In this document: in pieces, positions 1-64,000 of the stretch | Layout of the letters: each line of letters begins with the position of its first letter | How positions within the stretch are numbered: position 1 is the stretch's first letter | Source: a virus | Direction: 5' to 3' (one strand) | DNA: 64,000 nucleotides | IMG/VR virus record: IMGVR_UViG_3300022924_000001 | Coordinates: 64,001 to 128,000 of that record | Notes under the pieces: model-generated | The model's database searches: none | What the model saw: only the letters and a program-made list of their open reading frames with translations | Told to the model about the DNA's origin: nothing | Position numbers and translations under genes: made by a program

Positions 1-62
1 GTCTTGATTTGTACGGTCAACATTTTTGCTTAGCAGAAGCACAGGAACTAATTAAATTATAA
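1..62 (+). CDS. 3' end of an unidentified gene (5' partial)
   Basis: An open frame enters from the left edge and ends at TAA (60-62); the 19 visible residues end in LAEAQELIKL. It lies five bases before the next start, in the spacing normal for this block. Too little is visible to assign a family. Confidence 0.5.
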   Translation, partial: LDLYGQHFCLAEAQELIKL

Positions 63-66
63 GATT

Positions 67-177
67 ATGAAAACTAAGAAATATACAGTAGAAAAGGCAA
101 TGATAGGAATCTTATTTTTATTCGGGGTTGCTATAATGCTATCAGTACTAACACTAATTGAAATAATAACAGACTAA
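67..177 (+). CDS. small single-span membrane peptide (36 aa)
   Basis: A lysine-rich N-terminus (MKTKKYTVEK) is followed by a hydrophobic stretch at about residues 12-32 and a short tail ending in TD, so one membrane helix is likely. The start follows 'aagatt' and the next gene begins three bases after the stop. No family recognised; one of several membrane peptides in this block. Confidence 0.55.
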   Translation: MKTKKYTVEKAMIGILFLFGVAIMLSVLTLIEIITD

Positions 178-179
178 TT

Positions 180-401
180 ATGAACGCATCAGAACAACAA
201 TTAAAAGACTTTTTAGAAAGTAATTCCAGTGAAGTAATACACTTATCTTTAAAGCCGCAAGGTATGCACACAACTATAGAAAATGGTGCGGTTAACCTCT
301 GTTATGTTGAGGTATTTGGTAACGAATATACCTTTGGGGGTATATCTGAACAGGTTTACGATGATTTAGTAACCGCTTATGATTGGCGAGAAAGAAAATA
401 A
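180..401 (+). CDS. hypothetical protein (73 aa)
   Basis: Short acidic protein with a predicted helical start (SEQQLKDFLES) and a beta-rich middle (LCYVEVFGNEYTFGG). There is no signal peptide or membrane segment. It is packed two bases from its neighbours on both sides. I do not recognise the family. Confidence 0.7.
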   Translation: MNASEQQLKDFLESNSSEVIHLSLKPQGMHTTIENGAVNLCYVEVFGNEYTFGGISEQVYDDLVTAYDWRERK

Positions 402-402
402 T

Positions 403-498
403 ATGAGTATACAACCTACACAAACAGCTGTAAGCCCTCGCAATAGAGAGGGTTTTGATAATAAAAAACAAGTAATTGAATACTTAAAATCATTATAG
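403..498 (+). CDS. small protein (31 aa), tail shared with the next gene
   Basis: Starts one base after the preceding stop. Its last residues (VIEYLKSL) match the tail of the following 49-aa protein (LIEYLKSL), and the DNA is identical over 24 bases (474-497 and 626-649). It looks like a shortened duplicate of its neighbour. Function unknown. Confidence 0.5.
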   Translation: MSIQPTQTAVSPRNREGFDNKKQVIEYLKSL

Positions 499-500
499 CC

Positions 501-650
501 ATGAAAGAAATACAAGAATTACTAAAGAATTTAGAAACGTTTAGGGTGGAGATATACTATTATGGTATAGTACTGTATAATATAGATACATGCGAAGAGG
601 AGAGTTTTGACAATGAAGCAGATTTAATTGAATACTTAAAATCATTATAA
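501..650 (+). CDS. hypothetical protein (49 aa)
   Basis: Begins with a charged helix (MKEIQELLKNLETFRVEI) and ends in DLIEYLKSL, the tail duplicated in the 31-aa gene just upstream. Starts two bases after that gene's stop. Possibly an all-helical small binding protein; not assigned. Confidence 0.6.
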   Translation: MKEIQELLKNLETFRVEIYYYGIVLYNIDTCEEESFDNEADLIEYLKSL

Positions 651-652
651 CT

Positions 653-823
653 ATGAGCACAATAACAACACAAAGAGGTGAGAGGATAATTGGCACCTGC
701 AAGACATTTGACAATATTACTTTCAATAGATTGGAAGCTCAATTTAAAGCGGAGTACGGACACGATAATGTTTGGTATAAGAGAGACTACGCAATTCAAA
801 CGATTTACTTTTTTACAAATTAG
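653..823 (+). CDS. hypothetical protein (56 aa)
   Basis: Separated by two bases from the gene before and five from the gene after, so probably translated from the same transcript. Contains EAQFKAEYGHDNVWYKRDYAIQ, reminiscent of small phage proteins with an aromatic helix, but no family is recognised. Confidence 0.6.
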   Translation: MSTITTQRGERIIGTCKTFDNITFNRLEAQFKAEYGHDNVWYKRDYAIQTIYFFTN

Positions 824-828
824 AAATT

Positions 829-1131
829 ATGGAAAATATAACTGAGAATAACAAAATCATTGCGGAGTTTATGGACTGCTTAACTGTAGATATGAATGGC
901 GTTATAAAAGAAGATATAAACAGCTTAAAATATCACAAAGATTGGCATTGGTTAATGCCAGTCGTAACTAAGATTAAAAGTCTATCTACGCTAAAAGAAA
1001 TAGGTATATTGTTTTATCAGGAATGGGAACAGGTTATCAATGATAAATTACTAACTCTTAAAATAGAAGCGCTTTATGTTGTTTGTATAGAATTTATCAA
1101 ATGGTATAATAAACAAAATTCGCCCGCATGA
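829..1131 (+). CDS. 'LMPVV' family phage protein (100 aa), copy 1
   Basis: The core WLMPVVTKIKSL and the C-terminal helix (EALYVVCIEFIKWYNKQ) match proteins at 8071-8397 and, more weakly, 47883-48329. All begin with an 'iiAEFm/l' helix and end in an aromatic helix. The stop overlaps the next start (ATGA at 1128), indicating coupled translation. Members of this type are common in Bacteroidota phages without a known function. Confidence 0.75.
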   Translation: MENITENNKIIAEFMDCLTVDMNGVIKEDINSLKYHKDWHWLMPVVTKIKSLSTLKEIGILFYQEWEQVINDKLLTLKIEALYVVCIEFIKWYNKQNSPA

Positions 1132-1346
1132 AAACAATAATCTACAAAAGAAAAAACGGTGGTATTGCTGAGGTATACACACGTACTGATACAAAGAAAG
1201 AAGCCAAACAGATACTTATAGACAAATGGCAATCTATAGTGCAGGAAGACGATAGTTTAATGGAAGACGATGGGCTAAAATTAAAAGGTACTGTATTGGA
1301 CTACGATGTCTATAAATGGTTTATAGAACAGGATATGAGTTTGTAA
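1128..1346 (+). CDS. hypothetical protein (72 aa)
   Basis: Translation is coupled to the LMPVV-family gene by a four-base overlap. A basic N-terminal strand (KTIIYKRKNGG) is followed by an acidic middle (QEDDSLMEDDG). No domain recognised. Confidence 0.7.
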   Translation: MKTIIYKRKNGGIAEVYTRTDTKKEAKQILIDKWQSIVQEDDSLMEDDGLKLKGTVLDYDVYKWFIEQDMSL

Positions 1347-1364
1347 CAATTAAAAAACATTATT

Positions 1365-1730
1365 ATGACACTAGATCAATATATTTTAGAAGCTATAGAT
1401 AGCAGCGGTTATGAGTTAGAAGCAATAACAGGTAAAGAGAAACTTGAATTTTTAGTCAGTACTTTTAAATCAGAATATGGATACCCTGAAAACATAAAAA
1501 GGTACGGAGGCTTACAAAAAACATTTGAGAGTTACTTGCAGGGATTACCGTCGAGTTTTAATATTGATTTCGAATACTCCGAGATAATTAATAGGGGTAT
1601 GGAAATGGGAATGATTTCAACAGAATCAACCCAATCAGAACAAAGAGCGTTTTGTAATCAGTGGTGGCCACGTATTTTTATGGGAGTGCGTAAGTTGTGC
1701 AGACAGGCAAAAGTAGATTTTGACATCTAA
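1365..1730 (+). CDS. hypothetical conserved-type phage protein (121 aa)
   Basis: Soluble, mostly helical, with the run YGGLQKTFESYLQGLPSSF (about residues 46-65) and an aromatic C-terminal part (NQWWPRIFMGVRKL). It resembles unassigned proteins of Bacteroidota phages with a 'gL...y.qGLPs' core. The leader is A-rich (aattaaaaaacattatt) as at most starts here. Confidence 0.75.
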   Translation: MTLDQYILEAIDSSGYELEAITGKEKLEFLVSTFKSEYGYPENIKRYGGLQKTFESYLQGLPSSFNIDFEYSEIINRGMEMGMISTESTQSEQRAFCNQWWPRIFMGVRKLCRQAKVDFDI

Positions 1731-1755
1731 ATATTTCCGCAAATACCGTTTAAAA

Positions 1756-1956
1756 ATGGAAACACTAACAGCAACAAGGGTAAAAGACAGTTGGTACACA
1801 CATACACTGTATCTAAGAGATTCCAAAAATAAAGTAAAGGCAATATACACCAATACTGTAACAGCGCCGCGAAAAAACTGCAAATCAATAGTAATAAGGA
1901 ACAAAGAATATTTAATCAATTGGGAAAACTCAATTAACCTAACACGTAAGAAATGA
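1756..1956 (+). CDS. hypothetical basic protein (66 aa)
   Basis: I place the start at 1756, after an A-rich leader, rather than at the in-frame ATG at 1720, which would overlap the upstream gene. Beta-strand-like repeats of basic residues (KNKVKAIYTNTV, CKSIVIRNKEYL). The stop overlaps the next start (ATGA). Function unknown. Confidence 0.6.
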   Translation: METLTATRVKDSWYTHTLYLRDSKNKVKAIYTNTVTAPRKNCKSIVIRNKEYLINWENSINLTRKK

Positions 1957-2099
1957 AGACAAAAAAAGTATTGGTAGAATTTGAAATAGACACCGATTGG
2001 GGTAGTTCAGTGATAGAGGTAGCTGTAAGTAACCAAATAAAAAGAATGTTCATTAATGGCGTTGAGGTTATCACTAAGGTAGAGGTAAGGGTATTTTAA
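1953..2099 (+). CDS. hypothetical beta-rich protein (48 aa)
   Basis: Four-base overlap with the gene upstream. Alternating hydrophobic residues (KVLVEFEID, VIEVAV, VEVITKVEVRVF) predict a small beta sheet. No known family. Confidence 0.6.
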   Translation: MKTKKVLVEFEIDTDWGSSVIEVAVSNQIKRMFINGVEVITKVEVRVF

Positions 2100-2136
2100 A
2101 AATCGGGCGGAGAAAAACAACAAATAAATAGAAATT

Positions 2137-2283
2137 ATGAACAATGAAAAAGAGTTGCGAGTATTAAAATCTAAATACAGGGCTGCCTTACTTCAATTGC
2201 AGCAGTACAGTGATAACCGTTTTATTATCCAAGGAAGTTTAACTTTGGATATTGAACAAGAATTAAAATATTTAAATCTATAA
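2137..2283 (+). CDS. hypothetical helical protein (48 aa)
   Basis: Charged, leucine-rich helix throughout (LRVLKSKYRAALLQLQQ). A GC-rich/A-rich motif (2105-2130) precedes the start by about 30 bases, as at many genes here. Function unknown. Confidence 0.6.
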   Translation: MNNEKELRVLKSKYRAALLQLQQYSDNRFIIQGSLTLDIEQELKYLNL

Positions 2284-2388
2284 TATTATGCAAACAGAGA
2301 GAACAAGACATTTAGAAAAAAGGGATTGAAGGAACTTTAAGTTATTTCGCCGCAAATAAAAAAGTATAATAATAAAAACTGTTTTAAA

Positions 2389-2601
2389 ATGACAAGAAAA
2401 GAAAGACTAATACAGGAACTAGAAAAGGAAATGGCTGAAATGCAGGTAATGGGGCATAACCCCCGAGAATGGGTAGAGGCAATAGGCTACCTAAAGACAG
2501 GTGAACGTAATACACCACTCCCACATAAATACGAACTTACAGAGGCGTGTGTCGATGATATAGAAACGGTTTATAGGGATTACGGAATTGCCGCCGAATA
2601 A
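2389..2601 (+). CDS. hypothetical protein (70 aa)
   Basis: Starts with a charged helix (KERLIQELEKEMAEMQ). The GCCGC/A-rich motif lies 40 bases before the start and another one overlaps the stop codon (GCCGCCGAATAA). About 100 bases between this gene and the previous one hold only that motif and a 13-codon frame. Family not recognised. Confidence 0.7.
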   Translation: MTRKERLIQELEKEMAEMQVMGHNPREWVEAIGYLKTGERNTPLPHKYELTEACVDDIETVYRDYGIAAE

Positions 2602-2619
2602 ACTAATAAAAGTAAAAAC

Positions 2620-2841
2620 ATGAAATCAAAATTAAATAAGCTAACCGATCTAGGGTTAGATAAAGAAACATCTATAAAATTAGCACAAGAACAGGTTAAG
2701 AGGGAAGAACTACAGTTTAACCAGAGGCTATACAAAGAAGAAAGGATAGTTACAAAATACGACGGTGTAAAACAGATATTAAATAATTCGCCGGGAATAA
2801 AACCACAAACACCCCAAATAACCGCTTTACAGCCATTTTAA
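2620..2841 (+). CDS. hypothetical protein (73 aa)
   Basis: Highly charged N-terminal two-thirds (probable coiled helix) and a proline-containing tail (PGIKPQTPQITALQPF). The start follows 'agtaaaaac'. No domain recognised. Confidence 0.7.
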   Translation: MKSKLNKLTDLGLDKETSIKLAQEQVKREELQFNQRLYKEERIVTKYDGVKQILNNSPGIKPQTPQITALQPF

Positions 2842-2910
2842 GACACTAAAACAAAAATAAGGTAACATAGCATAGAAGTAACAATAATAAACATTTAAAA
2901 CAAAAACATT

Positions 2911-3093
2911 ATGAATGCAATTGCTGAAAACAGATTAAAATTTAATTACGAAAACACCGATAAGACTCTTAAGGAACTTAAAGCGGATATAGTAAGATAC
3001 GAGGGTTGTAAAGGAAACAATCACCCTAACGTAATAGCCAGGATAAAAAAGCTTAAAAAAGCTTTAGAATACATTGAAACAAAAACTAAATAA
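2911..3093 (+). CDS. hypothetical helical protein (60 aa)
   Basis: Two charged helices (TLKELKADIVRYEGC and VIARIKKLKKALEYIETK) with a glycine/asparagine turn between them. Small helical hairpin; possible nucleic-acid or protein adaptor, but nothing specific is visible. Confidence 0.65.
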   Translation: MNAIAENRLKFNYENTDKTLKELKADIVRYEGCKGNNHPNVIARIKKLKKALEYIETKTK

Positions 3094-3127
3094 CTAAATC
3101 AGGGGTGCGCCTGTAACGCTTCACATT

Positions 3128-3217
3128 ATGAAACTCTACAAATACATCCCTGCAATCATATGCATCCTGCTATTAGCTTCATTAAGCATAGCAGTAATGC
3201 AATATTTAAATTACTAA
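3128..3217 (+). CDS. membrane peptide (29 aa)
   Basis: MKLYKY followed by a hydrophobic span of about 18 residues (IPAIICILLLASLSIAV), then QYLNY. Either a single-pass membrane peptide or an uncleaved signal sequence. It starts after an A-poor leader, so expression is less certain than for its neighbours. Confidence 0.45.
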   Translation: MKLYKYIPAIICILLLASLSIAVMQYLNY

Positions 3218-3236
3218 CTTATTAATACTCTTTATT

Positions 3237-3434
3237 ATGAACACAATATTTAAACAGATTGAACAGGATTCAGTTACTAAATCAAACAGGATAAACGATT
3301 TAACGATAGCATTGGCGCAAGCTATTATCAACATGGACAGAGCAAGAGACATCTTGAAGACAACAAGAGAGGGAGATTGGAATATTCTCGATACAGATAA
3401 GTACAGAGAGGTATTAAACAACAAAACAAATTAA
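3237..3434 (+). CDS. hypothetical protein (65 aa)
   Basis: Helical protein with an alanine-rich helix (DLTIALAQAIINMDRARDIL). Packed 11 bases before the next gene. No family assignment. Confidence 0.65.
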   Translation: MNTIFKQIEQDSVTKSNRINDLTIALAQAIINMDRARDILKTTREGDWNILDTDKYREVLNNKTN

Positions 3435-3445
3435 AAACAAGCATT

Positions 3446-3631
3446 ATGAAAGAAATAATTTTCCAACTACTAAAAGAAGAAACCCTAACAACCAGTATTT
3501 ACACAGGGGGAGGGGAAGAGCCAAATATTATATATTTTACGGATTCCGAGGGGATAAATTACTCCGAGATTGACAGCTTTTTAAGAACTATGGCGCAAAG
3601 AATAGAAAATGCAATCATTAAAACAGAATAG
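3446..3631 (+). CDS. 'MKEIIFQ' family protein (61 aa), copy 1
   Basis: Paralogue of the 60-aa protein at 9024-9206: both share MKEIIFQ, the core IIYFTDSEGI and a C-terminal MAQRIE.AI helix, and the first 21 bases of the genes are identical. The GGGEE loop near residue 21 is specific to this copy. Function unknown. Confidence 0.75.
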   Translation: MKEIIFQLLKEETLTTSIYTGGGEEPNIIYFTDSEGINYSEIDSFLRTMAQRIENAIIKTE

Positions 3632-3635
3632 TATT

Positions 3636-3845
3636 ATGAAAACAGAAACCAAAACATATTACAGGGTAAGGCCAGAACATAACGGATACGCTCCTGAGGA
3701 CTTTGATACAATGGAAAAGGCATTAAAAAGGGCTAACGAAAGAAACAGTCTCATACCCCATCAGTATTTTAAAGGTGAGTTTTATTCAGGGTCTAATTGC
3801 AAGTTACAAAAAGTAACGGTTACCATAGAGGATATAACAGTATAA
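3636..3845 (+). CDS. hypothetical protein (69 aa)
   Basis: The start at 3636, four bases after the preceding stop, is preferred over the in-frame ATG at 3609, which lies inside the upstream gene. Contains YYRVRPEHNGYAPEDFDTM, then a KALKRANERN helix and a beta tail. It resembles small phage proteins of unknown role. Confidence 0.65.
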   Translation: MKTETKTYYRVRPEHNGYAPEDFDTMEKALKRANERNSLIPHQYFKGEFYSGSNCKLQKVTVTIEDITV

Positions 3846-3883
3846 ATTTGCCGCATAAAAACTATAAACTAAATAAAACAGTT

Positions 3884-4081
3884 ATGAAACTAACAGTAAA
3901 CCAAATAATACTCCTACTGGACATATACAGAGGTACAGATACACAGAACTCAATAGGCACTTACAACAAAGACCTAAATACGTTAATAGGGATGGGATAT
4001 GTCTATTTTGTAAATACGCCAATGGTAACAGAAAGAGGTGCACTATTAGTTGAGCAGTTGAGGATAATTACAGATATTTAG
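3884..4081 (+). CDS. winged-helix-like small protein (65 aa)
   Basis: Start at 3884 follows a GCCGC/A-rich motif at 3850; the frame can be extended upstream only by overlapping another gene. The pattern LTVNQIILLLDIYRG ... LNTLIGMGYVYFVNTPMVTERGALLVEQL looks like helix-helix-wing of a small winged-helix protein, with 'G-tERGa' typical of MarR/phage wHTH tails. DNA binding is inferred. Confidence 0.6.
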   Translation: MKLTVNQIILLLDIYRGTDTQNSIGTYNKDLNTLIGMGYVYFVNTPMVTERGALLVEQLRIITDI

Positions 4082-4110
4082 CCTGCATTAAAAACACAAA
4101 CCAATAAATT

Positions 4111-4404
4111 ATGAGAAAACTATCACAGCTTTATAAGACAGTATTAGTAGCCATAGAGACTACTAGAAGTGTTGGTATATGTATGGCTATATCCAAATTA
4201 GGGTATAATGATATAAATAATGAGGAGTATGAAGTCCTACTAAATGATTTGAAAAGTAATAAACCTAAACCTTATAATCAGTGGTACAATCATTACGATA
4301 AATTTAGCCTAGTAGGAGGTTATTGGTGGGATAAGTTTTCAAAAGAGCCACGTATAAAATACCTGAAGGCTCGTATAGCCGACTTGGAAGGTAGGGGAGA
4401 ATAA
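4111..4404 (+). CDS. hypothetical protein (97 aa)
   Basis: Helical N-terminus with a 'SVGICMAISKLGY' turn, then an aromatic segment (QWYNHYDKFSLVGGYWWDKF) and a helical end. Resembles unassigned Bacteroidota phage proteins. Not assigned. Confidence 0.7.
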   Translation: MRKLSQLYKTVLVAIETTRSVGICMAISKLGYNDINNEEYEVLLNDLKSNKPKPYNQWYNHYDKFSLVGGYWWDKFSKEPRIKYLKARIADLEGRGE

Positions 4405-4449
4405 AATTTCCCGGCGAATAAAAACTAAATAAATAAAAATCAGACAGTT

Positions 4450-4683
4450 ATGAAAAGAGAAATAACAATACAGTACAATTGGGAAGCATTAGACGGAGAG
4501 TTTAAGAAACACCACATAGAGGCTTTGGAAGAAAGCGCATTAGAAAGGATAGGCAGTCAGATGTCAGAAGGTGTAACATCAGGACAGCTTTACGATAATA
4601 TATTCATATTATATACCGACCTAAACGAGGATGGTGATGAGGGGATCAGTTATACAGGTTGGTGGAGTTCAACAATTAAATAA
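4450..4683 (+). CDS. hypothetical protein (77 aa)
   Basis: Preceded by the motif CCCGGCG + A-rich at 4410. Contains the aromatic/acidic core WEALDGEFKKHHIEALEESALERI and ends in SYTGWWSSTIK; similar short 'eg-y...F...Y.G.W.' proteins occur widely in phages. Function unknown. Confidence 0.7.
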   Translation: MKREITIQYNWEALDGEFKKHHIEALEESALERIGSQMSEGVTSGQLYDNIFILYTDLNEDGDEGISYTGWWSSTIK

Positions 4684-4686
4684 TGA

Positions 4687-4746
4687 TTTCCACACTTATG
4701 GAAAAAACATAGCCATATGAGGGCGTTTAAGACCAATGAGTGGAAA
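4687..4746. repeat. TTTCCAC/GTGGAAA inverted elements, left side
   Basis: A hairpin TTTCCA-(6)-TGGAAA lies at about 4687-4704 and ATGAGTGGAAA at 4736-4746. The reverse complement of the latter, TTTCCACTCAT, occurs at 5593-5603, and a second hairpin TTTCCAC-(4)-GTGGAAA follows at about 5638-5655. They bracket the GIY-YIG-type nuclease gene and its small partner. Confidence 0.6.
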
Positions 4747-4762
4747 ATAAGTGAAATATTTC

Positions 4763-4793
4763 TTGCGCATATAAAAACTATTGATTACTTTTG
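4763..4793 (+). promoter_or_regulatory. candidate Bacteroidota-type promoter
   Basis: TTG at 4763-4765, a 20-base gap, then TACTTTTG (4786-4793), matching TAnnTTTG. It lies 20 bases before the nuclease gene at 4813 in a 130-base stretch with no convincing gene (a 28-codon frame at 4717 is probably spurious). Confidence 0.5.
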
Positions 4794-4812
4794 CCTTAAA
4801 TAGATAAGGTAA

Positions 4813-5424
4813 ATGACAGTAGAGTTTTATATTTTGAGGGCAGTAAGTGAAGGAATAACAAAGATAGGGGTAACATCTGATTTAAATACTAGGGTTTCCA
4901 CAATAAGTAATTTAGAAAAAGCAAAGTACTGTTTGGTATTTAAATCTGAACGTATTGATGAGTATGATGGACGGGCTTTAGAAAAAACTGTATCAAAACA
5001 TTTCTCACATGATATAGTTAAGGGTAAAGAGTGGTTTAAGACACACCCTTTGGATATAATAAGATTTGTAATTCCTCTACTGGGTTTTGACAGGAGCACC
5101 AAAAAGCCTTTCAATATCCCCGAATATATAAAATATCCTGCTTGGATCGAGAAGAACAGTAAGTATAATACGCTTAAAGAAAAGAGGACAGACGGAGTAA
5201 GAATAGATTCGAGATATACAGCTTATGTACAGTTTGTATATAACCACGGTTTTAGGACGGTCGCTTTTTGTAATATAGGGGATGCGGCTAGATTCGCCCG
5301 GAAAAATAAACATGCAATAAAGATGGTTTCTTATGTAACTGAGATTTTATACGGACAAACCAAACAACAATGGACATTAGAGAAGAGCAGTGAATATCCC
5401 CTTAGTGATTGGGCTTTATTATAA
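4813..5424 (+). CDS. GIY-YIG-superfamily (T5orf172/MUG113-type) nuclease
   Basis: Probably a small DNA endonuclease, possibly a homing enzyme. The N-terminal 90 residues carry the family pattern: FYIL (5-8) and KIGVT (17-21) in place of GIY...YIG, an arginine at 27, a glutamate-containing helix (ALEKTVSKHF, about 57-66) and GKEWF (about 73-77). The C-terminal half (residues 95-203) is basic/aromatic and may recognise DNA; I cannot name it. The gene follows its own promoter-like site, and TTTCCAC inverted elements lie on both sides, which suggests a mobile insertion. Family membership is read from motifs; the homing role is inference. Confidence 0.7.
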   Translation: MTVEFYILRAVSEGITKIGVTSDLNTRVSTISNLEKAKYCLVFKSERIDEYDGRALEKTVSKHFSHDIVKGKEWFKTHPLDIIRFVIPLLGFDRSTKKPFNIPEYIKYPAWIEKNSKYNTLKEKRTDGVRIDSRYTAYVQFVYNHGFRTVAFCNIGDAARFARKNKHAIKMVSYVTEILYGQTKQQWTLEKSSEYPLSDWALL

Positions 5425-5431
5425 AATAAAA

Positions 5432-5590
5432 ATGGAGAACGAAATAATAAACTGGAGTAAGGTATCGGAATTGCTCGCAGGAAATAGGGATAGCATAAGG
5501 GCTAACCGTTACCCTAAAAAGTTCCACAAACAAATAGAATTTCTTAAGCGTTGGGAACAATACTTGATTGAAGAGGTAAAAAATATGTAG
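5432..5590 (+). CDS. small helix-turn-helix-like protein (52 aa)
   Basis: Begins eight bases after the nuclease gene; the in-frame ATG at 5390 would overlap that gene and is rejected. WSKVSELLAGNRDSIRANRYPKKFHKQIE has the spacing of a helix-turn-helix, followed by a leucine/acid helix. It may be co-transmitted with the nuclease. Role inferred only. Confidence 0.55.
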   Translation: MENEIINWSKVSELLAGNRDSIRANRYPKKFHKQIEFLKRWEQYLIEEVKNM

Positions 5591-5592
5591 TA

Positions 5593-5655
5593 TTTCCACT
5601 CATAGGTTCTAAAGTACGCATATACGGTATATATTTTCCACAGGAGTGGAAATTA
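5593..5655. repeat. TTTCCAC/GTGGAAA inverted elements, right side
   Basis: TTTCCACTCAT (5593-5603) is the exact reverse complement of 4736-4746. A perfect 7-bp hairpin TTTCCAC/GTGGAAA lies near 5638-5655. The 120 bases between 5590 and 5713 contain these and a CCGCCGC/A-rich motif (5669), but no gene. Confidence 0.6.
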
Positions 5656-5712
5656 CACCTCTCAAAAACCGCCGCATAAAAACAAAAATAACTAAATAAA
5701 ACCGTTAATTTT

Positions 5713-5862
5713 ATGGCAACACTAATAATATACAGCAACAGTAAAGAAGTATCAAGAGAGAAGTTTGCATACAAACACACAGCCGAACTAGTCGCAGAGA
5801 ATTGGATCAAGGGGCTTAAAGACTATGAGAGGGAAGAAAACTACAGCTACGAAATCGTCTAA
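5713..5862 (+). CDS. hypothetical protein (49 aa)
   Basis: ATLIIYSNSKEVSREKFAYK is followed by an acidic aromatic helix. Preceded by a motif of the CCGCCGC/A-rich type 38-44 bases upstream. Unassigned. Confidence 0.6.
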   Translation: MATLIIYSNSKEVSREKFAYKHTAELVAENWIKGLKDYEREENYSYEIV

Positions 5863-5971
5863 AGCCAGTGTTTACGGGGCTTTACAGATGTACGAAAAGA
5901 ACCATTATACTGTAATTTATTTTGTTACAGATAGAAGGTGGACAGGCGTAAATACCCCCTCAACCCCCTAA
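5825..5971 (+). CDS. possible small basic protein (48 aa)
   Basis: Overlaps the preceding gene by 38 bases in another frame. The sequence is basic at the start (RGKKTTATKSSK), then YEKNHYTVIYFVTDRRWTG, which has the composition of a real protein. The long overlap lowers confidence. Confidence 0.4.
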   Translation: MRGKKTTATKSSKASVYGALQMYEKNHYTVIYFVTDRRWTGVNTPSTP

Positions 5972-6041
5972 AAATAAGGCAAACAGCGTTTCAAAACCAT
6001 TTGACATAAAAATCAATCTAACCCAATTAACAACTATTAAC

Positions 6042-6317
6042 ATGAAACCAACAGAATTAGAGGCAATAGTATTGAAAGCTATTATATCCCAAGATTACCC
6101 ATACACCCTTGCCCCTGATACCATAGGGCGTCCTGTATGTATAGAAAACGTATTAAGGGACAATCTTGACTTAGTGCTTGCAGGGATTGTTCCTGAGGTC
6201 TTATATGCTGTCTTGGATTCTCTTAACGATAAGCATTGGGTTACAGTTGACTATAGTTCTGATAGAATATGTAGTATAACTCAGGATGGTTATAACAGTT
6301 ATGTGAGTAGATTATAG
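6042..6317 (+). CDS. winged-helix-like hypothetical protein (91 aa)
   Basis: LEAIVLKAIISQD ... VLRDNLDLVLAGIVPEVLYAVLDSLNDKHWVTVD ... ICSITQDGYNSY fits a winged-helix layout, with a 'lt.dGy..y' tail seen in small phage DNA-binding proteins. DNA binding is inferred. Confidence 0.6.
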   Translation: MKPTELEAIVLKAIISQDYPYTLAPDTIGRPVCIENVLRDNLDLVLAGIVPEVLYAVLDSLNDKHWVTVDYSSDRICSITQDGYNSYVSRL

Positions 6318-6363
6318 TTTTTATGCGGCAAAAAAATAATCAATAATTTAAAAGATAATAATT

Positions 6364-6702
6364 ATGCAAAATCAAACAGTAATACACAGCAACGGCTCAA
6401 AATGGGCAGGGGAAGATAAAAATACAATTGAGCAGTTAGTAGAAATACTAAAAACTGAAACTATAGAAGAGCGTTTCTTTTCTCAGTATTCTGTTCGTGT
6501 CTCCCCTTTAAATATTAAACTCCATAATCATTGTCCTATCTCTGATTACAACGGTCTTGTTAGATTCTTTGGAAATTTTGAGACATTGAGCCACGTTTTC
6601 AGGATTGATACAAATGATAAAGAATTAATTAATAAGTTATCTAAAGCAATCAGAGAGAATGAGGGATGGAAAAAATACTACTCTAAAAATTTGTTAAGTT
6701 AA
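6364..6702 (+). CDS. hypothetical protein (112 aa)
   Basis: Preceded by GCGGC/A-rich motif at 6325. Soluble alpha/beta protein containing ERFFSQYSVRVSPLN and FFGNFETLSHVFRIDT. I do not recognise the family. Confidence 0.7.
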   Translation: MQNQTVIHSNGSKWAGEDKNTIEQLVEILKTETIEERFFSQYSVRVSPLNIKLHNHCPISDYNGLVRFFGNFETLSHVFRIDTNDKELINKLSKAIRENEGWKKYYSKNLLS

Positions 6703-6752
6703 TCAAAAGTAACTGTTAAGGGCTGAAAAAATAATCAATAAATACAAATATT

Positions 6753-6965
6753 ATGATAACATACAAAGGGGTAAAATACCCAACAAGAACAATAGATGGC
6801 TACACGATAGCCACAGAAACTTTGAGTATAGCAATAGGCGACGATTACGAGTACGATGAAGAGGCGGAGGATGTAGATAACTCCATAACTTATTATGCAA
6901 CACAGGAAGAATTTCTATTACCTGAGTCAGAACTAAAAGAACTATTAAATGACGTCTTATCTTAA
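6753..6965 (+). CDS. hypothetical acidic protein (70 aa)
   Basis: Strongly acidic (DDYEYDEEAEDVD) with YYATQEEF near the C-terminus. Similar acidic 'itYkg..YP.R...' proteins recur in Bacteroidota phages and might mimic DNA, but this is only a composition argument. Confidence 0.7.
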   Translation: MITYKGVKYPTRTIDGYTIATETLSIAIGDDYEYDEEAEDVDNSITYYATQEEFLLPESELKELLNDVLS

Positions 6966-6970
6966 TAATT

Positions 6971-7258
6971 ATGAAAACAAATTTTACTACTCAAACACAT
7001 TTAGTTCTATTAAACGAAAACGGAGACATACTAGGCGTAATACAATGCCCAGAAGGTAAAGATATAGACATATCAGAAAAACTAAAGGCATCTATCACCA
7101 ATTTCTACATTTATGATGATTCTATATCTGTCAAATTAAACTACGATAACTTTGACCTAGATGAAGATTCAGCAGGCTGTAATTTTGATGCTGACATTAC
7201 CCAAGATGATGAGTGTATAACCGTTTACCTTTCACTGACTAATACAGATTTATACTAA
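6971..7258 (+). CDS. hypothetical acidic protein (95 aa)
   Basis: Five bases after the preceding gene. The N-terminal strand (THLVLLNENGDILGVIQCPEG) and the acidic remainder (DLDEDSAG, DADITQDDE) predict a small beta/alpha fold. Net charge strongly negative like the gene upstream. Unassigned. Confidence 0.7.
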   Translation: MKTNFTTQTHLVLLNENGDILGVIQCPEGKDIDISEKLKASITNFYIYDDSISVKLNYDNFDLDEDSAGCNFDADITQDDECITVYLSLTNTDLY

Positions 7259-7264
7259 AATAAA

Positions 7265-7413
7265 ATGACACACCACGTAAAAGTAACATTCTCGGAATCA
7301 GTACACCATTCAACGGTACAGAGCAAGAGGTAAGGAATTATTATGCTACAGGAAGATGGTTTAATATCGGTTTTGTAGATGATAATATGCCTGACTTAGA
7401 GTTTTTGGTTTAG
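7265..7413 (+). pseudogene. small phage gene broken by a frameshift
   Basis: The first frame (7265-7333) reads MTHHVKVTFSESVHH and then nonsense to a stop. A second frame reads FNGTEQEVRNYYATGRWF...LEFLV and ends at TAG (7411-7413) without its own start. Adding one T at 7309-7310 joins them into a coherent 49-residue protein. This is either a real mutation or an assembly indel. Confidence 0.6.
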
Positions 7414-7455
7414 TTTTTATTCCCCGGAATTTTAATAACCTTAAAAAATAACAGT

Positions 7456-7527
7456 ATGAACCCTATAAAACAGCTCATTGAACATCTGCACGCATTAGAA
7501 ATTAATTTTAAAGAAACAAATACCTAA
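7456..7527 (+). CDS. possible peptide (23 aa)
   Basis: Sits after a CCCCGG/A-rich motif (7422) and an A-rich leader like real neighbours; helical sequence MNPIKQLIEHLHALEI. The next start is four bases beyond its stop. Short, so uncertain. Confidence 0.4.
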   Translation: MNPIKQLIEHLHALEINFKETNT

Positions 7528-7531
7528 AAAC

Positions 7532-7762
7532 ATGGAAATAGTTAAAATACCCAAAGTAGAAGTACTTAATCTTATAAAAAAGGACACCTGTAAGTTTTAC
7601 GATTACGGCGGCTATAGAGATTTGACAGTTGATGTCGTTCTTGATAGTTATACAAGGTTTGAGCAGGATAATAATTATCTTTATCTTTCTTACTCTGATT
7701 TGGCTGAATTATTGTTTGTTGGCATACTCACTACAAATAATATAACATTTATAGTAATTTAG
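7532..7762 (+). CDS. hypothetical protein (76 aa)
   Basis: Alpha/beta protein with YDYGGYRDLTVDVVLDSYTRFEQD. Its C-terminus (FVGILTTNNITFIVI) is hydrophobic, but too short to call a membrane helix. Unassigned. Confidence 0.65.
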   Translation: MEIVKIPKVEVLNLIKKDTCKFYDYGGYRDLTVDVVLDSYTRFEQDNNYLYLSYSDLAELLFVGILTTNNITFIVI

Positions 7763-7804
7763 TTTTTATTCGCCGGCGATTTAACAATCAAAAAAATACA
7801 AATT

Positions 7805-8065
7805 ATGAAAACAATATTGACATTCGAACAAGCAAAAACAAAGTTTTTAAACGGTGGGGATATTTGGTGTGAAAGTGAAGTACTGACACAAGAGGATATC
7901 GATGAGAATGAGGAATATGAGGGTTACACAGCCGGAGATGTTTTATCCTACTGCATGAGCCTAGATTTAGGAGATAGTGTAGAGGATTTGGATGAGGAAA
8001 ACACTTACTTCCAAGATGAGGATGAGATAAGTTTATATCACGATTACATGGACAATAAAATATAA
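7805..8065 (+). CDS. hypothetical very acidic protein (86 aa)
   Basis: CGCCGGCG/A-rich motif lies 34 bases before the start. FEQAKTKFLNGGDIWCESEVL followed by aspartate/glutamate-rich sequence. Could be a DNA-mimic-like or Ca-binding-like protein by charge alone; no family named. Confidence 0.7.
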   Translation: MKTILTFEQAKTKFLNGGDIWCESEVLTQEDIDENEEYEGYTAGDVLSYCMSLDLGDSVEDLDEENTYFQDEDEISLYHDYMDNKI

Positions 8066-8070
8066 CAAAT

Positions 8071-8397
8071 ATGAACACAGATAAATTAATAGCATATAAA
8101 GATTTAGTAGTGGCTGAATTTATGGGTGTCATTTTTGACGACGATCAAAATGAATGGTATGATTCAGAAGAAGGCCTGTTTGTAGGAATTTGTTTGAATT
8201 ATAAGGACTCATGGAATTCATTAATGCCAGTAGTTGAGAAGATAGAATCTCTGGGATACAGGATTGTTATAGCAGAGAACCAAACAGATGTTTATAAGGA
8301 TTATGTAAACGTTATCCCTACAGTGGAATGCAATACAAAAATTCAAGCTGTGTATGAAGCGTGTCTATTGATTATAAACATAATCAAAAACAGCTAA
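8071..8397 (+). CDS. 'LMPVV' family phage protein (108 aa), copy 2
   Basis: Contains WNSLMPVVEKIESLGYRIVIA and a C-terminal EACLLIINIIKN helix, matching the protein at 829-1131. The N-terminal AEFMGVIFDDDQNEWYD is typical of this phage family in Bacteroidota. Function unknown; duplicated within the genome. Confidence 0.75.
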   Translation: MNTDKLIAYKDLVVAEFMGVIFDDDQNEWYDSEEGLFVGICLNYKDSWNSLMPVVEKIESLGYRIVIAENQTDVYKDYVNVIPTVECNTKIQAVYEACLLIINIIKNS

Positions 8398-8424
8398 CAA
8401 ATGTAATAGTGCAAATCAATTTTA

Positions 8425-8628
8425 GTGGCTGTAATACCCGATAATATGTTGGGAGATAACTTACCTACCATAATAGAAGTTCAGGCCTTAAAAACGCCAC
8501 AAACGCTTTATACAGGTACTATTCGAATCAATACAGATACTATCACTGAGAGAAAGGTAATAATTAAAAATAACAATCATGAAAATACTAGAAACAAAAG
8601 AAGATTTCTTAGAGATCAAAGCAGGTGA
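8425..8628 (+). CDS. doubtful frame (67 aa, GTG start)
   Basis: The only frame in the 180-base space after 8397. It needs a GTG start (or ATG at 8446) and runs 50 bases into the next gene, becoming a basic low-complexity tail there. The segment 8425-8550 might be a decayed gene. I would not rely on it. Confidence 0.2.
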   Translation: MAVIPDNMLGDNLPTIIEVQALKTPQTLYTGTIRINTDTITERKVIIKNNNHENTRNKRRFLRDQSR

Positions 8629-8887
8629 CAGAATACACCACATCACAGACAGTCACAGAGGATATGTATATGCAGGAGCACACCCTCAAAAACATTGTGA
8701 AAAATATTTTATAGCTATAAGCGGAGGAAGTGTAGTTGATGCCAGCGTAGATAAATACCCGACAGAGGATTATAAAGACGGGATATGGACAATTGGTTAT
8801 GACAGTAAAGAAGTTGGTGAGCTAATCAAGAATAATCTGTTAGAAAGAATAAAATCTGTAGAGAACACATATGGAAATGAATCATAA
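8579..8887 (+). CDS. hypothetical protein (102 aa)
   Basis: Starts after a normal A-rich leader (aattaaaaataacaatc). DFLEIKAGDRIHHITDSHRGYVYAG looks like a small beta-barrel (SH3-like) N-terminus; the C-terminal helix KEVGELIKNNLLERI follows. Unassigned. Confidence 0.7.
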   Translation: MKILETKEDFLEIKAGDRIHHITDSHRGYVYAGAHPQKHCEKYFIAISGGSVVDASVDKYPTEDYKDGIWTIGYDSKEVGELIKNNLLERIKSVENTYGNES

Positions 8888-9008
8888 AAATTATATAGTT
8901 TATACACCGGCAGGTAACATATACTGTGAGACAGCTAGTGAGGCGAGAGAATACTATTCGTTATACGGTTATCCTTATAACAAATTGAGCGAAAATGAAC
9001 GGTTTTAA
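8871..9008 (+). CDS. hypothetical protein (45 aa)
   Basis: Overlaps the preceding gene by 17 bases. Aromatic-rich (YIVYTPAGNIYCETASEAREYYSLYGYPY); the tail resembles sequence in phage proteins that bind by a tyrosine-rich strand. Unassigned. Confidence 0.55.
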   Translation: MEMNHKNYIVYTPAGNIYCETASEAREYYSLYGYPYNKLSENERF

Positions 9009-9023
9009 ACAAATAACAAAAAC

Positions 9024-9206
9024 ATGAAAGAAATAATTTTCCAAATACTACAGGATGAAACTTTGCACACTTTGGATGCAGGTTCAGGAGAAAGAATCAT
9101 ATACTTTACAGATTCAGAAGGTATAAAAATACAGCACATGAAAGATTTCCTTGATAACATGGCTCAGAGAATTGAAAGCGCTATAAATGGAACGGACTTA
9201 GGATAA
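9024..9206 (+). CDS. 'MKEIIFQ' family protein (60 aa), copy 2
   Basis: Paralogue of 3446-3631 with the same MKEIIFQ start, RIIYFTDSEGIK core and MAQRIESAI helix; 21 identical bases at the gene start. Function unknown. Confidence 0.75.
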   Translation: MKEIIFQILQDETLHTLDAGSGERIIYFTDSEGIKIQHMKDFLDNMAQRIESAINGTDLG

Positions 9207-9249
9207 ACAGATTTGCCGCCAAATAAACAACAATTAAAAAACAAAAATT

Positions 9250-9483
9250 ATGACAGGAACAATAAGAAGAGTTGGAAACTTCTACCTATTCAAAAATGAT
9301 TCAAGTAATCCGCCAACATATTATATTGATAATGGTTTAGATGTGAGTGATGATTTCGGACTTCAAGAAAAGGACAGGTTAATGGAATTGAGTGACAAGG
9401 AATTTATATCAGAATGTATCGCTGCGCCGCAAATTAAAAAAAACAAATATGAAAGCATTACAACACTTAGAATCAGAAATTAA
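9250..9483 (+). CDS. hypothetical protein (77 aa)
   Basis: GCCGCC/A-rich motif 35 bases upstream. RRVGNFYLFKNDSS is followed by an acidic helix. The last 12 codons overlap the next gene in another frame and read as low-quality sequence, so the true end may have shifted. Confidence 0.55.
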   Translation: MTGTIRRVGNFYLFKNDSSNPPTYYIDNGLDVSDDFGLQEKDRLMELSDKEFISECIAAPQIKKNKYESITTLRIRN

Positions 9484-9679
9484 TACAGCACCGTTAACAC
9501 CAATTCAATTTACAGGGATTTTGCGTGCAATGGAAAAGTATAAAGAAGAGCAACTGAAGCATGCATTTAAGGCAGGTTTTTACAGCTATGAAGAAGTAGA
9601 CAGAAACTACGACCCATCAGAACAATTAGAGGGTTTTAATGAAGCTTGGAACGAGTATAAACAAGAATGTAATTTATAA
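9449..9679 (+). CDS. hypothetical protein (76 aa)
   Basis: Start chosen at 9449, after CGCCGC + A-rich leader, instead of the in-frame ATG at 9392 inside the previous gene. Helical throughout; KHAFKAGFYSYEEV ... FNEAWNEYKQE resembles the 'A..aG......f...W..yk' tail common in phage small proteins. Confidence 0.65.
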   Translation: MKALQHLESEINTAPLTPIQFTGILRAMEKYKEEQLKHAFKAGFYSYEEVDRNYDPSEQLEGFNEAWNEYKQECNL

Positions 9680-9686
9680 TGAAATT

Positions 9687-10265
9687 ATGACACTTAAAGA
9701 CATTGAAAAAGAGTATATCATACGTAAATATGAAGATAAATACTTAGTCTCTTCTAAAGAGGTTGGTAACTCCAGAATGGTTCATAAATATCTGTGCAGC
9801 TTGACCAAGGTTAAAAACGGTTTTGTAGTTGGTGGTTTTTCTGCGGCGAAAAATATTGAAACCCTAAAATCCAATATAGAGCAATACGTAAAAGAGCTGG
9901 GTTATGATTCAGAATATGATTATCCCATATGGAAAAAAGGGCTGAAAGAGGATTTGATGGTACACGATTACCTTACATCGATAGGTTTTAGAAATAAAAA
10001 CGGGGAGAGTTATACATCTACAATTGAAAGTATTTATGGAGGAGAAATCAGTGAGATACGACTGTGGTTTAGAGGATTGGATCCACATGGGTGTAATGAA
10101 TTACCAGCAGAAGTAAAAATATGTGCTTCAACTGAGAGCTTTGCTTGGACAGAAGTAAAAGTAAAGAGAGATTTTGACAGCATTAAAGGAGGTATAAAAA
10201 GCCTATTAAGACCGTTCTATGAAGCAATATTATTTGAAACACAATCTAAATTAGATGAATTATGA
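9687..10265 (+). CDS. hypothetical protein (192 aa)
   Basis: Start at 9687 follows 'aatgaaatt', seven bases after the preceding stop; an in-frame ATG at 9639 would overlap. Soluble alpha/beta protein with a clear N-terminal beta segment (EYIIRKYEDKYLVSSKEV) and a C-terminal helical end. It overlaps the following membrane protein by four bases. No family recognised. Confidence 0.75.
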   Translation: MTLKDIEKEYIIRKYEDKYLVSSKEVGNSRMVHKYLCSLTKVKNGFVVGGFSAAKNIETLKSNIEQYVKELGYDSEYDYPIWKKGLKEDLMVHDYLTSIGFRNKNGESYTSTIESIYGGEISEIRLWFRGLDPHGCNELPAEVKICASTESFAWTEVKVKRDFDSIKGGIKSLLRPFYEAILFETQSKLDEL

Positions 10266-10591
10266 TTATACTACCGATATTGACAGGAATGTTTTTAATA
10301 CTGTTTTTTGTATTTCTAATTATAAATATTTTAATTCCCGGCAAAAGACTTCTGCATCTTACTGGAACCATGGCAGTATTAACGCTAATTACATTTTTTC
10401 TTGCTATATTTAGTTACCCAAATGAGGAAGAAGTTAAAAGTGAAGGATTTAAATTCCCGCAAGAAAACAACAAACCGACTTATCAGGTTGAAATAATAAA
10501 TCAAGACAGTGTATACGTACTAACAGATACAGGTAAAGTAAAGACACATATTGATTCAATAGGAAAAACAATTACAAAAGATAATTTGTAA
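10262..10591 (+). CDS. membrane protein with two transmembrane helices (109 aa)
   Basis: Two hydrophobic spans, about residues 3-27 and 34-53, then a soluble C-terminal domain of about 55 residues (beta-like: YQVEIINQDSVYVLTDTGKVKTHI). The domain would lie on one side of the inner membrane. Translation coupled to the preceding gene (ATGA). Could act in superinfection control or lysis; no motif supports either. Confidence 0.65.
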   Translation: MIILPILTGMFLILFFVFLIINILIPGKRLLHLTGTMAVLTLITFFLAIFSYPNEEEVKSEGFKFPQENNKPTYQVEIINQDSVYVLTDTGKVKTHIDSIGKTITKDNL

Positions 10592-10594
10592 ATA

Positions 10595-10738
10595 ATGCAG
10601 GCTAAAATAAAAAACACAACAAAATACTTTGAAGCAAAACTCAAAGGAAAAGTTAACGGAGAGAACTATTACATATTAAAAATCAATAATTGCGTATCAG
10701 GTTACTTCGAATCAGCTTTAGAATTTAAACAAAATTAA
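10595..10738 (+). CDS. hypothetical basic protein (47 aa)
   Basis: Lysine-rich beta protein (KNTTKYFEAKLKGKVNGENYYILKINN). Four bases after the membrane-protein gene and one base before the next start. Unassigned. Confidence 0.55.
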   Translation: MQAKIKNTTKYFEAKLKGKVNGENYYILKINNCVSGYFESALEFKQN

Positions 10739-10739
10739 A

Positions 10740-10889
10740 ATGACACAAACACAACTACTTAAATTTTTAAAGGAAAATTCGCCGCTTAAAAAAGACATAG
10801 CAGAAAAATTGATTGGCTACGGAAAGCACGAAAAAACTTTATTAAGAAAAAGACTTATAACAATTACAAATAATTTAATAACAGTATAG
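10740..10889 (+). CDS. winged-helix-like basic protein (49 aa)
   Basis: TQLLKFLKENSPLKKDIAEKLIGYGKHEKTLLRKRLITITNN has helix-turn-helix spacing with a basic recognition helix. Probably DNA-binding by composition only. It contains an internal CGCCGC/A-rich motif (10780). Confidence 0.5.
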   Translation: MTQTQLLKFLKENSPLKKDIAEKLIGYGKHEKTLLRKRLITITNNLITV

Positions 10890-10892
10890 GAG

Positions 10893-11117
10893 ATGGAAAA
10901 TAAAAAAGAATGTGATTGCTATTATACCAAGTTTTGTAAGAGCACTCACTTAGACGATAAAACATATTGTAGAGACAGTGATACTCCCAACATACAAACG
11001 CAAGAAACTTGGGATGATATAATCAAAGGCTTTATTAAAGATACTAGTGGTGCAGCAGTTGAACTTTTAAAAAGACATCTAAAACAAAACTATCAAGTAC
11101 CTAAACCACTAAAATAA
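10893..11117 (+). CDS. cysteine-containing hypothetical protein (74 aa)
   Basis: The N-terminus holds four cysteines (ECDCYYTKFCKS and YCRD), possibly a small metal site, then a helix (EAVELLKRHLKQNY-like). Four-base spacing to the gene upstream. Unassigned. Confidence 0.6.
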   Translation: MENKKECDCYYTKFCKSTHLDDKTYCRDSDTPNIQTQETWDDIIKGFIKDTSGAAVELLKRHLKQNYQVPKPLK

Positions 11118-11123
11118 AATATT

Positions 11124-11690
11124 ATGAAAAACATTTATGTAGAAGCCCTGACTACAGAGCATGGGAAAAAAATTATACAACAGTTTGTGACGTTAGGAGT
11201 AGATACTCTTGGTTGTACTGGAAGCCGTTCGAGGAGTGATTATGTTACTGATAGATTTTATGGTGTTAACGAACAAGGTAAGTTTGATGTTGTAATAGAA
11301 AAGGAAGCTAGGAAAGGAACTATAATCACTTTAGAGGAACTTCAAAAAATTAATAAAAAACAGAAAACAGAAAAAATGGAAAACCTTAAAAAAGCATTAG
11401 TCACAAAAGAGTTAGTGGTTAACGGAGTTAACAGAACAATCACAGTGATAGTGGTTAGCGATGGAAAAAATATAAGGACAGGATATGCAGTTCGTCTTCC
11501 TAGAGATGAAGAGAATGCTGATATGGCATACAAAATAGCATTGGGTAGGGCATTGAAAGAAAAAACAAATCTTACTCCTGATATGACATTAGGAAATGGA
11601 ATGGATAAAAAGTATATTCTTTATGCTATTGCCGAGGAGATTATCAGAAACATCGACCGTGGTTTGGTAGTTATAAAAGGCATAAAATAA
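11124..11690 (+). CDS. hypothetical two-part protein (188 aa)
   Basis: Residues 1-75 form an alpha/beta N-terminal part. After a lysine-rich linker (NKKQKTEKMENLKK, about 76-92) comes a second domain with beta strands (ELVVNGVNRTITVIVVSDG) and an acidic/helical end. The internal ATG at the linker could start a second product. No family recognised. Confidence 0.7.
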   Translation: MKNIYVEALTTEHGKKIIQQFVTLGVDTLGCTGSRSRSDYVTDRFYGVNEQGKFDVVIEKEARKGTIITLEELQKINKKQKTEKMENLKKALVTKELVVNGVNRTITVIVVSDGKNIRTGYAVRLPRDEENADMAYKIALGRALKEKTNLTPDMTLGNGMDKKYILYAIAEEIIRNIDRGLVVIKGIK

Positions 11691-11701
11691 AAAATACTAA
11701 A

Positions 11702-11929
11702 ATGATACCCTATCATGAACTGGATAGACATTTCAAAACCCCTAAAAATTGGGGTAAGGTTTCTTGGCGCTATAAAAGAATTCCACGAAAAGATAAAAAG
11801 AGGTTAAATAAAATAGAATTTGAGTTTAAGGACTTGGCATATGAACAAAAAAGATGGATGAGTTTAAATCCTGATTACAGACGATATTTAATTAAGATGA
11901 TAAATTTACAAAATGAAAACACACTTTAA
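11702..11929 (+). CDS. hypothetical basic protein (75 aa)
   Basis: Very basic and aromatic (FKTPKNWGKVSWRYKRIPRKDKKRLNKIEFEFK); likely binds nucleic acid by charge. Seventeen-base overlap with the next gene. Unassigned. Confidence 0.6.
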   Translation: MIPYHELDRHFKTPKNWGKVSWRYKRIPRKDKKRLNKIEFEFKDLAYEQKRWMSLNPDYRRYLIKMINLQNENTL

Positions 11930-12134
11930 TATATTTAACGATGAATACGCAGAGACAGATTACTGCGGGATATACATAAATGACCAGCATATAAATATAA
12001 GTTCTGATTTTGAAGATGTCGATTGCAAAAAATGCATAAAACTAAAATACAGAGCCTTTGAGGAAAGAAAGAGCCTGTTAGAAAGCGAAATAGAGTTTAT
12101 GTCAGGATTTATAAATTTTACAGAAAATGAGTAA
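11913..12134 (+). CDS. hypothetical acidic protein (73 aa)
   Basis: Acidic, with three cysteines (YCGIYIND, DCKKCIKL) that might bind a metal. Overlaps the basic protein before it and the membrane peptide after it. Function unknown. Confidence 0.6.
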   Translation: MKTHFNIFNDEYAETDYCGIYINDQHINISSDFEDVDCKKCIKLKYRAFEERKSLLESEIEFMSGFINFTENE

Positions 12135-12285
12135 TCCACCGGAACCTTGTGTACCACACTCAAAATGTTGGTGTGAGCAGCATCCAAACAACCCTAATTG
12201 TACAACAGCAGTACCTATTGATAATAACATATTTATATTGGTGGTTGTAGGACTATTATTTGCACTAAAAAGACTAAAACTATGA
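12127..12285 (+). CDS. cysteine-rich small membrane protein (52 aa)
   Basis: Five cysteines in the first 25 residues (EPCVPHSKCWCEQHP), a PID motif and one C-terminal membrane helix (NNIFILVVVGLLFALKRL). This 'P-rich/Cys-rich, PiDdn, helix, basic tail' layout resembles very small membrane proteins found in Flavobacteriia genomes and phages. Overlaps genes on both sides by 8 and 4 bases. Confidence 0.6.
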   Translation: MSNPPEPCVPHSKCWCEQHPNNPNCTTAVPIDNNIFILVVVGLLFALKRLKL

Positions 12286-12315
12286 CACTCTCAGTAACAG
12301 AAGGAAATGAAGTAT

Positions 12316-12423
12316 ATGAACGGAAAATTAATACATAAAACTAGAACAGATAATTCAGAATCCGGCGTAACATTCGACGTTATGAATTATAGGAGACAAG
12401 ATTCACTAAAATCAATTAAATAA
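12316..12423 (+). CDS. possible small basic protein (35 aa)
   Basis: Starts ATG at 12316 and ends at a TAA whose last base is the A of the next ATG. A competing 18-codon frame (12282-12338) overlaps it, so only one of the two, or neither, may be used. Confidence 0.4.
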   Translation: MNGKLIHKTRTDNSESGVTFDVMNYRRQDSLKSIK

Positions 12424-12620
12424 TGAAAACAACAACAGACATTAACGGATGGATTAAAATTAAAGACCAAATAGATGTAGATAATTTACCTCACGAATGG
12501 TACTTGGTGTATGACAAGAGGGGGTATAAATATGAGGTACACAGAGAAGACATACAGTTTGATTTTCATACCCATTACAGGAAAATAAATGAAATACCCG
12601 ATCCTTTAGATTTAGACTGA
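12423..12620 (+). CDS. hypothetical protein (65 aa)
   Basis: DINGWIKIKDQIDVDNLPHEWYLVYDKRGYKYEV resembles a small beta domain with conserved aromatic residues common in phages. Starts at the stop of the previous frame (TAATG). Unassigned. Confidence 0.65.
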   Translation: MKTTTDINGWIKIKDQIDVDNLPHEWYLVYDKRGYKYEVHREDIQFDFHTHYRKINEIPDPLDLD

Positions 12621-12683
12621 TAAACACAAATAAACAATCCTTTTTATTATCATTACAATATTAATACTTAATAATTAAAAACC

Positions 12684-13232
12684 ATGAATTTAAGACTATC
12701 AATAATAGTGGCATTACTTTCATTACAGACAGTGGCTGCACAGGACAATTACATAGGATTCTCAGCAGGATCCGACATTAAAAACGCCGGAAAAGACTTA
12801 ATATTTCAGGTAAATATGGTGAGTAGCGACGTAGAGATAAATGCAAGTTACGAATCACATGCAGCTCTTGATTTCACGAAATACAGTTTTGGACTGGGTT
12901 ATCATTTTCCTTTGTACGCATATCCATTTGGAAATGAGGTTCGCACTGTTTTTGTACCGTCAATAGAACCGAGTCTGATTAACAGGACAGGGGATTGGGG
13001 TGGAGGATTAGACCAAAATGAAACCAGCAGTCATTTGAGTATAGGATTGAATTTGGCACTACAGTGGAGTATAAATGACTATTTGTCAGTTGAATATTGT
13101 TTTAATGCTTTACCTAGAACAGATTTAAAGACAAAATACCCCGATAGTATAAAAAACTACACAAATATAGGCGGAGTTCCTATTGTAGGCTCAAATTTTC
13201 TCAAAATTGTGTATAAAATACAAATGAATTAA
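12684..13232 (+). CDS. secreted/outer-membrane beta-barrel-like protein (182 aa)
   Basis: A typical signal peptide (MNLRLSIIVALLSLQTVAA, cleavage after AAQ at about residue 20) is followed by alternating hydrophobic/polar strands with glycine and aromatic residues (YIGFSAGSD, FGLGYHFPL, LNLALQWSINDYLSVEY), ending in an amphipathic strand (FLKIVYKIQMN). This is what a small 8-strand outer-membrane barrel looks like. In an infected cell it could alter the surface, for example to block superinfection; that role is inferred. A 60-base leader without a motif precedes it and a promoter plus tRNA-like gene follow. Confidence 0.7.
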   Translation: MNLRLSIIVALLSLQTVAAQDNYIGFSAGSDIKNAGKDLIFQVNMVSSDVEINASYESHAALDFTKYSFGLGYHFPLYAYPFGNEVRTVFVPSIEPSLINRTGDWGGGLDQNETSSHLSIGLNLALQWSINDYLSVEYCFNALPRTDLKTKYPDSIKNYTNIGGVPIVGSNFLKIVYKIQMN

Positions 13233-13241
13233 CTATCTTTG
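13207..13241 (+). promoter_or_regulatory. promoter for the tRNA-like gene
   Basis: TATCTTTG (13234-13241) matches TAnnTTTG, with TTG at 13207-13209, 24 bases upstream. It lies 11 bases ahead of the first tRNA base, which suits direct transcription of a short RNA, and overlaps the end of the barrel-protein gene. Confidence 0.55.
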
Positions 13242-13252
13242 TATTATGAAAA

Positions 13253-13452
13253 GGGATAGTGGCGGAATTGGTAGACGCTAGCTTATGGGGCAAGATAGGA
13301 TTGAGGAAAGAAGATTGGGGTACACAAGTCTAGTAAATACCCGTTACCCAATTCAATCCTTTAAAGTTGATGAAAATATTAACCAGTATCCTTGTACGAG
13401 TGTAGACTAACATCAACCATATATCGTAAAGGTTCGAATCCTTTCTATCCCA
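13253..13452 (+). tRNA. tRNA(Leu)-like gene with a ~115-130 nt structured insertion
   Basis: The 5' part is a complete acceptor half and D-arm of leucine type (GGGATAG 13253-13259; GCG/CGC D-stem 13262-13278 around GAATTGGTAGA). The 3' part is a complete T-arm (AAAGG-TTCGAAT-CCTTT, 13428-13444), acceptor strand CTATCCC (13445-13451) and discriminator A; CCA is not encoded. Between them lie about 150 bases instead of about 45. AGCTT/AAGAT (13280-13296, one mismatch) can form an anticodon arm whose loop would read GGG. The remainder pairs into AGGATTGA/TCAATCCT (13297-13304 with 13353-13360), ATTGGG/CCCAAT, GTTGATG/CATCAAC (13366-13372 with 13411-13417) and a crossing AGTCTA/TAGACT (13327-13332 with 13403-13408). 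It may be an intron, an enlarged variable arm or a tmRNA-like molecule; which is undecided. Confidence 0.7.
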
Positions 13453-13495
13453 CAATAATAAAAAATCCGGCTTAAAAACCATAAACCAAAACAAC

Positions 13496-13648
13496 ATGGA
13501 AATATACAAAACAGTAGGAGAGACAAGTAATACTACAACATTCTTATCCTTTGAAAGAGCAATAGAAGAAAGCCTGTCAATTAGTAGTAGGGGTAAGCAG
13601 CCTTTAGGATACCAAGTAACAGAACAGGGAATAATATTAATGTGGTAA
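13496..13648 (+). CDS. hypothetical protein (50 aa)
   Basis: Follows the tRNA-like gene after a CCGGC/A-rich motif. MEIYKTVGETSNTTTFLSFERAIEESLSIS suggests a small strand-helix unit. Its stop overlaps the next start (TAATG). Unassigned. Confidence 0.6.
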   Translation: MEIYKTVGETSNTTTFLSFERAIEESLSISSRGKQPLGYQVTEQGIILMW

Positions 13649-13812
13649 TGATAGGAAATATATACACAGGAATAGGAACATCAGGTCAATCCAAAGATAA
13701 AGTTATTACGGGAGTATTAGAGTCGTATGTACCTGAATGGGATGAGGCTGTATTGAGGGATGTAAAAAATAGAATCCATGCGGTAAGCTATAAATCATTA
13801 GAGAAATTATGA
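13648..13812 (+). CDS. hypothetical protein (54 aa)
   Basis: Overlaps one base with the gene upstream and four with that downstream. Glycine-rich start (GNIYTGIGTSGQSKDKV), then helices. No family recognised. Confidence 0.6.
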   Translation: MIGNIYTGIGTSGQSKDKVITGVLESYVPEWDEAVLRDVKNRIHAVSYKSLEKL

Positions 13813-14012
13813 AACAGATAGGATACAGAATAAACTTTGTAATAACTTATCCTAGTGGGGCACAATCAAAATACCCCCATTGGAATTATAAAATATATGA
13901 CAGTATAAAAATAGCAGAACAAGCTATTTCACATATAGTAAGGGATTCGGGTATTGTGGGCACAACATGTTTTGAATTTGAACCAATTTATGTAGATAAT
14001 GGAACTAATTAA
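13809..14012 (+). CDS. hypothetical protein (67 aa)
   Basis: Four-base overlap with the gene before, fourteen with the gene after. Beta/alpha with FVITYPSGAQSKYPHWNYKIYDS. Unassigned. Confidence 0.6.
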   Translation: MKQIGYRINFVITYPSGAQSKYPHWNYKIYDSIKIAEQAISHIVRDSGIVGTTCFEFEPIYVDNGTN

Positions 14013-14262
14013 GAATAACGGTAATATAAGGGAGACATACGGATTTTACCAAGCAGGCTCAACATTTTTTCTTGACAAATACTTACTTGAAGAAAAGCCA
14101 GCTGGAAAACGAAAGTACCAAACAATAAAATATTGGGATAGGCTTTTTAACAGATATTCCACAATTGTAGAAGAGGATATCCCTTGGGACGATACTATAA
14201 TAAATGAAGTATATGAATTAGCCTGTAAACAAATAAAAATAAAGAAATGGGAGAACAATTAA
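13999..14262 (+). CDS. hypothetical protein (87 aa)
   Basis: Basic and aromatic; KRKYQTIKYWDRLFNRYSTIVEEDIPWDD. Overlaps neighbouring genes at both ends, typical of a coupled operon. Unassigned. Confidence 0.6.
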   Translation: MELIKNNGNIRETYGFYQAGSTFFLDKYLLEEKPAGKRKYQTIKYWDRLFNRYSTIVEEDIPWDDTIINEVYELACKQIKIKKWENN

Positions 14263-14639
14263 TAAACCTAGAGACAGCCAAACTGGCAAAAGAAAAGGGG
14301 TTTAATATCAAAACAAAACACTGGTATGACCAAACTGATTGTCTTAATCCAGTGCGAGGTGCCAGAGGGTCTATGGTGTATGAAAACGTAGGATATGCAC
14401 CCACGCAATCATTATTAGCAAAATGGTTGAGGGATGTTCATGGTATAGATGTTTTCGTTATCCCTAATACTTCTTTAGATAAAGAAAAAATTTACGTTTG
14501 CTATATTAAAATAAAAAGCACATACCATCAATTTAAAAAAGGTGAGGGTTTAGGAGATGGATTTGTATGGCAAGAAATAGGAAATAATTATGAAAAAGCT
14601 TTTGAAATTGGATTAGTACAAGGACTAAAACTAATATAA
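14247..14639 (+). CDS. 'AKLAKEKGF' family phage protein (130 aa), copy 1
   Basis: Shares ETAKLAKEKGFN, APTQSLLAKWLRDVHGIDVFV and the C-terminal EIGLVQGLKLI with the protein at 52655-53074, and a looser version of the same layout with its neighbour at 14884-15231. Families of this form are frequent in Bacteroidota phages, generally as uncharacterised proteins. Confidence 0.75.
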   Translation: MGEQLINLETAKLAKEKGFNIKTKHWYDQTDCLNPVRGARGSMVYENVGYAPTQSLLAKWLRDVHGIDVFVIPNTSLDKEKIYVCYIKIKSTYHQFKKGEGLGDGFVWQEIGNNYEKAFEIGLVQGLKLI

Positions 14640-14641
14640 TT

Positions 14642-14884
14642 ATGAGTACAACATATTACGGAGGATACTTTACAGAAGAGGAATCAAGTATTTTTAGAGA
14701 AAGACTTAAAAATACTAAACAGGTAGATGATTGGTTACTGAGGCGTGCAGAAGAATCACAACAGAAATATCTCGAACTAGAGCAGTTCTTGATGGATTTA
14801 GATGATTTACCTTGGTATAAAACTATATTAATACCGTATAAAATAAGAGCATTTTTAAAAACAAGATTAAAATATAATTTCTGA
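14642..14884 (+). CDS. hypothetical protein (80 aa)
   Basis: Lies between two members of the AKLAKEKGF family. All-helical and charged (ESSIFRERLKNTKQVDDWLLRRAEESQQKYLELEQFL). The last base of its stop is the first base of the next ATG. Unassigned. Confidence 0.65.
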   Translation: MSTTYYGGYFTEEESSIFRERLKNTKQVDDWLLRRAEESQQKYLELEQFLMDLDDLPWYKTILIPYKIRAFLKTRLKYNF

Positions 14885-15231
14885 TGAAAGAACAATTTGT
14901 ACCATACGATATAGCTTTAAAACTAAAAGAATTAGGTTTTAACCAAGACTGTCTTGCGATTTGGGATAATCAAAGTAAAGAAATATTCATAAATGACACT
15001 ACAGAGATTCCTATTGAAGACCTTCCGTTTGTTTTTACTTTAGCACCACTGTATCAACAAGCTTTTGAGTTTTTCAGAGATAATTATTCTCTTTATATTC
15101 AAATACATAGAGATCAGAGCAATACCAATCAAATAACTTATATAGTAGGGTCTTGGGCAGGTAAGTACATTACCTACAGAGAGGCCGAACTAGCCCTATT
15201 AAAGGAATTAATTGAGACAGTAAAAGGATAA
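14884..15231 (+). CDS. 'AKLAKEKGF'-like protein (115 aa), divergent copy
   Basis: Has the same order of elements as the two clear members: ALKLKELGFN, LAPLYQQAFEFFRDNYSLYIQI, and a C-terminal AELALLKELIE helix. Tandem arrangement with 14247-14639 suggests local duplication followed by divergence. Function unknown. Confidence 0.65.
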   Translation: MKEQFVPYDIALKLKELGFNQDCLAIWDNQSKEIFINDTTEIPIEDLPFVFTLAPLYQQAFEFFRDNYSLYIQIHRDQSNTNQITYIVGSWAGKYITYREAELALLKELIETVKG

Positions 15232-15233
15232 TT

Positions 15234-15824
15234 ATGGCAAAAAAAGCAGCGGAATTATTGCCGCAAATAATAAACGCAACCACAGATGAACAGGCTATTG
15301 TTGTTTTACAGAACACCTTAAAACTACTACATATGTCAACAGACTACACCGACTTGGTAGAGCTGCGTGACAAGATGAAAGAATTTGAGGCAGAATACAG
15401 AACACTAACCGATGAGTTACGTGCAATGCCTTTTCCGAGAAGCTACGAGGCTCTGTCAGAGTTAAGGGAGAATCTGGCTTTCCTGCAAAGGGATACAGTG
15501 GATGCACTTTCTTTTCAGGTAAATTATTCCAAGATATTTCTCGGAGATGAAAAAAGGACACAGGTGAGGGCAGAAAGTATTATTGAGGCTGCTTCCAATG
15601 AGGAACTAATAACAGCCAACAATAAGAAAAAACTGTCACTATCGGCTTTGGAGAAAGTATATGGTATATCAGATACTTACCAGAGCTACCTAAACCTAGC
15701 AGCATTCGCATATGGAAATTATCAGGCACTTATAGCACTGCTAGCTAATATGAATAAGATGCTGGATAGTTTGGCTTCTCAGGCAGCCCATGCACTTCAG
15801 GTATTAGCTCGTGATGCAAAATAA
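15234..15824 (+). CDS. helical protein, possibly a UvsY-like recombination mediator (196 aa)
   Basis: Almost entirely alpha-helical: an N-terminal helical bundle, a coiled-coil-like middle (LRDKMKEFEAEYRTLTDEL, about 43-62) and an alanine-rich C-terminal helix (LAAFAYGNYQALIALLANMN, about 151-170). The order basic helix, SISALEKVYG-type loop and two C-terminal helices resembles phage recombination-mediator proteins of UvsY type, but I see no decisive motif. Composition is slightly more GC-rich than its neighbours. It is the last gene of a coupled string from 13.5 kb. Confidence 0.55.
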   Translation: MAKKAAELLPQIINATTDEQAIVVLQNTLKLLHMSTDYTDLVELRDKMKEFEAEYRTLTDELRAMPFPRSYEALSELRENLAFLQRDTVDALSFQVNYSKIFLGDEKRTQVRAESIIEAASNEELITANNKKKLSLSALEKVYGISDTYQSYLNLAAFAYGNYQALIALLANMNKMLDSLASQAAHALQVLARDAK

Positions 15825-15865
15825 AAGTTTGCTGGATTAACTAACTTTACATAAAAATAGAAATA

Positions 15866-16054
15866 ATGGGATCAGTTAAAGTAGATAGGGAGTGGAGTGA
15901 ATACCCAATAGGCACAAAGGCTTTTGCAACTATGGGTGGTTACTGGATAAGGACAAATAGAGGCTGGAGTTGGAATAATACGGGGCCTTCATTTCCAACG
16001 CCGGGAGGAGATAACTCTGGGTATGTAGAATTTCCGCATAAAAACAACAATTAA
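15866..16054 (+). CDS. hypothetical protein (62 aa)
   Basis: Aromatic and glycine-rich (EWSEYPIGTKAFATMGGYWIRTNRGWSW): a small beta domain of a type widespread in phages ('G..a.k..gg.W.r...gWkw'), possibly a carbohydrate- or nucleic-acid-binding fold. The end of the gene contains CCGC/A-rich motif that leads into the next gene. Confidence 0.7.
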   Translation: MGSVKVDREWSEYPIGTKAFATMGGYWIRTNRGWSWNNTGPSFPTPGGDNSGYVEFPHKNNN

Positions 16055-16065
16055 AAACAAGAATT

Positions 16066-16446
16066 ATGATAGGAGCAAGAGAATACGCAGAATTATTTAA
16101 AACAGGAGAATACGGAAGATTATATATTGTAAGCAGCTCACATGCCAGAGGAAGAACATTTACAATACAAATTCTACCCGAAGGAGAAAAAGCAATCCCA
16201 AATGGAAGCAATAATCAATGCTTAAATAAGGATGCAGTTTTAGTGTATGGGGTTGTTAGCGGTAATCCGGGTTGGACAGAAACTTATGGCTGGTTACATC
16301 AAGGAAAATGGCAGGAAGATTTCCAGAAACTTGTAGATAACCGTAAAGCTGAAATTGAAAGAAAAGAAGAGGAAGTTAAGCGAGAGAAAAAAATAGAAGA
16401 GATTAAACGGCAATCTCTCACAAATGAGTTATTATCTAAATACTAG
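16066..16446 (+). CDS. hypothetical protein with charged coiled tail (126 aa)
   Basis: N-terminal about 85 residues form a beta-rich domain ending in GWTETYGWLHQGKW; the tail (about 90-120) is a highly charged helix (ERKEEEVKREKKIEEIKRQ). Such 'GWTE.YGW.h.G.W' proteins occur in Bacteroidota phages without known function. Confidence 0.7.
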   Translation: MIGAREYAELFKTGEYGRLYIVSSSHARGRTFTIQILPEGEKAIPNGSNNQCLNKDAVLVYGVVSGNPGWTETYGWLHQGKWQEDFQKLVDNRKAEIERKEEEVKREKKIEEIKRQSLTNELLSKY

Positions 16447-16448
16447 TT

Positions 16449-16691
16449 ATGAAAGCAACAGACTACATAGTAATAAGAAGAGACTTATTAGTCAAACTAG
16501 AATACCTTAACGAAACTACAGATGATTATACAAGCAAGGCAAATGCTCTTAATGAAATAAAGGAAACTTCAAAAGAGTTGAGAGAGTTGATGGAAAAAAG
16601 TTGGAATAAAGGGCTTATTACAGGAGGCAAGAATGAAAGCGCCCAATATAATGCACTTGCAAAAACTGTATATTTAAATAGAGAATTATGA
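16449..16691 (+). CDS. hypothetical helical protein (80 aa)
   Basis: Charged helices (LVKLEYLNETTDDYTSKANALNEIKETSKELRELMEK). ATGA overlap with the next gene. Unassigned. Confidence 0.65.
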   Translation: MKATDYIVIRRDLLVKLEYLNETTDDYTSKANALNEIKETSKELRELMEKSWNKGLITGGKNESAQYNALAKTVYLNREL

Positions 16692-17062
16692 ATCAATATT
16701 GGCAAGAAGTAAAGAAAGAGTTTCGTAAAAGTAGTTATACAGATATTTTTGATTTCATAGCTGAAAATTATATACCGCCGCAAAAAATAAACGAACCTCA
16801 AGAAACTCGGGAGAGAATAGATAAAGCCCTAACAAATTACCTGAAAAACAAGACACAGGAAGAACTTGACGATCTTATTGAAAAATACAAATTGCCGCCG
16901 TCAAAACAAAAGTTTTGGAGTCTAGTATACACATTAGAAACACCTGTAACTACAACTGACGAAGAAGTGTTTGATAAATTTATAGAGTGGGTGGATTCTA
17001 ATGGATGGTCGGTTAGTGGTGGAATGGCAGAAGTAAATGAGAATGGAGAATATTTAAAATAA
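16688..17062 (+). CDS. hypothetical protein (124 aa)
   Basis: Helical first half; the C-terminal part DKFIEWVDSNGWSVSGGMAEVNENGEYLK resembles a short YggL/'50S-binding-like' tail (F..W....gw..gGg......g), but that is a resemblance only. Two internal CCGCCG/A-rich motifs. Coupled to the previous gene. Confidence 0.65.
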   Translation: MNQYWQEVKKEFRKSSYTDIFDFIAENYIPPQKINEPQETRERIDKALTNYLKNKTQEELDDLIEKYKLPPSKQKFWSLVYTLETPVTTTDEEVFDKFIEWVDSNGWSVSGGMAEVNENGEYLK

Positions 17063-17067
17063 AAATT

Positions 17068-17316
17068 ATGCAAGAAGTAATTTACAACAAAGAATACCGT
17101 ATAGCCCCAAGGATTAAAAAACGTTGGCTCTTAAAAGACAAAAAAGTTTATGATGTAATTGTAAGGCAAGCAGGTAAAAGATGGGATGACCCTTCATATG
17201 GAAATGGTGGTGGGTGTTTCATGGATTTTAAAGAGGATAAAGTGGTTTACTCTTTTGACAGTTACAAAGAAGCAGAAGATTATAAAACAGAATTAGAAAG
17301 ACAATGGAAAAATTAA
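17068..17316 (+). CDS. hypothetical basic protein (82 aa)
   Basis: Basic N-terminus (YRIAPRIKKRWLLKDKKVYDVIVRQAG), then CFMDFKEDKVVYSFDSYKEAEDYK. Thirteen-base overlap with the next gene. Unassigned. Confidence 0.65.
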   Translation: MQEVIYNKEYRIAPRIKKRWLLKDKKVYDVIVRQAGKRWDDPSYGNGGGCFMDFKEDKVVYSFDSYKEAEDYKTELERQWKN

Positions 17317-17522
17317 TCTGGAATATAAAGGTAAGTGCAAAGAACTGTATAGGTTGTCAGAAATATGTTGACAGTGCTGCTATGCTGACCTTGCAGGGAT
17401 ACGACAAGGAATTTATGGATTTCTTCTTAAGTGCAAAACAGGTTGATGAATTAATAACCTCACTTGAAAAAGTCCGCGAAGAAAATAAAGAACTGGATTT
17501 AAAAACGCAAATTGCAATATAA
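17304..17522 (+). CDS. hypothetical protein (72 aa)
   Basis: Has a CIGCQ motif at about residue 14-18 (single pair of cysteines) and a charged C-terminal helix. Overlaps the preceding gene. Unassigned. Confidence 0.6.
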   Translation: MEKLIWNIKVSAKNCIGCQKYVDSAAMLTLQGYDKEFMDFFLSAKQVDELITSLEKVREENKELDLKTQIAI

Positions 17523-17531
17523 ATAGAAATT

Positions 17532-17891
17532 ATGAGTCAAAACGAAACACACAAAGGGGTTTTAAAATTATTTCCAAGATTGGAAGCAGAGGAAAGAGAT
17601 GTGGAATACTTAACGAGGTTCTTATTTCAAGTACAAAATAAACAAATAAATCTGCACACTTGGCAACATCAGGATGATATAGCTGACTATTTTGGATACG
17701 AGGAAATTGAAAATGTTGTTTACTATGAAAATAGTATTTATATAAATGAGGGTCACGTAAAACTAGATGAAGGTTGGGATACTTTTTTCGTTAATACAGA
17801 TAGAGGTATTGAGTATCTGGTGAACTTTTATAACGGAGGTACTTATTTGGAAGAGGTTTTAGGGGATGTAATTGAACAAGCAAATAAGTAA
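17532..17891 (+). CDS. hypothetical protein (119 aa)
   Basis: Acidic alpha/beta protein directly upstream of the exonuclease gene (three bases). WQHQDDIADYFGYEEIENVVYYE and a GGTYLEEVLGDVIEQ end. Position suggests replication-related expression, but sequence gives no function. Confidence 0.7.
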   Translation: MSQNETHKGVLKLFPRLEAEERDVEYLTRFLFQVQNKQINLHTWQHQDDIADYFGYEEIENVVYYENSIYINEGHVKLDEGWDTFFVNTDRGIEYLVNFYNGGTYLEEVLGDVIEQANK

Positions 17892-17894
17892 CAT

Positions 17895-18845
17895 ATGAAT
17901 ACAGCATTTAGAAATATAAATATAGAAGAAGTGCTTTTCTTTGATCTGGAATCGGTGCGAAAGAACAACGAACTTGATAAAGACTCTAAGGAATTTGAAT
18001 TATACCAGAAAAAGATAAGGAATAAAGAAACAGATGAGCTACCAGATATCGCTACAACATTAGAACACTACAATAAAAAAGCTGCATTGAAAATAGGATA
18101 TAATAGAATCGTGTGCGCAACAGTAGGAAGAGTAGTAAACGGAATTGTTTATTTACGTTCCTTTATAGGAGAAGAACAGGATATATTAAAAAACTTATTT
18201 GCTAAGTTTCAGGAAACCAAGTACTTAGCTGGATTTAACGTTCTCGAATTTGATGGGGTTGTAGCAAGGGTAAATGCATTACAATACGGAGATCTCGTCT
18301 TGTCCCTACCAGAACAGTTTAATGATTCCAATAAACGTCCTTGGGATATGAAATCGGTCTTGGATTTAATGAACGTTTTTAAAGGTGTACATTATTATAA
18401 CTCATCCCTAGATGAAGTTTGCTACCACTTGGGTATTGAAAGTCCAAAAGAAGGCGGTATAGAAGGTTCACAGGTATCTGAGGCATACTACGACGGTAAA
18501 ATAGTAGAAATAGAAAGATATTGTAAGAGAGATGTTTTCGCAGTTGTAAACATATTCAGAAAATTACAGTTTAAGCCTGTTTATGAGAGCTATGTAGATG
18601 CAAATCTTGTGGAGAGTACAAATACACCCGTAAAAGAACTAAGTGTCTTAGAAAGGCTATATAACGGTAACACATTATCACCGGAAATAAAAAATGAATT
18701 ATCAGATCTATTGATTAATCCTACAGAAGAAGACAAGGTAAATCTGAAGAAGATACTATTAGCTCATTATCAAAAAAAAGGAGATAAAGTAGCAGTAAAG
18801 AAAGCTAAAGAGGAAGAAATCAACAAATACCTTTATAACTTATAA
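17895..18845 (+). CDS. 3'-5' exonuclease, DEDDy type (DNA_pol_B_exo2-like)
   Basis: A stand-alone proofreading-type exonuclease that removes nucleotides from DNA 3' ends. Motifs: ExoI FFDLES (D17, E19), ExoII GFNVLEFD (N115, D120) and ExoIII YCKRD (Y209, D213); the tyrosine four residues before the last aspartate makes it DEDDy. The last 80 residues are charged helices without recognised domain. It starts three bases after the preceding gene. The family DNA polymerase at 37.6 kb carries its own exonuclease motifs, so this enzyme probably acts in recombination or end processing together with the PD-(D/E)XK nuclease two genes downstream. Confidence 0.85.
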   Translation: MNTAFRNINIEEVLFFDLESVRKNNELDKDSKEFELYQKKIRNKETDELPDIATTLEHYNKKAALKIGYNRIVCATVGRVVNGIVYLRSFIGEEQDILKNLFAKFQETKYLAGFNVLEFDGVVARVNALQYGDLVLSLPEQFNDSNKRPWDMKSVLDLMNVFKGVHYYNSSLDEVCYHLGIESPKEGGIEGSQVSEAYYDGKIVEIERYCKRDVFAVVNIFRKLQFKPVYESYVDANLVESTNTPVKELSVLERLYNGNTLSPEIKNELSDLLINPTEEDKVNLKKILLAHYQKKGDKVAVKKAKEEEINKYLYNL

Positions 18846-18849
18846 TATT

Positions 18850-19689
18850 TTGGATAGTAAAAAATGCACCGCTTGCTTAGAGGATAAAAGTGTAGATTTA
18901 TTTTACAATGATAAAAGAGAACCAGACGGTAAGTTTAAAAAATGTAAAATATGTGTAGGAACTAAAAACCCCACAATTAAGACACCCTTAGTTGTAGACG
19001 GGAAAAAGAATTGTTCAAGATGTAAAACCATAAAAGAGGTGACTAAATTTTATCCTTCTAAAAAGGAGCCTTGTGGTTATAGGTCAGAGTGCATAGAGTG
19101 TAAATTAAGAGAGGCAAAACTTAAAGAGAATAAGTCAGAATATAGGAAAAAATATAGAGAGACTAATAAAAAGAAACAAAATTTATACAATAAACTCTAT
19201 TACAGAGAAAATAAACAAGAGTTACTAGAAAAAAATAGGGTATACCACAGTAAAAATAGACATGTACGTCAGAATAGGGATAGAGAACGGTCAAAATCCG
19301 ATGCGGTGTATAAATTATCAAGGAATGTGTCCGGCTTAGCAAAAAGGGTTATGAAAAGACAAACTCAGGATGAACGTATAGTTGATGTGTTAGGAATGAG
19401 CGCAAAAGATTTTAGGGCTTATGTCGAATCCCAATTTTTACCTTGGATGAATTGGGACAATAACGGTAAAAACGTAGGAGAATATAATAAGACTTGGCAA
19501 TTAGATCATGTAATTCCAATGTGTAACGCTCAAACCGAAGAGGAAGTGTATTTATTAAATCATTGGTCTAATTTTCAGCCCTTATGTGCAAAAAAGAATA
19601 ACCAAAAGCAATGTGCTGTATACCCTTGTAGCAATTTAGAACTAAAAATAATGATAACTAGTATTAAACAAATTATAAAAATTGAATAA
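18850..19689 (+). CDS. HNH endonuclease with zinc motifs (probable homing nuclease)
   Basis: Two N-terminal cysteine clusters (KCTACLEDKS...KKCKIC and NCSRCKTIKE...SECIEC, residues about 5-93), a very basic linker, and a C-terminal HNH region: WQLDHVIPM, then NHWSNFQPLCAKKNNQK with histidine/asparagine in the expected order. The start is TTG at 18850, and the next gene also starts with TTG, overlapping its end. Its position between two linked nuclease genes, plus zinc-finger/HNH layout, fits a selfish insertion. It may alternatively serve the phage as a packaging or repair nuclease. Confidence 0.75.
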   Translation: MDSKKCTACLEDKSVDLFYNDKREPDGKFKKCKICVGTKNPTIKTPLVVDGKKNCSRCKTIKEVTKFYPSKKEPCGYRSECIECKLREAKLKENKSEYRKKYRETNKKKQNLYNKLYYRENKQELLEKNRVYHSKNRHVRQNRDRERSKSDAVYKLSRNVSGLAKRVMKRQTQDERIVDVLGMSAKDFRAYVESQFLPWMNWDNNGKNVGEYNKTWQLDHVIPMCNAQTEEEVYLLNHWSNFQPLCAKKNNQKQCAVYPCSNLELKIMITSIKQIIKIE

Positions 19690-20479
19690 AATAAACCTAA
19701 CAGGACTTTACACAGAAGAAGTGTGGATACGTGGAGGATCGGTATCTCAGCATAAAAAATATATTGGGCTGCCATACCTTTCGTGGTCACAGGTGGAATC
19801 ATTTAATGACAAAACAGGATTTAATACAGGATTATTGGGAGAGTATGAATATCTTCTTAATAGATTCACTGGTATAAAATTTCCAGATATGGGGTGGGGT
19901 CAATTTGGATCTGAGCTCGAAGCATTTGTTACACTAAGAGATAAAATTGATCTATCGAATATAGAAGATAAAGTACAAGAAGAATTCAAAGCTTCCTTAA
20001 AAAGCTTTAGCCTTAAGGAAAAAGAGCTCCTAAGTAAGATAGAACCGTTAGGTGTGTTTCAGGACGAGATATGTTATTATGTAAAAGAACTAGATATTAT
20101 AGTTTTGGGATATATTGATGACAGAACTAAAGAAGATGAAAATGGAAACATAAGATTGCTGAGGGACTATAAATCTAAGTCAGAAAATAGCAAAAAAGAC
20201 TTACATCTTGATAAAAAATATCAAATTGAATTATATATTCTAGGACTGAGGCAAAGGGGTTTAATTGTTCAAAACGCAGAATATTGTATTATAGAAAGAT
20301 TAGGTGGATACCAATGTATGCAGGGTGGTGGGAGAGAATGCCTTACAGTGGGTGATAGAATTTGGTATGAACCCTACAAATGGACAGAAAAAAGATTAGA
20401 TCAAACCCATCAGATGATTATAGAAACTGCTTTGAGAATATCGAGTTTAAAAACAACTTATGATAAATATTTCAGATAA
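19682..20479 (+). CDS. PD-(D/E)XK nuclease (Cas4/RecB-like)
   Basis: Core residues: helix glutamate in GQFGSELEAFV (about residues 76-86), GYIDDRTK (about 140-147) supplying the metal-binding aspartate, and LLRDYKSKS (about 157-165), the (D/E)xK motif, followed by a QIELYILGLRQRG helix as in RecB-type nucleases. The enzyme probably processes DNA ends during phage recombination or host DNA breakdown. Start TTG at 19682 overlaps the HNH gene by eight bases; there is no cysteine cluster, so no Cas4-type iron-sulphur site. Family call is motif-based. Confidence 0.75.
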   Translation: MNKINLTGLYTEEVWIRGGSVSQHKKYIGLPYLSWSQVESFNDKTGFNTGLLGEYEYLLNRFTGIKFPDMGWGQFGSELEAFVTLRDKIDLSNIEDKVQEEFKASLKSFSLKEKELLSKIEPLGVFQDEICYYVKELDIIVLGYIDDRTKEDENGNIRLLRDYKSKSENSKKDLHLDKKYQIELYILGLRQRGLIVQNAEYCIIERLGGYQCMQGGGRECLTVGDRIWYEPYKWTEKRLDQTHQMIIETALRISSLKTTYDKYFR

Positions 20480-20537
20480 AGCAGTTAAAGAAATATCAGA
20501 ACTTTATTCAACTTATTTGAAAATATTCAAAAATTAA
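20460..20537 (+). CDS. doubtful peptide (25 aa)
   Basis: Overlaps the nuclease gene end by 20 bases and a promoter-like element at 20517. Helical KAVKEISELYSTYLKIFK. May be spurious. Confidence 0.25.
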   Translation: MINISDKAVKEISELYSTYLKIFKN

Positions 20538-20548
20538 TATTATATTTG
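20517..20548 (+). promoter_or_regulatory. candidate Bacteroidota-type promoter
   Basis: TTG at 20517-20519, 21 bases, then TATATTTG (20541-20548). It lies between the end of the nuclease gene and the gene at 20597 and would start a new transcription unit of small genes. Confidence 0.55.
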
Positions 20549-20596
20549 CATAACACTACACAATACGTAGTAAATAGCAAACAAAATATAGATATT

Positions 20597-20797
20597 ATGA
20601 AACTATCACACAAAACATTCACCATAAATTACGACACCAATTACACTGTTGTCAAGACGTACCATATCTTAGGTGTGTCAATATGGTCAGAGACTCTAAG
20701 TAGTTTTGACAGTATAGAGGAAGCTCTTGAAAGACTATTAGAAATAAAAACCGGCAAAGGAATAAGAAAACGAATTAAAAGACTGAACAAATGCTAA
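20597..20797 (+). CDS. hypothetical protein (66 aa)
   Basis: Start at 20597 after an A-rich leader; the in-frame ATG at 20546 lies within the promoter. Beta strand region (FTINYDTNYTVVKTYHILGVSIWSE) and a basic tail (GIRKRIKRLNK). First gene after the promoter. Unassigned. Confidence 0.6.
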   Translation: MKLSHKTFTINYDTNYTVVKTYHILGVSIWSETLSSFDSIEEALERLLEIKTGKGIRKRIKRLNKC

Positions 20798-20982
20798 AAT
20801 ACCAAAGAATTGATTTTATTAAAATGTTTGGGTTTGAATTAGGAGAGACAGTACACGGTTGTAACCCTTACCTACTTGAAGCGCATAAGCAGTACGAATA
20901 CTATAAAAATAACATATTAACCTGTAGTCACTCAAAAGAGGATTGGGAGAGATATCTTCCTGCAATACTTAAAATAAACTAA
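20791..20982 (+). CDS. hypothetical protein (63 aa)
   Basis: Seven-base overlap with the previous gene. RIDFIKMFGFELGETVHGCNPYLLEAHKQYEYYKNN: helical, aromatic. Unassigned. Confidence 0.6.
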   Translation: MLKYQRIDFIKMFGFELGETVHGCNPYLLEAHKQYEYYKNNILTCSHSKEDWERYLPAILKIN

Positions 20983-20983
20983 A

Positions 20984-21310
20984 ATGATAGAAGGAAAATT
21001 ATTAACAGATTTTACAAGTTGGATGCTAAACACTTATCCAGATTACATAATAGATGTAGATTGTTCTGACTATTTCCGCGTATATGAATTACATGATATT
21101 TATGATAATCTACCAAAATCCGCGCAACGAGGATTGATTTTAGAATTTTTAGTAGAAAAAGGATACTATATATCTATAGAACGTCTAAAAACCGATTGGA
21201 GAGTAAGTCTTACTACAGATAATTTTGAACAACTAGGAGGCTTCCCAACAAGTGCGTCAGGTTACGATGCAGCAATACAAACCGCAAATAAAAAATACAA
21301 TGGAGAATAA
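20984..21310 (+). CDS. hypothetical protein (108 aa)
   Basis: Contains the layout LPKSAQRGLILEFLVEKGYYISIERL...DWRVSLTTDNFEQLGGF...YDAAIQTANKKYN, typical of unassigned phage proteins with a winged-helix-like first half. One base after the previous gene; eleven-base overlap with the next. Confidence 0.7.
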   Translation: MIEGKLLTDFTSWMLNTYPDYIIDVDCSDYFRVYELHDIYDNLPKSAQRGLILEFLVEKGYYISIERLKTDWRVSLTTDNFEQLGGFPTSASGYDAAIQTANKKYNGE

Positions 21311-21536
21311 GAGAAAATTAGGATATATATTTTTTGGGTTACCCTATCACGTAAAAACTGGTATTGCTGTTGGACTAGGGTTAATCCTAGAGAGTGATAA
21401 AGGCCTGAGAGAGTTGCAACAGACACAAAACTATTTTAAAAGGGCAATTGACGGTAACCTTCTGTATGAATTATGGAATGAAGTTATGATGGTGACTGAA
21501 TTAAACCTAGATAATCCTTTTTTAAAACCCGAATAA
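21300..21536 (+). CDS. hypothetical protein (78 aa)
   Basis: Start at 21300 (ATG overlapping the previous stop region) preferred to 21252. FFGLPYHVKTGIAVGLGLILESDKG is moderately hydrophobic. Its stop shares one base with the next ATG. Unassigned. Confidence 0.6.
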   Translation: MENKRKLGYIFFGLPYHVKTGIAVGLGLILESDKGLRELQQTQNYFKRAIDGNLLYELWNEVMMVTELNLDNPFLKPE

Positions 21537-21859
21537 TGAAAATAACAAATCACAGAAAAGTTTATGATAGTGAATACCGTTATAAATTAGAGAAGTTTGC
21601 AGAACTAAGTTCTTATCAAGTGGGAAAAGTATTAGATTTCTTTGATAATGAAGAATATGATATAGTAGTTTATGAAGGTAAAAACAGGAGTAGTAGCGGA
21701 TTATGGAGACTAACAATCCCCTTTTACTTTTTATATCATGTAATTCATATACTACTGGTTATACCAATAAAATGGCTATTTACAGGAAGTGCTTATTTTA
21801 AGATGGAAAGTAGGTTTATGAAAGTGTATAAATATTGGACAAAACGATTAAATTTTTAA
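21536..21859 (+). CDS. hypothetical membrane-associated protein (107 aa)
   Basis: One hydrophobic segment (LTIPFYFLYHVIHILLVIPIKWLF, about residues 60-83) between basic soluble parts. Likely inner-membrane located. Function unknown. Confidence 0.6.
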   Translation: MKITNHRKVYDSEYRYKLEKFAELSSYQVGKVLDFFDNEEYDIVVYEGKNRSSSGLWRLTIPFYFLYHVIHILLVIPIKWLFTGSAYFKMESRFMKVYKYWTKRLNF

Positions 21860-21861
21860 AA

Positions 21862-22119
21862 ATGCTAAGAATAGACGATAAATATACAATTGAAACAGAT
21901 GGAACAGGATGTACATTAGTTTTCAAAGAAACACGGCAAAAGAAAAACAAAGAAGGAGAAGCAGTGAACTACGATTTCACTGACAATTGGTATTATGGAA
22001 ATATAAAGCAGTGTTTAAAAGCTTTCATTCATAAAGACTTAGAGACAGCCGAAGATATACCTCAGCTATTAAAGAGAATAGACGGTTTAGAAACACTAAT
22101 CAAAAACTTGAAGGTATAG
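21862..22119 (+). CDS. hypothetical protein (85 aa)
   Basis: Start two bases after the previous stop. Lysine-rich; KETRQKKNKEGEAVNYDFTDNWYYGNIKQCLKAFI resembles small phage proteins with 'y..n...al..' helices. Stop TAG directly abuts the next ATG, showing TAG is a true stop here. Confidence 0.65.
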   Translation: MLRIDDKYTIETDGTGCTLVFKETRQKKNKEGEAVNYDFTDNWYYGNIKQCLKAFIHKDLETAEDIPQLLKRIDGLETLIKNLKV

Positions 22120-22323
22120 ATGGATATAAATGAAAGAAAAGAAGGTTTTAAAAAAGGCCTGAAAGATTTATTAGAGCAATATAATGTTCATATACTTTTA
22201 GAAGACACAGCAAAAGTAGGGAGCTATTACGATGACTATAAAATATGCTTTGATTATCCACACGATGGAGAGGATTACGGAGATGAGATTATGGGAACAT
22301 ATATAACCAAAGACACTTTATGA
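22120..22323 (+). CDS. hypothetical protein (67 aa)
   Basis: Helical N-terminus (ERKEGFKKGLKDLLEQYNVHILLED), then acidic/glycine sequence. The 'f...l..ll.ky.v.i..e' pattern occurs in many phage small proteins. ATGA overlap with the next gene. Confidence 0.65.
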   Translation: MDINERKEGFKKGLKDLLEQYNVHILLEDTAKVGSYYDDYKICFDYPHDGEDYGDEIMGTYITKDTL

Positions 22324-22553
22324 AAACATCTTACGACAAATATAAAGGAACAAAAGTAATACACACCAATTATAGTGGCATTGTATGTGGCTATACAGAA
22401 GACCATTTAATACTAGCGTGTGAAACAAAACATATAGCATCCTTTCGGCGGTTAATGAAAAATACATTCATAGAAGATGAATTTAAAGATCCTAAATACC
22501 AATATATCTACGAGGATGAAAGTACAGTTATAAAACAGAGTAATGACTTATAA
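22320..22553 (+). CDS. hypothetical protein (77 aa)
   Basis: Beta-rich (TKVIHTNYSGIVCGYTEDHLILACET), SH3-like in pattern, with a charged C-terminal half. Coupled at both ends by short overlaps. Unassigned. Confidence 0.65.
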   Translation: MKTSYDKYKGTKVIHTNYSGIVCGYTEDHLILACETKHIASFRRLMKNTFIEDEFKDPKYQYIYEDESTVIKQSNDL

Positions 22554-23070
22554 GCAGATATCAGAGACTTATGGAATACCCGATAAGACAGTAAGGACAC
22601 GCATACAGATATTAGGGCTTTTAGGAAAAGGTGTAACTAGGGATTATGATGATTGGGAAGTTCAAGAGATAGTAGATTATACACCACCTAAGAAAGAATT
22701 TGCTTTATCAAGTAAAAAGCTAGATGTCTTAGGTTTGCTGCCTGTTTTAAAGAACAACCAAAGAGTAGGGAGGTATTTTAATGTAACCCCTAAAGTAGTA
22801 AAAACCGTAATTGACGAGGCTGAAAGTGGGTTTGTTGTGGTAGAATCCAAATTAAATCATCCCCTCACCATAAAACAACACGGAAAAGAATGGATATTAT
22901 ATGAGATGGGGGAAGCAGTAGCTTCTACACTTCAAGGGCATTCACAGCTATTAGATGAAAGTAGATTGAATTACCATTTAAAGCGGCGAAAATATGTTGA
23001 TGACACCTATAATGTAAAGATACTGCCCAAGTTGCGGAATAGGAAAATAGTAATTAGTGGTTTATATTAA
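22543..23070 (+). CDS. helix-turn-helix protein (175 aa), possible regulator
   Basis: Residues 2-26 (TYKQISETYGIPDKTVRTRIQILGL) form a helix-turn-helix; a second possible one lies at about 70-90 (VGRYFNVTPKVVKTVID). The rest is basic and unassigned. It is the last gene before a terminator and a strong promoter, a common place for a phage transcription regulator, but the target is not visible. Confidence 0.65.
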   Translation: MTYKQISETYGIPDKTVRTRIQILGLLGKGVTRDYDDWEVQEIVDYTPPKKEFALSSKKLDVLGLLPVLKNNQRVGRYFNVTPKVVKTVIDEAESGFVVVESKLNHPLTIKQHGKEWILYEMGEAVASTLQGHSQLLDESRLNYHLKRRKYVDDTYNVKILPKLRNRKIVISGLY

Positions 23071-23075
23071 AGTAT

Positions 23076-23108
23076 TCCCTGTCTTTTTAAGGCGGGGATT
23101 TTTATTTT
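23076..23108 (+). terminator. rho-independent terminator
   Basis: TCCCTG (23076-23081) pairs with CGGGGA (23093-23098) with one G-T pair, followed by TTTTTATTTT. It ends the 20.5-23.1 kb unit just before the promoter at 23122. Confidence 0.7.
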
Positions 23109-23121
23109 AACATATTTTGTT

Positions 23122-23152
23122 GCAATTTATTGATTATAATTATTTATCTTTG
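23122..23152 (+). promoter_or_regulatory. promoter, repeat type A (copy 1)
   Basis: 31 bases that differ from 34242-34272 at one position; the 23-base core TTGATTA-T-AATTATTTATCTTTG recurs at 41196. It ends in TATCTTTG (23145-23152), the Bacteroidota -7 element, with TTTG/TTG elements upstream. It lies 14 bases after a terminator and 21 before the next start. Confidence 0.75.
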
Positions 23153-23173
23153 ACATACAAAAACAAACAACTT

Positions 23174-23467
23174 ATGTATAGGGAAATTTTTAACAAATCG
23201 AGAAGAGTAGGTTTAACAAGGATAGCTTGTGAAAGTATGCTACCAACCTTAAATGATGGAAAAAAAGTTTTCTTGGCTGGTACAACTTTTCCTGAACAAG
23301 TAATTTCAATTCTTAAATTATTGGGCGTTGACGTATCGGTGGAAGAAGCTTACAATAACCCACAGCCTGAGCGAATTTATGACAATGTATTCGCTATTGA
23401 GCCAAATATAATTGGTTTTATATACTCTGATAAAGAGTTGATAGGCTATAATATAATCAAAAAATAA
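23174..23467 (+). CDS. hypothetical protein (97 aa)
   Basis: First gene after a strong promoter; start 23174 is preferred because the in-frame ATG at 23117 precedes the promoter. RVGLTRIACESMLPTLNDGKKVFLAG, then a helical part. Probably made in quantity, but I do not recognise it. Confidence 0.65.
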   Translation: MYREIFNKSRRVGLTRIACESMLPTLNDGKKVFLAGTTFPEQVISILKLLGVDVSVEEAYNNPQPERIYDNVFAIEPNIIGFIYSDKELIGYNIIKK

Positions 23468-23480
23468 AAACAGATAAAAT

Positions 23481-23627
23481 ATGATACACTCAGTTTACAA
23501 AGCAGGGACAGATAAGGATAATGATATCTTTTCATATAGGGATGAATACAATGAAGAACATATAACTATATTCCCTAAATTCTGGTGTATGTCAGAGGAG
23601 GATGTAGAAAAACATTTAAATAACTAA
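23481..23627 (+). CDS. hypothetical acidic protein (48 aa)
   Basis: Starts after a short A-rich leader. Acidic, aromatic (RDEYNEEHITIFPKFWCMSEEDVEKHL). Unassigned. Confidence 0.6.
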   Translation: MIHSVYKAGTDKDNDIFSYRDEYNEEHITIFPKFWCMSEEDVEKHLNN

Positions 23628-23638
23628 ATATTTAATCT

Positions 23639-23839
23639 ATGCAAATTGACATAAAAAAGGTAATTGGAATCCAAGCAAATGAATTTGAAATATCAGATGC
23701 AATGATAAAGGCTCAGAATGAAGTAATAGAATCTTTACATATTATGATTTCCACTATTGAAAATTTTGAAGATAAAGATTGCTTAGAGTTAAATAAAGAA
23801 AGAATGCGAGCATTTATATGTAAGTATCTTTTAGATTAA
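23639..23839 (+). CDS. hypothetical helical protein (66 aa)
   Basis: All helical (EISDAMIKAQNEVIESLHIMISTIENFED), acidic. Possibly oligomeric; not assigned. Confidence 0.6.
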   Translation: MQIDIKKVIGIQANEFEISDAMIKAQNEVIESLHIMISTIENFEDKDCLELNKERMRAFICKYLLD

Positions 23840-23861
23840 AAATAATAAAATATATATAATT

Positions 23862-24263
23862 ATGGGAATAGATAATTTTGAGCATGAAAGTATTTTTCCT
23901 CTGTGGGATTCTAAAGAAGAAAAAGATATGTACTACGAGATAATGAGAGAGAATGATGAATGGGAAAGAAAGTTACGTGAAGAAGAACTAAGAATTAATG
24001 AACGTATTTTGAAAGCGGTTCAAAATTTCAATACTTCAGAATGGTTAGAAGATTTGAAAAAATACATGGAAGAGTCTGAAGTTAATGGAACCTTTAAAAT
24101 AGTTCGGAAGCCACAGGGTCAGAAGCAGAAAGAGAATTATGAACACCTAACTGAGGTATGGGTAAACCAGTCAACTTCATATCCGTGTGAAGATTGTTAT
24201 TACGGAACGGTCACTGTTGAAATAAAACCGGGAAGATGGCTAGAAATGCCATTTAGTTGTTAA
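23862..24263 (+). CDS. hypothetical protein (133 aa)
   Basis: A long charged helix in the first half (EEKDMYYEIMRENDEWERKLREEELRINERIL) and a C-terminal part with CEDCYYGTVTVEIKPGRWLEMPF. The pair of cysteines and 'gtv.vkl..grWl.~pF' pattern occurs in Bacteroidota phage proteins. Function unknown. Confidence 0.65.
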   Translation: MGIDNFEHESIFPLWDSKEEKDMYYEIMRENDEWERKLREEELRINERILKAVQNFNTSEWLEDLKKYMEESEVNGTFKIVRKPQGQKQKENYEHLTEVWVNQSTSYPCEDCYYGTVTVEIKPGRWLEMPFSC

Positions 24264-24281
24264 ATAAAAAATAATAAAAAT

Positions 24282-24431
24282 ATGAAACCACTAGAAAAAC
24301 TATACTCGCATGCACTGATAGAATTACAATACCTGTTAAACACTCATGGTATAAATCCCTACACATTTGACTGCGATGCGTTCATAAAAGCCGTTGACAG
24401 GCTTAAAGAAATCCAAAAACAACTGATGTAA
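24282..24431 (+). CDS. hypothetical helical protein (49 aa)
   Basis: EKLYSHALIELQYLLNTHGINPYTF..DAFIKAVDRLKEIQKQ; two helices. Its stop shares one base with the next ATG (TAATG). Unassigned. Confidence 0.6.
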   Translation: MKPLEKLYSHALIELQYLLNTHGINPYTFDCDAFIKAVDRLKEIQKQLM

Positions 24432-24850
24432 TGAAACACATGAGAAAAGGGTTGTATGAAAAAGCAAACATATGCCCAACTACAGGTAAAGTTGGATTCA
24501 GTGCAAGTGCTGCCAGTAAAAGAGTGAATAAGTTTAATGATATTGTGAGGTATTATGACTGTCCCGATTGTGGTCTTGCGCATTTAACTTCCGAGACACT
24601 AGGTCAGACTTTAGGCAGGCACATTTTGGATCCACAGGAAGAGAATAAGCTGTTAGGGCAGGAAAATACGGTCTTAAAAGCCAAATTAAGGAAGATGAGT
24701 CATAACTTCAATATAAAGTACCAGAAACTAGAAAAAGCGGCGGGTAAAAGACAGAAACAAGTGGTTTATCTTATGGAGTTATTTGAAAGAGAGAACTGCT
24801 TTTCACCGGAAGAACGACTAAAAATAAAAACAGATTTAAATAAATTATGA
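24431..24850 (+). CDS. zinc-ribbon/coiled-coil protein (139 aa)
   Basis: One cysteine pair at CPDCG (about residues 44-48) and an earlier single CP (15) could form half of a zinc ribbon, with an HLT segment after it. Residues 68-105 are a charged heptad-like helix (ENKLLGQENTVLKAKLRKM). Resembles phage proteins with N-terminal zinc ribbon and coiled coil. DNA binding is an inference. Confidence 0.6.
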   Translation: MKHMRKGLYEKANICPTTGKVGFSASAASKRVNKFNDIVRYYDCPDCGLAHLTSETLGQTLGRHILDPQEENKLLGQENTVLKAKLRKMSHNFNIKYQKLEKAAGKRQKQVVYLMELFERENCFSPEERLKIKTDLNKL

Positions 24851-25029
24851 CAGTAGACAAACAATTAGTAGCGGCTGCCTTACAGGGAATAACAGCAAAT
24901 CCTGAAACCATGCGGGAAATAATAAACAAGATAAATACAAACAGTGACATAGCCATAGACTATCATTCTGCCATAGCTTTAGAGGCAGTGAAGTACGCAC
25001 AGGCAACACAAAAAATATTAGGATGTTAA
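24847..25029 (+). CDS. hypothetical protein (60 aa)
   Basis: Alanine-rich helices (QLVAAALQGITANPETMREIINKIN). ATGA overlap upstream and seven-base overlap downstream with the XRE-like gene. Unassigned. Confidence 0.6.
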   Translation: MTVDKQLVAAALQGITANPETMREIINKINTNSDIAIDYHSAIALEAVKYAQATQKILGC

Positions 25030-25238
25030 AAGTATTACAGATATTACCGGAGCTCTATAAGATTTCAGGAGCAAAAAACCATACGGACTTTGCAAGGAAA
25101 GTGGATGAAGAGAACAGTTTGGTACATCAGTGGCTAAAGGTTAATCCGGCAGAACCAAGAATGAGTACATTAGAGAGGGTGTGTGGGAAATTAGGATATA
25201 AACTTGAAATAAGATTAGTTAAAGATGATAGAAATTAA
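25023..25238 (+). CDS. XRE-type helix-turn-helix protein (71 aa)
   Basis: Residues about 18-55 (NHTDFARKVDEENSLVHQWLKVNPAEPRMSTLERVCGKLGYKLEIR) follow the Cro/C1-type helix-turn-helix pattern ending in 'GYkLeir'. Too short for a sensor domain, so a simple repressor or antirepressor-like protein. Overlaps the YopX gene by 14 bases, so the two are made together. Confidence 0.7.
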   Translation: MLKVLQILPELYKISGAKNHTDFARKVDEENSLVHQWLKVNPAEPRMSTLERVCGKLGYKLEIRLVKDDRN

Positions 25239-25584
25239 ATACAGAGCTTGGTATAAAGATATGATGTACTATGATGTTTGGGTAGATAGTAGTGGTGCGT
25301 GGACGGAATGCATGAATAGACGTGCTCCGCATTATTATAAAATAGAACATTTACCTGATACGGTTCCCATGCAATTTACAGGGCTAAAAGATAAAAACGG
25401 AAAAGATATTTATGAGGGGGATGTATTGCATAAACCTTTTCAAAGTGTCATACCTAAGTTTATAGTTGAATGGGATAATGAAAAATTTATGTGGTGGGAT
25501 ATACCTCGGGATTCTGCTGGAAAAGTAGAAACCTCTGAGTTTACTATCATAGGGAATAAATATGAAAATCCAGAGTTACTGTAG
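25225..25584 (+). CDS. YopX-family protein (119 aa)
   Basis: Shows the YopX pattern: IKYRAWYKDMMYYD at the start, then TVPMQFTGLKDKNGKDIYEGDVL (about residues 49-71) and a C-terminal FTIIGNKYENPELL. YopX proteins are common in phages of Gram-positive and Bacteroidota hosts and their biochemical role is not settled. It is translated from an overlap with the XRE-type gene; TAG stop directly abuts the next ATG. Confidence 0.85.
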   Translation: MIEIKYRAWYKDMMYYDVWVDSSGAWTECMNRRAPHYYKIEHLPDTVPMQFTGLKDKNGKDIYEGDVLHKPFQSVIPKFIVEWDNEKFMWWDIPRDSAGKVETSEFTIIGNKYENPELL

Positions 25585-25782
25585 ATGGATATAAAAGAAC
25601 AGATTAAGTTGTTTGACTTAAATGCGCAATACTATTACCAAAATCCTTTGATAGATAAATATCCAGTGCCCGTAAAAATAATAAGCAGCTTATCCTTACA
25701 CCGAGGTGTAGTAGAAATAAACAGGGATTTCGAGGCAAGAGCAGGATTTTTTGTAAACATAAATCAATTAACAAGTAAATAA
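25585..25782 (+). CDS. hypothetical protein (65 aa)
   Basis: Zero-base spacing after YopX. QIKLFDLNAQYYYQNPLIDKYPVPVKIIS, then basic C-terminus. Unassigned. Confidence 0.6.
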   Translation: MDIKEQIKLFDLNAQYYYQNPLIDKYPVPVKIISSLSLHRGVVEINRDFEARAGFFVNINQLTSK

Positions 25783-25784
25783 AA

Positions 25785-26111
25785 ATGACAGAAACAAATT
25801 TAATATTAGGGATAATTAGCCTTTTTGTGGTCTATCTTATCATTGCAGGGGCGGTAAGCAGAATAAAACAAAAAGCTTATAATAAAGGCTGGGATGATGC
25901 TTATGAAAGAGTAGGTTGTAGGCTTCAAGATTTTAGATTTTTTATAAAAGATAATCAAGAACTTAAGAATTTTCTTTGGATAGCCGCCTATAAATGCAGA
26001 CAAAATAAAAAACTGACTTTAAACCAGACAAGAGATGTACTGGAAGAACTAGGTAATACCGATTTAGAAGAGCTCGATTTAAAAACAAGAAGCTACTATT
26101 TAAATAGATAA
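25785..26111 (+). CDS. membrane-anchored helical protein (108 aa)
   Basis: One N-terminal transmembrane helix (LILGIISLFVVYLIIAGAV, about residues 5-23), then a basic helix and a cytoplasmic helical domain with KAYNKGWDDAYERVG. The anchor plus 'G..dG...g' helix is common among phage small proteins. Function unknown. Confidence 0.65.
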   Translation: MTETNLILGIISLFVVYLIIAGAVSRIKQKAYNKGWDDAYERVGCRLQDFRFFIKDNQELKNFLWIAAYKCRQNKKLTLNQTRDVLEELGNTDLEELDLKTRSYYLNR

Positions 26112-26115
26112 AATT

Positions 26116-26193
26116 ATGACACCAGAAGAAAGACAGTGTTATGAAGCAAGGTTTAATGAATTATTACCAAATTATAATAAGGATGGAAAATAG
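26116..26193 (+). CDS. possible peptide (25 aa)
   Basis: TPEERQCYEARFNELLPNYNKDGK; overlaps the next start by 11 bases. Start context (aaaatt) is like its neighbours. Uncertain because of size. Confidence 0.35.
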   Translation: MTPEERQCYEARFNELLPNYNKDGK

Positions 26194-26314
26194 AAAATGG
26201 TTTTACAATAGATGGAATGTAAATATAGGTACTGAAGAAGAGCCTTATTACATACCAGAGTTAACAGATGAAGAGAAAGACCGTTTCACAAAAAGGTTTA
26301 GGAAAACTATATGA
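26183..26314 (+). CDS. hypothetical protein (43 aa)
   Basis: Aromatic start (MENRKWFYNRWNVNIG), acidic middle and basic end. Four-base overlap with the next gene. Unassigned. Confidence 0.5.
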   Translation: MENRKWFYNRWNVNIGTEEEPYYIPELTDEEKDRFTKRFRKTI

Positions 26315-26475
26315 AAAGTAAACAGGGTTATTATTGGATTAAAGTGGTTGAAAGTAGTAACTGGGATATTCTTGAAAAGATAGGAATAAAATTTTATCGT
26401 ATTAATTCCCTTATAAATTACAGTAAAGAAGAGATTCATCAAATAGGAAATTATATACCATTTCCCGATGAATAA
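26311..26475 (+). CDS. 'G-YYWIK' family protein (54 aa)
   Basis: KQGYYWIKVVESSNWDILE resembles the protein at 31696-31863 (SGFYWVKRNGRWEVAE); both are versions of a short aromatic phage domain seen in many Bacteroidota phages. Overlaps the HNH gene by eight bases. Function unknown. Confidence 0.6.
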   Translation: MKSKQGYYWIKVVESSNWDILEKIGIKFYRINSLINYSKEEIHQIGNYIPFPDE

Positions 26476-26974
26476 AGAGTGTATTATATGCCACAGGACA
26501 GATCAACCTTGGTTCAGCAAAAAAAGATGCAAATCCTGCGCATCAAAGACCTATGCAAAACCTGTAACCAAAAGCCGGATAATAAAACAAACGGTTAAGA
26601 ACAAGGAGCAGCGAAAAGAAGACAGAGCAGACTTTCCTGAATTCTTTGCACGACATTGTGCTATAATAAAAGAAGGTAAGGTTTGTGAAAATTGCGGAAG
26701 CAAAAACCTACAGGGAATCTCAGCGGAGGTAGGACACATTTTATCTAAAAATAAAAAAAGTCATCCAGAAGTAGCAACAAACGATAATAATATTGTATAT
26801 TTGTGCTTCTGGGGCAACTGTCACAGTAAATTTGACAGTTCACTTAGTGTAAGACGAGAAATGCCAGTGTTTGAAATAGCGGCAGAAAGACTAAAAACAA
26901 TAAGACATTTAATTATTAACAAAACCAAAGAATCTCAGCAATTTGAGGAATATTGGGAAAATCAAAAATTATGA
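26468..26974 (+). CDS. HNH-type nuclease, NinG-like (168 aa)
   Basis: N-terminal zinc cluster CIICHRT...KRCKSCASKTY (residues about 4-28), a basic helix, then CENCGSKNLQ...GHILSKNKKSHPE...NIVYLCFWGNCHSKFD: paired cysteines around 70 with a GH and an NCH, the layout of NinG/HNH recombination nucleases. Its last four bases overlap the PAPS-reductase-like gene. The likely role is cutting recombination or branched intermediates; a homing role is also possible. Confidence 0.7.
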   Translation: MNKECIICHRTDQPWFSKKRCKSCASKTYAKPVTKSRIIKQTVKNKEQRKEDRADFPEFFARHCAIIKEGKVCENCGSKNLQGISAEVGHILSKNKKSHPEVATNDNNIVYLCFWGNCHSKFDSSLSVRREMPVFEIAAERLKTIRHLIINKTKESQQFEEYWENQKL

Positions 26975-27876
26975 AGCATATTGTATGTTATTCAGGCGGA
27001 CATTCATCAGGATTGGTGGCTATTGAAGTAGTACGTAGATATGGTAAGGAAAATGTTATATTACTAAATCACGATATAAGCTTAAAAGTTGAAGAGCAGG
27101 ATATTAAAAGGTTTAAAAAACAAGTTGCCGATTATTTGGGTATGCCTATAACATATAAAAACTATAATGACCTGCCCGTAGAAGAACTTCCCGACCAATT
27201 TGAAATAGTGGAGATTGAAAAGTCTTTTATTTCCCCTCAAACTAGGCAAGCTTTGTGTACAAGCAGATTAAAAACAGTACCTTTGACGTTATACTTAGAG
27301 CATGAGTTCCCAGATAAAAATGCAACCCTTTATTATGGTTTCGATGACACTGAGTTGATTAGGGTGGAACGTAGAAAAGTTATACTTAATGACATGGGTT
27401 TTGCATCTGACTATCCTCTGGCCTTATGGGGTAAATTTGGTAACCTAAGAAAATTTTATGAGAAACAAGGAGTTAATTTTGAAAGTGTAATAATTACTGA
27501 AAACTGGATTAATACGGATTCTTTTGAAAGAACAATATTCTCCACAAAAGAACTTGGTATTGAACCGCCCAACACGTATAGTGTATTTAAACATGCAAAT
27601 TGTACGGGCTGCTTAAAAGCAGGTCAGCAGCATTGGTATTGTGTTTATATTTATGCTAATCATATATTTGAAAGGGCTAAATTATCAGAGGAAAGGATTG
27701 GCTACTCAATTATTAAAGGGGCGTTTTTAAAAGAATTAGAGCCTAAATTTGAAAAAATGAAATGTGCCGGAGTTGTTGCAACGGAGCACACTCCTTTTCA
27801 GACATTTTGGAGTCAAGCGAAAAAATATTTAAAGAAATTAGAAGAGGATATAAAACCATGTGAATGTACATTTTAA
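26971..27876 (+). CDS. PAPS reductase / adenine-nucleotide alpha-hydrolase-like protein
   Basis: The N-terminal VCYSGGHSS (residues 5-13) is the PP-loop that binds ATP pyrophosphate in the PAPS-reductase/DndC superfamily; CTSRLKTVPL (about 87-96) matches the conserved 'C....K' block, and ANCTGCLKAG (about 208-217) offers a cysteine pair. The enzyme probably activates or transfers sulphur or an adenylate group, on an unknown substrate; nucleic-acid thiolation or nucleotide handling are candidates. Start is 26971, within the ATGA overlap with the HNH gene; an upstream non-ATG start is less likely. Confidence 0.8.
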   Translation: MKHIVCYSGGHSSGLVAIEVVRRYGKENVILLNHDISLKVEEQDIKRFKKQVADYLGMPITYKNYNDLPVEELPDQFEIVEIEKSFISPQTRQALCTSRLKTVPLTLYLEHEFPDKNATLYYGFDDTELIRVERRKVILNDMGFASDYPLALWGKFGNLRKFYEKQGVNFESVIITENWINTDSFERTIFSTKELGIEPPNTYSVFKHANCTGCLKAGQQHWYCVYIYANHIFERAKLSEERIGYSIIKGAFLKELEPKFEKMKCAGVVATEHTPFQTFWSQAKKYLKKLEEDIKPCECTF

Positions 27877-27887
27877 AATAAAAAATT

Positions 27888-28235
27888 ATGAAACTATATG
27901 ATTCTTATTTTATAGAACATGTAGATAACGGTTGTATAACTCTAACTGTTAACCTACTCAATAAAAGCACTAAGATTAATAGGGTATCCGCAACAGAGTT
28001 TTGGTTGTGGGAGGAAGAGAATGAGGTACCAATTATAACTGACTCTTTATTGGTTGATGGTCTTCCTGATGAAAACTTTAGTGTATTTAATCAGCGGTGT
28101 AAAGACCAAATAACATTCTTATACATACCCACTTATCAGATTGTAAAACCGGGAAAACAAAGAAATCGTTTAAAAGAAAGATATGAAAGCAACAAACAAG
28201 TACAAAGTAATAGTAGAAAATCCTTGGTCAAGTAA
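27888..28235 (+). CDS. hypothetical protein (115 aa)
   Basis: Beta-rich with acidic loops, basic tail (KPGKQRNRLKERYESNKQ). The last 53 bases overlap the next gene in another frame, so the tail may not be conserved. Unassigned. Confidence 0.6.
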   Translation: MKLYDSYFIEHVDNGCITLTVNLLNKSTKINRVSATEFWLWEEENEVPIITDSLLVDGLPDENFSVFNQRCKDQITFLYIPTYQIVKPGKQRNRLKERYESNKQVQSNSRKSLVK

Positions 28236-28647
28236 GGGTGACTTTTTTGGTGAGGATGACTCAATGTATCTGGCCTGTAAAGAATACCCGCATTTATTCT
28301 CACAAATATATGAACTATCTACAGGCGAAGAAGTGGTTTTGGGAGATACTGTATGGAGGGTAGTGAATAGTGTTGTGAAGTCAGTTAAATTGCATCCAGA
28401 CCATATACAAAACAACTTGGATGTTTATTTCAGTAAGGAACAAGCTCAAAAAGCACTGGAATCACAACTAGAAAAACAGCAGAAAGTCTATGAGTCTTTC
28501 AAATTAATCGATTATCTTGCCAATATACGAGATATAGCTGCCCTTCCTTTGGAGAAAGCAAGCTTTGAAGTTATAAAAGACCGCATGAAAACACTAAACG
28601 AAACTTCTAAACTACTAATAAATTACTTCAATGATAAGCAAATTTAA
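28183..28647 (+). CDS. hypothetical protein (154 aa)
   Basis: N-terminal alpha/beta part (NKYKVIVENPWSSKGDFFGED..YLACKEYPHLFSQIYEL), then 'VYFSKEQAQKALESQ' and helical end (DRMKTLNETSKLLINYF). The FSKEqAqkaLe element recurs in phage proteins, including the protein at 30122. Overlaps its neighbours at both ends. Confidence 0.65.
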   Translation: MKATNKYKVIVENPWSSKGDFFGEDDSMYLACKEYPHLFSQIYELSTGEEVVLGDTVWRVVNSVVKSVKLHPDHIQNNLDVYFSKEQAQKALESQLEKQQKVYESFKLIDYLANIRDIAALPLEKASFEVIKDRMKTLNETSKLLINYFNDKQI

Positions 28648-28846
28648 TCTAATAAGTCAAAACGACGAATATTATTACTTTAGCTTTACTCTGGCTACTA
28701 AGAATTTCTGGGGTGTTGAGTCCAGTAAAGAATACAGTGGCTTTATGGAAAAGAAGTACAGGTTTATAAGAGATATGTCTACAGGAAAAGGCTTTGGTTA
28801 CGATATAGGCAGCGCATTAGAAGCATTAATTTACAAAGATAAATGA
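28631..28846 (+). CDS. hypothetical protein (71 aa)
   Basis: ISQNDEYYYFSFTLATKNFWG, then basic residues. The stop (TGA 28844-28846) overlaps ATG at 28843, which begins the NADAR-like gene and supports that start as the ancestral one. Confidence 0.65.
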   Translation: MISKFNLISQNDEYYYFSFTLATKNFWGVESSKEYSGFMEKKYRFIRDMSTGKGFGYDIGSALEALIYKDK

Positions 28847-28956
28847 TACCTGAAGGCGAAGATTGAGTAACACATATCAATGTTTATTCCAAAGGTAAAA
28901 CAGCTTTAGGTAAGTGGTTATCTAATTTCAGCGCATCTAAATTTAAAATAGATGAT
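28843..28956 (+). pseudogene. 5' part of the NADAR-like gene, cut off by an in-frame TGA
   Basis: ATG at 28843 (overlapping the upstream stop) reads MIPEGED, then TGA (28864-28866). The same frame runs on without interruption: VTHINVYSKGKTALGKWLSNF and into the protein that starts at 28957. The TGA replaces a position where tryptophan (TGG) would be expected. Since TGA ends dozens of genes here, recoding is unlikely; this looks like a nonsense mutation. Confidence 0.65.
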
Positions 28957-29298
28957 ATGTATTTTAATAGTGTAGAAGGATACTGGTATTTTATCAAGAC
29001 AGGAGATATAAGATTACAAAATTTGGTGGGCTACAAAGCAAAAGAATTAGGAAAATCACTACCTTTGTTAGAAACACAATTACTCCTAACAGACTTTGAA
29101 GCCAAAATAAAAGAGGCTTTAGATTTGAAATTAAAAGCTGATCCTGTTTGGTTGTATGAACTAGCAAAAAGTAGTTTACCTTTAGTTCATTATTATGAAT
29201 ATGGCGGCAAAAGAGTAGACGCAGGATACGAGTGGATAATAGAGCATTTGGAATTAAGAAGGGAACAGTTAAAAACATTTTACGGATTTAAATTATGA
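28957..29298 (+). CDS. NADAR/YbiA-like protein, N-terminally truncated (113 aa)
   Basis: With the upstream in-frame part (28867-28956) it shows the NADAR-like order: a glycine/lysine strand, WLSNF, then FNSVEGYWYFIKTG and LVGYKAKELGKS. NADAR proteins are N-glycosidases acting on ADP-ribose-linked or riboflavin-pathway compounds, and occur in phage and defence settings. From ATG 28957 alone the product would lack the LSNF strand and probably be inactive. Family call is moderate; truncation is visible. The end overlaps the next gene by four bases. Confidence 0.55.
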   Translation: MYFNSVEGYWYFIKTGDIRLQNLVGYKAKELGKSLPLLETQLLLTDFEAKIKEALDLKLKADPVWLYELAKSSLPLVHYYEYGGKRVDAGYEWIIEHLELRREQLKTFYGFKL

Positions 29299-29612
29299 AA
29301 AATACAAGAATTTATGGCGCATCCGATGATCTTATACAGATGGACGGAGGAATATCTGATGAAATAGGGGTTTTTGATATTGCCCAAACTGGAGTAAAAT
29401 TTAATTGTTCTGACGGAACTTATGGTACGATTACATATAATGGAGAGTGGCTAATAACAGTAGAGCAAGAAGGGTTGGGATTTGTCAAGTTGATTAGTGG
29501 AAATGACGAGATAGCACATACAGACACAGATGCTTTAGGTTGTGCCAGCTATTCAGATGTACTTATAATGAACATCGATTGGATAAAAGTAAACGGTAAA
29601 AAATACCACTAA
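29295..29612 (+). CDS. hypothetical acidic beta-rich protein (105 aa)
   Basis: ATGA overlap with the NADAR-like gene. MKNTRIYGASDDLIQMDGGISDEIG is a repeated pattern in bacterial small proteins ('i.GasDDlvei.G...dE...'), beta-sheet throughout, strongly acidic. Function unknown. Confidence 0.7.
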   Translation: MKNTRIYGASDDLIQMDGGISDEIGVFDIAQTGVKFNCSDGTYGTITYNGEWLITVEQEGLGFVKLISGNDEIAHTDTDALGCASYSDVLIMNIDWIKVNGKKYH

Positions 29613-29613
29613 C

Positions 29614-30135
29614 ATGAAACACTTACTACAAGAAATAGTTGATGGAGACTATGGTACAGGATTTGGACAACCTCTAATACGAACACCAAGACAGAAATTA
29701 GAAAACGATATTTTAAATCTTATCTATCACGTTCTGGAAGACCTTGAGAATATAGATATGGAAAGCTATTATTATGAAGAGCCTTATAGGAAAATGAGTT
29801 ATATTAAAAAAGAAACTCTCTTTAAAGAGGAGGATGAACAGATTGGCTATCTTAATTACAAACTCAAATTTAAAAATGAGCCTTACATAAAAGTTACTAC
29901 CGAAGTAGAAACAACAAAATATGGAAACTTTTTTACAAAGTATTATGATAGGGAGTCTACAGTAAGAATTAGTTGTGGTGATATATATTTTAAGCTTGAT
30001 GTTCTTGACAGTAGACAATTAGTGAAAGCAACTAAAAAGTGCATGGAAGACCTAAAAAAATTCCGCGAAGAAAAACTAGACACAGATACACACAAAATAA
30101 TTAAAGAAAGACTTAGTAACTATGAGAAAGTTTAA
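29614..30135 (+). CDS. hypothetical protein (173 aa)
   Basis: Charged, mixed alpha/beta protein with an acidic/tyrosine-rich segment (ESYYYEEPYRK) and a C-terminal helix. Overlaps the next gene by 14 bases. Unassigned. Confidence 0.7.
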   Translation: MKHLLQEIVDGDYGTGFGQPLIRTPRQKLENDILNLIYHVLEDLENIDMESYYYEEPYRKMSYIKKETLFKEEDEQIGYLNYKLKFKNEPYIKVTTEVETTKYGNFFTKYYDRESTVRISCGDIYFKLDVLDSRQLVKATKKCMEDLKKFREEKLDTDTHKIIKERLSNYEKV

Positions 30136-30859
30136 ACACAAGAATACAGGAGTAATAGGAGAGTTGAGAGGTGATGCGGTGTATTTTCAAGAAAAATTGT
30201 CAGATATAAAATGGTATCAAAACTCTTTAAGTCTTAGTTTTATTACAAATTCTGGTGACTGGGAAGAAACTATTGGTGATAACTATAAAATACTATCAGT
30301 GTATCATGATAATGGGGGTAGCGTAAGTGTCAACGAAGACCACAATCTTAATCTGATAATGTATCAATTAGCATTAGAAAATAATAATAAAATACAGAGT
30401 GTCGAAAATGCAAAAGGGTTAAAACTAAGTATAGGAGATAAAGTTTGTTGGAAGTGGAGTGAAGCTCCGGTGGATTATTTTACAATACAGGAATTTCGTT
30501 TTGAAGATGAAGAGATACTTGTGAAGTTTCTAAATAATAATGCTCTCTTTTCTATCAACATGGATTCCCTGCAACACTACATAGAGCCAAAACCGTTATT
30601 TACAACCACAGATGGAGTTGATTTATTTAAAGGGGATAAGTATTGGAGATGGTTTCCAGCAAAAGATGGAAAAATACTAGGAACTCTTGACCCATTTATA
30701 GTAGGGGAAGGATTTTCTGTTGGTTACAAAAATACATTTTCAACTCATCAAGCAGCTACAGAACATATAAAATTAAACAAACCTGAATTCAGCCGGCAAC
30801 AAATAATCAACCTCCTTGAAAAACTAAATGTAGATAAAAATGAAATTGAAAACATTTAA
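30122..30859 (+). CDS. hypothetical multi-domain phage protein (245 aa)
   Basis: The C-terminal half contains LFTTTDGVDLFKGDKYWRWF (about residues 156-175) and FSTHQAATEHIKLNKPEFS (about 205-223), a domain found repeatedly in Bacteroidota phage small proteins (tdG.di..GD.y...f.t.e.A..yI..NKp). The N-terminal half has GELRGDAVYF and a beta pattern. No catalytic motif. It may be a fusion of two such units. Confidence 0.65.
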   Translation: MRKFKHKNTGVIGELRGDAVYFQEKLSDIKWYQNSLSLSFITNSGDWEETIGDNYKILSVYHDNGGSVSVNEDHNLNLIMYQLALENNNKIQSVENAKGLKLSIGDKVCWKWSEAPVDYFTIQEFRFEDEEILVKFLNNNALFSINMDSLQHYIEPKPLFTTTDGVDLFKGDKYWRWFPAKDGKILGTLDPFIVGEGFSVGYKNTFSTHQAATEHIKLNKPEFSRQQIINLLEKLNVDKNEIENI

Positions 30860-30860
30860 A

Positions 30861-30959
30861 ATGATATTAGGAGGTCTTATTGCACTTGGTATAATTTCTA
30901 TCTCAATACTACTATTTTATGGACTTCTAAAAGCAGTACAATGGTTACTTCATATCTAG
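30861..30959 (+). CDS. membrane peptide (32 aa)
   Basis: A single hydrophobic helix (ILGGLIALGIISISILLFYGLL). Starts one base after the previous stop and overlaps the next gene by 19 bases. Function unknown. Confidence 0.5.
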   Translation: MILGGLIALGIISISILLFYGLLKAVQWLLHI

Positions 30960-31102
30960 AATTTCTATTGTGGAGGTTACAGTTAGATATAGAAGAACTC
31001 CAATTAACTAAATCGCGAAGTAAAATAAAACACCTGCTCAGAAGTATCAGATTGCAAAGGGACGGAATTGAACTCTATAAAAAGCTACACGATGTATATT
31101 AA
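30941..31102 (+). CDS. basic helical protein (53 aa)
   Basis: SYLEFLLWRLQLDIEELQLTKSRSKIKHLLRSIRLQRDG is one long amphipathic helix with a basic second half. It overlaps the next gene (31092) by 11 bases. Unassigned. Confidence 0.55.
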   Translation: MVTSYLEFLLWRLQLDIEELQLTKSRSKIKHLLRSIRLQRDGIELYKKLHDVY

Positions 31103-31694
31103 TTATAAAATACTGGAATCAAAACAACTTACCTTAAAAGAGTTCGCGATACTACAGTTGATAAAACAGAACAAAACAGAGGATTTAAGCGCTCAAATTG
31201 AAGAACAGTGCATAGACACCACGATAATAGAGAACCTTGCTGAGAAAGGCTATATTGAGTACATAAAGCCAAAGAATAAGAGTGAGAATCAATGGAAGTT
31301 ACTTCGCGCTTCCAAAAAAGGAGTTCAGGTTTTGGAGGATATAGATACACCTGCCTGTACTGACGAGGTACTCAAGATGAGGGATTATTTAGTGGAAATG
31401 TACCTAAACCACGAAGATACTGAAAGAACCATAGGAAATAAGAAATCTATTGCTATTTATATTAGTATTTTACAGCATCATTTAGCAATAAATATCTATC
31501 AGTTTTATTATCTTTGTGAGTATTTTTTATCTGAATACCCCTATACAAAAAAACTGGAAAATATATTCTGGGATAAAAATAAACACAGATATAAAGAGTT
31601 TAAAAACAATATCGAAGACTCTACAATTTTTCAGTTCTATGAAGAGCATAAAGAAGATATTGAGAATTATTGGAAACAAAAAATAAAACAATAA
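31092..31694 (+). CDS. winged-helix N-terminal protein, possible replication accessory (200 aa)
   Basis: Start ATG at 31092 is preferred to TTG at 31068. Residues about 1-80 form a winged helix (LTLKEFAILQLIKQNK...IENLAEKGYIEYIKPKN...LRASKKGVQVLED); the rest is helical and contains LEDIDTPACTDEVLKMRDYLVEMY and FEKIFWDKNKHRYKEF-like sequence. Such proteins accompany helicase genes in Bacteroidota phages, and here the DnaB-type helicase lies 1.4 kb downstream. Replication role is inferred from position. Confidence 0.6.
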   Translation: MYINYKILESKQLTLKEFAILQLIKQNKTEDLSAQIEEQCIDTTIIENLAEKGYIEYIKPKNKSENQWKLLRASKKGVQVLEDIDTPACTDEVLKMRDYLVEMYLNHEDTERTIGNKKSIAIYISILQHHLAINIYQFYYLCEYFLSEYPYTKKLENIFWDKNKHRYKEFKNNIEDSTIFQFYEEHKEDIENYWKQKIKQ

Positions 31695-31695
31695 T

Positions 31696-31863
31696 ATGAG
31701 AGAAAGCGGATTTTATTGGGTTAAAAGGAATGGAAGATGGGAAGTTGCGGAGTATGAAAATATGGAAGAAGGAGCTTGGTATCTTACTAGTACGGCTTAT
31801 GAATGTGAAGAATTTCTTCTTGAGAGCATAATTGAGACACCATTAACATCACCAAAACTATGA
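31696..31863 (+). CDS. 'G-YYWIK' family protein (55 aa)
   Basis: ESGFYWVKRNGRWEVAEYENMEEGAWYL matches the pattern of the 26311-26475 protein and of short phage proteins elsewhere. ATGA overlap with the next gene. Unknown role. Confidence 0.65.
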   Translation: MRESGFYWVKRNGRWEVAEYENMEEGAWYLTSTAYECEEFLLESIIETPLTSPKL

Positions 31864-32117
31864 AATCAAATAGAGAAAAAGCAGAAAAATTGGTAGAAGC
31901 CTATTTAAATTCGGAAGAGGGTAAACTAGATAAGGCTAGATGGGATGAAGAACTTAAGAACTTTATTTTATATGGAAAACCTACAGAGCATTTCGATGAT
32001 AAATTATTACAAGAGATTAAAGAGTTTAGCTGCAATATAACCCTCACTAATACGGTAAAATTCGACTCTGAAGAAGAAAGAATGGAATTTAACAGGCTGG
32101 TAAAAGAAATCAAGTAG
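31860..32117 (+). CDS. hypothetical protein (85 aa)
   Basis: Acidic, helical: REKAEKLVEAYLNSEEGKLDKARWDEELKNF. The stop is one base before the homing-type nuclease. Unassigned. Confidence 0.65.
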   Translation: MKSNREKAEKLVEAYLNSEEGKLDKARWDEELKNFILYGKPTEHFDDKLLQEIKEFSCNITLTNTVKFDSEEERMEFNRLVKEIK

Positions 32118-32118
32118 G

Positions 32119-33057
32119 ATGAGAGGTAGAGAAATTATAGATGGTTGTGTTAGATGTAGCAATTGTAAAGAGGATAAACCTGTTGAAAACTTTTCAAAAG
32201 GAGATAGTCCTTTGGGATTATCTTATTACTGTAAAGATTGCGCATCTGCTACATACATGAAGAAAAATCCTGTAAAAGAGAATGAAATAGTTAGTCTTGA
32301 AGGGGAAATTTGGAAGGGGGTCCCGTCTTTAGATGGAGTATGCCTTTGTTCTAATTTCGGGAGGATTAAAAAAAGAGCTGATACTACTGTAAAAGCCAAT
32401 GGTGGGGTAAGAAGAAATCCAAGTAAAATAGTAAAGCAAGTTATCAATCCTTGGGGCTATATGTACATCAATATTAGTGTAGGCGGTATACCTTATAAAC
32501 TTTTTAGTCATCGAGTAATAGCAGAAGCTTTTATACCGAATCCCGAAAATAAACCCTTCATTAATCACATAGATAGAAACCGTTCAAATAATAACATTGA
32601 AAATTTAGAGTGGTGTACTTCTAGGGAAAACCAACATCACCGAACCCTAGGAGAGAATAACAGCTCTAAGTATGTAGGTGTTAAAAAACATAAGAATAGG
32701 TGGCTTTCAAGAATATGGATAGAAGGTAAGAGTAGGGCATTAGGAACTTACAAGACAGAGGTAGAAGCTCACAATGCATTTCAGGTAGCTCTTAAGAACT
32801 GGCAGGAACTAGGACAAATGCCTGAACATAAGCGCCCTAATAAGCATACTAAGTACACAGGGTTAATCGGTAATGGTACAGGAGGCTTTTCTGCTTCTTT
32901 TACAATAGATAAAGTTACCAGATATGTAGGATTTTTTAAAGATCAGGAATTAGGCCATTATTGGCTAGAGGCAGCAAAAGAGGACTATAAACAAACAGGC
33001 ACTTACATAAAATATAGAAAAGGTGATACTGTTTATAACAACACGGATAAATTATGA
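32119..33057 (+). CDS. NUMOD4-HNH-AP2 homing-type endonuclease
   Basis: Five units in order: N-terminal zinc motif (CSNC at 13-16, CKDC at 38-41); NUMOD4 (EIWKGVPSLDGVCLCSNFGRIKK, about 63-85); HNH core (FINHIDRNRSNNNIENLEWCT, about 153-173) preceded by SHRVIAEAFIPNP; a first AP2-type DNA-binding domain (SKYVGVKKHKNRWLSRIWIEGK, about 190-211) and a second AP2-like one (KYTGLIGNGTGGFSASF, about 250-266). This is the layout of free-standing homing nucleases. It directly precedes and overlaps by four bases the helicase gene, so it probably recognises a helicase-gene site in sister phages. Confidence 0.85.
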   Translation: MRGREIIDGCVRCSNCKEDKPVENFSKGDSPLGLSYYCKDCASATYMKKNPVKENEIVSLEGEIWKGVPSLDGVCLCSNFGRIKKRADTTVKANGGVRRNPSKIVKQVINPWGYMYINISVGGIPYKLFSHRVIAEAFIPNPENKPFINHIDRNRSNNNIENLEWCTSRENQHHRTLGENNSSKYVGVKKHKNRWLSRIWIEGKSRALGTYKTEVEAHNAFQVALKNWQELGQMPEHKRPNKHTKYTGLIGNGTGGFSASFTIDKVTRYVGFFKDQELGHYWLEAAKEDYKQTGTYIKYRKGDTVYNNTDKL

Positions 33058-34112
33058 TTAGACCTCTTCAAGAAATATTAGATCATAGTTTAAGTACAAT
33101 CAATAAGTACCAAACAGGTCAGATACGCCAGATAAAAACAAACAGACCTTGGCTGGATGCGCAAGGGGGTATTACTCCCAAAGGGCTATACACCATTTGT
33201 GGATCCAGCTTCGGCGGGAAAAGTACTGAGTTAGAGAACCTTAAGGCTGATATAATGGATATAAACATAAATCCAGAAGCATCTGATTTTGTATGGCTAT
33301 CCAATTCTTTTGAAATGACTAATTTTGCAACTACCTTGAGGGATATTAAAAAGCTGACTAAAAAGCAGTTTAAAGATATACTCGGGGAAACCTTCAGTGA
33401 AGATGAGAAAGTCCTTCTAAAGAACTATTACACTAATAAGATTGATGGGCGCTTTTTTGTAAATCAAGTTCCTGAAACGGCAGAAGAATTTATAAAAGGT
33501 ATAGATGCTTTCTTATTAAAGAATAAGGACAAGAAGCTAGTTGGTATTGACTTGGATCACGCAGGTCTTATAAGGGCTAAATCAGACAATAAGAAGCTTG
33601 CAATAGATGATATGGTAGAGGGTCTTAATGAGCTAAAGAATAAATACGATAACTTTATTGTGATGATTTTAATACAATTAAATCGTGGTATTTTACTGCG
33701 CGCTAAAGAAAACTCCAACGAATCACGTATAAGAAGGGATGATATTTACCAGAGTGATACTGTATATCATATAAGCGATTTTGTTTATGGCCTTCAGAAT
33801 GCAAACTATTGTGGTATAGAGCAATATGCGAAGATTAACCCTGAAAAATACCCGCATCTATCACATAGATTTACAGACACTGACAAGAACGGTAAAGTTA
33901 GCTTGTATACGGAGGGTTGTATATTTGTTGAAGTACTCAAGGATAGAACAGCAGATATAGGATTTAGTGATATTTATACTATTGAAATAACTCCCTTTGA
34001 TAAAGTAGCTCCTAAAATAATACCCCCTCCCATATTCAGCACACCGGTATTCTCTGAGCCACTTAAAACTGTATCGCTCTCAGAGGCATTTGGAACAGAC
34101 ACTCCATTTTGA
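33054..34112 (+). CDS. DnaB-type replicative helicase (RecA fold, 352 aa)
   Basis: Unwinds DNA at the replication fork with ATP. Motifs: Walker A GSSFGGKST (50-58), Walker B LVGIDLDHAG (about 162-171, D166/D168) and the DnaB-family QLNR (208-211). No N-terminal primase-binding domain is seen; the first 40 residues end in RPWLDAQGGITPKGLYTI. Length suits a single-domain SF4 helicase of Bacteroidota phages. The likely primase partner is at 45.9 kb and polymerase at 37.6 kb. Coupled to the homing nuclease by ATGA overlap. Confidence 0.8.
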   Translation: MIRPLQEILDHSLSTINKYQTGQIRQIKTNRPWLDAQGGITPKGLYTICGSSFGGKSTELENLKADIMDININPEASDFVWLSNSFEMTNFATTLRDIKKLTKKQFKDILGETFSEDEKVLLKNYYTNKIDGRFFVNQVPETAEEFIKGIDAFLLKNKDKKLVGIDLDHAGLIRAKSDNKKLAIDDMVEGLNELKNKYDNFIVMILIQLNRGILLRAKENSNESRIRRDDIYQSDTVYHISDFVYGLQNANYCGIEQYAKINPEKYPHLSHRFTDTDKNGKVSLYTEGCIFVEVLKDRTADIGFSDIYTIEITPFDKVAPKIIPPPIFSTPVFSEPLKTVSLSEAFGTDTPF

Positions 34113-34192
34113 AATTAATATTTTGTGTGCTTATAGCTCTTACTGTATGTGCTGTACTCATCGTATGTTATTATTTAAGCGGTCTATTTTAG
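34109..34192 (+). CDS. possible membrane peptide (27 aa, TTG start)
   Basis: TTG overlaps the helicase stop; a hydrophobic helix (LIFCVLIALTVCAVLIVCYYL) ends just inside the terminator hairpin. Could be real but overlaps the terminator. Confidence 0.35.
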   Translation: MKLIFCVLIALTVCAVLIVCYYLSGLF

Positions 34193-34210
34193 GCTGCTTT
34201 TTTGTTTTTT
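34177..34210 (+). terminator. rho-independent terminator after the helicase
   Basis: AAGCGGTC (34177-34184) pairs with GGCTGCTT (34192-34199) as 8 bp with two G-T pairs, then a T-rich tract (TTTTTGTTTTTT). It closes the long unit from 23.1 kb. Confidence 0.75.
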
Positions 34211-34241
34211 GCCGCGGAATAAAAAAATAAATTGAATAAAA

Positions 34242-34272
34242 GCAATTTATTGATTAAAATTATTTATCTTTG
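34242..34272 (+). promoter_or_regulatory. promoter, repeat type A (copy 2)
   Basis: 31 bases with one difference from 23122-23152, ending in TATCTTTG (34265-34272). AAATAAATTGAATA lies just upstream here and also upstream of copy 3 at 41196. It follows the terminator and drives the 34.3 kb gene set. Confidence 0.75.
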
Positions 34273-34306
34273 TGTAGGCAATGAAGCCAAATTAACAAAT
34301 AATATT

Positions 34307-34675
34307 ATGAAAACAGCAAAAGAATTCGCACTAGAACAAATAGCACCCTATTATAAAGATCCATCGATTTGTGGGTATGATGGCAATAGTTGCAGGTATA
34401 TAACCGAAGACGGTAAGATGTGTGTAGCAGGTAAGAATATGTTGAATCCTAGAATAAACTGTTTTGACAGTATAAAAGCCATCCTTTCTGAAGACTTAGA
34501 AGAAGATGTTTTTAAACCGGCAGCTAGAGGAATACTCAATCCAAAACAATGGTCACTATTGCAAAATATTCATGATAGTATAGCAGAGGGAGAGGAGCAT
34601 AATGTACCCATAGGTGTTATAGAGCTCGGTCTTTTCTCACTAGAGGAACTTGAAGAGGCCGCAAATAAACTGTAA
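34307..34675 (+). CDS. hypothetical protein (122 aa)
   Basis: First gene of the 34-39 kb unit; start 34307 after 'aataatatt', and the in-frame ATG at 34232 lies before the promoter. Soluble helical protein with AKEFALEQIAPYYKDPSICGYDGNSCRYITEDGKMC; three cysteines (CGY, CRY, MC) may bind metal. Similar 'A..F.l......nP...g......Cry......~CavGr' proteins occur in phages. Unassigned. Confidence 0.7.
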   Translation: MKTAKEFALEQIAPYYKDPSICGYDGNSCRYITEDGKMCVAGKNMLNPRINCFDSIKAILSEDLEEDVFKPAARGILNPKQWSLLQNIHDSIAEGEEHNVPIGVIELGLFSLEELEEAANKL

Positions 34676-34677
34676 AT

Positions 34678-35022
34678 ATGATAGTATCAGAGACAACAAA
34701 TATACCAAGTGTAGACAGAGAAGAGTATAAAACAGCTTTGTTAAAATACTTGCCTTATGATGTAAATATGTGGGTTCCTAATTTAATCTGGACAGGTAAT
34801 CCACCAGAGCCTTCGCATGAGGAGATGGGAACCACAAGACTAACAACAGAGAATTTACAAGCTTTTATCGACTCTGGTTGGCCTTTAGTCTTAAACCCAT
34901 ATGATAGTGTAAATCGCCGTAAAATTAAAAATTGGTCAATAGAAGATTTACTTAAATATCATTTCGATACAGATAATTACATAGAGAAAGGAATAGCCAT
35001 TAATATAAATGAAATATTATGA
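34678..35022 (+). CDS. hypothetical protein (114 aa)
   Basis: Contains an aromatic/proline core (YLPYDVNMWVPNLIWTGNPPEP) and a helical C-terminus. ATGA overlap with the next gene. Unassigned. Confidence 0.65.
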   Translation: MIVSETTNIPSVDREEYKTALLKYLPYDVNMWVPNLIWTGNPPEPSHEEMGTTRLTTENLQAFIDSGWPLVLNPYDSVNRRKIKNWSIEDLLKYHFDTDNYIEKGIAININEIL

Positions 35023-35204
35023 ACGGACGAGCAATTTATAGAAAGTATGCACAATCAAAAGGAAAAGAAGCTGCACAGTTTGATAGAATAGAACCTGATA
35101 TGTATGATTATGATACCTTGTACACGAAGGATAGCCAAGGCCGCGAAGAAAAAACAAATATAAACTATAAAGACTTAGTTAACTTTATTATTAGAACATT
35201 ATGA
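35019..35204 (+). CDS. hypothetical protein (61 aa)
   Basis: Charged helix then GREEKTNINYKDLVNFIIRTL. ATGA overlaps on both sides, so a coupled gene. Unassigned. Confidence 0.6.
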   Translation: MNGRAIYRKYAQSKGKEAAQFDRIEPDMYDYDTLYTKDSQGREEKTNINYKDLVNFIIRTL

Positions 35205-35516
35205 TATCAAAAGAAAAATTAGAAGAGATAAGTCACTTTGGAGTATTAGACTCAGGGACTTGTACTGATATATGTATTAAGATACCCTTAAATACATTTG
35301 AGTTATCAAATCAATTAGGGGGCACAAGAGATTAGCGTTTTCACACATTTTAATTCTAGATTAGAGGCTGACTTAGGGTTTACTGTTCCTATAGTAATAC
35401 TTACTCTCCTGTGGAATGAGTTTAGTCTGGGAATGGGGGCTAACTTCTTAGTACTAAATATTAGCTACTACAACTACTTTAGAGAATTTTTAATTGATTA
35501 TCTTAATAATTTATGA
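35201..35516 (+). pseudogene. phage gene broken by one extra G in a G5 run
   Basis: ATG at 35201 reads MISKEKLEEISHFGVL...ELSNQLGG and stops at TAG (35333-35335). Removing one G at 35318-35322 continues the protein as QLGAQEISVFTHFNSRLEADLGF through a hydrophobic stretch to TGA (35514-35516), which overlaps the DUF4326 start by ATGA as usual. Intact length would be about 104 residues. Real slippage or an assembly indel. Confidence 0.65.
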
Positions 35517-35794
35517 CAAGAATAGTAAACATTTATAAAGAGCCTTATGACCAGTACATAGGGCGTGCGGGAAAAGGAAAAGACGGTTATTATGGTAATC
35601 CTTTTCCACTATTACCGAATGAAGAAAGAGGAACAACTCTGGAACGGTATAAAAAGTATTTCTATAACAGACTTGAAACCGATATTGAATTTAAGACTAA
35701 AATTTTAGCTTTAAAGGGATTAACACTGGGTTGTTTTTGTAAACCCAAAGCATGTCACGGAGATATAATTAAAGAATATTTAGATAATTTATAA
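35513..35794 (+). CDS. DUF4326 protein (93 aa)
   Basis: Shows the DUF4326 signature: IVNIYKEPYDQYIGRAGKG at the start, GYYGNPF in the middle, and LGCFCKPKACHGDIIKEYL at the end, the 'GCwCkP..CHGDvL.eyL' block with two cysteines and a histidine. It is a common small phage protein family with no settled activity. It starts in an ATGA overlap with the frameshifted gene upstream. Confidence 0.9.
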   Translation: MTRIVNIYKEPYDQYIGRAGKGKDGYYGNPFPLLPNEERGTTLERYKKYFYNRLETDIEFKTKILALKGLTLGCFCKPKACHGDIIKEYLDNL

Positions 35795-35804
35795 AAACAG
35801 TATC

Positions 35805-36038
35805 ATGACACACACAGAAGTAGTAAACAAATTGATTGGTAGTATCAGTCCAATAGGTAAGGTGATACCAGATAAAGAACGTTTTGAGAATTTAAAAGCA
35901 ATGTGCTCACTTGTAGATGATTTGGTTTTTCAGATTGATAGGGTAGCACGTGAAAATAAGGATGCCCCAGAGTATTCAGTTAGGCTTGCAGGTCAATATG
36001 CAGACAAATTTTTAACAGAGACATTAGGTATACAGTAA
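35805..36038 (+). CDS. hypothetical protein (77 aa)
   Basis: TEVVNKLIGSISPIGKVIPDKERFENLKAMCSLVDDLVFQIDRVARENKDAPEYSVRLAGQYADKFL: the helical phage protein type with 'LIG.I.P.G....D..R..Nl' present in many Gram-negative and Bacteroidota phages. Function unknown. Confidence 0.75.
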   Translation: MTHTEVVNKLIGSISPIGKVIPDKERFENLKAMCSLVDDLVFQIDRVARENKDAPEYSVRLAGQYADKFLTETLGIQ

Positions 36039-36042
36039 AATT

Positions 36043-36732
36043 ATGGGAACACTATTGAAAGACAGAGCATTCAATGCATTGAACCTATTCCAATACAATC
36101 ACATAAACCTCCCAGATACTGTAGCAAAAATAAAATTGAGTGTACCAGTAGAAAGACAGTATGTGCTTAGAATGCTAATCAAGCGAATGTTCAGTCAACT
36201 TCTAATACCGCAAGAATTGGAATGGGTTAGACCAATAGTAGAGAGCTCAATGAAATACCAAGAAGGCCAAGGAATTACCCAACCATTCATATATCTCACA
36301 GTAAGAAGCGGTATTGTTACAACAGCTACAGACGATGAGTGGCACGTAGATGGGTTCTCTAAGACTATCACCCACCTTCCAGAACAGAACTATATCTGGT
36401 GTAATCATGTTGCGACAGAATATGTGGTAAAAAAGTTTGATTTCCCAAGTGATTTTAATCCCCTTAATCATAATATCCATAAGTTCTTTCAGAATAGAAT
36501 TCAAGATAAGGATATCTTAAGTTTACAAGAGAATACTTTATACGGTATGGATCCTTACATAGTACACCGGAGATCACCATTAGTACAAGGTGTCAACAGA
36601 TGCTTCATAAGGGTTTCGTTTACACCTATAGAAATAGAAGACATCAACAATACTGTGAATCCACTATTACCAACCAATTATCAAAGGGATGGAGTTAAGG
36701 AGATGAGAAACAAATTAATATCTTACGATTAA
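36043..36732 (+). CDS. 2-oxoglutarate/Fe(II)-dioxygenase-like protein (229 aa)
   Basis: Residues H101 and D103 (WHVDG), H175 (YIVHRRSP) and R190 (CFIRVSF) have the spacing and order of the metal-binding HxD...H and 2-oxoglutarate-binding arginine of the double-stranded beta-helix oxygenases; GITQPFIYLTVRSG forms the strand before HxD. The enzyme could hydroxylate a base, an amino acid or a metabolite; the phage setting and the nearby polymerase make a DNA-base substrate plausible but unproved. It starts four bases after the preceding gene. Confidence 0.65.
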   Translation: MGTLLKDRAFNALNLFQYNHINLPDTVAKIKLSVPVERQYVLRMLIKRMFSQLLIPQELEWVRPIVESSMKYQEGQGITQPFIYLTVRSGIVTTATDDEWHVDGFSKTITHLPEQNYIWCNHVATEYVVKKFDFPSDFNPLNHNIHKFFQNRIQDKDILSLQENTLYGMDPYIVHRRSPLVQGVNRCFIRVSFTPIEIEDINNTVNPLLPTNYQRDGVKEMRNKLISYD

Positions 36733-36734
36733 TC

Positions 36735-36881
36735 ATGGAAAACCTATTTTCAAACTGTCATCTTAATGTAAAAGGTATGTGCAGTTGCTATCAAAAAATG
36801 TGTACGGCTGTCTCAGACTGTAGCCCAAAACTTATTACTCTTAAGAACATGGAATCAGTAAACAAAATTATAAACGAATAG
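36735..36881 (+). CDS. cysteine-rich protein (48 aa)
   Basis: Five cysteines within about 24 residues (NCHLN, CSCYQKMC, DCS) suggest a small metal-binding knot. Two bases after the oxygenase gene. Unassigned. Confidence 0.6.
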   Translation: MENLFSNCHLNVKGMCSCYQKMCTAVSDCSPKLITLKNMESVNKIINE

Positions 36882-36882
36882 A

Positions 36883-37074
36883 ATGGAACAGCATATTGAA
36901 GACAAGAAATTTCTTGACGCAATAGAATCTCACAGGGAATGGATTAAAACTCCTGCCTACCATAAGGAGCTAGGTTTAACGGAAGGAAAGAGAAAAGGCT
37001 ATATACAAGGCTTCTCACACGGTATGTGGGTAGGGAGTGTAATAATATGGGCACTATTACAATATTTAAAATAA
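36883..37074 (+). CDS. helical protein with C-terminal membrane segment (63 aa)
   Basis: Soluble charged first half; GFSHGMWVGSVIIWALLQYLK at the end is a likely membrane helix. Function unknown. Confidence 0.55.
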   Translation: MEQHIEDKKFLDAIESHREWIKTPAYHKELGLTEGKRKGYIQGFSHGMWVGSVIIWALLQYLK

Positions 37075-37080
37075 ACATAT

Positions 37081-37455
37081 ATGAGTTACGAAGATAATAT
37101 TCTAATAAAACTCCACCGTGACTATGGTCAAGACGAAATAATAGCTTTTACCATAAAGAAAATAAAAGAACTAAAAGTTGAACTAGGTAAGGAACGAGCA
37201 TACTCATTGGAGCTTAAAGACCGGTTAAATAAAGCGAATATAGATAAAAAGCAGACAGAGTTTGGAAGAATAAGTCCAGACCGAAAAAAGTCTATTGAAA
37301 CTAAGTACTTAAATTCATTAAGTTATCTAGAAATGACAAGAGAAGAGAAAATAGCTTTAAAGGAAAAAGATATTATAATTAACCTACAAAAGGAAAATGA
37401 AGCCCTCAAGAAGAAGTTGGGGATGGGTGTATATGCCTCTAAATTCCCGGGATAA
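37081..37455 (+). CDS. coiled-coil protein (124 aa)
   Basis: Long charged helices (KIKELKVELGKERAYSLELKDRLNKA; LQKENEALKKKLGMG) indicate a dimeric coiled coil. It lies two genes before the DNA polymerase and ends near a CCCGG/A-rich motif. Function unknown. Confidence 0.65.
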   Translation: MSYEDNILIKLHRDYGQDEIIAFTIKKIKELKVELGKERAYSLELKDRLNKANIDKKQTEFGRISPDRKKSIETKYLNSLSYLEMTREEKIALKEKDIIINLQKENEALKKKLGMGVYASKFPG

Positions 37456-37475
37456 AAACGACAAACTGACCAAAA

Positions 37476-37643
37476 ATGAGATACAAATATAAAGACAAAG
37501 AATACATAGTAATACACAGAATAAAATCAAAACATCCTCAAACAAGAGAATGGTATGATGCAATAGCCTATGCCTCAGCAGATCAGAAAAATATTTACAG
37601 CAGAGAAGAAAAAGAATTTTACGAATTATTTAAATTAGTGTAG
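37476..37643 (+). CDS. hypothetical protein (55 aa)
   Basis: MRYKYKDKEYIVIHRIKSKHPQTREWYDAIAYASADQKNIYSREEKEFYELF: the 'rvkhP.T.eW..~v.Y...~......r....F...F' phage family. Directly upstream of the polymerase gene (three bases). Unassigned. Confidence 0.65.
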   Translation: MRYKYKDKEYIVIHRIKSKHPQTREWYDAIAYASADQKNIYSREEKEFYELFKLV

Positions 37644-37646
37644 ATT

Positions 37647-39710
37647 ATGGAAGATAAAGGTGTTTGGATTTATGATATTGAAACATTGAAAAATTGTTTC
37701 ACATATACCGCTATAAATAGAAATACCAAAGAAGTTATAAAATTTGTAATTTGGGGTAAAATAAATAATCTCCCAGAACTACTGTTACACTTGTCTGAAT
37801 GCAAAGGACAGATAGGGTTTAATAACATAAATTTTGATTATCCGGTAATACATTATATTATAAAAGAGCGTGATAAATTAATTAATTACACTGCCGATAA
37901 AATAGCCAAACTGATATATAAAAAAGCACAATCCGTAATAGAGCAGGAATACTCGGCAGTAAAGGATAAAGAAGTTTTAATTCCACAATTGGATTTATTC
38001 CGTATTTGGCATTTCGATAATAAAGCCCGCATGACAGGTTTAAAGAAGCTTGAAATATCTATGAATTTCCCGAATGTTCAAGATATGCCTTATTCACATG
38101 AACAGGAAATAAGTGATTATTCGCAGGTAGAAGAAATATTAGACTACAACTTAAATGATGTGGAGGCTACTTTTACATTCTATGAGAAAACTATAGATAA
38201 GCTGGAATTAAGAAAAGGACTTCTATCTAAATATCAACTGGATTGTCTAAACTATCCAGACAGTAAAATAGGGGAACAACTGATGTTAAAATTATATTGT
38301 CACTACACAAATCAGGATGAAGAAGTAATAAGAAAGAAAAGAACATACAGGCACTTATTTAAGTTTTCAGAATGTATTCCCGATTATATTAAATTTACAA
38401 CTCCTGAATTCAATCAATTACTCGAATATATTAGAGGTATTGAAGTAACAGAATTGAAAGAATCATTTAAATATAGTTTTGAATATGATGGATTTACTTT
38501 TGATTTGGGTACGGGAGGACTACATGGATGTATTAAACCGGGAGTATATAAATCTCAAAATGAGAAAATTATCATCGCAGATTGCGATGTGAAAAGTCTT
38601 TACCCAAGCCTTGCCATAACCTTAAATCTTTATCCTGAACACTTAGGGAAAGAATTTTCGAAGATATATGAGGATGGAATTGTAAAACCACGTTTACAGG
38701 CTAAAGCCGCCGGAGAGATGGTAATGGCCGATGGATTCAAGTTATCTGCCAACAGTGTATATGGAAAGTCTAACAGCGAATATAGTTTTTTATGTGATCC
38801 TCTTTACACTCTAAAAACAACATTAGCCGGGCAACTGGCTTTATGTATGCTATCAGAAATGTTAATGACCCGTGTACCTGATTTACAAATGTTACAGGTT
38901 AATACAGATGGTATTACTGTGTCGATGCCAGTAGAGCATAAAAGATTATATTGGAATATCTGTCAAGAATGGGAGGTGCAGACTAAATTAGAATTAGAAT
39001 ATGTTGCCTATTCCCAAATGATAATACGTGATGTTAATAATTATATAGCGGTGACGCAAAAAGAAGGCAAAATCAAATACAAAGGTACTTTTAAGCCAAA
39101 TTCAGAGATGATTAAGGACGGGGAATACCATAAGTCATTTAGTCAGGGAATAGTGGCTATAGCGGTCTCTAAATATTTTCTGGAAAATATACCAATAGAA
39201 AAAACTGTAAGGGAGCATACTAATATATATGATTTCTGTAAAACATTTAATGCGAGCCATGGATGGAGATGTGAACTTGTAGACCATGAAGGATTAACTA
39301 TCCCTCAACAAAAAACCAACAGATATTTTTTATCTAAAAACGGCAAACAGTTTAGAAAAACTAAAGAAGATAAATTCATTGATGTAGAAGCAAATAAATT
39401 AGTGACTATATTTAATACTTATTATGAAAAAAATATAGATCAATATGATTTAGATTATGATTATTATATTGAGGAAGTCTATAAAATTATTCATAAAGTA
39501 GACGGTACAGAGGAAAGATTGGAACTGGAAAGAAAAACTTTGGCCGACCAAAAGAAAAAAGAAAAAGAAGAAGAAAATTACATTAAATATTGTGTGGATA
39601 AGATTCCGACGCAACTACAATATTTATCATATAATCGCGAATGGTTACAAGAAAAATACGGAATACCTTCAGAAATAAAACCATCTAAGACTAAAACAGT
39701 TTGTATTTAA
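37647..39710 (+). CDS. family B DNA polymerase (687 aa)
   Basis: Copies phage DNA and proofreads. Exonuclease part: D10/E12 (YDIET), D64 (GFNNINFD) and Y167-D171 (DYNLND), a DEDDy site. Polymerase part: motif A DCDVKSLYP (312-320), motif B KLSANSVYGKS (365-375), motif C VNTDGI (418-423, D421). KYKGTFKP (about 482-489) matches the K-x-Y-type block after motif C. No protein-priming insertions (TPR1/2) are evident and the C-terminus ends in a charged tail. Length fits B-type polymerases of Bacteroidota phages. A homing-type nuclease follows it at 39.8 kb. Confidence 0.9.
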   Translation: MEDKGVWIYDIETLKNCFTYTAINRNTKEVIKFVIWGKINNLPELLLHLSECKGQIGFNNINFDYPVIHYIIKERDKLINYTADKIAKLIYKKAQSVIEQEYSAVKDKEVLIPQLDLFRIWHFDNKARMTGLKKLEISMNFPNVQDMPYSHEQEISDYSQVEEILDYNLNDVEATFTFYEKTIDKLELRKGLLSKYQLDCLNYPDSKIGEQLMLKLYCHYTNQDEEVIRKKRTYRHLFKFSECIPDYIKFTTPEFNQLLEYIRGIEVTELKESFKYSFEYDGFTFDLGTGGLHGCIKPGVYKSQNEKIIIADCDVKSLYPSLAITLNLYPEHLGKEFSKIYEDGIVKPRLQAKAAGEMVMADGFKLSANSVYGKSNSEYSFLCDPLYTLKTTLAGQLALCMLSEMLMTRVPDLQMLQVNTDGITVSMPVEHKRLYWNICQEWEVQTKLELEYVAYSQMIIRDVNNYIAVTQKEGKIKYKGTFKPNSEMIKDGEYHKSFSQGIVAIAVSKYFLENIPIEKTVREHTNIYDFCKTFNASHGWRCELVDHEGLTIPQQKTNRYFLSKNGKQFRKTKEDKFIDVEANKLVTIFNTYYEKNIDQYDLDYDYYIEEVYKIIHKVDGTEERLELERKTLADQKKKEKEEENYIKYCVDKIPTQLQYLSYNREWLQEKYGIPSEIKPSKTKTVCI

Positions 39711-39801
39711 TTAGGTTATCATAAAAATAAGTTGTACTTTTACACGGTTGAATTAGAAATACGAGCCTAATTTTACTAAAAACACAGTAAAAATATTAAA
39801 G

Positions 39802-41175
39802 ATGTCCCTTTTGAAGTCTGCTCGTATCAGCTTCATTTGGGATTTCTTTTTTTATACGCCAAAAATGAAGAATAGTAAATGGAGTAAGATGTTACCCAAA
39901 GAGTCTATACTGAAGGTATTAGAAAACAAAGATGTTAAATTATCCACTACGGAATTATCAACTTATTTTAATATCCCTACTAGGAGGATGGGCGAACTAT
40001 TAAAATTCTATGATATAACGGTAGAAAAAATAACCCAAACCGTTAAGCTTACAACCGATGAGTGGATTACACAATGTAAAGAAGTACATGGCGATGTGTA
40101 TGATTATTCAAAAAGTACCTATGTAAACAGTCATACTAATGTAACTATAATTTGTCCTGTACACGGGGAAATAGAAGTATCACCGAGTAGGCATAAATTG
40201 GGTTCTGGTTGTAGACGATGCTCCGCCAAAATTAAATCTGTCTTTAAACCGCTATCAAAAGAGAAGTATATAGAAGATGCCAGTATATTGCATAACTATA
40301 AATACGATTATTCTTTAGTGGACTATACAACAGTTCATGACAAAATTATAATCATATGTCCCGTACACGGAAAATTCTACCAAACTGCCTACGGACATAG
40401 AGCAGGAAGCGGGTGTGAGAAGTGCTCTTACATGGATAGGGGTATAGATATCAGAGTACCTTTTAAAGAGTTTATAGAGCGCGCTCATGCCAAACATGGA
40501 ACCAAATATCGATACCTAGAAAATACTTATAGTTCGATTAATAAATCCGTAACTTACATTTGCGATATTCATGGTGAGATAGAACAATGTGCTAAAACAC
40601 ATTTATTAAGTAAAGGATGCACTAAATGTTTTTCGTGGGTTCAGCACACTACTGACTCTTTTATAGCAAAAGCTAGAGAAGTTCATGGAGACAACTATGT
40701 GTATGATAAAAGTATTTATAAGGGGAGGAATAATATAAATGTTACAATAACTTGTAAATATCATGGGGATTTTGAACAGAGTCCTATGTCACATATGAGT
40801 GGATCAGATTGTCCTGTATGTGCAATAATATTCTCTAACTCAAGAGAAGTGGAAAATATAGAGGACTCTAAAAAACTAAAAAGTCATCTTTATTTATATA
40901 AATTCTTTGATGAAAAAGAGATTTTTTATAAAATAGGGATAGCTAAAAATACGCACAAAAGAGAGTACAGGTATGATATTCAAACTAGTTATAAAAGAGA
41001 TAAAATCTTCGCAATTAAGATGAGCCTGTATGACGCAGCTTCCATAGAGCAAGATATAATAAAAAAGTATAAAAAATATCAGTACTACCCAAAGATTAAA
41101 TTCGATGGATATACAGAATGCTTTAACACAGATTTACCGGTGGTAGAGATAATTTCAGCATTAAACCAAAAATAA
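39802..41175 (+). CDS. zinc-repeat (DUF723-like) x4 plus GIY-YIG-like nuclease (457 aa)
   Basis: Four tandem about 53-residue units (88-140, 156-208, 224-276, 287-340), each with a [ef]..h..kY.Y sequence, a C(P/D)[VI]HG step (e.g. CPVHGEIE) and a C-terminal G(S/K)GC..C pair: probable zinc-binding DNA-recognition modules. An HTH-like stretch (LSTTELSTYFNIPTRRMGELL, about 48-68) precedes them. The C-terminal end YLYKFFDEKEIFYKIGIAKNTHKR (364-387) looks like GIY-YIG/T5orf172 catalysis. A homing role, targeting the adjacent polymerase gene, is likely. The frame may begin instead at ATG 39865; the first 20 residues look less protein-like. Confidence 0.7.
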   Translation: MSLLKSARISFIWDFFFYTPKMKNSKWSKMLPKESILKVLENKDVKLSTTELSTYFNIPTRRMGELLKFYDITVEKITQTVKLTTDEWITQCKEVHGDVYDYSKSTYVNSHTNVTIICPVHGEIEVSPSRHKLGSGCRRCSAKIKSVFKPLSKEKYIEDASILHNYKYDYSLVDYTTVHDKIIIICPVHGKFYQTAYGHRAGSGCEKCSYMDRGIDIRVPFKEFIERAHAKHGTKYRYLENTYSSINKSVTYICDIHGEIEQCAKTHLLSKGCTKCFSWVQHTTDSFIAKAREVHGDNYVYDKSIYKGRNNINVTITCKYHGDFEQSPMSHMSGSDCPVCAIIFSNSREVENIEDSKKLKSHLYLYKFFDEKEIFYKIGIAKNTHKREYRYDIQTSYKRDKIFAIKMSLYDAASIEQDIIKKYKKYQYYPKIKFDGYTECFNTDLPVVEIISALNQK

Positions 41176-41195
41176 ATTGAATATTCTGCCTATTA

Positions 41196-41218
41196 TTGAT
41201 TAAAATTATTTATCTTTG
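41196..41218 (+). promoter_or_regulatory. promoter, repeat type A (copy 3)
   Basis: TTGATTAAAATTATTTATCTTTG, identical to 34250-34272. It follows the nuclease gene without an obvious terminator and precedes a 94-aa gene by 80 bases, with a GCCGGC/A-rich motif (41264) between promoter and start. Confidence 0.75.
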
Positions 41219-41298
41219 TAGTACACTGATAGAGAATCAGTTTTAGTTATTTGTCGTTTTAAAGCCGGCAAAAAATAAACAAATTAAAAACAGTAATT

Positions 41299-41583
41299 AT
41301 GGCAGAACAGATTAAAAGAGAAGAGACCGCTTTTCCTTATGCGGAAATAGATGGTTATGGTGGTGTTATAATACAGCATTTAGGAATGACTCTAAGAGAC
41401 TACTTTGCCACACATTCCTCAAAAGAAGAGGTAAACTATAGTACCAATCAGCTGTTAAAGTTAATGGGTGTTGAAACTATACCTACTGGTATTATAGAAA
41501 ATATGAAGTTTTGGATGGAAGTAGATGCCAAGATTAAGTATATGAGAGCAGATGCAATGTTAAAAGCAAGAGAAAATGAGTAA
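41299..41583 (+). CDS. conserved phage protein ('GMTLRDYFA' type, 94 aa)
   Basis: Contains GMTLRDYFATHSSKEEV (about residues 28-44) and the C-terminal IKYMRADAMLKARE, the signature of a very common phage protein ('GmtlrdyfAa.al........~aa..AY..ADAmL.ar'). Its role is not known. First gene after promoter copy 3. Confidence 0.8.
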   Translation: MAEQIKREETAFPYAEIDGYGGVIIQHLGMTLRDYFATHSSKEEVNYSTNQLLKLMGVETIPTGIIENMKFWMEVDAKIKYMRADAMLKARENE

Positions 41584-41794
41584 TATTATAAAATTTATAG
41601 GATCTTCTATAAAACCTTCAGAGAATCAAAGAATATATTTGGCTAAAACAGAAGTACCATTGAGTTTTTCTCCCGGGAAATTCAAAAATGGTACATTCTA
41701 CTCTGACTTATCTGATTATAGTGTAATATGTTATTTTTGGTTGCCCGTTGATAGTATTGTAGAGTATACAAAACAACTAATGAAAAATGAATAA
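41576..41794 (+). CDS. hypothetical protein (72 aa)
   Basis: Eight-base overlap upstream, eight downstream. Beta-like, aromatic (YSVICYFWLPVDSIVEYTKQLM). The 'yWlp.p..' tail is common in small phage proteins. Unassigned. Confidence 0.6.
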   Translation: MSNIIKFIGSSIKPSENQRIYLAKTEVPLSFSPGKFKNGTFYSDLSDYSVICYFWLPVDSIVEYTKQLMKNE

Positions 41795-41963
41795 AATAAA
41801 GAAACGCAGAGAGTCAGGAGCAACCTGCACAAAATGTAAAAGTCCTGATTGGAAATATAACGGATTGAGCGACCCGGGGTTAAAACATCAGTTTGTATGT
41901 AATTCCTGCGGTAATGAGTGGCAATATGGTAAAAGTTTAAGTACTTATACAGATTTAATATGA
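41787..41963 (+). CDS. zinc-ribbon protein (58 aa)
   Basis: Two CxxC pairs (TCTKCK at residues 13-18; CNSCGNEW at 38-45) form a zinc ribbon. Overlaps the Nudix gene by ATGA, so the two are made together. Possibly a nucleic-acid-binding partner. Confidence 0.7.
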   Translation: MNKIKKRRESGATCTKCKSPDWKYNGLSDPGLKHQFVCNSCGNEWQYGKSLSTYTDLI

Positions 41964-42397
41964 TAAAGAAATATGTTTTAGGATTTGCATTTGACAGTGC
42001 TACCGAATTCGTGGTATTGATAGAGAAATTAAGGCCTGAGTGGCAGGCAGGGTTTTTAAACGGTGTCGGTGGTAAAATAGAAGAATCAGATAAATCCTAT
42101 GGCGATGCTATGGTGAGGGAGTTTGAGGAGGAAACTGGAGTTACTACTGAGGTGAAAGACTGGCACCACTTTGCTACAATGGTGTTTGAAAATGATATTA
42201 TGGGCGGTGGAGCAGAAGTAATGTGTTACCGGATGTTTTCAGATGTTGTTTTTGAGTGTAAAACTGTAGAAGAGGAAAAAATATACATTATTCCTACAGA
42301 TATGCTAAGATCCTATAGAATAATACCCAACTTAAAAGTGCTAGTACCTCTGGCGCTAAATCAAAGTATAGATTACAGTAAATTAATAACAAGATAA
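41960..42397 (+). CDS. Nudix hydrolase (145 aa)
   Basis: Hydrolyses a nucleoside diphosphate linked to another group (nucleotides, ADP-ribose-like compounds or RNA caps). The Nudix box is present: GGKIEESDKSYGDAMVREFE followed by EETGV; R53, E54, E57, E58 and G60 align with REUxEExGU, with a two to three-residue longer spacing before them. No specificity motif for ADP-ribose is visible, so substrate is open. It overlaps the zinc-ribbon gene. Confidence 0.85.
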   Translation: MIKKYVLGFAFDSATEFVVLIEKLRPEWQAGFLNGVGGKIEESDKSYGDAMVREFEEETGVTTEVKDWHHFATMVFENDIMGGGAEVMCYRMFSDVVFECKTVEEEKIYIIPTDMLRSYRIIPNLKVLVPLALNQSIDYSKLITR

Positions 42398-42400
42398 ATT

Positions 42401-42646
42401 ATGACACACAATTTAAAAACAGATCCTGAAGTATTCGAATTGGTTCTGTCAGGTATAAAAAATTACGAAATCCGTTATAATGACCGTGATTTTAAAGTTG
42501 GAGATATCTTACTACTACGAGAATATGACCGCACAACAACTGCTTTTCCTGACCGTTTTGTTAAAAGAGAAGTGACTGACGTTTTACATGGCGGCCAATA
42601 TGGTATAGAAGAAGGTTATGTAATCTTATCAATGAAAGAGTTATGA
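42401..42646 (+). CDS. DUF3850 (ASCH/PUA-like) protein (81 aa)
   Basis: HNLKTDPEVFELVLSGIKNYEIRYNDRDFKVGDILLLREYD is the DUF3850 pattern: KxxPexFe.v..G.K..E.R.NDRdF.vGD.l.L.E...; ASCH-fold proteins bind RNA or modified nucleotides. The C-terminal part (GYVILSMKEL) matches 'y.~ls~k'. Function in phage unknown. Confidence 0.85.
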   Translation: MTHNLKTDPEVFELVLSGIKNYEIRYNDRDFKVGDILLLREYDRTTTAFPDRFVKREVTDVLHGGQYGIEEGYVILSMKEL

Positions 42647-42897
42647 TAAAGTATATTGCAGAATATGAAGCAAGAACAGAACCTTTACAGGGTGTAAAAC
42701 CGGTAGACTTTTTATACATAGATGAACTTATTAATTACGGAACTAATAAAAAAGCAGAGTCTACTTACTACAAATGTATGAAGGCAGGTAAATATTTTAT
42801 TGCCGGCAAAATAAGAGAAAAATATAGCTTAAAAATTAATCAGAACGATGGGTTAGCAAGTTTCGCTATGAGCCTGCAAGCACTTAGAAGATTATGA
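42643..42897 (+). CDS. hypothetical protein (84 aa)
   Basis: ATGA overlap on both sides. Helical: AKYIAEYEARTEPLQGVKPVDF-type start and a C-terminal QNDGLASFAMSLQALRRL. Unassigned. Confidence 0.65.
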   Translation: MIKYIAEYEARTEPLQGVKPVDFLYIDELINYGTNKKAESTYYKCMKAGKYFIAGKIREKYSLKINQNDGLASFAMSLQALRRL

Positions 42898-43139
42898 CAA
42901 CACAGGATTTTAAAGACCTTCCTCTAGGTTACCACAAACTTACAGATGGTAACTATAACTATGATTTGGAAAAGAAAACAAATGAAGGTAAGGTGTGTTA
43001 TATATTAGAAGTAGAAGACCGTCCGCAATCAGGATTTATTCATATTAAAGAAGATGAAAATGAATTGCGTGGTTGTATGATATTAGGAAGTATAGCATTA
43101 CACCAAAAAATAGAATTTAACAAATTTAAATTATTATGA
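42894..43139 (+). CDS. 'LPLG-Y' family protein (81 aa), copy 1
   Basis: FKDLPLGYHKLTDGNYNYDLEK resembles FLRLPLGNYELNDGIYTYSM of the protein at 44981-45349; both end in an F.(F/H)..LK.. strand. Beta-rich. ATGA overlaps on both sides. Unknown role. Confidence 0.65.
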   Translation: MTTQDFKDLPLGYHKLTDGNYNYDLEKKTNEGKVCYILEVEDRPQSGFIHIKEDENELRGCMILGSIALHQKIEFNKFKLL

Positions 43140-43645
43140 ATTTAAAATCAAATACGGAATTCGGGGATTACATCGATAGTCAAATAAGTAATTACAAATT
43201 AAACATTACAAATGAGTTAAATATTATGCAAGCCTATCAAATCAGGCGCAACTTTGATAAGTTTTTAAAACAGTCACTTGAAATATGGATGTTTGTTCCG
43301 TGCAAACTTGTAGACGGTGTTTTGGTAGTGTTGGAAGAGCCTAAAGAAGATATGGTAATTTATAATACAGGACACTTAGAAACCGATTGTAATAATTTTG
43401 CAAATGACTTTAATCAATACATGGAAGCCAAAGAAAGGGTTTTGTTTGAGGGTTTTGAGTTAAAGAAAACTAATTGGAATGCAGCCGACTTAATACATTT
43501 AAACAAGAAAGAAAACCGTGTTACTGTCGAAAATAAAAACTATTGCTATTTAGATGTTAAAGATTTTAATAGCAAAACAATCGAATATTTAGTAAAATAC
43601 GATTTACAATTAACCCCAACAGCAATTAAACAAATACTAAATTAA
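43136..43645 (+). CDS. hypothetical protein (169 aa)
   Basis: Helical first part (NITNELNIMQAYQIRRNFDKFLKQS), then a strand IWMFVPCKLVDGVLVVLEEP typical of Bacteroidota phage proteins, and further alpha/beta sequence. Coupled to the previous gene. Function unknown. Confidence 0.7.
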   Translation: MNLKSNTEFGDYIDSQISNYKLNITNELNIMQAYQIRRNFDKFLKQSLEIWMFVPCKLVDGVLVVLEEPKEDMVIYNTGHLETDCNNFANDFNQYMEAKERVLFEGFELKKTNWNAADLIHLNKKENRVTVENKNYCYLDVKDFNSKTIEYLVKYDLQLTPTAIKQILN

Positions 43646-43647
43646 TT

Positions 43648-43914
43648 ATGTCAGACAATTTAAAATTTAGAGCAAAAAATCAGGCGATACACATTTCAGA
43701 AGACTTAAAAGGTATAAAAGATAGAGACTGCTTGATTCATAACGTTGAACAAGTTTGTGATTATGTTATAGATGTTTTGCAGAGCGTAATAGGTTCACAA
43801 AGACATTTTTATACAGATAATGAAAGAGAAACCATGGAATTTTGGCAGGAAACAAAAAAAAACAAAGTAAAGAAATATTCAATTAATTATGAAACTAAAA
43901 ATAAGGGCTTTTAA
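43648..43914 (+). CDS. hypothetical protein (88 aa)
   Basis: Charged and helical; the last 26 bases overlap the next gene in another frame, and the tail (KNKVKKYSINYETKNKG) there is probably not conserved. Unassigned. Confidence 0.6.
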   Translation: MSDNLKFRAKNQAIHISEDLKGIKDRDCLIHNVEQVCDYVIDVLQSVIGSQRHFYTDNERETMEFWQETKKNKVKKYSINYETKNKGF

Positions 43915-44064
43915 GTCAACCGGTTACGACGAGGAATTAGTATTGGACTGTGATATAACGAACTTAAATAATGCGGTTTCGGCCACCCCGGATATTACGA
44001 AATCATTATAATTGAAGAGGACGGACATGAGCAACCATTTAGAATATTAGATATAAAATTATGA
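43889..44064 (+). pseudogene. small gene with a frameshift near 43986
   Basis: MKLKIRAFKSTGYDEELVLDCDITNLNN reads in one frame to TAA at 44009-44011. A second frame, with no start of its own, continues GYYEIIIIEEDGHEQPFRILDIKL and ends at TGA (44062-44064) in the ATGA overlap with the next gene. One base added in the C4 run (43986-43989) or nearby joins them into about 57 residues. The coupling of the second frame argues for it as the original end. Confidence 0.6.
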
Positions 44065-44849
44065 AAAAAGTATACATAGCGAGCCCTTACACTCTAGGAG
44101 ATGTAGCGGTGAATGTTAAGACACAGATGGACATGGCAGATAAGTTAATGGATTTAGGTTTTGTACCTTTTGTTCCTCTATACTCTCACTTCCAACACAT
44201 GGCTCATCCACGACCTTATAAAGATTGGATAGCGTTAGACTTAGAGTGGGTTGAGATATGTGATTACGTTTTAAGGTTGCCGGGAGAATCATCCGGCGCA
44301 GACGGAGAAGTGAGACACGCTGAAAAATTAAACATTCCCATATTCTATTCACTTGAAGAACTACTAAATACAAAAAAAATGAAATATAAAATAGCTTACC
44401 CGCACGAATACCTTTTTAATGGTGGTAAAATGACTGAGCTAATGATTTTAAAACACCTTAAAAAGAAAGGTCTTGCTGACAATACGGGAGTTTATGTAAT
44501 GACCTCTCATCTATTAGAGGAGTATGGTATTTTTTTAATGGGTGGCACTAAAATAGGTGATTATGATGTTCGTTACATGTCAATTAACAAAGACTTTCCT
44601 ATTGAAAATGAATTCTTATTTACCGAGTTATATAATTTCTCAAATGCAAAAATAAATATTGGTTTATTAGTTGGGGCTGAGAATTGCGCTTATAGCTTTT
44701 TCTACGATTTAGATACAAAAAAAGTTAGACTGGTGAAGCACATATATGGTACAGAAGAAGCTAGTATAGATTTTGATTCTTTCCCCGAATTTTTTGAACT
44801 TATTAAAACATGTGATTACGTGAATAAACTAGAATTATTAACCGTGTAA
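44061..44849 (+). CDS. DUF4406/deoxyribosyltransferase-like domain fused to a C-terminal domain (262 aa)
   Basis: Residues 1-105 are a DUF4406 module related to nucleoside 2-deoxyribosyltransferases: KVYIASPYT (3-11), DWIALDLEWVEICDYVLRLPGESSGADGEVRHA (about 55-87) and IPIFYSLEEL. This fold cleaves or transfers N-glycosidic bonds of nucleotides. From about residue 107 (MKYKIAYPHEY) there is a second domain of about 155 residues with FLFTELYNFSNAKINIGLL and a C-terminal FPEFFELIKTCDYV, resembling SMI1/KNR4 (SUKH) proteins. That second half could also start separately at the internal ATG (44379). The fusion looks genuine, as the frame is continuous. Confidence 0.7.
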   Translation: MKKVYIASPYTLGDVAVNVKTQMDMADKLMDLGFVPFVPLYSHFQHMAHPRPYKDWIALDLEWVEICDYVLRLPGESSGADGEVRHAEKLNIPIFYSLEELLNTKKMKYKIAYPHEYLFNGGKMTELMILKHLKKKGLADNTGVYVMTSHLLEEYGIFLMGGTKIGDYDVRYMSINKDFPIENEFLFTELYNFSNAKINIGLLVGAENCAYSFFYDLDTKKVRLVKHIYGTEEASIDFDSFPEFFELIKTCDYVNKLELLTV

Positions 44850-44851
44850 AT

Positions 44852-44965
44852 ATGAAACAGATTATCAAAAACACTAAAGACATAGAAAATATAGTGAGTA
44901 TTTTAGGTAACGATTTAGGTGGAAAAATAAAAACACTCTTAAGATTAATTGAAAATGAATATTAA
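44852..44965 (+). CDS. small helical protein (37 aa)
   Basis: KQIIKNTKDIENIVSILGNDLGGKIKTLLRLIEN: two helices. Two bases after the preceding gene. Uncertain because of size. Confidence 0.45.
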   Translation: MKQIIKNTKDIENIVSILGNDLGGKIKTLLRLIENEY

Positions 44966-44980
44966 ATATAAAACTATAGT

Positions 44981-45349
44981 ATGAAAACTAGAAAAGAACG
45001 TCAAGAAAGAGAAAAAAAACATTTGGAATACGTGAGAAATAATATAAGAACCAAAACATTTCTAAGACTACCTCTAGGTAATTATGAATTAAATGATGGA
45101 ATATATACTTATTCCATGACTAAAGGGTTAAATATTGATGGTAGTCCATATTATAGAATAATTGAAAAAGGCGGGTCTTTCTATAATAACGTGTTTATTT
45201 TAGAGAGGGATGAAGATGTTTATGAAAATGATGCTTATGAAGCTGGAAGGTATTTTAGAAAAGGTTTAAAGGCTATCTCAGGAGTGGGTGGGCTAAATGT
45301 ACATGGGGCTTTTGATTTTCACCGATTGAAATCAATAATTAAAGTATGA
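44981..45349 (+). CDS. 'LPLG-Y' family protein (122 aa), copy 2
   Basis: A basic N-terminal helix (KTRKERQEREKKHLEYVRNN) precedes FLRLPLGNYELNDGIYTYSM, a pattern shared with 42894-43139. The remainder is beta-like with an acidic loop. ATGA overlap with the next gene. Function unknown. Confidence 0.65.
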   Translation: MKTRKERQEREKKHLEYVRNNIRTKTFLRLPLGNYELNDGIYTYSMTKGLNIDGSPYYRIIEKGGSFYNNVFILERDEDVYENDAYEAGRYFRKGLKAISGVGGLNVHGAFDFHRLKSIIKV

Positions 45350-45639
45350 AAAACTGGAAAATAAAACCTATAGAAATTACATTGGACTTTGATGGTGATA
45401 TAGGGCATTACAGTGGGGATTTTGATATTGAGTTAGAAGATGACCTATCAGCAGAGTTTGTTCTTGTAGTGCGCTGTAAATTAATAAGAGAGTATGGTTA
45501 TGAACCTTATTACGATAATATAGAGATACAGATAGAGAATTTTAAAATATATCACCTCTATTTAAGGCGAATCACGCTGCCAGATCACGAACAGCGACAA
45601 TTAATAACCCAGATAAAAGAACAGGTGGTATGGAGTTAA
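45346..45639 (+). CDS. hypothetical acidic protein (97 aa)
   Basis: DFDGDIGHYSGDFDIELEDDLSAEFVLVVRCKL: acidic, beta-rich, then basic helix. Overlaps a membrane peptide by ten bases. Unassigned. Confidence 0.65.
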   Translation: MKNWKIKPIEITLDFDGDIGHYSGDFDIELEDDLSAEFVLVVRCKLIREYGYEPYYDNIEIQIENFKIYHLYLRRITLPDHEQRQLITQIKEQVVWS

Positions 45640-45728
45640 ATAAGTATAAAGCTGGTGGTTTGTTGTTTATTTGGTGTATATTTGCTTTATCTATTGCCGG
45701 ATATTTGTGGAAAACTTTTAAAAATTAA
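45630..45728 (+). CDS. membrane peptide (32 aa)
   Basis: MELNKYKAGG followed by LLFIWCIFALSIAGYLW, one membrane span, and a lysine tail. Overlaps the previous gene by ten bases, ends four bases before the next start. Probably real but unassigned. Confidence 0.5.
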   Translation: MELNKYKAGGLLFIWCIFALSIAGYLWKTFKN

Positions 45729-45732
45729 ATTT

Positions 45733-45909
45733 ATGATAGGTAGTTGTTGTAAAAATAAAATTGTGTTACATGGCTTCTCTAGCGGGTATTGTCATATATG
45801 CGGTAAGAGTGTAACCACTTCCCACACTCCATGTAATAAAATATGTATTGAATGTTCAAATGATTTCCAGTGTTGTGAGAGTTGCGGGATAAAAATAAAT
45901 TTTAAATGA
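45733..45909 (+). CDS. cysteine/histidine-rich zinc protein (58 aa)
   Basis: Ten cysteines and three histidines in 58 residues, with four CxxC-like pairs (YCHICGKS, CIECSN, CCESCG). A two-zinc ring- or ribbon-like domain is likely. It overlaps the primase gene by ATGA. A role with the primase is suggested by coupling only. Confidence 0.65.
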   Translation: MIGSCCKNKIVLHGFSSGYCHICGKSVTTSHTPCNKICIECSNDFQCCESCGIKINFK

Positions 45910-46817
45910 ATTATCTAGATACAAGTTTTGAATATTTCCCTGCAAATATCGAGTCTAAACGGTCAATAGGTACTGTTACTTTAGGGGAATACTTAAAAGC
46001 CATAAAGCATCCCAAACCTGAAATCCTAAGTTTATTCAAGCAGATAGAGGCTGCGAGTGCCGCAGGAGATTCGAAACTAAAAGCCGAGCTAAAGGCAAAG
46101 ACTTTTTACTTTACTCCTTGCATCAGGACAGACGGGAATAACCGTTCCTATGAAAACATAGTGAGTTGGACAGGGCTTGCAATCATAGATCTGGACAATC
46201 TTGAAACTGAATTTGCCAAGGAAATGAAAACCCACATCTTTGAAACCTATCCTTTTGTTATTGCCTGTTTTTTATCTGCCTCCAAGAAGGGCGTGAAAGC
46301 AATTGTGCGTATTCCTATAGTGAAGTCAGTTGAGGAATTCAAATCTTATTTTTATGGGTTGATGGATACCTTCCAGATGTATATAGGCATAGATTCCTCT
46401 TCTAAGAACTGTGCGCTCCCTAACTATCTCACTTATGATACAGAGCTTTTATACCGTTTAGATGCAACTGAATTTAACCGTAAGGGGCTACAGGTAGACG
46501 AGTTTAAAATATATGAGGGAATAATCACTCCTCTGGAAGATGTAAGTGAGGATGATGTAATAGAGATAAAGTTTATTTTGCGACGTATGTTTGATAAGAT
46601 AATTGATTCGGGACATGTGATTGTAAGGTCTGCCAGTTTGCTTGCCGGAGGTTTTAGTTCTGCCGGATATATGAGTATGGATGAAATGAAAGACTATTTA
46701 TTTGAACTTATAGATGATACGCCTTATCTGCACAAATCTCTTAAAAACTATAAAACAACGTGTGTTCAAATGCTTAATAAAGGTGCCCAGAGCCCCGTAT
46801 ATCTCGATGAAAAATAA
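45906..46817 (+). CDS. archaeo-eukaryotic-type primase (BT4734-like, 303 aa)
   Basis: Makes primers for the polymerase. AEP features: GLAIIDLDNL (90-99, catalytic D95/D97) and CFLSASKKGVKAIVRIP (121-137; the 'sxkGvk/H' nucleotide-binding block), with the BT4734-type N-terminal context (ILSLFKQIEAASAAGD). A helical C-terminal part (from about 200) has GGFSSAGYMSMDEM. No helicase domain is fused, matching the separate DnaB-type helicase at 33.1 kb. Starts in an ATGA overlap with the zinc protein. Confidence 0.75.
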   Translation: MNYLDTSFEYFPANIESKRSIGTVTLGEYLKAIKHPKPEILSLFKQIEAASAAGDSKLKAELKAKTFYFTPCIRTDGNNRSYENIVSWTGLAIIDLDNLETEFAKEMKTHIFETYPFVIACFLSASKKGVKAIVRIPIVKSVEEFKSYFYGLMDTFQMYIGIDSSSKNCALPNYLTYDTELLYRLDATEFNRKGLQVDEFKIYEGIITPLEDVSEDDVIEIKFILRRMFDKIIDSGHVIVRSASLLAGGFSSAGYMSMDEMKDYLFELIDDTPYLHKSLKNYKTTCVQMLNKGAQSPVYLDEK

Positions 46818-46938
46818 ATATATAAAAGCAGATTACAAGAAGAAATTTCTGCTGCTTTGTAATGAATGTAATTATCAGATTAGGAAGCCAGAAATGGCGG
46901 CAAAACACAATAAAATAATTGAAATAAAAGAATTATGA
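46807..46938 (+). CDS. small basic zinc-pair protein (43 aa)
   Basis: Start at 46807 rather than 46714 within the primase. KYIKADYKKKFLLLCNECNYQIRKPEM contains CNEC; strongly basic. ATGA overlap with the next gene; a GGCGGC/A-rich motif precedes that start. Unassigned. Confidence 0.55.
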   Translation: MKNKYIKADYKKKFLLLCNECNYQIRKPEMAAKHNKIIEIKEL

Positions 46939-47132
46939 ATATGTACGAAAAAACAACAGACTTATACATCAGTCCAGGCTATTTTTATGGGTATGATGGT
47001 ATTAGAAAAGGGGATTTAATGGAGCAGTGTGATAATGAAGCCTATTGGAAGCCTAAAGGGCAATCAGACCGTATTATAGGAGGTTTTATGCCAGCAGAAA
47101 TAGTATTAACTTGGAACAAATATTATGAATAG
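46935..47132 (+). CDS. hypothetical protein (65 aa)
   Basis: YISPGYFYGYDGIRKGDLMEQCDNEAYWKPKGQS; aromatic and beta-like. Overlaps the next gene by eight bases. Unassigned. Confidence 0.6.
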   Translation: MNMYEKTTDLYISPGYFYGYDGIRKGDLMEQCDNEAYWKPKGQSDRIIGGFMPAEIVLTWNKYYE

Positions 47133-47649
47133 ATTTAAAATAAATGTTTTTAATGGCGATATGGGAGAGTATTGTAGTTATTCTGAAGAAGACTTAAGAC
47201 AATTACTTACAAAAGCTCTAGGTCTTACAGTAGTTGAAAATGCTATTTGGGAGAAGGTGCTGGAGGATTTCTGTGTCGGCACCTCAGATAAGATAAGAGC
47301 GTATGGTTTAGATGAAAACTCTTTAAAGTTTATAGACAAGGAATTTATCAAAGAATATGCTGAAACTTACTTGGGTTTATACAATGTAGAAGACGTTTTA
47401 AAACATGCTCATGAGAAAGACTTGATTTCAGCTTTAGAGGATTCTGGGTATTGTTTTAATCCGCCGCTCAATAAATATGATGATGCTGATATAGCCTGTG
47501 AGTACTTCAATAGAGAACTTGAAAATATAGCTGTTACAGAAAATATAGATAGCATAGACCAAAATTCATTACAAGAAATAGCAGATTTATTTTTAGCTGC
47601 CAATTGGGAACAGCGGCAAAAAATACTAAACACAATAAAATCATTATGA
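47125..47649 (+). CDS. hypothetical protein (174 aa)
   Basis: Acidic helical protein with repeated short helix units (EEDLRQLLTKAL, AETYLGLYNVEDVLKHAHEKD) and YDDADIACEYFNREL. GCGGC/A-rich motif inside its end leads to the next start. Unassigned. Confidence 0.65.
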   Translation: MNRFKINVFNGDMGEYCSYSEEDLRQLLTKALGLTVVENAIWEKVLEDFCVGTSDKIRAYGLDENSLKFIDKEFIKEYAETYLGLYNVEDVLKHAHEKDLISALEDSGYCFNPPLNKYDDADIACEYFNRELENIAVTENIDSIDQNSLQEIADLFLAANWEQRQKILNTIKSL

Positions 47650-47870
47650 AACCAAAACTAGATAAATGTGTTTTTTATTTCAGTCAGGAAGCTCACGGTA
47701 ATTCTGTAAATGAATATGAGTATATAGAGATTATAGGAGATAGCAGCTTAGGTATAGATAACGATAAAGGCATGTATTTCACAATCAAAACTGATGAATG
47801 GTCTGTTGAAAACGAGAATGATTTCAAGGAGATATTTGATAGGATTAGCAAACTTATTTTACCTCAATAA
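47646..47870 (+). CDS. hypothetical acidic protein (74 aa)
   Basis: Start at 47646 (ATGA overlap) preferred to 47604. Beta/acidic (YEYIEIIGDSSLGIDNDKGMYFTIKTDEWSVEN). Unassigned. Confidence 0.65.
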   Translation: MKPKLDKCVFYFSQEAHGNSVNEYEYIEIIGDSSLGIDNDKGMYFTIKTDEWSVENENDFKEIFDRISKLILPQ

Positions 47871-47882
47871 AATTTTATAATT

Positions 47883-48329
47883 ATGACAATAATAGAAGGT
47901 TCAAAAATACTAGCTGAGTATCTGGGTTGGAAATACTATGGGTTCAATCCTGAAAGTAAAATAAAAGGTGGTTGGTATAAGATATCAAACAATTCGGGAT
48001 TACTAGATTTACCAAAGAGCACTTTTATTCACTTGGAGGATAATATTTGGGGGAAATACGTTTGCCGCACTCACAGTGATTTAAGGTTCTACAATTCCTA
48101 TGATAGTTTATTTGAAGTGATTGATAAGTTGGAGAAAGAATCATTTCCTTCAACGTGGGAAAACAATAAGCATCAAGAACTTAAAATATTAATAACAGAA
48201 AAAGCTGTTTATATAAATTTAGGACTTAGATTGCTACATACAGACCGTTCAGGCCTCCCTAAAAAAGAACAGTTATTTTATGCTTTGGTAGATGCGGTTA
48301 ATTTTGTAAACAAATTGAAAAACATATAA
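47883..48329 (+). CDS. 'LMPVV'-related phage protein (148 aa)
   Basis: ILAEYLGWKY at the start, LRFYNSYDSLFEVIDKLEKE in the middle and LFYALVDAVNFVNKLKN at the end follow the same plan as 829-1131 and 8071-8397 (small helix, W/LxxVv.kI core, aromatic C-terminal helix), with a larger middle. Typical Bacteroidota phage family of unknown function. Confidence 0.7.
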   Translation: MTIIEGSKILAEYLGWKYYGFNPESKIKGGWYKISNNSGLLDLPKSTFIHLEDNIWGKYVCRTHSDLRFYNSYDSLFEVIDKLEKESFPSTWENNKHQELKILITEKAVYINLGLRLLHTDRSGLPKKEQLFYALVDAVNFVNKLKNI

Positions 48330-48332
48330 AGT

Positions 48333-48578
48333 ATGGAAAAAATAACGGAAAGTAAAATTTGGCTGATAATGTCCAAAGACAGAAAAATAGTTGCAAAAGG
48401 CACTCCTAGAAACCGCCGTCTGGTGCTGGTTGCAGATAAGGATAAGAAACGGTTCTTAACTTATACCAGTAGAGGTATGGCAGAAGCAGGATTTAAATAT
48501 AATGGATTTTATGGTATGGGTCTGTTGGGTGAAGGTGAGTTAGAAGCCGTAGAAGCAACAATAACTATAACAATATGA
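48333..48578 (+). CDS. hypothetical basic protein (81 aa)
   Basis: Beta-rich with positive loops (AKGTPRNRRLVLVADKDKKRFLTYTSRGMAE): a small SH3- or ribosome-like fold is possible. ATGA overlap with the next gene. Unassigned. Confidence 0.65.
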   Translation: MEKITESKIWLIMSKDRKIVAKGTPRNRRLVLVADKDKKRFLTYTSRGMAEAGFKYNGFYGMGLLGEGELEAVEATITITI

Positions 48579-48859
48579 AAACAGCATTAGAATTTTTTAG
48601 AGAGAATACCGCACTAGCGGCTATGGATATAGATGTGACCGATGATAATACACATACAATTTACTTGATGAGGCAGTTTGCAAAGTATCATGTAGAAAAA
48701 GCTTTAAATGCCGCGGCAGAAAAAACAAAAATATGTAAAAATTATTATATAAATGGTGTGACACAAGCAGTTGAAAAAGAATTCGATGATGGTCTTAATC
48801 GTTACTACATAAACAAAGACTCAATTTTAAACGCATATAACTTAGATAATATTAAATAG
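48575..48859 (+). CDS. hypothetical helical protein (94 aa)
   Basis: TALEFFRENTALAAMDIDVTDDNTHTIYLMRQFAKYHVEKALNAAAEKT is the 'F...hv..Al.aA.e.a' helix common to Bacteroidota phage small proteins. Stop TAG abuts the next ATG. Unknown role. Confidence 0.65.
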   Translation: MKTALEFFRENTALAAMDIDVTDDNTHTIYLMRQFAKYHVEKALNAAAEKTKICKNYYINGVTQAVEKEFDDGLNRYYINKDSILNAYNLDNIK

Positions 48860-50458
48860 ATGATAAAAACACACAAGGATTTAACAGCAGAAGATGTAGA
48901 GTACTTAAAGCATGTTTATTATTCCGATTCAAATCATAAAGAGAAGATGGAAATCCTTTCTGCTAAATTTGGGGTTGGGGAAAGGGCTATACGTAAGTGG
49001 TGGGGAATACATAATCTTAAAAAGACAAACAGTAACCTACCTTCTCAATTAAAAGCGGCTCAGGAAAGAGCTCTGGATAAGGACACAAAAGTATTGCTGA
49101 TAAGTTCGGCGCAAAATAAAACAAGTATCAATAAAGACTTTCTTAATAATCTTAAAGCCTACAAAGACTATATTGAAAATATATTAGGTAAAAAAACAGA
49201 GATTGTTATAATACCTGCACGCTACAGAAACCCAACTTCTCTAATAGAAGATGAAAAAATAACATCCGAGGATTGGTGGGCAGATGAAATCAAAGACAGT
49301 TTATTCTATGGTAAACTTGATTTCGGAGATGTACTTATATCGTGTGACTCCCGTATAAGCCCTACAAGCTCTGATCCTCTAACAGGTTATGAAATACTTG
49401 CTGAAAATAAACACGTTGTTTTACCAGCCAGTAAGATGCACTTAAAGACTCTTCCTAGGTTCAGGAAAGACCCGTTAAGGGTGATGGTATCTACCGGATA
49501 TATTTCCAATAAAAACTATTCCTTAAGTAAAAGCGGAGAGAGGGGGCACTTATTACACTCTACAGGGTTTGTGGTTTTAGAGATGAAAACAAAAAATACC
49601 TGTCACATACCCAGATGCATAAAAGTAAAAAAAGATGGAAGCTTCACTGATTTAATCTACTCCACTGAAAATAAGGTTACATCTAAAATTAAGAAGTCTC
49701 TTGGATTTGTGTGGGGAGATATTCATACCAGATACTTAAACAGAGACTTTTTTAATGTGAGTAAGGAATTAGTAAAAATTCTAAACCCAGAAAAAAGTTT
49801 TTTACATGATGTTTACGACGGTTCTGTATGTAATCCCCATGAAGTTAAAGATATGTTCATACAAAGGATTAAGATCACAGAAGGCAAACACCTGTTGGAG
49901 GATGAAATGAATGAATGCTTGGACTTGATAGAAGAAGTAAAGGGTTGTTGTGGAGATGTGTACGTAGTAGAAAGTAATCATGACGCATTTTTGACTCGTC
50001 ACATAGACAATGAGAATTGGAAAAAAGATTTGCATAACTCACATACTTATCTTAAATACGCTTACATACAACAAACAGTTGATTTAAGAGAGTATGGCAA
50101 TGTCTTTGGGTATTTAATCCACGAAAGGTTTGGCTCAGAAGTTATTTATGCTAAAATGGGAGATTCTATGTATATAGCCGGATATCAAGTTTTGGCACAT
50201 GGGGATTATGGGAATAGTGCTAGTAGGGCGAGCACTAAAGGATTTAGCAGGATGAATCTTAAGATCCTGCACGGGCATACGCACAGTCCAATGTTGCATA
50301 ATAATGTAACAACAGTTGGGGTAACATGTGATTTAGAACAGTATTATAATAGAAAAGGTCTGTCATCTTGGGCATACGCACACAGCGTAATACATGAAAA
50401 TGGCAAAAACCAGTTATTAGTTTTTAATGATGATTATAGTTTAACAAGTCTGATATAA
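48860..50458 (+). CDS. calcineurin-type metallophosphoesterase (532 aa), phage host-takeover/DNA-processing type
   Basis: An N-terminal helix-turn-helix-like unit (EKMEILSAKFGVGERAIRKWWG, about 28-49) is followed by a 200-residue alpha/beta domain and a C-terminal metallophosphoesterase: GDIH (286-289), HDVYDG (316-321), SNHDAF (372-377), LAHGDYG (446-451) and LHGHTHSP (470-477), the ordered metal ligands of the Mre11/calcineurin fold. The layout resembles the A1-type early protein of T5-like phages, which takes part in host DNA degradation; this is a comparison of layout only. No GC or codon oddity. A homing-type HNH gene follows directly. Confidence 0.75.
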   Translation: MIKTHKDLTAEDVEYLKHVYYSDSNHKEKMEILSAKFGVGERAIRKWWGIHNLKKTNSNLPSQLKAAQERALDKDTKVLLISSAQNKTSINKDFLNNLKAYKDYIENILGKKTEIVIIPARYRNPTSLIEDEKITSEDWWADEIKDSLFYGKLDFGDVLISCDSRISPTSSDPLTGYEILAENKHVVLPASKMHLKTLPRFRKDPLRVMVSTGYISNKNYSLSKSGERGHLLHSTGFVVLEMKTKNTCHIPRCIKVKKDGSFTDLIYSTENKVTSKIKKSLGFVWGDIHTRYLNRDFFNVSKELVKILNPEKSFLHDVYDGSVCNPHEVKDMFIQRIKITEGKHLLEDEMNECLDLIEEVKGCCGDVYVVESNHDAFLTRHIDNENWKKDLHNSHTYLKYAYIQQTVDLREYGNVFGYLIHERFGSEVIYAKMGDSMYIAGYQVLAHGDYGNSASRASTKGFSRMNLKILHGHTHSPMLHNNVTTVGVTCDLEQYYNRKGLSSWAYAHSVIHENGKNQLLVFNDDYSLTSLI

Positions 50459-50460
50459 CT

Positions 50461-50934
50461 ATGGAAAAATTAAAGACTTGTACTAAATGTTTAGATGAGA
50501 AACCCCTGTCATCTTTTCAAAGTAGACCTAAGCTTAAAGATGGTGTCGAAGGTACCTGTAAAACCTGTGTCAATGAAAAGCAGAAAGAAAAAAGGTTTTT
50601 GTCTGGTAATAGTATTACTAAAAAGTATGAGAAGACCCTGAAAGGGAAACTAGTCAGAACTTATAGAAATATGCTGTCTCGGGTAAAAGGGATTTTAAAA
50701 AATAAAAGCCATTTATATGAAGGACTAGAAATAATATCTAAGGAAGAATTCTATAAATGGTCTATAAATGATCCAGAATATAATAAGCTATTCATTAATT
50801 GGGTAGCTTCTGGTTATTCTATAAAATATAGTCCTTCAATAGATAGAAAAGATCCTAAAAAAGGATATATACTGAATAACATGAGATGGTTAACACACTC
50901 GGAGAATAGCGGCAATACAAGTCAAAGAAAATAA
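50461..50934 (+). CDS. HNH-type homing endonuclease (157 aa)
   Basis: N-terminal zinc motif (CTKCLDEKPLSSF...TCKTCVNEK, residues about 7-40) and a C-terminal SPSIDRKDPKKGYILNNMRWLT (about 126-147), the DR....GY...N..w segment of phage homing HNH proteins. A basic linker links them. It is the last gene of its unit, just before a strong terminator, and adjoins the metallophosphoesterase gene. Confidence 0.75.
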   Translation: MEKLKTCTKCLDEKPLSSFQSRPKLKDGVEGTCKTCVNEKQKEKRFLSGNSITKKYEKTLKGKLVRTYRNMLSRVKGILKNKSHLYEGLEIISKEEFYKWSINDPEYNKLFINWVASGYSIKYSPSIDRKDPKKGYILNNMRWLTHSENSGNTSQRK

Positions 50935-50937
50935 ATT

Positions 50938-50969
50938 AGAGAGGATTCGAAAGTTTCCTCTCTTTTTTT
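50938..50969 (+). terminator. rho-independent terminator
   Basis: AGAGAGGA (50938-50945) pairs with TCCTCTCT (50956-50963), 8 bp, then a tract of seven Ts. It ends the 41-51 kb unit after the HNH gene. Confidence 0.85.
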
Positions 50970-50991
50970 ATAAATATATATCATTTTTAGT

Positions 50992-50999
50992 TATCTTTG
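50992..50999 (+). promoter_or_regulatory. candidate promoter -7 element
   Basis: TATCTTTG, 24 bases before the methylase start and directly after the terminator. An upstream TTG is not clear, so the -33 element is uncertain. Confidence 0.5.
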
Positions 51000-51023
51000 T
51001 ATTATAAATTTTAAAAAGCCATT

Positions 51024-51494
51024 ATGAGTCATTGGGAAAAAGAAGGAAAGTCAGATGAATGGTATACGCCAAAATACATATTTGATGCATTAGGTTGTGT
51101 TTTTGATTTAGATGTGGCGCATCCAGAAATAAATACAAACGTACCTTGTAACAAATATTTAACGAAAGATAGTCTAGATCTTGATTGGGACGGTTTTATT
51201 TGGATGAACCCTCCATTTGGGGGTAGAAACGGCTTAATACCATGGATAGACAAGTTTGTATTGCATGGGAATGGTATAGCATTGACACCCGATAGAACAA
51301 GCGCTCCTTGGTGGCATGATTTAGCAAGAAAATCAGATGCCATCTTATTCTTGGCAGGAAAAGTAAAGTTTATAAACGCAGAGGGAATTACCGGGAATCA
51401 ACCCTCTAATGGAACATGTTTATTCGCTATAGGAGAAAAGGGCGTAGAAGCGTTAATAAAAGCAGAGCAAAACGGATTAGGTTTTTTAGTGTAA
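51024..51494 (+). CDS. phage N6-adenine DNA methyltransferase (Dam family, 156 aa)
   Basis: Methylates adenine in DNA. Features: EWYTPKYIFDALG (12-24) at the start, FDLDVAHPE (27-35), the catalytic MNPPFGG (61-67) and, near the end, FLAGKVKFINAEG with NGTCLFAIG. This matches the phage Dam family ('phage_N6A_met') and its length. It begins a unit just after a terminator and promoter-like site. Probably protects phage DNA from restriction. Confidence 0.9.
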   Translation: MSHWEKEGKSDEWYTPKYIFDALGCVFDLDVAHPEINTNVPCNKYLTKDSLDLDWDGFIWMNPPFGGRNGLIPWIDKFVLHGNGIALTPDRTSAPWWHDLARKSDAILFLAGKVKFINAEGITGNQPSNGTCLFAIGEKGVEALIKAEQNGLGFLV

Positions 51495-51518
51495 ACAATA
51501 AATCTTAAAAACAATATT

Positions 51519-51761
51519 ATGGAAGAGTTTGGAATCAAGTTTTATTTGAGAGATGGGTCAGTTGAGTACTATGATCCATTGATAAAAGAGGATCTTAAAG
51601 AAACAGAGGAATATTATATATTTCCTATACTCGCTTATGAGTATGAAGTTTATAAAGATAATGTAGTTAAATTTGAATGGTTTGGTTTATGCCCTAATTG
51701 TGGGTATGAGTTATACGATGAAGGTTGTATAAAGTATGGTTGTTCAAATAATAAAAATTAA
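51519..51761 (+). CDS. hypothetical protein with zinc ribbon-like end (80 aa)
   Basis: Acidic beta first half (KFYLRDGSVEYYDPLIKEDLKE), then FGLCPNCGYELYDEGCIKYGCS, four cysteines near the C-terminus. A half zinc ribbon like this appears in phage proteins with 'CP.CG.el'. Unassigned. Confidence 0.7.
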   Translation: MEEFGIKFYLRDGSVEYYDPLIKEDLKETEEYYIFPILAYEYEVYKDNVVKFEWFGLCPNCGYELYDEGCIKYGCSNNKN

Positions 51762-51763
51762 TT

Positions 51764-51972
51764 ATGAAAACAGTGTTAGTTATTTTAGTGGTTTGTCTTT
51801 TTCGGCGGCAAATAGTGGTACGCAAACTCCAAAATCAGTCATAGTGGATAAACGTTATGGTTTAGAAGATGCAGAGGAATTTATAAAAAAGCAGATAAGA
51901 AAAGGTTATATAACAAAAACAGTAAGTATCAATCATATCGGCGAAGTATTAGTAGTAATGGAAAAATATTAA
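51764..51972 (+). pseudogene. secreted small protein broken by one missing T in a T5 run
   Basis: ATG at 51764 reads MKTVLVILVVCLF then a basic run to TAG. A second frame reads SAANSGTQTPKSVIV...VMEKY to TAA (51970-51972). Adding one T at 51798-51802 joins them: MKTVLVILVVCLFSAAN is then a normal signal peptide followed by a secreted domain of about 50 residues (EDAEEFIKKQIRKGY). A longer frame from 51736 exists but begins inside the previous gene. Confidence 0.6.
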
Positions 51973-51975
51973 ATT

Positions 51976-52185
51976 ATGGCAAGAGTAACAGAAGAACTTT
52001 ACACGGTTAAATGTGATGCGTGTAATTACCAGTATGATGATAGATATAGTGGAATTGGATTTTGGCAAGATCATCAAGAAGCATGTGAGTCTGCGAAAGG
52101 TAATGGTTGGTATATTAATGAATATAAAGGAGATTATTGCCCCAAGTGTCACATTACAAAAGATGATGAATTAATTATTAGATAA
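51976..52185 (+). CDS. zinc-site protein (69 aa)
   Basis: CDACNYQYDDRYSGIGFWQDHQEACESAKGNGWYINEYKGDYCPKCHI: CxxC near the start and CPKCH near the end form a ribbon with the histidines. The 'k.CD.Cg......f......~...A...GW......d.CP.C' pattern is common in phages. Function unknown. Confidence 0.75.
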   Translation: MARVTEELYTVKCDACNYQYDDRYSGIGFWQDHQEACESAKGNGWYINEYKGDYCPKCHITKDDELIIR

Positions 52186-52191
52186 AACAAA

Positions 52192-52422
52192 ATGACAAAC
52201 AAAATATTAATAGATGAAGATAAACGTGAACCAAACAGTTGGGCACACTTTGAAAAGGAATTTAAAGTAGTTACAGGTATGACTCCGCTAAACTGGTATC
52301 GACAAAAAGGGATTACCAGTAAATGGGAAGGTGATAATTATATACATATATATGGAATACATAGGCTTACATTGACTCCAGAAGGGGCTAAATTTGAATT
52401 AATAGAAAATAGTAAAATTTAA
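52192..52422 (+). CDS. hypothetical protein (76 aa)
   Basis: Soluble with FKVVTGMTPLNWYRQKGITSKWEGDNYIHIYGIHRL; the tail (LTLTPEGAKFELIEN) is beta. Small phage-type protein, unassigned. Confidence 0.65.
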   Translation: MTNKILIDEDKREPNSWAHFEKEFKVVTGMTPLNWYRQKGITSKWEGDNYIHIYGIHRLTLTPEGAKFELIENSKI

Positions 52423-52424
52423 TT

Positions 52425-52646
52425 ATGAAAAAACTAATACCGTTACTCGCTCTACTTCTAGTATCTTGTGTAGAGATTAATCCCAAACCAATTGAGAAAT
52501 ACAAGGGGGCTATAATTATTTCTAATTTTTACTCTAACTTTTCAAACGTAAGATTTGCGAAGGTAAAAACAACCGATAGTATTTTTGAAATAATTGTTAC
52601 ACAGTATGATGCTGATAGGTATGTAATAGGAGATACAATTAAATAA
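52425..52646 (+). CDS. small lipoprotein (73 aa)
   Basis: MKKLIPLLALLLVSC has a lipobox (LVSC; cysteine 15), so it should be lipid-anchored in the envelope. The mature domain (FSNVRFAKVKTTDSIFEIIV) is beta. Phage lipoproteins of this size can block superinfection; this is inference. Confidence 0.7.
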   Translation: MKKLIPLLALLLVSCVEINPKPIEKYKGAIIISNFYSNFSNVRFAKVKTTDSIFEIIVTQYDADRYVIGDTIK

Positions 52647-52654
52647 AAATACGT

Positions 52655-53074
52655 ATGATAGTAAGTTTTAAAACAGCTAAACTAGCCAAAGAAAAAGGGT
52701 TTACGGAAGCAGCAACACATGTTTATACAATAGGATTTGGCAATATTAAAGAGGATCCCGTAGTAAGAAAATACGGAAATTACGGAGAAAATGAAAAGCT
52801 TTCACAATTAGTAAAAATAGGGAAAGGACAGCCTCACTTGGCAGTTGCACCAACACAATCAGAATTAGCGGCATGGTTGAGGGATGTTCATAATATTGAA
52901 ACACATGTATGGGCAGAAGGCTATGTTCGTGGAATTAACTGGCTTTGTCAGGCAATAAATTGGAACAATGATAAGAAAAGTATGGTATTCGGAGATAATG
53001 GAGATTTCAGTAGTTATGAGGACGCTTTGGAAGAATGCTTGGTACAAGGGTTAAATTTAATACCATGTAAATGA
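52655..53074 (+). CDS. 'AKLAKEKGF' family phage protein (139 aa), copy 2
   Basis: FKTAKLAKEKGFTEAATHVY, the middle APTQSELAAWLRDVHNIETHV and the tail LEECLVQGLNLI match the 14247-14639 protein closely. Start follows an A-rich leader. ATGA overlap with the next gene. Function unknown. Confidence 0.75.
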   Translation: MIVSFKTAKLAKEKGFTEAATHVYTIGFGNIKEDPVVRKYGNYGENEKLSQLVKIGKGQPHLAVAPTQSELAAWLRDVHNIETHVWAEGYVRGINWLCQAINWNNDKKSMVFGDNGDFSSYEDALEECLVQGLNLIPCK

Positions 53075-53271
53075 AAAACAATACTCCCGTCACTCGATTT
53101 GGCTCTGATTGGCGTTATATACCAAGAACAGAATACGAAAAATATGCCAAAACTTTACCGAAAGCCGAAGCTATTTGCATTGAATTATTGGGTGAACCTA
53201 AAACACACGCTGAGTGGGCTGATAGATTCAATAAAGTGGGAGCAATAAACAAAATAATATCGAAAATATGA
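53071..53271 (+). CDS. hypothetical protein (66 aa)
   Basis: ATGA overlap with both neighbours. WRYIPRTEYEKYAKTLPKAEAICIELLGEPKTHAEWADRFNKVGAINKI; helical. Unassigned. Confidence 0.6.
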   Translation: MKNNTPVTRFGSDWRYIPRTEYEKYAKTLPKAEAICIELLGEPKTHAEWADRFNKVGAINKIISKI

Positions 53272-53663
53272 TAGAAATAAGACAAGAAAAAATGAGTGAT
53301 CAGTTTACCAAATACCATTTGGAAGGTCTGCCTTTTAGTGCGGTTCTGCATCATTTTACTGATAGCGATAAAGGTTATCCACATGACCACCCTTTTGGGT
53401 TTACCACTCATATATTAAAAGGAAGTTATGTAGAGAAAATATATTATCCTGATTTAGATAGCAGTGAAGTTATCCATCGTAAGCAGGGGAGTTCTCATTT
53501 TGTGGCGGCGACTTTAATACATGAGATAATAGAACTGCCTGATGGGGATTGTTGGACTATAATAACTCCTGAAAAATGGGAAAGACAGCCTCACTTTTGG
53601 AAGTTTGAAAACGGTATTTGGTTGAGAGCTTGGGATGAAACAGAATTTAAACCTTATAAATAA
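53268..53663 (+). CDS. cupin-like protein (131 aa)
   Basis: Contains two histidine clusters in the cupin order: GYPHDHPFGFTTHILKGSYVEKIY (about residues 42-65, HxH and H...G.y.E) and VIHRKQGSSHFVAA (about 73-86), plus an IVELPDGDCWTIITP strand. Metal binding through two of the histidines is likely. The substrate is unknown; such proteins occur as phage small genes. Shares its last base with the next ATG. Confidence 0.65.
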   Translation: MIEIRQEKMSDQFTKYHLEGLPFSAVLHHFTDSDKGYPHDHPFGFTTHILKGSYVEKIYYPDLDSSEVIHRKQGSSHFVAATLIHEIIELPDGDCWTIITPEKWERQPHFWKFENGIWLRAWDETEFKPYK

Positions 53664-54187
53664 TGAAAATAGATTACAATAAGCAGATTGCAAAGCATCA
53701 AAAGGCTATAGAAACTTTGAAAAAACAGAGGGCGGCTGAGACACCTAAAGTTTCAGATGAAAATCAACCGCCTAACAGAACCATAATCCTTAACAGCATA
53801 AAAACACCGGACGGGACTATCTTAGTTTCAAGACACAGACACGATTTTGTAGAATATACTGATAATAATGGTCATTTATATTATGTAGACGGAGGAAATG
53901 ATTACCTAAGAAGGGGTTATGGAGACGTTTATGAAGAATGCTCTTTATACAGCGACGATGACTTTGAAACAATAAGAAAACATTACGCTAGAGGTGGTCG
54001 TGGAAAAGATGGTAAACAGCCTCTAAAATGGGTTCCACTATGTGACATGAATGATGAATGGCTTGCCAATTGTATTGTTTATAATGAAGAACGTGGAATG
54101 GGTAGTTCTATTGCAAATGAGTTGTATGTTAAGGAACAGGAATATAGAAAGATTAATAATATAAAAATAGAAGAAAATGAGATTTAA
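53663..54187 (+). CDS. hypothetical protein (174 aa)
   Basis: A basic N-terminal helix (DYNKQIAKHQKAIETLKKQRA) then beta-rich, acidic regions with SRHRHDFVEYTDNNGHLYYVDGG and a C-terminal helix. The 'sRh.HDf..~.dk.g..y..DGG..YlRr' stretch is a common phage protein feature of unknown role. Overlaps the next gene by 11 bases. Confidence 0.75.
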   Translation: MKIDYNKQIAKHQKAIETLKKQRAAETPKVSDENQPPNRTIILNSIKTPDGTILVSRHRHDFVEYTDNNGHLYYVDGGNDYLRRGYGDVYEECSLYSDDDFETIRKHYARGGRGKDGKQPLKWVPLCDMNDEWLANCIVYNEERGMGSSIANELYVKEQEYRKINNIKIEENEI

Positions 54188-54392
54188 TGACCACCTTAGA
54201 CACAAAGAATTATTTACAATTGTTAAGGATATCTGTGAAGACTTTTATAACTTTGACGAGTATAACCCTTCAATATGCGAAAATAGTGATGAAATAGAAG
54301 AGTTGTCTGTAAGATTAGAAGCCTCCTTAAATGACTCCCGGAGTATATTAGAGAAACTAGTTACTATAAATAAGGAAAACTTTGAATGTTAA
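54177..54392 (+). CDS. hypothetical protein (71 aa)
   Basis: Last plus-strand gene. Acidic and helical (FTIVKDICEDFYNFDEYNPSICENSDEIEEL). It ends 35 bases before the terminator. Unassigned. Confidence 0.65.
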   Translation: MRFNDHLRHKELFTIVKDICEDFYNFDEYNPSICENSDEIEELSVRLEASLNDSRSILEKLVTINKENFEC

Positions 54393-54426
54393 ACGGCGAT
54401 TAACACCGTCATTAGCTTAAACAATA

Positions 54427-54461
54427 AACCCCTCAGATATTAGTCTTTGGGGTTGTTTTTT
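54427..54461 (+). terminator. rho-independent terminator between convergent units
   Basis: AACCCC (54427-54432) pairs with GGGGTT (54449-54454), 6 bp, then G and six Ts. A weaker ACGG/CCGT hairpin lies 25 bases upstream. It ends the plus-strand block; minus-strand genes converge from 54494. An A-tract on the left side (AAACCCC) is too short for a clear second-direction terminator. Confidence 0.75.
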
Positions 54462-54493
54462 ATCCGGCAACACCCGGTAAAAATAAGACTCTA

Positions 54494-54895
54494 TCACACT
54501 TCTTTTATTAATACTTTCTCTTTATCTATTATTTGGAATTTAAAACCATCTTTTTCTAGTCTTTGGTATATGTTTCTTCGCCGCGAATCTGCCCAAACAA
54601 TACAGATATATTGTCTCTTACCTTTATAATAGCGAAGAGTTTTAAAATACTCAGGAAAATTAAGTATTTCATTCTTAATCCAGATTAACGCTTTTATGCC
54701 GCCCATACTCTTGTTAGGTTTATCCTCAAATATGTCAAGCTCTTTCCTCTTCTTACCTGATGAAACCCCTATCCAAAATTTGTTCGTTTTTAGTTGCTCA
54801 ACCCATACCCTTATTTTATAAGTGCAACCGTTAAATTCAAGGGATTTGGTGTAGTATAACTCTTGATCTTCTACCGATGCTGTCCAATTTTCCAT
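54494..54895 (-). CDS. hypothetical protein (133 aa)
   Basis: Beta strands then helices; aromatic (NGCTYKIRVWVEQLKTNKFWIGVSS) and basic C-terminal part. Last gene of the minus block, overlapping the previous one by 25 bases. Unassigned. Confidence 0.65.
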   Translation of the reverse strand: MENWTASVEDQELYYTKSLEFNGCTYKIRVWVEQLKTNKFWIGVSSGKKRKELDIFEDKPNKSMGGIKALIWIKNEILNFPEYFKTLRYYKGKRQYICIVWADSRRRNIYQRLEKDGFKFQIIDKEKVLIKEV

Positions 54896-55173
54896 TTTAT
54901 GGTTTCTATTTGTGCTATACAGTACTCTAGTGTCTTTATTTTATCTATATCATAGCTTTTCATCAGTTTAGTTCTATTAAGCTCTGAGAGTTCTGATTTA
55001 AGTCTGTTCAAAGTGTCTCTTGATATCTTTTCAGTTTGCTTTTTTGATGCGGAGAATCCTAAATTAAACTCATCATTAATCCCCCACTGTTGCTCTATTA
55101 TATTATCATACCTAACATTCTCTTCTGGACTGATAGCAGCCCTTATTTTTTCTAGTAGCTTATTTCTTTTCAT
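54871..55173 (-). CDS. hypothetical helical protein (100 aa)
   Basis: Charged helices (DTLNRLKSELSELNRTKLMK; TLEYCIAQIETIKWKI). Two bases after the upstream gene (in its direction). Unassigned. Confidence 0.65.
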   Translation of the reverse strand: MKRNKLLEKIRAAISPEENVRYDNIIEQQWGINDEFNLGFSASKKQTEKISRDTLNRLKSELSELNRTKLMKSYDIDKIKTLEYCIAQIETIKWKIGQHR

Positions 55174-55175
55174 AA

Positions 55176-55475
55176 CTATTTAAATATAGTAAGATACCAA
55201 ACCTTATTCTCACTTTCGTCAAAGGTTATATAATCCTCAGACTCTCTTTTTGATATATATTCATTCCATAATTGAATTAAAATAACCCTTTCTTTTTTAG
55301 TGGTGTTCCAACTACCTAGATACTTTCTTTTAAACAAGTCATACATATTAATATCTTGTACATAGGCTACAAAGGCTTTTACATCTGACTTACCACCCTT
55401 AATTTTAGGAATTGCATCATAAGCTTCAGATAGTACATAATACTGATTAGTATCGTAAGTTATTTTACTAGTCAT
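55176..55475 (-). CDS. hypothetical protein (99 aa)
   Basis: Acidic/aromatic alpha/beta with FVAYVQDINMYDLFKRKYLGSW. Starts within eight bases' overlap of the macro-domain gene, so both are translated together. A partner of the macro protein is possible but not shown by sequence. Confidence 0.65.
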   Translation of the reverse strand: MTSKITYDTNQYYVLSEAYDAIPKIKGGKSDVKAFVAYVQDINMYDLFKRKYLGSWNTTKKERVILIQLWNEYISKRESEDYITFDESENKVWYLTIFK

Positions 55476-55926
55476 ATTTTTTATCTCTTGATGGTCTATA
55501 AATATAAATTTCTACAGGTATGTCCAAATCACTTAGATATTTGTTCATTATCTCCAATGATCTCTCAGGAGCAATACCTCCATTTGAGGCTCCTAGTAAT
55601 GGCCAAGCTATACTAGTTATCCCTTTTTCTTTATAAGTGTCTAAGAACCGCTGTAAACCTGTTTTTAAATAACTCTCCTCGCTTTTATTGCGCCACTTAT
55701 CTTTGGTTGGAAAACATAGTATATTTATAAAAACATCTTTATACAGCCACAGTTTACCGGGAGTTAATAATTTTCTATCGCAGATTCTCTTGTAAGATGC
55801 GAACATCTCAGGATATCTTTTCTTAAACTCTTTTGCTATACCGGCTCCCATAACACCTTCACAATTCACTGTATTAACCAATGTCTGGCAATTACTGTGA
55901 AACAGGCTACCTTCTATTATTTTCAT
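55468..55926 (-). CDS. macro-domain protein (152 aa)
   Basis: Binds and probably hydrolyses ADP-ribose or related compounds. NTVNCEGVMGAGIAKEFKKRYP (18-39) is the classic macro signature (N.vN..g.mG.Gia..fk..yP), and WPLLGASNGG (about 117-126) is the second loop. Length and the FPTKDKWRNKSEESYLKTGL segment match the macro type of DarG, YmdB-like and phage proteins. It may reverse ADP-ribosylation, which would suit counter-defence; no DarT partner is present here. Confidence 0.9.
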   Translation of the reverse strand: MKIIEGSLFHSNCQTLVNTVNCEGVMGAGIAKEFKKRYPEMFASYKRICDRKLLTPGKLWLYKDVFINILCFPTKDKWRNKSEESYLKTGLQRFLDTYKEKGITSIAWPLLGASNGGIAPERSLEIMNKYLSDLDIPVEIYIYRPSRDKKYD

Positions 55927-56343
55927 CTATATTTCTTTACCTGTTAAATGATAATATAAATTTTGAAAGTAGTGCGTGTAAAGCTGTCCTTGCATATCTT
56001 TATTATAAATAGTTATAAGATCATCATCGTAAGCACGTCCATTATTTTCTTGACGTATCATAACATAATCTTCACTAACTGATAAGACTGTATCAGATGT
56101 TTCATGTTTACTAATATCATATTCAAAATTACCAAAACCGTTCTTTTCTACTCCTAGCCACTCGTGTATTTCCTCAACAAGTGGTATAGGTATTAATTGA
56201 GATATACTTGTTGTGATTTTGGAAGCTTTCATTTGTAATCTGACTTTGTTCCCATGAATACTTATAATGCGCCCTAGTCTTAAATCTACAGGTATTTCTA
56301 CACCGACAATATTTCCTTTTCTTAATTCTGATTTATCTATCAT
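55927..56343 (-). CDS. hypothetical protein (138 aa)
   Basis: The N-terminal domain ELRKGNIVGVEI...GRIISIHGNKVRLQMK (about residues 3-40) is the common 'e.r.gn.v...........v..i....v.l' SH3-like phage domain, followed by IPLVEEIHEWLGVEKNGFG... QNLYYHLTGKEI. This two-part protein type is widespread in Bacteroidota phages. It overlaps its upstream neighbour by about 11 bases. Function unknown. Confidence 0.75.
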   Translation of the reverse strand: MIDKSELRKGNIVGVEIPVDLRLGRIISIHGNKVRLQMKASKITTSISQLIPIPLVEEIHEWLGVEKNGFGNFEYDISKHETSDTVLSVSEDYVMIRQENNGRAYDDDLITIYNKDMQGQLYTHYFQNLYYHLTGKEI

Positions 56344-56521
56344 ATTCTTTTTCTAATTCTGTCCATAATTCTTTTCCATCAAGACTTACTTTCCAGTAAG
56401 CATAGCTCATTTTATCCCAGCACTCTCCGATTGTATCCTTTCTCGCTTCCTCTAAAACGTGATAAAGCGGGGGACATCTTCTCTCTACTTTTACCCTATC
56501 TTTTGAATTTGTTATTCCCAC
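56333..56521 (-). CDS. hypothetical protein (62 aa, GTG start)
   Basis: I place the start at GTG 56521, next to the stop of the upstream gene. An ATG at 56608 in the same frame would give 91 residues but would overlap that gene by 97 bases. DRVKVERRCPPLYHVLEEARKDTIGECWDKMSYAYWKVSLDG; unassigned. Confidence 0.55.
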   Translation of the reverse strand: MGITNSKDRVKVERRCPPLYHVLEEARKDTIGECWDKMSYAYWKVSLDGKELWTELEKEYDR

Positions 56522-56766
56522 AATTTTATCATTTTTGTTACTATATCTATAGTCTCTGTATTTGTAGTATATTCTGCTTTTATACGGTATTGCACGTTCT
56601 GGCTCCAAGAGGAGGTCTCTACGTAGGCTATTGCATCCCCATTTTCATCCACATAATAATCCGAATGAAAAGATTCTCCTTGCACTCTCTCAACAATCTT
56701 ATTTTTCATAAAGGCATCAAAATGCTCTTTACTCACAGTTGCCATGGTTGAAAATCTCATAATCAT
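56512..56766 (-). CDS. hypothetical protein (84 aa)
   Basis: VSKEHFDAFMKNKIVERVQGESFHSDYYVDENGDAIAYVETSSWS: mixed fold with a beta middle. Alternative start Met8. Unassigned. Confidence 0.65.
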   Translation of the reverse strand: MIMRFSTMATVSKEHFDAFMKNKIVERVQGESFHSDYYVDENGDAIAYVETSSWSQNVQYRIKAEYTTNTETIDIVTKMIKLWE

Positions 56767-56822
56767 TATTTATACTGTTTTAAAATTTCTTTCATATCTC
56801 GCTATTATTTTCTTTAGGTTTG

Positions 56823-57083
56823 CTATTCCATTCTCTTCTTTATATTGCTTGAGTTCCTGATAGGCATAATAGAATTTTCTACACAGTTTTGACTCCACTT
56901 CAATTTTATTTTGTTGTAGAAGGCAAAATTCGCCTTACGCTCTTCATATTCAAAATTAGCAAGTTCTTCTTTATAAAGCACCTCATTCTCATAAATAGTT
57001 TCATGGGTTAACTGTCCTTGCGCCCACAACTCCTTACATATCTTAAGACCTAATAAGACACCTTCTATTTTTAGCTTTTCCAT
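56823..57083 (-). CDS. hypothetical helical protein (86 aa)
   Basis: All helical and charged (GLKICKELWAQGQLTHETIYENEVLYKEELANFEYEERKANFAFYNKIKLKW). Follows the UDG gene by four bases in the same direction. Unassigned. Confidence 0.65.
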   Translation of the reverse strand: MEKLKIEGVLLGLKICKELWAQGQLTHETIYENEVLYKEELANFEYEERKANFAFYNKIKLKWSQNCVENSIMPIRNSSNIKKRME

Positions 57084-57087
57084 AATA

Positions 57088-57513
57088 TTAACTGTCTATA
57101 AAATCTCTTAATTGTTTTACTATTTGTTCCTTGTTATTCTTATACAGATTATAGTTTCTGCGGGAAGGGTGTATCAATTCAAGAACTTCTAAGCTACATG
57201 ACCAAGTTTTGGGCTTGCTCCAAAAGTATTCTTTTGCTACATTTCCAAGTAAGATAACTTTGTTTACCGACTGCACTTTTTCTTGTAGAACTTCTTCCCA
57301 ATGTTCATCCATCTGCTCCTTACTTGGTTTTTTATGTCCTCCATTTTCAAAACCTGTAAATACCCCGCATACAGCCTCGAATTCAAACATTTGTTGTGCC
57401 GTTTCTATGCTTATACCTACTTCTGATAACCAATCATACAGCATCGTAGAGTCATAAGGGAATTTTTGTTTGTGCGCAGGAGGTGCCTGACCTATTATAA
57501 GTATTTTATTCAT
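57088..57513 (-). CDS. uracil-DNA glycosylase-superfamily protein (141 aa)
   Basis: Removes uracil (or a related base) from DNA. GQAPPAHKQKFPYDSTMLYDWLS at the start holds the GQaPp loop of family-4/family-5 glycosylases, and LELIHPSRRNYN (about 111-122) is the second HPS-type motif. The typical Fe-S cysteines are not evident and the protein is shorter than bacterial UDGs, so a small phage branch. Its overlap with the upstream gene (8 bases) shows co-translation. Confidence 0.75.
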   Translation of the reverse strand: MNKILIIGQAPPAHKQKFPYDSTMLYDWLSEVGISIETAQQMFEFEAVCGVFTGFENGGHKKPSKEQMDEHWEEVLQEKVQSVNKVILLGNVAKEYFWSKPKTWSCSLEVLELIHPSRRNYNLYKNNKEQIVKQLRDFIDS

Positions 57514-58045
57514 CTTTAAAAGTTGTTTTTGCAGCTTCTGCTACAGTTGGTGTATAGCCTAGTATTTTCTTGGTCTTTGTATAACAATTATCCCAAATAC
57601 CATCAAGCAAGTTTTCTTTTATGTGCTCTACCGAAGCATGTGCTAAATGTAATACTCCTTTAAAACCTACTTTCAAATACTGGTTCTTGGGCAGCTTTAC
57701 ACAGAACAGTAATTCGGCATTAGGTGTCTGGCGAGTTTTTACATGGCTGTCACTTCCAAAATATTGTACCCAAGACAATCCATTATCACCTTTATACCTT
57801 AGTCCTGTAGTGTTTTTTGATGTTATTTCTTCATACATACCGTTATTGAGAGCCCACCGCAATACTTCATCCTTATTTTTATTCTCAAATATAAAAGAAA
57901 CTATACTGCTGTTTTTATTATACTGTAATGTAGTGGGATTAAATATTCTTTCCCAGCCTATCTTTTCAGGATTGCGTGCCATAATAGCCGCAAATACACA
58001 ACCTGTTCGGCCTTTCTTTATGTAATTTAAATTTATATCTTTCAT
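57506..58045 (-). CDS. hypothetical protein (179 aa)
   Basis: Soluble alpha/beta with GCVFAAIMARNPEKIGWERIF near the start, GLRYKGDNGLSWVQYFGSDSHVKTRQTP in the middle and GVLHLAHASVEHI near the end. It resembles the YqcI/YcgG outline in places, but not enough to assign. Four-base overlap with the next upstream gene. Confidence 0.65.
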   Translation of the reverse strand: MKDINLNYIKKGRTGCVFAAIMARNPEKIGWERIFNPTTLQYNKNSSIVSFIFENKNKDEVLRWALNNGMYEEITSKNTTGLRYKGDNGLSWVQYFGSDSHVKTRQTPNAELLFCVKLPKNQYLKVGFKGVLHLAHASVEHIKENLLDGIWDNCYTKTKKILGYTPTVAEAAKTTFKDE

Positions 58046-58347
58046 AATTTAGAAAAATCAATAATATGCATTCTGTACGAGGTGTGACTAGGTTCTGTAG
58101 GACTATCATTACTTGGTACAATTACTTCTTCACCTTCACTATTTAACCAACGTGTTGTTGAACTGTCTTCTATTTGTATACTCATCCCATCAATAGCAAT
58201 AGGGTCATGATAAATTATATCTCTATTAGGATCTGCGTATAGACAGTTGTTACTGTGTAATAACGTTTCTGTCATCTTATCCCACAATTCGTCTCCCTCT
58301 AAGGCAGAATATTTAGGGTATTTTATTTTAAATTCTGTAGTTGTCAT
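58042..58347 (-). CDS. hypothetical acidic protein (101 aa)
   Basis: TEFKIKYPKYSALEGDELWDKMTETLL, later CLYADPNRDIIYHDPIAIDG; acidic, beta-like. Three bases from the upstream gene. Unassigned. Confidence 0.65.
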   Translation of the reverse strand: MTTTEFKIKYPKYSALEGDELWDKMTETLLHSNNCLYADPNRDIIYHDPIAIDGMSIQIEDSSTTRWLNSEGEEVIVPSNDSPTEPSHTSYRMHIIDFSKL

Positions 58348-58349
58348 AT

Positions 58350-58853
58350 TTATTTTCTTCTTAATTTATTCCACAATTTAACTGCCGGAGAATCTACTCT
58401 AAAGAAATTCTTGTTATTAAGTACCTCACTTTGAGACTGCTCATACCAATTATTTAGGGTTCGCTCTATATTCTCTAAGCTGAAGTCTATTTCACCTATC
58501 ATTCTACCGCAACATGCGAGAACGCAACTGGTAGTTTCTACAGTGCATTTGTTTGTCTTTGGGTAATAAATTACTTCTGTTTCCTTACCGTCTTTATCCC
58601 TGTAGAATTTATCTGGGGGTACGAATTTCCAACCTTGTGCAATCATACCTTTGGCGACAGCTAGTACTTTATTACTATCCTCATCACTAAGCGTTTTTAG
58701 ATACTTTTTTCTTTCTTCCCTTAAAACAGAATTTCTTTCGTAGTTTGTATTTTGACACTGATCTAAGTACTGATTTGCCTGTAGTTTTTGGAATTCTTGT
58801 ACTACTAAGAACTCTTCAATAGACTTATCGGATATCCATTTATCTTTTTCCAT
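58350..58853 (-). CDS. hypothetical protein (167 aa)
   Basis: First gene of the small-gene part of the minus block, after the giant-gene terminator. Helical N-terminus, KGMIAQGWKFVPPDKFYRDKDGKETEVIYYPKTNKC in the middle, three cysteines near CTVETTSCVLACCGR. Unassigned. Confidence 0.65.
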   Translation of the reverse strand: MEKDKWISDKSIEEFLVVQEFQKLQANQYLDQCQNTNYERNSVLREERKKYLKTLSDEDSNKVLAVAKGMIAQGWKFVPPDKFYRDKDGKETEVIYYPKTNKCTVETTSCVLACCGRMIGEIDFSLENIERTLNNWYEQSQSEVLNNKNFFRVDSPAVKLWNKLRRK

Positions 58854-58888
58854 TTTGTAAAGGTAATAATTATTTTAATACAAAGCAT

Positions 58889-58911
58889 AAAAAATCCCGC
58901 AAAAAGCGGGA
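58889..58911 (-). terminator. rho-independent terminator of the giant gene (minus strand)
   Basis: TCCCGC (58895-58900) and GCGGGA (58906-58911) form a 6-bp hairpin with a 5-base loop; on the minus strand it is followed by six Ts (58889-58894). It lies seven bases past the stop of the giant gene. Confidence 0.85.
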
Positions 58912-58917
58912 AAGTTT

Positions 58918-61900
58918 TTAGTCGGCAAAAAAGTAGCTGACGGGTATGAAGTTTATAAAGGAATCATTATTCAGCAAATAGCTGTTTTTGGTGGAGACTG
59001 GGTTGCTTAATCCTGCATATTCTTTTCCAAAACCTGTATTTCTAAGGACATACCTTTCCCCCTTTGTAAAACCTTTAAATTTACCGCTGGTAATTATCTC
59101 ATCGTCCCCTATCTCTGATACCCGTAATATCTCCGGTATTGTGTTTAGCCCCACAAAGGCAGAATCAATAGTATCATAATAACTCAATGGTATGGCCACA
59201 CCGGAGGACGCACTTTCATTACAAAGCCTTAGCATTAAATAATTAGCTGATTGCAATGCATATAAATCTTTGTTATCAGGATCATCGGCTATCTTGGATA
59301 ATAAAAGCCCTACCAGCATCAACAAGTTTACAACAGCAAAATCTTTCGCGTTTCTCTGCATATTTACGCGGTCTTGTGTGCTGAGTGTCGCCCAGTAATC
59401 TTTGAAATCGGTTTTTATCTCCTTTATATCGCTTTTTTTGAATTGCTCTATGTATCCTTTTATAAAAGAACCTAATGTAGAATAACTTCCTCTCTCAAAC
59501 TGACCTGTATCCAAAGACAAATGTGTACCTTTAAATCTTCTTTGCGTGGCAACCGTAAGCCAATTCCTGTGTGTCATAAATAACTGTAATACCATATTCC
59601 TGCTGGCCAGAGATTTTTCTTCCGGTGAAATATTACCGTCAATAAGTTGGGATACCTGAGATACGCGCTGGAAAATAGCCTCGTTCTTCAACTTCATGTA
59701 TTGATCGTAATTATCTACAGATAACAATGGTTTTAATTTCTCAGCGTTATAGGTAAGTTTTCCGTCATTTGTATCTATGAAATTATAAACAGCATTTTTC
59801 TCTGATGCGCTCCAAGTGTTTTTGAGTTCTAATGCGGCCATCTGGGGATTATTGCGCTTATATTCATTATAATTCATTATTTGCCCATCTACCACCCTGT
59901 AATCATATAGTACAGACAACATCACTTTAGGCATTACCGGAAAGTTCATGGCAGAGTGGGAGGCATATGGTACTTTGACAAGCGCACGTGCATATTTATT
60001 AAAAGAACTGTTGTTGAGACGCTCTTCCTGACTGTATACGTGGAAATGCTCCCCTATGACATTTAATCGGGCGCTGGATTTTAATTCAAGTGCCTCATTA
60101 ATCGAACTCCCTGCCAACTTACGGAATTCCTTTGCTGCCAAAGCCGATGCAGGTTTATTTATAAACTCCCCAATCCTGTTCTCTAATCTGAACTGAACGT
60201 CAGCTGTCAAAAAGGAAGTTATAGGGCTTATTACAGCAAAACCTAAATTCCTGAACCTTACAAAATTACCGAAAAGCCTTAACAGTTTGGAAATATTTAC
60301 GCTATAGCCTTTATATATAGGTACGTTGTATTCAAACGATTCCTTTACACCCATATAGAACTCGTCATAGGCAGAATTAAACATCTTATAGGTTGCAGTG
60401 GCTTCTGCCGCCTTTCCCCCATAATTATCATTTAATACCGCTTCCTTCAAGGCCAACACATTACCGATATTTTCTTTACGGGCTTTATATAATGTAGCCT
60501 GTTGATGGAACCAGTTGTAGGATGTCAATAATTCATCTGATAAATCCTGTTGGTTGGCAAGTTCGCGCATACCGTATTTGGGTATGATTTTCATATCCTC
60601 TACATTGGCGGCTATATTCCCCTGAATCACTTCTCCTGTGGCCACATCCTCTTCCCTATAGGCAAATACGTCCTTAAGGGTTTCCGATATCTTGTCAGTA
60701 TTAGGGTTCTTCATGAATGACCTGAACTTGCTAAGGCTTCCCTTACTTTGCTGTGGCAGTTTAAATATATTATGGTTCCCTAAATCAGCTGTTGCGGTCA
60801 ATGAGTCCCTGTGATAATCTAGTAAAGCTGTCCTTGCCTGATACAGTTTCTGGTTTCTTGTAGGCTCTCCATTTTTATCAAGCCCAAAAGTATCTATAAA
60901 TTCCTGACTCCTAAAAGATTGTCCTTCTTTGTTTCTGCCGGATTTTTTGAATTGGTAATAACCTCCCTCGTAGTTTTTGACATAGTTGGGGTTTATATCG
61001 GGATTCTCTACAGCCTCATAAAAACTGTAATTGGGGGTGACAGTGATAGGAGAGTTTTCTTCAAATAAGGTACTTAAAGGTCTTGCTCCAGATTCAAGCT
61101 CTGACATTATGTTTTCATAACCTAAAGGAGCAAATCGGCTAAAATAGGGAAGTAATTTAGATTCTGAGTACTTAATGAGGTCTTCAGCTATAGCTAATTG
61201 CTTTTCCAAAGGGTTTAGAGAATTATAATCCTTGTTAAATACATTTTCATATCTCTTAGGGATACTCACCACTTTACCTGCGCCCAAATCCCGTGCAAAT
61301 ATTTCCGCTTTTTCTATCTTCAGCTTATCTGAGGCTGTAACATGGTCTTTTATAAAATCAATCTTATCGTCAGTGCTTGTTTTTCCGTTGTTGGTCAGCG
61401 CATCGTAATAAGCTTTATTGGGTGTATTTTCAGTAGTGGTTTCAATTTGTTCCCCTGCTTCCCTTGTAAAGAAACCGGAAGCCTCTTGATATAAATCCTG
61501 CAAACGTTCTGTAAAATCCCTTACATTATCCCTCTCTGTTCTTGACATACGCTCAAAATCAGTTTCTGACGGCTGGTTGAGTACCCTGTTGGCCTTGAGG
61601 ATATTATTTCTGGCACCCTGTAGGCGTTTCATTTCCAAAACTATTTCCTGTGCACGTTCATCTTCTACATTTTCAAGTCGTTGGCTCAGGCTCTCATTCC
61701 CACCTATAGAATCCCAAAAAGATTGGTTGAACCCTATATAGGAGTTTAATCTGATATATTCAAGACCTTCCTGCGGGGTTAAACCTAAAACAGTGTCCTT
61801 GAATTTCTGGGGTATCCCTTTTTCTGTTTTTTGCAGGTTTTTCAAAAACTCCTTATCCAATAAATACAGTTCATAGGCTCTGCGGGCTTCATCACTGGGG

Positions 61901-64000
61901 TTATCCAGCAAAGTCAGTTCTAGCTGCCCTTCATTGTTTATAAAACCGTCAAGGCCTTCCCTGAAATCCCCATCACTACCATAAGGACTTTTGGAATAAG
62001 CCCTTTCCTTGGAGATCCTTTCCAATTCAAACTTAAGGGACTGTGTGAGCTCTATAATACCCTCACTGTTCTTTGCCAGACTATATATTTTAGCTACATC
62101 CGAAGATATCTCCGAAAGCCACTTCTGGGTATCCAAAGAGATGTTCAGATCTGCATACAACTGTTTTTTTGTCTCATAATACTTATCATTATAAGGTTTT
62201 TCAAGGTAAGGATCTATCTCTTCTCTTATTTTCTGCCTGTATAAATTATAATTATCAGGAGATAATGTGGCTAGAGAGCCGTCCCTTTTTTGGATAAGAT
62301 AATCTTCCAAAGATAAATCTGTCTTGGCAAACTCGTTGTAAGCATCTTTTTCAATGGTGTTTACAGTGGTGTCTATTACCTGCCAGTCCATCTCATCTAA
62401 AAGATAACTTCCTCTTTTCAGTGTATTGAGTTGCTGCGGTGTAACACCCAATTCATCTAATCTGTTTAGGAAGTCGCGGGTTGGGTAGCGATGATAAATA
62501 CTCGCATCCATAGTGGTTTTTTTGATAGTATTTCCAAACAGGTTTAGGAGGGGATTTTGCGCGTGACTTAAACTGCCAAAGTAGGCCATGCCCCAAACCG
62601 TATCTTTCTTGACTGCTTTTAGTGTCTGAAAATAATTTTCTTTCTGTTCGGTAGTCCAGTTGTGTTTTATGGCCACTTCATCCACCATATTCCTGAGAAC
62701 CCCATCATTATCATTTAAACCTACTTTTGCCTTTAACTCCCCAATACCTGTAAGCACCTCTTCAAGTTCTTTCTGTATTAGTTTCTCATCTGCATTTTTT
62801 GAATCCAAAAGTACTTTAAGCTCTTCCAAGATAGGCCGCATTTGGTTAATCATAGTGGCATACACCACATTTTCTTCCTGAGAAAAGGGGTGACCTTCTT
62901 TGTCATTGGATTTGAAAGCCTGCTCTAAGTATCTCAACTGTGTCTTTACACTCCCAACTATCCCGGATATTGAAGATATCTTTGAATTATCATCTATCTG
63001 ATCCAAAGTCCTCTTAAGTCGCTGCACATTTTCCCTCCCCACAGAACTTCCTAGTTTCGCCTGCTGTATGTCAAGTATCTCTACAGCTTTTCTGGCAGTT
63101 GCTGTTATAACCGCCAAAGGATCATTTGCATCGCGTGATAAGCTATACAACCTTAATTTTGAACCTTCAATTTGTTCGTTGCTCAGATAACCTTCCAGCT
63201 CATTATTTTTTAAGAGTCTTGATATCTGGTCGGTAAATAAATTAATGTCGTTTATATATTGCGGCTTAAATACCATCTGCACTTTACCTATAAAGTTTAA
63301 AAATAACTGTCTGATCCTGTTTAATATATTTTGATTTGTTTCGGAAGTAAAGTTATTTTGCAATGCATTGGCAAGCACTTTTCCCAACACTTCTTTTCGT
63401 ATTGCAGTTTCCAGTTCTTCCCCGCTATAGGTCTGGGAATATACTTCCCTGTATTGCTGAGAAAACTCTGCCCATTCCTCCGTCTGGTTTATAACAGCAA
63501 GTAAGTCGTTTACCTGATTTGCGTCCCAGCCCTCTACTATAAAGTGAGCTGTTTCTTCTGTAAGGTCTGCTACAGATATACCGCCGTCCTGAAAAGCTAT
63601 TATTTTCCTTGATATGTCGGCCAATGCCTGAGCAGAAGGTTCTACCCCGTTCTTGACACCGTATTTTTCAACATAATTTGAAATACTCAGTGTTTTTATA
63701 CCTAGGTTATTGAGTAAATTTAAAAGCTGGACTTTCAAACGCTGTTCATTGGGAATATCAGAACCCTCCTGTATTACTTTTGAATTCCCGTAAGTTCTTA
63801 ATCTGGGATCATTATCGAGCTCCCTTTCGAATATAATATCATCTACATTGTCATATTTTTCTCTTAACTGCTCTTCGCTGAAATTATTTAACGTTTCTGA
63901 ATCTTCGTATGCAATCTCCCCTGTCTTTAACGTAACAGGTCTTTTACCCACCCTATTCTGGAAAACAAAATTATTGTTATCTAATTGGGTTATGTTCTGA
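58918..64000 (-). CDS. giant protein, 5' partial, probable virion-associated cargo protein
   Basis: The reading frame is open from the stop at 58918-58920 to the right edge (1,693 codons): the apparent GTG start at 63951 is followed upstream by 16 open codons (QNITQLDNNNFVFQNR), so the true N-terminus lies outside. Near the visible N-terminus DLTEETAHFIVEGWD (about residues 91-105 from GTG) resembles the metallopeptidase-like helix of large phage virion proteins, without a complete HExxH. The middle is charged coiled-coil-like; the last 350 residues have long helices and one hydrophobic segment (VVNLLMLVGLLLSKIADD). Very large open frames of this type in Bacteroidota phages are usually packaged virion proteins, sometimes linked to RNA polymerase; no polymerase motif is visible here. 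Confidence 0.65.
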   Translation of the reverse strand, partial: QNITQLDNNNFVFQNRVGKRPVTLKTGEIAYEDSETLNNFSEEQLREKYDNVDDIIFERELDNDPRLRTYGNSKVIQEGSDIPNEQRLKVQLLNLLNNLGIKTLSISNYVEKYGVKNGVEPSAQALADISRKIIAFQDGGISVADLTEETAHFIVEGWDANQVNDLLAVINQTEEWAEFSQQYREVYSQTYSGEELETAIRKEVLGKVLANALQNNFTSETNQNILNRIRQLFLNFIGKVQMVFKPQYINDINLFTDQISRLLKNNELEGYLSNEQIEGSKLRLYSLSRDANDPLAVITATARKAVEILDIQQAKLGSSVGRENVQRLKRTLDQIDDNSKISSISGIVGSVKTQLRYLEQAFKSNDKEGHPFSQEENVVYATMINQMRPILEELKVLLDSKNADEKLIQKELEEVLTGIGELKAKVGLNDNDGVLRNMVDEVAIKHNWTTEQKENYFQTLKAVKKDTVWGMAYFGSLSHAQNPLLNLFGNTIKKTTMDASIYHRYPTRDFLNRLDELGVTPQQLNTLKRGSYLLDEMDWQVIDTTVNTIEKDAYNEFAKTDLSLEDYLIQKRDGSLATLSPDNYNLYRQKIREEIDPYLEKPYNDKYYETKKQLYADLNISLDTQKWLSEISSDVAKIYSLAKNSEGIIELTQSLKFELERISKERAYSKSPYGSDGDFREGLDGFINNEGQLELTLLDNPSDEARRAYELYLLDKEFLKNLQKTEKGIPQKFKDTVLGLTPQEGLEYIRLNSYIGFNQSFWDSIGGNESLSQRLENVEDERAQEIVLEMKRLQGARNNILKANRVLNQPSETDFERMSRTERDNVRDFTERLQDLYQEASGFFTREAGEQIETTTENTPNKAYYDALTNNGKTSTDDKIDFIKDHVTASDKLKIEKAEIFARDLGAGKVVSIPKRYENVFNKDYNSLNPLEKQLAIAEDLIKYSESKLLPYFSRFAPLGYENIMSELESGARPLSTLFEENSPITVTPNYSFYEAVENPDINPNYVKNYEGGYYQFKKSGRNKEGQSFRSQEFIDTFGLDKNGEPTRNQKLYQARTALLDYHRDSLTATADLGNHNIFKLPQQSKGSLSKFRSFMKNPNTDKISETLKDVFAYREEDVATGEVIQGNIAANVEDMKIIPKYGMRELANQQDLSDELLTSYNWFHQQATLYKARKENIGNVLALKEAVLNDNYGGKAAEATATYKMFNSAYDEFYMGVKESFEYNVPIYKGYSVNISKLLRLFGNFVRFRNLGFAVISPITSFLTADVQFRLENRIGEFINKPASALAAKEFRKLAGSSINEALELKSSARLNVIGEHFHVYSQEERLNNSSFNKYARALVKVPYASHSAMNFPVMPKVMLSVLYDYRVVDGQIMNYNEYKRNNPQMAALELKNTWSASEKNAVYNFIDTNDGKLTYNAEKLKPLLSVDNYDQYMKLKNEAIFQRVSQVSQLIDGNISPEEKSLASRNMVLQLFMTHRNWLTVATQRRFKGTHLSLDTGQFERGSYSTLGSFIKGYIEQFKKSDIKEIKTDFKDYWATLSTQDRVNMQRNAKDFAVVNLLMLVGLLLSKIADDPDNKDLYALQSANYLMLRLCNESASSGVAIPLSYYDTIDSAFVGLNTIPEILRVSEIGDDEIITSGKFKGFTKGERYVLRNTGFGKEYAGLSNPVSTKNSYLLNNDSFINFIPVSYFFAD

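Follow-up and report, generated by a model that had tools for sequence, protein, structure and literature searches.

A leucine-tRNA-like phage RNA with a pseudoknotted interior belongs to a large class whose shell is constant and whose interiors are hypervariable

The window, a stretch of 64,000 nucleotides, comprises positions 64001-128000 of the 133,478-base virus record IMGVR_UViG_3300022924_000001. It belongs to a tailed phage that carries terminase, portal and GroEL genes; the GroEL-type chaperonin (G000, L019:6097-7644) adjoins the packaging genes. The plus strand of the window encodes a tRNA-like RNA of 200 nt, whose features are as follows.

13234-13241, plus strand: -7 promoter box of Bacteroidota type, TATCTTTG (TANNTTTG), seen in the sequence; it lies 11 nt before the 5' end of the RNA
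13253-13452, plus strand: the whole tRNA-like RNA gene, 200 nt, recognized by the Rfam tRNA model, the elbow scan, CM R1 (227.5 bits) and the homologues L404 and L391
13253-13259, plus strand: acceptor stem, 5' strand GGGATAG; 7 of 7 positions paired, 6 of 7 with changes on both sides among the 3 homologues
13262-13278, plus strand: leucine-type D-arm, GCG GAATTGGTAGA CGC, seen in the sequence and identical in the homologues
13280-13296, plus strand: weak hairpin at the anticodon position, AGCTT (ATGGGGC) AAGAT; 4 of 5 pairs, one G.A mismatch
13297-13304, plus strand: helix H1a, 5' strand AGGATTGA, pairing with 13353-13360; AGGATGG/CCATCCT in L404
13314-13319, plus strand: helix H1b, 5' strand ATTGGG, pairing with 13347-13352; both-side changes in 4 of 6 pairs
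13327-13332, plus strand: crossing (loop-loop) helix, 5' strand AGTCTA, pairing with 13403-13408
13347-13360, plus strand: 3' strands of H1b and H1a, CCCAATTCAATCCT; shuffle test, homologues and covariation
13366-13372, plus strand: helix H2 at the variable-arm position, 5' strand GTTGATG, pairing with 13411-13417; both-side changes in 3 of 7 pairs
13380-13391, plus strand: conserved unpaired motif TAACCAGTATCC, identical in L404
13403-13408, plus strand: crossing helix, 3' strand TAGACT, covarying with 13327-13332
13411-13417, plus strand: H2, 3' strand CATCAAC; covariation
13427, plus strand: U48, the Levitt-pair partner of A15 in tRNA-Leu, kept as U across the class
13428-13444, plus strand: T-arm AAAGG TTCGAAT CCTTT with a standard loop, seen in the sequence; the stem covaries
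13445-13452, plus strand: acceptor stem, 3' strand CTATCCC, and discriminator A73, seen in the sequence

An earlier note on this DNA had described an intact tRNA(Leu)-like shell consisting of an acceptor stem with seven perfect pairs, a leucine D-arm, a T-arm and a discriminator A, and each of these parts can be located. The acceptor stem pairs 13253-13259 with 13445-13451, the discriminator is A13452 and CCA is not encoded. The D-arm carries A14, A15, G18, G19 and A20a, elements of leucylation reviewed in PMC9976931. Judged by sequence, the tRNA-Leu identity elements A73, G18G19 and A15-U48 are all present. In a regional, permissive search, the Rfam tRNA model (RF00005) spans exactly 13253-13452 with 30.3 bits against a gathering score of 29, accepting both flanks. 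In about 2.5 Mb of block-shuffled sequence, each pass gives about 0.3 matches to the elbow criterion. ARAGORN and the default Rfam cmscan, both run on the whole window, make no call at 13253-13452, because of the insert. The promoter that the earlier note saw ending 11 bases upstream corresponds to a promoter-like box. The extra length had been put at 115-130 bases; the interior between the D-stem and the T-stem measures 149 nt, or 131 nt when the small hairpin following the D-arm is taken for an anticodon arm.

These 131 nt (13297-13427) form two consecutive hairpins, the first of 8 bp plus 6 bp and the second of 7 bp, whose loops are joined by a 6-bp helix. None of 3000 dinucleotide shuffles contained two consecutive hairpins of 8 and 7 bp whose loops are linked by a 6-bp helix. 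Folded with pseudoknots left out, the RNA has an unremarkable energy (z = -0.34). A gap-pattern scan of IMG/VR recovered two homologues, L404 (4730-4930, minus strand) and L391 (3318-3515, minus strand), which with the window RNA make up a subfamily of three members. By tblastn, neither the L404 nor the L391 contig has a protein in common with the window phage in the regions compared. In the three-sequence alignment, 19 pairs are changed on both sides, compared with 7.5 +/- 2.0 in shuffles (0 of 500 as high) and 0-3 in slid structures. The crossing helix is 100% paired in all three sequences and changed on both sides in 3 of its 6 pairs: AGTCTA/TAGACT in the window becomes AGTTTG/CAAACT in L404 and AGTCGG/CCGACT in L391. 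Watson-Crick pairing is likewise kept in L404 where H1b changes from ATTGGG/CCCAAT to TTTGCG/CGCAAA and H2 from GTTGATG/CATCAAC to GTTTGTG/CACAAAC. H1a was scored partly unpaired in this count, in the case of L404 because MAFFT shifts the helix by one base. Unpaired GGTACACAAGT and TAACCAGTATCC are identical between the window and L404. Covariation among the homologues, which keep the compensatory pairs, confirms the four complementary pairings first noticed in the insert, including the crossing one; the compensatory changes, those in the crossing helix included, establish that the pseudoknot of the window RNA is real and conserved in shape.

The earlier note had offered three alternatives for this gene: a split tRNA gene with a new kind of short intron, a small tmRNA-like molecule and a giant variable arm. 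A short intron of a new kind, interrupting a tRNA-Leu gene and then removed, would account for a structured insert within an otherwise perfect tRNA shell. However, no excision gives a canonical leucine anticodon and variable arm in the window RNA or in its homologues L404 and L391, although the same test does recover an artificial positive control; Rfam group I and II models have no match in the region at E<=10, and the interiors of the relatives have no evident common splice-site signal. We regard an intron as very unlikely. The idea that the insert encodes the tag of a miniature tmRNA draws on the tRNA-like ends, the pseudoknots and an open frame of 41 codons (13285-13410), but no tmRNA model matches, the D-stem is full and the identity is leucine rather than alanine. 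The frame exists as described but is not conserved and was judged spurious: the ATG in L404 that matches its start is followed by a stop after 8 codons, and for this reason neither the frame nor the tandem TAG TAA (13331-13336), which is also present, carries any weight. A miniature tmRNA is the least credible of all the explanations considered here. The giant variable arm comes closest, in the modified form of a giant structured anticodon and variable region.

The window RNA is one member of a large class in which a constant shell is combined with hypervariable interiors. The pattern of a leucine D-arm and a T-arm with a widened middle occurs in at least 120 stretches of IMG/VR, and in most of the 78 RNAs read among the IMG/VR matches listed both the acceptor and the T-stem are fully paired. 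The same pattern in GTDB genomes gave 76 matches, of which roughly 30 are class-type by reading (in Bacteroides, Sphingobacterium, Riemerella, Cnuella, Christiangramia, Paenibacillus, lactobacilli and others) and the rest ordinary or artefactual, so that RNAs of this kind extend to cultured bacteria. Some matches on genome contigs were rejected because they are tandem tRNAs, arise from duplicated ends of tRNAs or lie in assemblies filled with N. Abundance figures from these scans are lower bounds. The TCTGGGG marine group, with its normal 7-nt anticodon loop, was left out of the class statistics, and the tRNA-likes of G011 and G003, which have no normal D-arm, were not counted. Non-leucine shells also exist (G004, G009, G041 and L376), and the predominance of leucine is partly due to search patterns built on the leucine D-arm. 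Phages related to that of the window by their DNA polymerase have long tRNA-likes of a different kind, 101-135 nt in length; the window RNA itself was not found in them. At the class RNAs, Rfam reports tRNA only, and the class has no family in Rfam 15 and no description in the open-access literature searched.

A blastn search of the insert against the INPHARED phage collection gave no homologue. Its matches in Polaribacter (L002, L005) and Staphylococcus (L007) are not class members, and those in Lactobacillus phages Satyr and Maenad are of the same general type as the class. The Polaribacter phages P12002L and P12002S encode near the genome end a mini tRNA of about 50 nt (L002:490-555 and L005:380-440) with an acceptor, a D-loop-like segment and a T-arm and without an anticodon arm. 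Unannotated leucine-tRNA-likes of about 105 nt (L003:1500-1610, L009, L014, L328 and L362) occur in the Lactobacillus plantarum phages Satyr and Maenad and in lactobacillus prophages, several with the T-loop GTGCAAATC instead of GTTCAAATC. According to ARAGORN or Rfam, two phage contigs also contain tmRNA genes (L170:19219-19639 and L197:5468-5866, both minus strand).

One shell sequence, AGTCAGGTGGCGGAATTGGTAGACGC...ACAGGTTCGANTCCTGTCCTGACT (AGTCAGG...CCTGACT), is present in 115 exact copies on 110 contigs, sometimes two or three copies per contig, and encloses 90 distinct interiors. These fall into 71 clusters at 68% identity, the cut-off used since clustering at 60% is uninformative given an alignment baseline of about 53%. 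Two near-identical Bacteroides prophages, L354 in B. congonensis and L376 in B. acidifaciens, have the same flanks on either side of the RNA but unrelated interiors. Similarly, two of the DNA-polymerase relatives of the window phage, G030 and G031, have a neighbouring protein that is 95% identical, near-identical flanks and the same shell, and their interiors are unrelated. The converse is also seen: interiors that are 80% identical reside in different shells (L204/L369 and L207/L376), with compensatory changes visible in their paired strands. Interiors swapped within shells and related interiors found across shells together indicate that shell and interior assort independently.

Other tRNA-like loci came to light on the same and other contigs. 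A second tRNA-like locus of the two Bacteroides prophages (L354:4665-4735 and L376:6827-6985, reverse) has the non-leucine shell GCCGGGGTAGCTCAGTTGG and identical flanks; it is 71 nt long in L354 and 159 nt in L376, with the extra 88 nt within the anticodon loop. A further tRNA-like RNA of 134 nt (L354:1224-1357 and L376:7744-7877, reverse) has a T-arm-like and a D-arm-like hairpin inside it, which gives the look of two tRNA elbows linked by way of their anticodon stems. Nested T-arms are also present in L400, L453, L235, L403 and G011. A phage group of 107-110 nt (GTAGACGTGAGTGGAATTGGTAGACC...; L190, L193, L208 and L219) has neighbouring genes in common and an anticodon helix of unusual length (9 bp in L219). 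Five IMG/VR class II tRNA-likes (L216, L227, L228, L249 and L252) combine a Leu-like D-arm with discriminator G, long variable arms and the 7-nt loop CTGTTTA or similar (anticodon GUU).

The elements of leucine identity are retained well beyond the window. U48 is found in 83 of the 90 AGTCAGG-shell interiors, where 27% would be expected (p = 6e-39); among the other shells, 56 of 60 have it. In E. coli, leucylation needs A15-U48, G18G19, A20a and A73, the last being the main leucine identity base; charging by LeuRS depends on A73 and elbow contacts, and the anticodon, the sequence of the variable arm and even the anticodon arm are dispensable (review PMC9976931). The retention of U48 also bears on the idea of a decaying tRNA pseudogene with random insertions. 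Phage tRNA genes do turn over, and ARAGORN does not call the window gene, but decay is already contradicted by the available evidence: all stems show compensatory changes, unpaired motifs are conserved, 7 of 7 acceptor pairs are kept in the homologues although their phages are unrelated, and U48 persists as above. We consider a pseudogene even less credible than an intron, if still above the tmRNA.

An anticodon arm of 5 bp and 7 nt is absent from most class interiors. Of the 62 RNAs in the first set, 14, among them the marine CTGTTTA group, combine a 5-bp stem with a loop of 7-9 nt; 26 RNAs whose anticodon arm is canonical, in many cases ordinary tRNAs, were excluded. These figures, together with the weak hairpin of the window, are relevant to a decoding tRNA, in which the hairpin at 13280-13296 would be a working GGG anticodon arm and the rest a giant variable arm; if charged by LeuRS, such a tRNA would place leucine at CCC codons. 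In the window hairpin, 4 of the 5 anticodon-stem positions do pair, and the 7-nt loop, ATGGGGC, has U33 before the GGG that it would read; some relatives have comparable 5-bp stems with 7-9-nt loops. However, the window stem is mismatched, weakly supported in L404 and neither clear nor recognizable in L391, most of the class has no such arm, and where loops exist at the anticodon position they are often complementary to the loop of the variable arm (e.g., L220). We consider decoding improbable.

The loop complementarity seen in good examples such as L220 and L376 has the same layout as that between the two big hairpins of the window. Class interiors as a whole are enriched for a stem that abuts the T-arm and whose loop pairs with an upstream strand (V-stem and pseudoknot; mean score 8.65 versus 6.18 in shuffles, Wilcoxon p = 2e-7). 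The pseudoknot test reaches p<=0.05 in 21% of clusters and about a quarter of individual interiors; with only about a quarter at this level, the interiors need not all share one architecture. Several of the class statistics were chosen after examples had been seen, and the covariation counts and U48 are least affected by this. A TANNTTTG box lies just upstream of 10 of 90 class loci, compared with 9 of 348 neighbouring stretches (Fisher p = 0.0015). Another tRNA is found within 1 kb at 39 of 90 loci, and no partner protein is common to the neighbourhoods across class loci. ARAGORN calls just 1 of the 90 class RNAs.

Taken together, we propose, with a probability of roughly 0.6, that the window gene encodes an unspliced, non-coding, 200-nt leucine-tRNA mimic whose variable core probably acts in defence or counter-defence. 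The leucine-tRNA shell (acceptor, D-arm, T-arm and elbow) carries, at the position of the anticodon and variable arms, a pseudoknotted domain made of two hairpins with loops paired to each other, and the RNA is a giant form of a phage and prophage RNA class in which the shell stays constant and the interior is hypervariable and exchangeable. Transcription would start from its own promoter or proceed within tRNA clusters, as the promoter boxes and neighbouring tRNAs partly show. From the intact shell, we infer a tRNA-like maturation and stabilization by RNase P, 3' processing and CCA addition. The host LeuRS would probably leucylate the product, as suggested by the conserved A73, G18G19 and A15-U48, and normal decoding would not be possible given a missing or masked anticodon loop. 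The variable core would then bind or mislead a variable factor of the host or of a rival phage, most likely in defence or counter-defence against tRNA-targeting nucleases or toxins. Such a role in conflict would explain the rapid replacement of interiors. We favor it because of the constant chassis, the fast-replaced core in near-identical phages and the known biology of tRNA targeting.

A different role would be that of a tRNA-scaffolded regulatory RNA, in which the shell only stabilizes and the loops base-pair to host or phage mRNAs. An intact shell for processing and stability, exposed loops and hypervariable cores are all in line with it. However, the phage's own genome contains no complementary site beyond chance (the longest is 13 nt, against 12-16 in shuffles), and leucine identity elements such as U48 are kept beyond the needs of a mere scaffold. 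We find this role unlikely, though less so than decoding.

With the leucine-tRNA mimic as the preferred reading, a decoy or inhibitor that shows a tRNA elbow with a foreign anticodon and variable region would fit; a mimic of type III antitoxin RNA may be another specific version of the decoy idea. More tentatively, and with somewhat less than even odds, the mimics may constitute a polymorphic phage RNA system whose members can be leucylated and serve as decoys or inhibitors, directed at variable defences or toxins that target tRNA. The constant leucine-tRNA shell would here present a modular, rapidly exchanged pseudoknot domain, evolving in the style of polymorphic toxin/immunity or receptor-binding modules, but as RNA. 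The class thus points to a new kind of RNA weapon or shield in the warfare between phages and bacteria; its structure and its constant shell with an exchangeable core are established by the data, whereas we infer its charging, binding partner and function from the features above. If true, this would be a common phage RNA class, so far unannotated and overlooked because tRNA finders reject such RNAs. It would also be a naturally occurring tRNA mimic that does not decode and that joins an unchanging chassis to a hypervariable cargo; neither Rfam nor the literature searched shows such a combination. Whether phages blunt tRNA-targeting immunity with tRNA mimics becomes a testable question, and RNA engineering gains natural tRNA-scaffolded pseudoknots.

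Several known systems resemble the mimics in part. Group I introns in tRNA-Leu(UAA) are likewise structured, pseudoknotted inserts in a tRNA-Leu gene; the insert of the window, in contrast, is too short, matches no such model and leaves no canonical exons after removal. tmRNA (RF00023) also joins tRNA-like ends to pseudoknots, whereas the window RNA has no conserved tag ORF, has a full D-stem and leucine identity and is not matched by the model. The bacterial Y RNA YrlA is a tRNA mimic, with a tRNA-like module that has no decoding function; it works with Rsr/Ro60 and has no free acceptor-stem end. A review of such RNAs, PMC6047535, is among the references of PMC8058203. The window RNA shares the tRNA-like module but ends in a free acceptor stem, and Y RNA families in Rfam 15 give no match for it at E<=10. 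Type III antitoxin RNAs (ToxI and its relatives) are small, diverse pseudoknot RNAs with sequence-based specificity that phages mimic. Unlike the mimics, they have no tRNA shell and are arranged as tandem repeats; no type III antitoxin family of Rfam matches the mimics, and no neighbour gene is common across the class. Ordinary phage tRNA-Leu (RF00005, class II) has the same acceptor, D-arm, T-arm, A73, G18G19 and A15-U48, and like the mimics is sometimes found in tRNA clusters. In the mimics, however, the anticodon arm is missing, masked or replaced and the interior is hypervariable across the class, and the window RNA, with its pseudoknotted core of 131-149 nt, is missed by ARAGORN. A further parallel is offered by phage tRNAs that counter tRNA-cutting defences. 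Septu and retron-Eco7 cut the variable loop of tRNAs, and phage tRNAs neutralise both (PMC13096335); according to work cited there, OLD removes anticodon arms and a viral tRNA neutralises PARIS. These too are phage RNAs with tRNA identity, in which the variable loop matters to a defence nuclease, but they decode, whereas the mimics appear unable to do so.
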